DNA from: DATKZS01 sp035527835 [NCBI: bacterium]
Lineage (GTDB): Bacteria; RBG-13-61-14
Assembly (NCBI GenBank): GCA_035527835.1
Contig: DATKZS010000139.1
Coordinates: 1-11,189 of the forward strand
Reading direction: 5' to 3'
DNA length: 11,189 bases
Positions within the stretch are counted from its first letter, which is position 1. Every line of letters starts with the position of its first letter. The notes beneath the pieces are model-generated. The model saw nothing but the letters and a program-made list of their open reading frames with translations, ran no database searches and was not told the origin of the DNA. Shown piece after piece: positions 1 through 11,189 of the stretch. The translations under genes and the position numbers were made by a program.

Positions 1-216
1 TTTTATTCTTCGTGTTCTTTGTGACTTAGTGGTAAAATTTTCCGGAGAGAATTGAACCACAAACCACAAACCTCAAACCACAAACCTTCTTTTGACCCCA
101 AACCTCAAACCTTTCTTCTCCCTCCGTTCCCTTGGTGGTTAAGTTCTCTTTCGCGCAAGTCCCAGAGGCCGCCGACCCGATAACGGGACCAAAGAGACCG
201 GGAGGAAAAACAACGG
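1..216. repeat. Gene-free left flank with short degenerate tandem repeats
   Basis: No convincing gene is present here. The stretch is built from short degenerate repeats. Positions 55-86 are near-perfect heptads (AACCACA, AACCACA, AACCTCA, AACCACA, then a partial AACCTTC), echoed by AACCTCA-AACCTTT at 101-114. Read on the minus strand, 1-35 gives CCACTAAG-TCACAAAG-AACACGAAG-AATAAAA, and about 117-143 gives ACCACCAAGG-GAACGGAGG-GAGAAG. From general knowledge, such CACRAAG-type and CCACCAAGG-type repeats are dispersed in intergenic DNA of many environmental bacteria, often ahead of small accessory genes. A gene reading leftward outside the window is therefore possible but not shown. A small CCCG-ATAA-CGGG hairpin sits at 176-187. 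The base composition is clearly more AT-rich than the neighbouring genes. Confidence 0.6.
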
Positions 217-244
217 TTGACATTGAATACGGATATAATATGAT
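217..244 (+). promoter_or_regulatory. Sigma70-type promoter for hsdR
   Basis: A perfect -35 hexamer TTGACA lies at 217-222. It is followed after 16 bp by TATGAT at 239-244, a one-mismatch -10 box. An overlapping perfect TATAAT at 234-239 would have a spacer of only 11 bp, so TATGAT is the better partner. The predicted start of transcription is near 250-252, leaving a leader of about 33 nt before the hsdR ATG. No obvious operator palindrome overlaps it. The ribosome binding site before the ATG is weak (GGAA at 273-276). Confidence 0.7.
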
Positions 245-283
245 GAGTAAGACTGGAATTTCGATTAATAGCGGAATAAATCC

Positions 284-2818
284 ATGAAAGAAGCAACAGC
301 CCGTATCAAGATCAACAAGCTGCTCGAAGCGGCGGGCTGGCGCTTCTTTCATGAAGGCAACGAGCCCGCCAACATTTGTCTCGAGCCCAGCGTCACTATC
401 AAGTCAACCGACTTGGACGCGCTCGGCGAAAACTTCGAGAAGACCGAAAAAGGGTTCGTCGACTTCCTTCTTCTCGACGCCAAGGGCTTCCCATTGATCG
501 TCCTCGAAGCCAAGGCCGAAGACAAGAATCCGCTCATCGCCAAAGAGCAGGCCCGCAAGTATGCCCGCTCCCAGAACTGCCGATTTATCATCCTCTCCAA
601 CGGGAACCTGCATTATTTTTGGGACCTTGATCGCGGCAACCCCTATGTAATCACCTCGTTTCCAACACCGGAATCGGTCATCGGCTACCAGAAGGTCACG
701 CCCGATCCCCAGCGTCTGCTCACGGAGCCAGTGGGCGATGACTACATCGTTCTCACCCAGCGCCCGAACTACCGGTCCGAGGCCGCGTGGCTAAATGAAG
801 CGGAACGGCCCGGCTACACCCAGGCCAACAAGCTTCGCTTTCTCCGGCCGTATCAGCTCAAGGCCATACTCAGCCTTCAGGCCGCGGTCGGGGAGGGCAA
901 GGACCGTTTCCTGTTCGAGATGGCCACCGGCACCGGAAAGACCCTGACCGCCGCCGCCGTCATCAAGCTATTTCTCCGCTCCGGCAACGCGCGGCGCGTG
1001 TTGTTCCTGGTGGATCGCCTCGAACTGGAGGAACAGGCCAGAAAGGCCTTCACCGCTTCGCTGTCCGCCGACTTTCAGACGGTCATTTACAAGGAGAACC
1101 GGGACGACTGGCGACGCGCCGAGATAGTCGTCACCACGGTTCAATCACTGCTATTCAACAACAAGTACCAGCGGCTCTTCTCGCCGACCGACTTCGACCT
1201 CGTGATCTCGGACGAAGCGCATCGTTCCATCGGCGGCAATGCCCGCGCCGTGTTCGACTATTTCATCGGCTACAAGCTCGGCCTCACCGCCACGCCCCGC
1301 GACTACCTCCGACGGTTTGACGGCTCCAATCCGGCCACCCGCGACCCCCGCGAGGCCGAGCGCCGCTTGCTGCTGGACACCTACCGCACCTTCGGATGCG
1401 AGAATAGCCAGCCGACTTATCGCTATTCCCTGCTCGACGGCGTGAGGGATGGCTACCTGATCAATCCCACCGTCGTGGATGCCCGCACTGCGGTCACCAC
1501 CAAACTGCTGTCCGAGGATGGATTCGTCGCTTCGTTCATTGACGACACCGGCGACGACCACGAGGAGACCTTCAAGCAGCGCGAATTCGAGAAGCGTTTT
1601 TTTTCCGATGCCACCAATCAGGTGTTTTGCAAGACGCTTCTCGAGAACGCTCTGCGCGACCCCATCAGCGGAGAGATCGGCAAATCAATTATTTTTGCCG
1701 TCAGCCAGAACCATGCCTCCAAGTTGACGCAAGTCCTCAATCTGATGGCCGACCGCATGTTCCCGGGCAAGTACCAATCCGACTTCGCCGTGCAAGTCAC
1801 TTCGCAAATACCGGATGCCCAGCAATTCACCATCAACTTCGCCAACAACAACCTTCTCGGCTCATGCAACTTCCTGCCCGCATACAGGACAAGCAAGGCG
1901 CGCGTTTGCGTGACGGTCGGAATGATGACCACCGGCTATGACTGCACCGACATTCTCAACCTCGGCCTTTTCCGGCCCATCTTTTCGCCCACCGACTTCA
2001 TCCAGATCAAGGGGCGCGGCACCCGCAGGCACAACTTCCTGGAGCAGCTTTTTGACGACAGCATCAAAGAAGGCGTCGCCCATCCACGGAAGACCGCATT
2101 CAAGCTCTTGGATTTTTTCGCCAACTGCCAATACTTCGAGGAAGAGTTCAACTACGACGAGGTGCTGAAACTCCCCAAGCCTCAAGGCAAGGGAAGCAAT
2201 GAGGGGGGTGAAACAGGCCCGGTGGTGGCCGGTGGAGTCTACGAGCACCTGGGCGCCGACATCCTCTCCACGATCAAGGAAGAAATTATCGGCTACGAAG
2301 GGATGAAAATAGATCGGATTTTCTTCGAGAGGTTCGAAGACGTGGTTCGCGCCAATGACACTATCGCCAGGGCCGTTGAGGCCGGGCAGTGGGACCGCGT
2401 CATTGACTACATCAACCGCGAGGTCTTCGACAAGCCCGAGGAGTACTACACCCTCGCCAAGCTGCGCAAAGCCGCCGCGGTGGACCGTAGATTGACATTG
2501 CGCGAAATTCTCGAAAAGATCTTCGGCCTCATCCCGCGCTTCAAGTCCAAGGACGAGCTGCTGGAGGAGGAGTTCGCCAAGTTCGTCGCCGACTACAAGC
2601 CCGAAGAGGCCGAGGCTATTCCCGCAATCAAGACCTTCTTCAAGGCTTACGTAACCAGCGACCAGACCCGCCACATCATCGAGAGCCGGCAGTTCACGGA
2701 TCTGGCAACCAATCCGGTATTTTCTACCCGCGAATTCAGGGCGGTCCCGGAAAAATACCGCGCCCTGGTTCCCGAGTACGTCAAGGACTACGTTTCCTTG
2801 AACCACTTCGCCGCATAA
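284..2818 (+). CDS. hsdR: Type I restriction enzyme R subunit (EcoEI-like HsdR)
   Basis: This is the motor and nuclease subunit of a type I restriction complex. It translocates DNA using ATP after the M/S core recognises an unmethylated site, and it cleaves at a distance. The 844-aa protein begins with an HsdR N-terminal nuclease domain whose PD-(D/E)xK residues are visible as D60 and E75-A-K77. The SF2 helicase motor follows: Walker A GTGKT with K219, DEAH box 310-313, motif III LTATP 334-338, and motif VI QIKGRGTRR 574-582. From about residue 600 to the end it resembles the EcoEI/EcoAI-type (family IB) R-subunit C-terminal domain, which contacts the methyltransferase core. All key residues are intact and the length is normal, so the gene looks functional. 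The ATG at 284 is the only sensible start, because the nuclease domain begins at once. An 8-T run lies at 1597-1604. hsdMS follows 133 bp downstream on the same strand. Confidence 0.95.
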   Translation: MKEATARIKINKLLEAAGWRFFHEGNEPANICLEPSVTIKSTDLDALGENFEKTEKGFVDFLLLDAKGFPLIVLEAKAEDKNPLIAKEQARKYARSQNCRFIILSNGNLHYFWDLDRGNPYVITSFPTPESVIGYQKVTPDPQRLLTEPVGDDYIVLTQRPNYRSEAAWLNEAERPGYTQANKLRFLRPYQLKAILSLQAAVGEGKDRFLFEMATGTGKTLTAAAVIKLFLRSGNARRVLFLVDRLELEEQARKAFTASLSADFQTVIYKENRDDWRRAEIVVTTVQSLLFNNKYQRLFSPTDFDLVISDEAHRSIGGNARAVFDYFIGYKLGLTATPRDYLRRFDGSNPATRDPREAERRLLLDTYRTFGCENSQPTYRYSLLDGVRDGYLINPTVVDARTAVTTKLLSEDGFVASFIDDTGDDHEETFKQREFEKRFFSDATNQVFCKTLLENALRDPISGEIGKSIIFAVSQNHASKLTQVLNLMADRMFPGKYQSDFAVQVTSQIPDAQQFTINFANNNLLGSCNFLPAYRTSKARVCVTVGMMTTGYDCTDILNLGLFRPIFSPTDFIQIKGRGTRRHNFLEQLFDDSIKEGVAHPRKTAFKLLDFFANCQYFEEEFNYDEVLKLPKPQGKGSNEGGETGPVVAGGVYEHLGADILSTIKEEIIGYEGMKIDRIFFERFEDVVRANDTIARAVEAGQWDRVIDYINREVFDKPEEYYTLAKLRKAAAVDRRLTLREILEKIFGLIPRFKSKDELLEEEFAKFVADYKPEEAEAIPAIKTFFKAYVTSDQTRHIIESRQFTDLATNPVFSTREFRAVPEKYRALVPEYVKDYVSLNHFAA

Positions 2819-2829
2819 AATTTTGGACT

Positions 2830-2854
2830 GCGGCGGCTTGACGCCGCTTTTCTT
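2830..2854 (+). terminator. Possible rho-independent terminator after hsdR
   Basis: The first hairpin of the array (GCGGCG/CGCCGC stem, 2830-2847) is followed directly by TTTTCTT at 2848-2854 and begins 11 nt after the hsdR stop. This is the layout of an intrinsic terminator. The stem is short (6 bp) but all G/C. If active it would partly uncouple hsdMS from the hsdR promoter. The fourth unit has the same shape on the minus strand (stem 2930-2913, T tract read from 2912 to 2906), so the array could terminate in both directions. Termination is inferred from shape only. Confidence 0.5.
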
Positions 2855-2930
2855 AGCCGGGGCTTGACCCGGCGTTCTTGGAAGACGGGGCGTCAAGCCG
2901 CCCCGAAGAAAAGCGCGGTCAAGCCCGCGC
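2830..2930. repeat. Four-hairpin array with conserved GCTTGA loops
   Basis: The hsdR-hsdMS spacer holds four perfect 6-bp hairpins with 6-nt loops: GCGGCG-GCTTGA-CGCCGC (2830-2847), GCCGGG-GCTTGA-CCCGGC (2856-2873), GGGGCG-TCAAGC-CGCCCC (2887-2904) and GCGCGG-TCAAGC-CCGCGC (2913-2930). TCAAGC is the reverse complement of GCTTGA, so units 3 and 4 are units 1 and 2 in inverted orientation. The stems differ but every change is matched on the other arm. The centres are 26, 31 and 26 bp apart, and the array is symmetrical about 2880/2881, with TTTTCTT after unit 1 mirrored by AAGAAAA before unit 4. The family is not one I can name. It may be a mobile or REP-like element, a set of terminators, or a protein- or RNA-binding structure. 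Confidence 0.9.
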
Positions 2931-2942
2931 ACTCCATAGAAG

Positions 2943-2947
2943 AGGAG
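2943..2947 (+). promoter_or_regulatory. Ribosome binding site of hsdMS
   Basis: AGGAG lies 4 nt before the ATG at 2952 and fixes this start. It is much stronger than the site before hsdR, so the methyltransferase-specificity protein may be translated more efficiently than the nuclease. That would fit the need for excess modification activity. Confidence 0.7.
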
Positions 2948-2951
2948 TTCC

Positions 2952-5471
2952 ATGCTCGACACCGACACCAAACGCCGCATTGATACCGCCCGCGACATCC
3001 TTGTGGGCAAAGTGCCCGATCCCAAGTCCCAGGTCGAGCAGATCACCATCGCTCTGATCTACAAGTTCATGGATGACATGGACGCCGAGAGCGAGGAGTT
3101 CGGCGGCAAGCGCAAGTTCTTCGCCGGTCAATTCTCCCGCTACGGCTGGGCCAAGCTCATGCGCGCGGGCCTGGGCGGCTTCGAGACCCTGAACCTCTAC
3201 GCCGAGGCCATCACCAAGATGCCGGAGAACCCCGGCATTCCCCCGCTCTTCCGCGACATCTTCAAGAACGCCTATCTGCCCTACCGCGACCCCGAAACCC
3301 TCAAGATGTTCCTCAAGGTCATTGACGAGTTCTCCTATGACCACTCCGAGCGGCTGGGCGATGCCTTCGAGTATCTCCTTTCCGTCCTCGGCTCGCAGGG
3401 CGACGCCGGCCAGTTCCGCACCCCGCGCCACATCATTGATTTCATCGTCGAAATCATTGATCCGAAGAAAACCGATACCTTGCTCGACCCCGCCTGCGGC
3501 ACCGCCGGTTTCCTGATCTCATCCTACAAGCACATCCTCAAGGCCAACACCGACAAGAAGGGCAATAGTAAGCTGACCCCGGATGAGAAAGGCCGACTCG
3601 CCCGGAACTTCAGGGGCTACGACATCTCGCCCGACATGGTGCGCCTCTCCCTGGTGAACCTCTACCTGCACGGCTTCACAGCGCCGAATATCGAGGAATA
3701 TGACACCCTCACCTCGCAGGACAAGTGGAACGAGTACGCAGACGTCATACTCGCCAATCCGCCCTTCATGTCGCCCAAAGGCGGCATCAAGCCGCACAAC
3801 CGCTTTTCCGTGCAGTCCAAGCGCAGCGAAGTCCTGTTCGTGGACTACATGGCCGAGCACCTGACGCCCGGGGGCCGAGCAGGAATCATCGTGCCCGAGG
3901 GCGTCATCTTCCAGGGCCAGAACGCCTACAAAAAACTGCGCAAGATGCTGGTCGAGGACTACCTGGTTGCCGTCGTCTCCCTGCCCGCAGGCGTCTTCAA
4001 TCCCTATTCCGGTGTTAAAACCTCCATCCTCATCCTCGACAAGTCGCTGGCGAAGAAGGCGAACACCATCGCCTTCTTCAAGGTCGAGAACGACGGCTTC
4101 GGCCTCGGCGCCCAGCGCCGCGAGATTGACAAGAACGACCTACCACTGGCGCTTGCCGAGATCTCTGAATATCTCCACCGCCTGCGCGCCCAAGAATCCG
4201 TTGAGGACTTCCAGCTTACCTTCGGGCTGATCGTCCCGAAGGAGAAGATCTCAGCGAATGGCGACTATAACCTGAGCGGAGAGAGGTATCGGGAAGGGGC
4301 AGCTAATTTCTCGACCTTCCCTCTGGTGCGGCTTGAGGAAGTATTCACGAAGATTGGCAACGGCGTAAATGTCACCCAATTCGATGAAAAAGCGAAATAC
4401 CGCGTCTCGCGTATTCAAACCATTGCAGATGGTTCAGTGAATCTCGAAAAGACGAAGTTCACTAACGATGAAGTTAAAGCTGAATCGTTTCTTCAGTCAG
4501 GAGACATCCTCCTCAGTCACATCAATAGCATCGATCATCTAGGCAAGTCCGCCATCTTTCAGGGAGAAGACAACGATGTAATTCACGGAATAAACCTGAT
4601 TCGCTTGGTTGCGGATGTTTCAAGAATCGACCCACACTTCGCCATTAGAATTTTCAAGACTGACCGCTTCATCGACACAGTTAAGTCATTCGCTCAGAAG
4701 GCGGTCAATCAGGCCAGCGTGAAGACCTCCGATTTGCGGGGCATTGAAATCCCCCTGCCGCCTCTGGAGGTGCAGAAGGAGATCGTGGCGGAGATCGAGG
4801 ACTACCAGAAAGTCATCAACGGCGCCCGCGCCGTCCTCGACAACTACCGCCCCCACATCCCCATCAACCCCGACTGGCCGATGGCAGAACTTGGTGAGGT
4901 TTGCGATGTGCGTGACGGCACACACGACAGCCCAAAATATGTCCTTGAGGGCTACCCATTAATCACATCAAAGAACCTGAAGGATGGCTTTATCGATTTT
5001 AGCGACGTGAATCTAATCAGTCGCGAAGACCTCGACGCGATCAACAAACGGTCTAAGGTTGATGCGGGAGATCTTTTGATGCCGATGATCGGCACGATTG
5101 GAAACCCAGTCATTGCCGACGCGTCGCGAGAATTTGCGGTGAAGAATGTCGCCTTGATTAAGTTTCCAAAAGATTGCCAAGTGGACAACCGATTTCTCAA
5201 GTACCTTCTCGACTCGGCAGAAATGCAAAGCCATTTTGATCGTCAAGCCAATGGTTCAACTCAACGGTTCATCCCTTTAGGGTTCATCAGGAAGCTTCAA
5301 ATTCCTCTTCCCTCCCTCGCCACTCAACAAGCCATCGTCGCCGAGATCGAAGCCGAGCAAGCGCTGGTTTACGCCAACCGGGAACTGATCGCGCGCTTCG
5401 AGCAGAAGATCCAGGCCGTCCTCGCCCGCGTCTGGGGCGAGGACTCACCGGCCCCGGCCCCATCATCGTGA
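2952..5471 (+). CDS. Fused type I methyltransferase-specificity protein (HsdM-HsdS)
   Basis: One 839-aa ORF joins what are usually two proteins, HsdM and HsdS. Residues 1-140 form an HsdM N-terminal helical domain. Residues 145-430 form an N6-adenine methyltransferase with GQFRTPRHI (153-161), the AdoMet-binding motif DPACGTAGF (from D179) and catalytic NPPF (269-272). The usual HsdM tail YNLSGERY is at 439-446. After a linker of under 10 residues comes a full HsdS: target recognition domain 1 (about 453-597), conserved helix CR1 starting IPLPPL (600-605), TRD2 (about 643-783) and CR2 starting IPLPSL (784-789). The ORF is continuous through the junction. The TRD coding parts are visibly AT-richer than the HsdM part, a sign of domain exchange. 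The protein should methylate adenine in a bipartite site and, with HsdR, restrict unmodified DNA. The target sequence cannot be read from the protein. Confidence 0.93.
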   Translation: MLDTDTKRRIDTARDILVGKVPDPKSQVEQITIALIYKFMDDMDAESEEFGGKRKFFAGQFSRYGWAKLMRAGLGGFETLNLYAEAITKMPENPGIPPLFRDIFKNAYLPYRDPETLKMFLKVIDEFSYDHSERLGDAFEYLLSVLGSQGDAGQFRTPRHIIDFIVEIIDPKKTDTLLDPACGTAGFLISSYKHILKANTDKKGNSKLTPDEKGRLARNFRGYDISPDMVRLSLVNLYLHGFTAPNIEEYDTLTSQDKWNEYADVILANPPFMSPKGGIKPHNRFSVQSKRSEVLFVDYMAEHLTPGGRAGIIVPEGVIFQGQNAYKKLRKMLVEDYLVAVVSLPAGVFNPYSGVKTSILILDKSLAKKANTIAFFKVENDGFGLGAQRREIDKNDLPLALAEISEYLHRLRAQESVEDFQLTFGLIVPKEKISANGDYNLSGERYREGAANFSTFPLVRLEEVFTKIGNGVNVTQFDEKAKYRVSRIQTIADGSVNLEKTKFTNDEVKAESFLQSGDILLSHINSIDHLGKSAIFQGEDNDVIHGINLIRLVADVSRIDPHFAIRIFKTDRFIDTVKSFAQKAVNQASVKTSDLRGIEIPLPPLEVQKEIVAEIEDYQKVINGARAVLDNYRPHIPINPDWPMAELGEVCDVRDGTHDSPKYVLEGYPLITSKNLKDGFIDFSDVNLISREDLDAINKRSKVDAGDLLMPMIGTIGNPVIADASREFAVKNVALIKFPKDCQVDNRFLKYLLDSAEMQSHFDRQANGSTQRFIPLGFIRKLQIPLPSLATQQAIVAEIEAEQALVYANRELIARFEQKIQAVLARVWGEDSPAPAPSS

Positions 5472-5835
5472 ACGCCCAGATCCCCCATTGCGGGCCCTTG
5501 CTCGCCGAAGAAAAAGGCCGATGGATGGATGACGTTGACCTGTTGCCGGCGTTCACTCTCACCGCCGTGAATCCGCCGTGACCGCGGCGTGACAACATCA
5601 GAACGGGAGCGGGCCTTAAGACCCGCTCCCGTTCCAATTTAATGGCGCCGTCCACCGGCAAGCCCCGCGGCCTCCCGAGACCGCGCAAAGCTCCGAAAGT
5701 TGCCGGAGCGCCCTCTCGCGAACGGGATTGATTTCCCTGCCCTCTGCTGTAGAGTATGATGAACCCTGAAAGGCGGTCATTATATTAATGGCGTGACGCT
5801 TGGGCCCGTTGGCCGGCCGTCGCGGGGAAGGATTT
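5472..5835. other. Gene-free spacer between hsdMS and the MFS gene
   Basis: I see no credible gene here. Short ORFs lack ribosome binding sites and recognisable products. The spacer contains a CGCCGTGA direct repeat (5563-5570 and 5574-5581) and a small CGCCG/CGGCG hairpin just after it. A 13-bp perfect inverted repeat lies at 5601-5634. The AT-richer patch upstream of the transporter includes TTGATT (5728-5733), TAGAGT (5750-5755) and TATATT (5781-5786), which could make a weak promoter. None of these boxes pairs well enough to call with confidence. Confidence 0.6.
5601..5634 (+). terminator. Perfect 13-bp inverted repeat, likely hsdMS terminator
   Basis: GAACGGGAGCGGG (5601-5613) and its exact complement CCCGCTCCCGTTC (5622-5634) flank an 8-nt loop CCTTAAGA, which is itself nearly palindromic. 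The hairpin is very stable and sits 130 nt after the hsdMS stop with no gene between. The trailing T tract is poor (CAATTT at 5635-5640), so the element could instead be a transcript-stabilising hairpin or a repeat element. The minus-strand side has no T tract, which makes + strand action more likely. Confidence 0.55.
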
Positions 5836-7071
5836 ATGGAAGGCAGCGGCATCAAGGTTTACTCATACCGTTGGGTGGTGTTGGGCGCGTTCTCGCTCAT
5901 CAACCTGAGCATCCAGATTCTCTGGATCTGCTTTGCGCCGGTTGCGGGGCCGGCGGCCGAGTATTACGGCGTGTCGGACATGAAGATCGGGCTTCTGGCC
6001 ATGATTTTCATGATCGTTTACATTCCCGCCGCCATTCCCGCCTCCTGGATGATTGACCGGTTCGGGTTCAAGAAGGGCGTGGGCCTGGGCGCGGTCCTGC
6101 TCGGCGGGTTCGGTCTGCTGCGGGGCATGTTTCCCGGCGATTACCATACGGTGATGGCGCTCACCATCGGCATCGCGCTGGCGCAGCCCCTGCTTTTAAA
6201 CGCCTTCACCACGCTGGCCGCGAAGTGGTTCCCGTTCCAGGAGCGGGCCATGGTCTCGGGCCTGGCGATGGCGGCCAATTTCTTAGGCACGGCGGCCGGG
6301 CTCATGCTCACGCCGACCCTGGTCGAGAATTACGGGATGGACCGGATGCAGTTGATCTACGGGGTGATCGCGGCCATCTCCGCCGCGGTCTTTCTGATGC
6401 TGGCCCGGGAGGAGCCGCCGACCCCGGCGAGTCCGGAAGGGTTTACGGAGCGGGCGCTGATGCTCGACGGTCTCAAGATGATGCTCCGGCAAAAGGACTT
6501 CTGGTATTGCATGGTGATTTTTTTCGTGGGAGTGGGCGTGTTCAACGGGCTGGCCACGTGGATCGAGGACATGGTGCGTCCGCGGGGCATGTCTCCGCAC
6601 CAGGCGGGGATGATGGGCGGGTTTTTGCTGATCGGCGGGATCGCCGGCGCGGCCGTGATCCCGGCGCTGTCCGACCATTATCATCAGCGCAAGCCGTTCA
6701 TGCTGCTGGGCATGGCGCTTTCCATTCCCGGGATCATCGGGTTCACCTATTTCCAGGGCTACGCCATGCTGCTGGCTTCGGTCTTCGTGCTGGGCTTTTT
6801 CATGATGGGGCTTGGCCCCATCGGCTACCAGTATGCCGCCGAGATCACCTACCCCGCGCCGGAAGGCACGTCCAACGGGCTCTTGGCGCTGGCCGGGCAA
6901 ATCTCGGTGGTGTTCATCTTCGGCATGGCGGCCATGAAGGAGGCCCTGGGTTCTTTCACGCCCTCGCTGGTCCTGGGCGCCGGCCTGATGGCGATAAACT
7001 GCCTGCTGATCGCCCGTCTCCAGGAATCGAAGCTCCTGGAGAAGATGAGCGGGGAAATGGATGGCGAGTGA
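5836..7071 (+). CDS. MFS transporter, FLVCR/DIRC2-like
   Basis: The 411-aa protein is a 12-TM major facilitator in the inner membrane. Hydrophobic segments lie roughly at 13-36, 48-70, 81-97, 104-128, 138-160, 170-190, 221-243, 256-276, 287-304, 308-330, 345-367 and 374-394, with a polar central loop at 191-218. The loop 2-3 motif A is present as DRFGFKKG (74-81) and has a weak counterpart SDHYHQRKP (279-287). The sequences AAKWFPFQERA (128-138) and EITYPAPEGTSNG (336-348) resemble the FLVCR/DIRC2 branch of MFS. The substrate is unknown: animal relatives move haem, choline or similar compounds, and this should not be transferred here. I chose the ATG at 5836 because GGGGAAGGA (5824-5832) precedes it. 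An in-frame TTG at 5800 would add 12 residues but lacks such a site. The gene converges on the two-component operon, and a T7 run lies at 6528-6534. Confidence 0.88.
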   Translation: MEGSGIKVYSYRWVVLGAFSLINLSIQILWICFAPVAGPAAEYYGVSDMKIGLLAMIFMIVYIPAAIPASWMIDRFGFKKGVGLGAVLLGGFGLLRGMFPGDYHTVMALTIGIALAQPLLLNAFTTLAAKWFPFQERAMVSGLAMAANFLGTAAGLMLTPTLVENYGMDRMQLIYGVIAAISAAVFLMLAREEPPTPASPEGFTERALMLDGLKMMLRQKDFWYCMVIFFVGVGVFNGLATWIEDMVRPRGMSPHQAGMMGGFLLIGGIAGAAVIPALSDHYHQRKPFMLLGMALSIPGIIGFTYFQGYAMLLASVFVLGFFMMGLGPIGYQYAAEITYPAPEGTSNGLLALAGQISVVFIFGMAAMKEALGSFTPSLVLGAGLMAINCLLIARLQESKLLEKMSGEMDGE

Positions 7072-7123
7072 ACCCCGTCCTTTGCCTGGTTCCGGGAGAG
7101 GCCCCGGAGTCAGGTCCGCGGCT
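7072..7123. repeat. Convergent spacer with hairpin and repeat-like sequence
   Basis: The 52 bp between the two convergent genes contain the hairpin TCCGGG-AGAGGC-CCCGGA (7091-7108). A second hairpin, CGGC-TTTA-GCCG (7119-7130), overlaps the regulator stop codon. Read on the minus strand the spacer translates as LTPGPLPEPGKGRG, which looks like a decayed member of the widespread dispersed LTPGPSPARGEG-type repeats of proteobacterial genomes. No T tract follows either hairpin, so an intrinsic terminator is only a possibility. Confidence 0.4.
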
Positions 7124-7537
7124 TTAGCCGGCGGGATTGTCGCGGGAATGAGCAGGGGCATCGTGGTCCGGACAGGATTGGGCGATGGCCTGGTCCAGCT
7201 CGCGGAGCTTGATCGGCTTGTGCATGAAGACCGCGGCGCCTTGCCTGAGGGCCTGCTCCTTGAGCTCGTCTGAGCCGTGTCCGCTCATGAGGATGACCGG
7301 CAGTCGGTGTCCCTGCTCCCGCATGCGGGCGAGCAGGGTGAAGCCGTCCATGTCCGGCATCTGGAGGTCAACGAGCGCCAGGTCATAGTCGCCGCGAGTG
7401 AGCCGCGCCAGGGCCTCGTCCGCGGCGGCCGCGTCATCCACGGCGTGGCCGCAGTCTCTGAGGTAGCCGCCGATGGTGACGTGCACGATCTCTTCGTCGT
7501 CCACCAGGAGCACCCGCAAATTTTTCGGTGAGGCCAT
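7124..7537 (-). CDS. Single-domain CheY-like response regulator
   Basis: This 137-aa protein is a stand-alone receiver domain with no DNA-binding or enzymatic output. All catalytic residues are present: the acidic pair D13-D14, phospho-acceptor D57 in LVDLQMPDMDG, the switch hydroxyl S85, and K107 followed by P108. The last 20 or so residues are a polar tail. It starts 9 bp after the stop of the upstream kinase, and its ribosome binding site (GAGGTG, minus strand, about 7543-7548) overlaps that stop, so the two genes are almost certainly co-transcribed and translationally coupled. It is the probable cognate phosphate acceptor. Without an output domain it must act by protein contact or pass phosphate onward in a relay. 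The partner is not in the window. Confidence 0.93.
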   Translation of the reverse strand: MASPKNLRVLLVDDEEIVHVTIGGYLRDCGHAVDDAAAADEALARLTRGDYDLALVDLQMPDMDGFTLLARMREQGHRLPVILMSGHGSDELKEQALRQGAAVFMHKPIKLRELDQAIAQSCPDHDAPAHSRDNPAG

Positions 7538-7546
7538 TCAATCACC

Positions 7547-10500
7547 TCAAGTCCCGGCCGCGGGCAGCGACACCGTGACCACGGCGCCGCCCCCGGGGCC
7601 CCTCCCGATGGCGATCCCGCCGCGGTACTTCTCGATGATGGACCGGGATATGGACAGGCCGAGCCCGGTCCCCTTGTTCGGCGGCTTGGTGGTGAAAAAG
7701 GGCGTGAAGATCTTTTCCTGGATCTCGTCCGGAATGCCCGGGCCGTTGTCGGCCACCTCGATCTTGACGAGGTCCTGGTCCGCGGCGCGGTCCTGATACG
7801 TCCGCACCGTGATCCGGGACGGAGCCCCGGTCCGCCGGGCCATGGTCTCCTGCAGGGCGTCCCGCGCATTGTTGATAAGGTTGATCACCACCTCTTCCAG
7901 GGAAAAGGGATTGGCCATCACCGGGGGCAGGCCTTCGCCCAGATTGAGCTCGAGCCCGATGCCGCGCGACTTGAGCTGTGAGCCGATGATGCCGAGGCCG
8001 GCCCGGATCACGTCATTGACCTGGATCGGTCCCTCCTCCAGGCCGTCGGCGCCGCGGGCGAAGGTCCGCACGTGCTCGATGATGTGGGTCATGCGGTCGG
8101 CCTGGTCCATGATCAGGCCGGCCTTCTCCCGGATCTTGTCCATCGAGACCTCCCAGCCGCGGTCGAAGCCGATGGTGATGTGCTCGGCCAGGCCGCGCAC
8201 TCCCTGCAGCGGCTGGTTCAGCTCGTGGGCGATTCCGGCGGCCATCTCGCCCAGGGACCGGAGCCGGTCGGCGCGGATGGCCATGGTGCGCTGGTCCTCC
8301 AGCTCCTGCTCGGCCTTTTCCCTGGCCTGCTCCGCGCGCTTGCGCTCGACGATGTCCCAGACAATATCCTCGAACCGGGTGATGATTTCGACGTCCTGTT
8401 CCGTATAATCCTGCGGCTTATTGCCCACCCCGAAGATGGCCACCGCCTTCCCGCCCCGGAAAATCGGCGCCACCAATTCGCGGATGACCTCGGCATGCCC
8501 GGGCGGCAAGCCCCGCTTGTGGGGAAGGGACGCGTAGTCGTTGTGAATGACCGGCCGGCCCTCGCGGAGACAATCCACCCACACGCCGGCCTGGTCAATG
8601 TCATAATGCCGGCCCCGTCCCTCCGCCCGGCAGAATTCCCGGAGCGTGCGGGTGGACCAGGCCTGCAGGGAAAGGGTCCGCTGGTCCGGCTCGACAAAGT
8701 GATAGAAGCCGATCGGAGAGCCGGTCATGGCGCCGATTTCATCGAGCGTTTGCTGCAGGAATTCCTCCAGGCCGAGCGTTTCGGCAAGCTGCGACAGCCG
8801 CAGGCGCAGCTGGATCAGCTCCTCCGCCCGCTTGCGCTCGGTGATGTCAATGCCCATCTCCAGGATCATGGTGGAGCCGTCGTTGTCGGTGAAGGGGAAG
8901 TCATGGACTTCGTAATCGCGGCCGTTGGGCCCGGTCCATTGCCAGTGGTGGGGCGCGTTGGTTTTCAAGACCGTGAAGGTCTCGCAGATTTCGCAGGGCT
9001 CGGCGCGGTTGAAGAGGAACTCGAAGCATCGCTTGCCGTGCGACTCTCCGAACAGCTCGCGGAAGACGCGGTTGGCGAAGGGGACGTGGTAGTCCGGGGT
9101 CAGCAGGACCACGTAGAACGGCAGCGTTTCCAGGACGTGGTTGAAGCGCTGCCGCTCGGCCTTGACCCGATCCTCGGCCCTGCGGTGCGCGGCGCGGGTG
9201 CGGAGGAAGGAGACGCCGTAAGAGAGGTCATCGGCCAGTTCGGTGAGCAGGTGGACTTCCGAAGGATTGAAGGCGTGCGGCTCCGCGGCATAGACCATGA
9301 GCGCGCCCAGGACCTTGCCGTCCTCAAAGAGGGGGAGGGCAAGGGAGCTGGCGTAGCCGCGCTTGATCGCGCCGTTGCGCCAGGGCAGGAAGGCGGGGTC
9401 GGTCAGGAAATCCTGGCAGATCGCGGGGGCGCCGGTGCGGATGGCGGTGCCGGTGGGTCCGCGCCCGTGCTCGGTGTCGGCCCAGGTGATCCGGATGTTT
9501 TCGAGGTAGGCGTCCTCGAAGCCGGCCTGGGCCATGGGCCGGACGGTCTTTTCCGGATCGTCCCGGCAATACCCGATCCAGGCCATGCGATAGCCGCCGG
9601 TGTCCACCAGGATCCGGCAGATCTGGTCGAGGAGCCGGGCCTCGTCATCCGCCCTGACCATGGCCTCGTTGCAGCGGCTCAGGGTGAAGAGCGCGCGGTT
9701 GGCCCTGGCCACATCCTTCTCCACACGCCTGAGCTCAGTCACGTCGCGCGCGGCGGCGAAAACTCCGGCCACACGGCCGGCCTCGTCCCGATAGACGGAA
9801 GCGTTGTAGAGGACCGGGGTCAAGCTCCCGTCCTTGCCTTTGATCTCGAGGGCATAGTCCTTGACCGAGCCTTCATTGAAGGCCTTTTGATAGCCGGCGC
9901 GGGCCTTGTCCGGGTCGGTGAAATAGTCGGCGAAATCGGACCCGATCAGCTCATCGCGGGTCAGGCCCCTGATAAGCTCCGCGGCCCGGTTGGCGTCGGT
10001 GATCTTTCCGTCGGGTCCGATGGTGACGAGGGGATCAAGGCCGGCCTCGAGCAGACTCCGGTTGTAGGCCCCGGCCCGGCGCAACTCCTTCGCCACACTC
10101 TCGCGCTCCACGATCTCGGCGTTGAGCTCGTCGCGGGAGGCGGTGATGGCCTTGAGGCGTTCGGTCATCTGGTCAAAGGCGCGGGCCAGGCGTCCGATCT
10201 CGTCGGGGTTGGGGTTGTTGATCTTGTGGTCGAGGTCGCCCTTGCCGACGATCTGCGCGCCCTCCTCCAATTGACGGAGCGGGCGGGTGAACGACTGGCC
10301 CAGCGCGAAGGCCAGGACCGCGCCCAGCACGATCGTCGCGATCCCGATGGCGAAGACGCGGTCGCGCAGCTCGGTGACCGGGGCAAAGGCCTCGGCGCTG
10401 TCAATCTTGATCACCAGTCCCCAGCCCAGGGAGGGCAAATAGCGCCAGGCCGCGAGCACGTCGTCGCCCGTATAATACTTGGCCGGCCCCTCCCCGTTGG

Positions 10501-11189
10501 TACGGGAGAGGGCGGCCTGGATTGGAAAGATATCCGGGCCGGCCCGGAAGGGGATCACCAGCTTGAGCGCCGCGTCCGGGTCGTGGCGCAGGGGCGAGAT
10601 GAACCGCACCGCGTCGCCCTCCCGGACTCCGAGCACGGCCTCCCCGGTCTTGCCCAGGCCTTCCGTTTCCCCGATGTTTTTGAAAATCGGGTTCAGGTTG
10701 ATTTCGAAGACGACGTAGCCCAGGAATTCCCCGGCGGCGCCGGAAACGGGCGCCGCGGCGGCGGTCTCGTAATTCCCGGGCGGGGCTTCGTCCACGTACA
10801 TGCGGCTCAAATAGGGCCCGTTTTTGGCGGAGGCCAGGGTATGATCGTCCCGGTCGCGGTATTGGTCTCCCACCCTCGTCATTCCATGCTTGGGATTAGC
10901 CGCGTAAAGCACGCGTCCGGAGGGGCTCACCAGCATGATGTCCTTGTACCCGAAGGCCCGCTCGATGGAGAGCAGCGGGGTCTGGAGCTCTTCCCGCGCC
11001 GCGATGAAAGACGGGTTTTGGCGGTCGTCAATGAATCGGCTCAATACGGGCATGATCTTTTTCAGGTCGTTCAAGTTCCGGACCACCTGGAGGTCGCCCC
11101 TGCGCTCGGCGAAAAAGTCCTCCAGCCAGCGCGCCTTGGCGTCGGCCATGCCTTGGAGGCGGGAGAGAGTCGTGGCCTGCGCCGATTCC
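7547..11189 (-). CDS. Multi-sensor histidine kinase, 5' end outside window
   Basis: This is a membrane sensor kinase of at least 1213 residues. The frame stays open from the ATG at 11149 to the window edge (another 13 codons, no stop). A dCache domain needs a preceding membrane segment, so the true start lies beyond 11189. Numbered from the 11149 ATG: extracytoplasmic dCache sensor about 1-255, TM 265-287, HAMP 285-340, coiled coil 335-362, PAS 362-475, GAF 485-650, PAS 665-775, GAF 785-935, a second coiled coil 932-955, HisKA 960-1040 with phospho-accepting H975 in AHELNQPL, and HATPase 1085-1198 with N-box N1094, G1 DNGPGIP from D1134 and G2 GTGLGLS. The second PAS carries C708, a C719-x-x-C722 pair and H734-H735. 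All kinase motifs are intact. Ligands are unknown. It should phosphorylate the adjacent receiver protein. Confidence 0.93.
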   Translation of the reverse strand, partial: ESAQATTLSRLQGMADAKARWLEDFFAERRGDLQVVRNLNDLKKIMPVLSRFIDDRQNPSFIAAREELQTPLLSIERAFGYKDIMLVSPSGRVLYAANPKHGMTRVGDQYRDRDDHTLASAKNGPYLSRMYVDEAPPGNYETAAAAPVSGAAGEFLGYVVFEINLNPIFKNIGETEGLGKTGEAVLGVREGDAVRFISPLRHDPDAALKLVIPFRAGPDIFPIQAALSRTNGEGPAKYYTGDDVLAAWRYLPSLGWGLVIKIDSAEAFAPVTELRDRVFAIGIATIVLGAVLAFALGQSFTRPLRQLEEGAQIVGKGDLDHKINNPNPDEIGRLARAFDQMTERLKAITASRDELNAEIVERESVAKELRRAGAYNRSLLEAGLDPLVTIGPDGKITDANRAAELIRGLTRDELIGSDFADYFTDPDKARAGYQKAFNEGSVKDYALEIKGKDGSLTPVLYNASVYRDEAGRVAGVFAAARDVTELRRVEKDVARANRALFTLSRCNEAMVRADDEARLLDQICRILVDTGGYRMAWIGYCRDDPEKTVRPMAQAGFEDAYLENIRITWADTEHGRGPTGTAIRTGAPAICQDFLTDPAFLPWRNGAIKRGYASSLALPLFEDGKVLGALMVYAAEPHAFNPSEVHLLTELADDLSYGVSFLRTRAAHRRAEDRVKAERQRFNHVLETLPFYVVLLTPDYHVPFANRVFRELFGESHGKRCFEFLFNRAEPCEICETFTVLKTNAPHHWQWTGPNGRDYEVHDFPFTDNDGSTMILEMGIDITERKRAEELIQLRLRLSQLAETLGLEEFLQQTLDEIGAMTGSPIGFYHFVEPDQRTLSLQAWSTRTLREFCRAEGRGRHYDIDQAGVWVDCLREGRPVIHNDYASLPHKRGLPPGHAEVIRELVAPIFRGGKAVAIFGVGNKPQDYTEQDVEIITRFEDIVWDIVERKRAEQAREKAEQELEDQRTMAIRADRLRSLGEMAAGIAHELNQPLQGVRGLAEHITIGFDRGWEVSMDKIREKAGLIMDQADRMTHIIEHVRTFARGADGLEEGPIQVNDVIRAGLGIIGSQLKSRGIGLELNLGEGLPPVMANPFSLEEVVINLINNARDALQETMARRTGAPSRITVRTYQDRAADQDLVKIEVADNGPGIPDEIQEKIFTPFFTTKPPNKGTGLGLSISRSIIEKYRGGIAIGRGPGGGAVVTVSLPAAGT

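What the first reader, a model, noticed from the sequence alone, without database searches (positions are those of the whole stretch)
2830..2930. Four covarying hairpins with an invariant GCTTGA loop arranged as a two-fold symmetrical array
Each of four units has a perfect 6-bp G/C stem around the same hexamer (GCTTGA in units 1-2, TCAAGC in units 3-4). The stems are GCGGCG, GCCGGG, GGGGCG and GCGCGG on the GCTTGA-reading strand. Unit 1 and inverted unit 4 differ at only four of 18 positions, and these are two compensating pairs. Unit 2 and inverted unit 3 differ at three compensating pairs. The stem ends are always G...G and C...C. Compensated change in all four copies implies selection on the fold, not the sequence, while the loop is held fixed. 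The mirrored TTTTCTT/AAGAAAA spacers make the whole 101 bp one large imperfect palindrome that could also extrude as a single cruciform. I know of no named element with this rule. It could be a repeat family spread by a transposase, a binding site for a loop-reading protein, or a bidirectional terminator cassette.
Basis: seen in the sequence. Interest (0 to 1): 0.8.

Follow-up and report, generated by a model that had tools for sequence, protein, structure and literature searches.

The report
A four-hairpin jumping DNA repeat
The spacer between two restriction-modification genes holds one copy of a short DNA element made of four hairpins, which has spread through the genomes of distantly related bacteria and appears to be moved by a transposase that reads hairpins.

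Summary
It is one copy of a dispersed, extragenic palindromic repeat. Each arm has an outer hairpin with a 5' tag (TTTGGAGT or TTTGGACT) and an untagged hairpin 26 nt further on: 82 of 85 same-strand pairs in other genomes keep that spacing. The arms are inverted. Stems change by compensation while the loop GCTTGA is held. The tagged pattern is in 5 of 386 genomes, up to 94 copies, reversed control zero. In four homologous operons hsdR and hsdM lie 9-14 nt apart; here 133 nt, so the array was inserted.

Hairpins of this family flank a REP-associated tyrosine transposase (RAYT) gene in two genomes; these two RAYTs form one supported clade among 31. I read the element as a REP/REPIN-like, non-autonomous mobile element with GAGT/GACT in place of the known GTAG or CGTC tag and with doubled hairpins per arm. 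Movement by that enzyme is inferred, not shown. A general terminator role is not supported. The loop is a subfamily trait.

The parts
2822..2829 (+). 5' tag of the outer left hairpin, TTTGGACT (family consensus TTTGGAGT/TTTGGACT)
   Evidence: consensus; the same TTTGGACT flanks the RAYT gene in L051
2830..2847 (+). hairpin 1: GCGGCG-GCTTGA-CGCCGC
   Evidence: covariance-model match 76.9 bits over 2822-2879 (a training row)
2848..2855 (+). 8-nt linker TTTTCTTA; sets the 26-nt hairpin register
   Evidence: spacing 26 nt in 82 of 85 distinct same-strand pairs in other genomes
2856..2873 (+). hairpin 2 (untagged): GCCGGG-GCTTGA-CCCGGC
2874..2886 (.). middle spacer, 13 nt (66-74 nt in the 14 other complete arrays counted)
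2887..2904 (-). hairpin 3 (untagged, inverted): GGGGCG-GCTTGA-CGCCCC on the minus strand
2905..2912 (-). 8-nt linker, TTTTCTTC on the minus strand
2913..2930 (-). hairpin 4 (inverted): GCGCGG-GCTTGA-CCGCGC on the minus strand
   Evidence: the same outer stem as the right-hand hairpin of the G001 copies
2931..2938 (-). 5' tag of the outer right hairpin, TATGGAGT on the minus strand
284..2818 (+). upstream neighbour: type I restriction subunit HsdR (host gene, not part of the element)
   Evidence: ResIII, HSDR_N
2952..5471 (+). downstream neighbour: fused type I methylase and specificity protein HsdM-HsdS (host gene); GAGGAG at 2942-2947, a likely ribosome site, lies just outside the element
   Evidence: N6_Mtase, Methylase_S

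Best explanation
The array is one inserted copy of a non-autonomous, REP/REPIN-like mobile repeat. Each arm has an outer hairpin preceded at its foot by an unpaired tag (GAGT or GACT, in the context TTTGGA[G/C]T) and an inner untagged hairpin in a fixed 26-nt register; the two arms are inverted with the tags outside. Proposed mechanism: a REP-associated tyrosine transposase (HUH/Y1 family) acting in trans binds the tagged hairpins as folded single-stranded DNA, using the tag as the guide that GTAG is in known REPs, and copies or moves the unit into extragenic DNA. Here it landed between hsdR and hsdMS. Shown by computation: family membership, copy number in other genomes, register, compensation, extragenic bias, the extra DNA relative to homologous operons, and a RAYT gene flanked by family hairpins in two genomes. 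Inferred: that this transposase moves this element, single-stranded recognition, the role of the tag as guide, and that the window's own organism has or had such an enzyme.
For: Copies: the tagged pattern is in 5 of 386 genomes (94, 27, 13, 5 and 3 copies), reversed-pattern control 0 in all 386; a sixth genome has 5, and 4 of 4 genomes held of G316's family and phylum are positive. Register: 26 nt in 45 of 48 same-strand pairs within 60 nt and in 82 of 85 distinct exact-loop pairs within 70 nt; 12 background matches in IMG/VR to two GGCTTGAC at free spacing include none at 26. Fold: rows chosen by tag and loop only, hairpin 1 inner three pairs 164 of 171 cells paired; hairpin 2, rows chosen by the loop at +26 among the same 72 halves, 161 of 168; 0 of 2000 shuffles reach either. 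On 33 hand-picked rows 97.7% of 396 cells pair, with 63 double changes. Extragenic: 7 of 40 hairpins lie in crude ORF models, all of 110-140 aa, against 87.5% of random windows. Insertion: spacer 133 nt against 9, 10, 14 and 9 nt in four homologous operons. Enzyme: L051 (genome G002) has a 186-aa ORF matching NCBIfam REP-associated tyrosine transposase (89.9 bits, cut-off 80) and the PDB chain 4er8_A, labelled TnpArep (E 8.7e-6). It is flanked on both sides by inverted TTTGGACT-GCGGCGTC-CGC-GACGCCGC-TTT hairpins. L260 (genome G037) has a 51%-identical homologue. Past its 3' end lies an array whose left arm has two GCTTGA hairpins and whose right arm keeps one tagged hairpin with another loop; before its 5' end lies a tagged GCTTGA hairpin. 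Among 31 RAYT-like ORFs held then, these two alone have tag hairpins within 800 bp, and they form one clade, support 100/100.
Against: No movement was observed, and no genome is held for the window, so copy number and enzyme in its own organism are unknown. 29 of 31 RAYT-like ORFs in held loci are not flanked by the tag. L260 was fetched because its contig carries family hairpins, so its proximity is not a blind test; its gene has one in-frame stop and scores below the NCBIfam cut-off (69.7 against 80). L051 is just under Pfam's cut-off (21.5 against 23), and its hairpins share tag and stem foot but not the GCTTGA loop; the model matches there are weak (E 0.0007 and 0.004). The tree has long branches and L260 fills 45% of its columns. 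No clade member was found in the G316 stretches held, about 0.77 of 2.3 Mb (my sum), although G316 has most copies; the Pfam search would miss this clade (E 0.014 for L260). Several copies in G316, G037 and G001 lie inside longer elements with their own terminal repeats, some with 4-5-bp duplications, which points to a second, DDE-like mover. One naked copy of 27 arrays scanned has an 8-bp direct repeat at its ends, not expected of single-strand transposition. For hairpin 2 the number of extra pair types is no higher than in shuffles (7 against 6.6). RNA energy favours arm-to-arm pairing over four hairpins.
Confidence: 0.7

Rival explanations
1. The four-hairpin core is only cargo: it was spread by DDE-type transposition of longer miniature inverted-repeat elements (MITEs), and the window copy has lost the MITE ends.
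For: In G316 and G037, and at some G182 sites, cores lie between ends CCCCAATAATCAGATTGA. Of 20 distinct complete end pairs (264-380 bp, with or without the core) 6 have an exact 4-bp target duplication; 4 of these 6 (L099, L117, L171, L176) hold core hairpins. In G001 the ends are CCTAAATCTCCGGCTAA, six complete pairs, three with a 5-bp duplication by eye. The same ends also carry other palindromes: L162 and L168 in G182 and L216, L217, L219 in G001 were read, and L162-L168 gave no tagged pair.
Against: Two different kinds of ends carry the same core, and the window and L104:621-789 copies show neither, so the core moves or is kept independently. By eye no autonomous partner, that is no lone pair of ends 1-4 kb apart, in the listed positions (the list was cut for G182 and shows none of G037 and G387; one G182 end, C53:7711, has its nearest inverted end 3.8 kb away in another complete element). 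L051 shows neither kind of ends; L260 was not in that scan. On the other side: another RAYT, in L058, has a single end-like sequence with 2 mismatches just before it, at a contig edge.
Confidence: 0.17
2. A bidirectional transcription terminator or RNA-level regulator between hsdR and hsdMS: each outer hairpin is followed by TTTT on its strand and would stop or pause RNA polymerase from either side.
For: Hairpin 1 (+) and hairpin 4 (-) are both in the terminator-like list, each a 6-bp G/C stem followed by TTTTCTT. Compensation would preserve RNA hairpins.
Against: Terminator-like sites in the window number 16, against 10.4 (sd 3.5) in shuffles. The tail is mostly TTT and then variable in other copies. 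Family copies are not enriched at convergent gene ends (4 of 25, against 42 of 267) and lie between divergent genes in 7 of 25 cases, against 46 of 267. A local effect on hsdMS is still possible as a by-product.
Confidence: 0.08
3. A double-stranded DNA binding site for a chromosomal protein that reads GGCTTGAC at 26-bp (about 2.5 turns) spacing, unrelated to transposition.
For: Fixed 26-nt register and conserved GCTTGA; extragenic location.
Against: Stems co-vary instead of being constant, which a duplex-reading protein would not require; patchy distribution, 5 of 386 genomes, and extra DNA in a tight operon fit a mobile element; RAYT linkage in two genomes.
Confidence: 0.05

Closest known systems
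REP / BIME / REPIN elements with RAYT (TnpA_REP), e.g. E. coli, Pseudomonas, Stenotrophomonas (PMC2817692, PMC3116915, PMC3733652, PMC8266576)
   Same: Short extragenic palindrome with an unpaired tag at the foot; inverted dimers with tags outside (head-head); stems that co-vary; a RAYT gene flanked by the repeats.
   Different: Tag GAGT/GACT in place of GTAG/GTGG; two tandem hairpins per arm in a 26-nt register, so four per unit; inner hairpins untagged. Some Pseudomonas REPs in PMC2817692 Table 1 have a similar CTTG loop (e.g. GTGGGAGGGGGCTTGCCCCCGAT).
CGTC-tagged REP superfamily (PMC3733652)
   Same: Tagged extragenic hairpins, mainly head-head dimers.
   Different: CGTC stems are 8-9 bp and begin with A-T pairs, loops 4-5 nt, no associated transposase; here 6-bp G/C stems, 6-nt loops, and a RAYT in two genomes.
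TIRtrons / TIRYT (PMC3733652; subclass 2.1 in PMC6006769)
   Same: Y1 transposase genes with inverted repeats that also occur as dispersed families, some of them with self-complementary tracts.
   Different: Their common repeat motif GGGGWSAS is not the tag seen here; the repeats here are tagged hairpins. The figures with their sequences are not held, so individual TIRs could not be compared.
ANTAR dual-hairpin antiterminators (PMC3369931)
   Same: Two small hairpins in tandem with conserved six-nucleotide loops.
   Different: ANTAR loops have A at position 1 and G at position 4; here the loop is GCTTGA (G1, T4), and the linker length is fixed, not variable.

Membership tests
REP/REPIN with RAYT | short palindrome, dispersed in many copies, mainly extragenic | tested here: met
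   94, 27, 13, 5, 5 and 3 copies in six genomes; 7 of 40 hairpins in crude ORF models against 87.5% of random windows. Not testable for the window's own genome.
REP/REPIN with RAYT | conserved unpaired tetranucleotide GTAG/GTGG at the 5' foot of the hairpin | tested here: not met
   The foot reads GACT and GAGT in the window and GAGT or GACT in TTTGGA[G/C]T elsewhere (there the tag was part of the search).
REP/REPIN with RAYT | inverted dimers, tags outside (head-head) | tested here: met
   window 2822-2938 and 14 other complete arrays; single hairpins also occur.
REP/REPIN with RAYT | a RAYT (HUH/Y1) gene flanked by the repeat | tested here: met
   L051 in G002 and L260 in G037; 2 of 31 RAYT-like ORFs held, one clade 100/100. 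Met for the family, not shown for the window's organism.
REP/REPIN with RAYT | enzyme cleaves or moves the single-stranded tagged hairpin | not testable with these tools
   needs biochemistry
CGTC REP superfamily | CGTC tag, 8-9-bp stem, 4-5-nt loop | tested here: not met
   6-bp stems, 6-nt loop, other tag (definition from PMC3733652)
MITE (DDE type) | terminal inverted repeats and target duplication around the unit | tested here: not met
   no such ends or duplication seen in the window; met for several copies in G316, G037 and G001
ANTAR target RNA | hexaloop with A1 and G4 | tested here: not met
   loop GCTTGA; on the other strand TCAAGC (definition from PMC3369931)
Known Rfam family | match at the array | tested here: not met
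   no match up to E 1 at 2822-2938
Intrinsic terminator | G/C hairpin then U-run | tested here: inconclusive
   hairpins 1 and 4 fit, but the site count is near the shuffled range and the family context does not favour gene ends

The most novel reading that the evidence does not exclude
A third tagged class of REP elements beside GTAG and CGTC. Its members carry a GAGT/GACT tag on a GCGGNG...CNCCGC stem, come in loop-defined subfamilies, and one subfamily builds four-hairpin units with a fixed 26-nt register. It has its own RAYT clade, carried across at least two phyla, so that tag, tandem hairpins and enzyme form a matched set.
Probability: 0.5. Interest if true: 0.65.

Novelty: new variant of a known kind. 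Interest (0 to 1): 0.52.

Why it matters
In PMC3733652, which sorts tagged REPs into two classes, the GTAG class has transposases and the CGTC class has none. A class with another tag, a doubled hairpin and a candidate enzyme would let the coupling between tag, hairpin spacing and RAYT be tested directly, for example by swapping tags and enzymes in vitro. It also warns that four-hairpin spacers in environmental genomes can be insertions, not necessarily regulatory sites, and that the curated Pfam model scores this RAYT clade below its cut-off.

Tried and rejected
Local accident: rejected by copies in other genomes and zero controls. Grand cruciform as the selected structure: not favoured. ANTAR target: loop residues do not fit. 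Known Rfam family: none. Plasmid or phage origin: no plasmid match for the window spacer up to E 1; with a G316 array none of 1019 plasmid and 7 phage records has a place covering 80% of the query and the rows listed cover at most 22%. Y1_Tnp neighbours: 30 loci of G001-G003 and 3 of G316, G182 and G037 first looked negative, because I searched for GCTTGA-like hairpins and, in the first 30, GGAGTGCG or GGGAGTG; the covariance model then found the L051 hairpins, which have another loop. My first tagged pattern was mistyped and gave a false zero (corrected from then on). Relatives of the RAYT in IMG/VR: none. The 26-nt tandem form was not seen in IMG/VR with the pattern used. Claims about print rest on the listings of searches, in which I saw no description of this family. 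One search found 25 papers with matching letters, 20 listed, by their titles mostly primer lists; I opened none. Most subscription papers are not in that library. From memory only, unverified: I associate TTTGGAGTGCGG-type repeats with soil Verrucomicrobia and similar bacteria.

Rows dropped: the rows were limited to exact tag and first loop (57 of 72) or exact second loop (28 of 72). In some searches I hand-picked 33 of the 72 halves in which both hairpins were in register, which favours pairing. In one search hairpins within 200 nt of the end of a stretch were left out. In one search I count 20 distinct full-length end pairs, leaving out internal hits and the L175 copy of L134. In one search, 35 distinct hairpins were printed from 29 stretches; L237 and L244 gave none and I did not check why.

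Full report
The observation. The four units, their stems, the shared hexamer and the mirrored linkers are as described. Of 14 GCTTGA sites in the window, only these four have stems longer than 2 bp. The spacer folds far better than shuffles on either strand. The energy minimum mixes hairpins with arm-to-arm pairing: -72.9 kcal/mol against -52.2 for the four separate hairpins. Energy alone therefore does not favour four hairpins; the comparative evidence below does.

Surroundings. The array fills most of the 133-nt gap between hsdR (284-2818) and a fused hsdM-hsdS (2952-5471); an MFS transporter, a response regulator and a large sensor kinase follow. No genome is held for the window. The MFS protein is closest, among 12 loci found, to Deltaproteobacteria bacterium RBG_13_61_14 (73%; L001, genome G001).

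Copies elsewhere. Reading them showed that the outer hairpins carry a further conserved flank, and that two copies are near-identical at two different sites. The tagged pattern GGAGTGCGNNGGCTTGACNNCGC is in 5 of 386 genomes sampled around G001: G316 94, G182 27, G037 13, G001 5, G002 3; the reversed control is 0 in all 386. A sixth, G387, has 5; all 4 genomes held of the family and phylum of G316 are positive. G001's own phylum has three held genomes, two positive. So at least two phyla carry it, patchily.

Architecture. In these genomes the same four-hairpin plan recurs: tagged hairpin, 8-nt linker, second hairpin, a middle of about 70 nt (13 in the window), then the mirror image. Single hairpins and partial arrays also occur. 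Start-to-start spacing within an arm is 26 nt in 45 of 48 pairs and in 82 of 85 distinct exact-loop pairs within 70 nt. As a background check, 12 IMG/VR matches to two GGCTTGAC at free spacing contain none at 26. The window's right arm resembles the right arm of the G001 copies, with the same outer stem GCGCGG.

Compensation. With rows chosen only by tag and loop, 164 of 171 cells of the three inner pairs of hairpin 1 are paired (shuffled mean 138.9). For hairpin 2, with rows chosen among the same 72 halves by the loop at +26, 161 of 168 cells are paired (shuffled mean 125.8). 0 of 2000 shuffles reach either. The count of extra pair types in hairpin 2 is no better than shuffled. On 33 hand-picked arms, 97.7% of cells pair and 63 cells differ on both sides (shuffled 20.1); slides by 3 columns still pair 67-69%. 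Relatedness of copies inflates such counts. Over 15 complete arrays, chosen by tag and loops, each own stem is 97-98% paired, hairpin 2 with hairpin 3 is 65%, and hairpin 1 with hairpin 4 is 92%. I infer that the unit of selection is the single hairpin.

Location. 7 of 40 family hairpins fall inside crude ORF models, all of 110-140 aa, against 10499 of 12000 random windows. Element spacers are 4 convergent, 7 divergent and 14 codirectional, against 42, 46 and 179 for all spacers over 50 nt. The numbers are small, but they do not suggest a terminator.

Insertion here. HsdM relatives (E up to 1e-60) are in 12 of 241 genomes. In four of them hsdR runs directly into hsdM with 9, 10, 14 and 9 nt between stop and start (L182, L183, L187, L190/L194). 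In five others (L184-L186, L188, L189) the end of hsdR lies about 0.3-1.2 kb before hsdM, so something else lies between. The last three (L191-L193) are distant (34-43% identity) and show no hsdR end. None of L182-L190 matches the hairpin model. The window spacer less the 111-nt core is 22 nt. The array is therefore most simply an addition to a tight operon.

The moving enzyme. A covariance model of one arm, run on 75 loci, found weak inverted matches (E 0.0007 and 0.004) on both sides of a Y1-type ORF in L051, from G002. The hairpins there are TTTGGACT-GCGGCGTC-CGC-GACGCCGC-TTT: the tag and stem foot of the window's hairpin 1 with another loop. The ORF matches NCBIfam NF047646, REP-associated tyrosine transposase, above its cut-off, Pfam Y1_Tnp just below its cut-off, and PDB chain 4er8_A, labelled TnpArep. 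It has the motifs NNHYHF and YVHQNP, which I read as the HUH and tyrosine motifs. A second homologue, 51% identical, lies in L260 (G037). Past its 3' end is an array whose left arm has two GCTTGA hairpins (78.7 bits) and whose right arm keeps one tagged hairpin with another loop (25.1 bits); before its 5' end is a tagged GCTTGA hairpin. It scores 69.7 against a cut-off of 80 and has one in-frame stop. Of 31 RAYT-like ORFs held when I searched, these two alone have tag hairpins within 800 bp and they form one clade with support 100/100, in a tree with several long branches. L260 was fetched because of its hairpins; L051 was not, it came from a Pfam search.

Breadth of the tag. A tag-and-stem pattern with free loop hits 29 IMG/VR stretches; of 35 hairpins listed, 4 have GCTTGA and 20 other loops occur, while the tag is GAGT in 31 and GACT in 4. 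The tag (G or C at one place) and stem foot were fixed by the pattern; the loop was free. Several stretches hold inverted pairs.

Complication. In G316, G037 and some G182 copies the cores sit between ends CCCCAATAATCAGATTGA; 6 of 20 complete end pairs have an exact 4-bp duplication, 4 of them with core hairpins inside. In G001 two complete cores and one related pair of tagged hairpins sit between CCTAAATCTCCGGCTAA ends. The same ends also enclose other palindromes. The window copy and L104:621-789 show no such ends. I read this as cores captured by, and riding in, MITEs, but cannot exclude that MITE movement made most copies. One RAYT outside the clade (L058) has a single end-like sequence just before it at a contig edge; I could not follow this.

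Comparison. Papers seen: PMC3733652 (abstract, two named sections, passages), PMC6006769, PMC8266576, PMC2817692 and PMC3369931 (passages), PMC12306157 (start of abstract in a listing; a term search in it returned nothing), PMC3116915 (abstract and outline). They give the defining features of REPs used in the membership table. The element works like a REP/REPIN and meets copy number, location, head-head order and RAYT linkage, but not the GTAG tag; I therefore call it a variant, not a member of the GTAG class. PMC8266576 states, in the passages read, that changes of the tag are tolerated to different degrees by different TnpA_REP enzymes, so another tag is plausible.

None of these required a change of odds.

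Noticed in passing
window 5585-5650: Inverted repeat of two 33-nt arms, 76% complementary, shortly after hsdMS; perhaps the operon's terminator.
   Followed up: no
window 3981-4082 (-): Below-threshold match to the fluoride riboswitch model (25.1 bits, cut-off 34), inside hsdM on the opposite strand; probably chance.
   Followed up: no
L162, L168 (G182); L216, L217, L219 (G001): MITE ends that elsewhere carry the four-hairpin core here enclose different palindromes, in G001 a GTAGGGGCACGGCATGCCGTGCCCC-type repeat; palindromic cargo seems interchangeable.
   Followed up: partly
L058:1-130 (G001:C68): A single MITE-end-like sequence (2 mismatches) lies just before a RAYT gene of another clade, at the contig edge.
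   Followed up: partly
L017:1554-1612 (G001): A GTAG-type inverted pair (GTAGGGGCGCAATT...) lies right beside a lone tagged hairpin, so two REP classes seem to coexist in one genome.
   Followed up: no
L184-L186, L188, L189: In homologous type I operons 0.3-1.2 kb separates hsdR from hsdM, apparently another gene in some (an ORF ending ...VGFIWEDEKK in L184).
   Followed up: no
G316 contigs, e.g. L102, L103, L105, L106, L122, L123, L131, L136: Many contigs of G316 end inside or next to the element, so its true copy number is probably higher than 94.
   Followed up: partly
L104:621-789: A naked core flanked by an 8-bp direct repeat AATCACTT, unexpected for single-strand transposition.
   Followed up: partly
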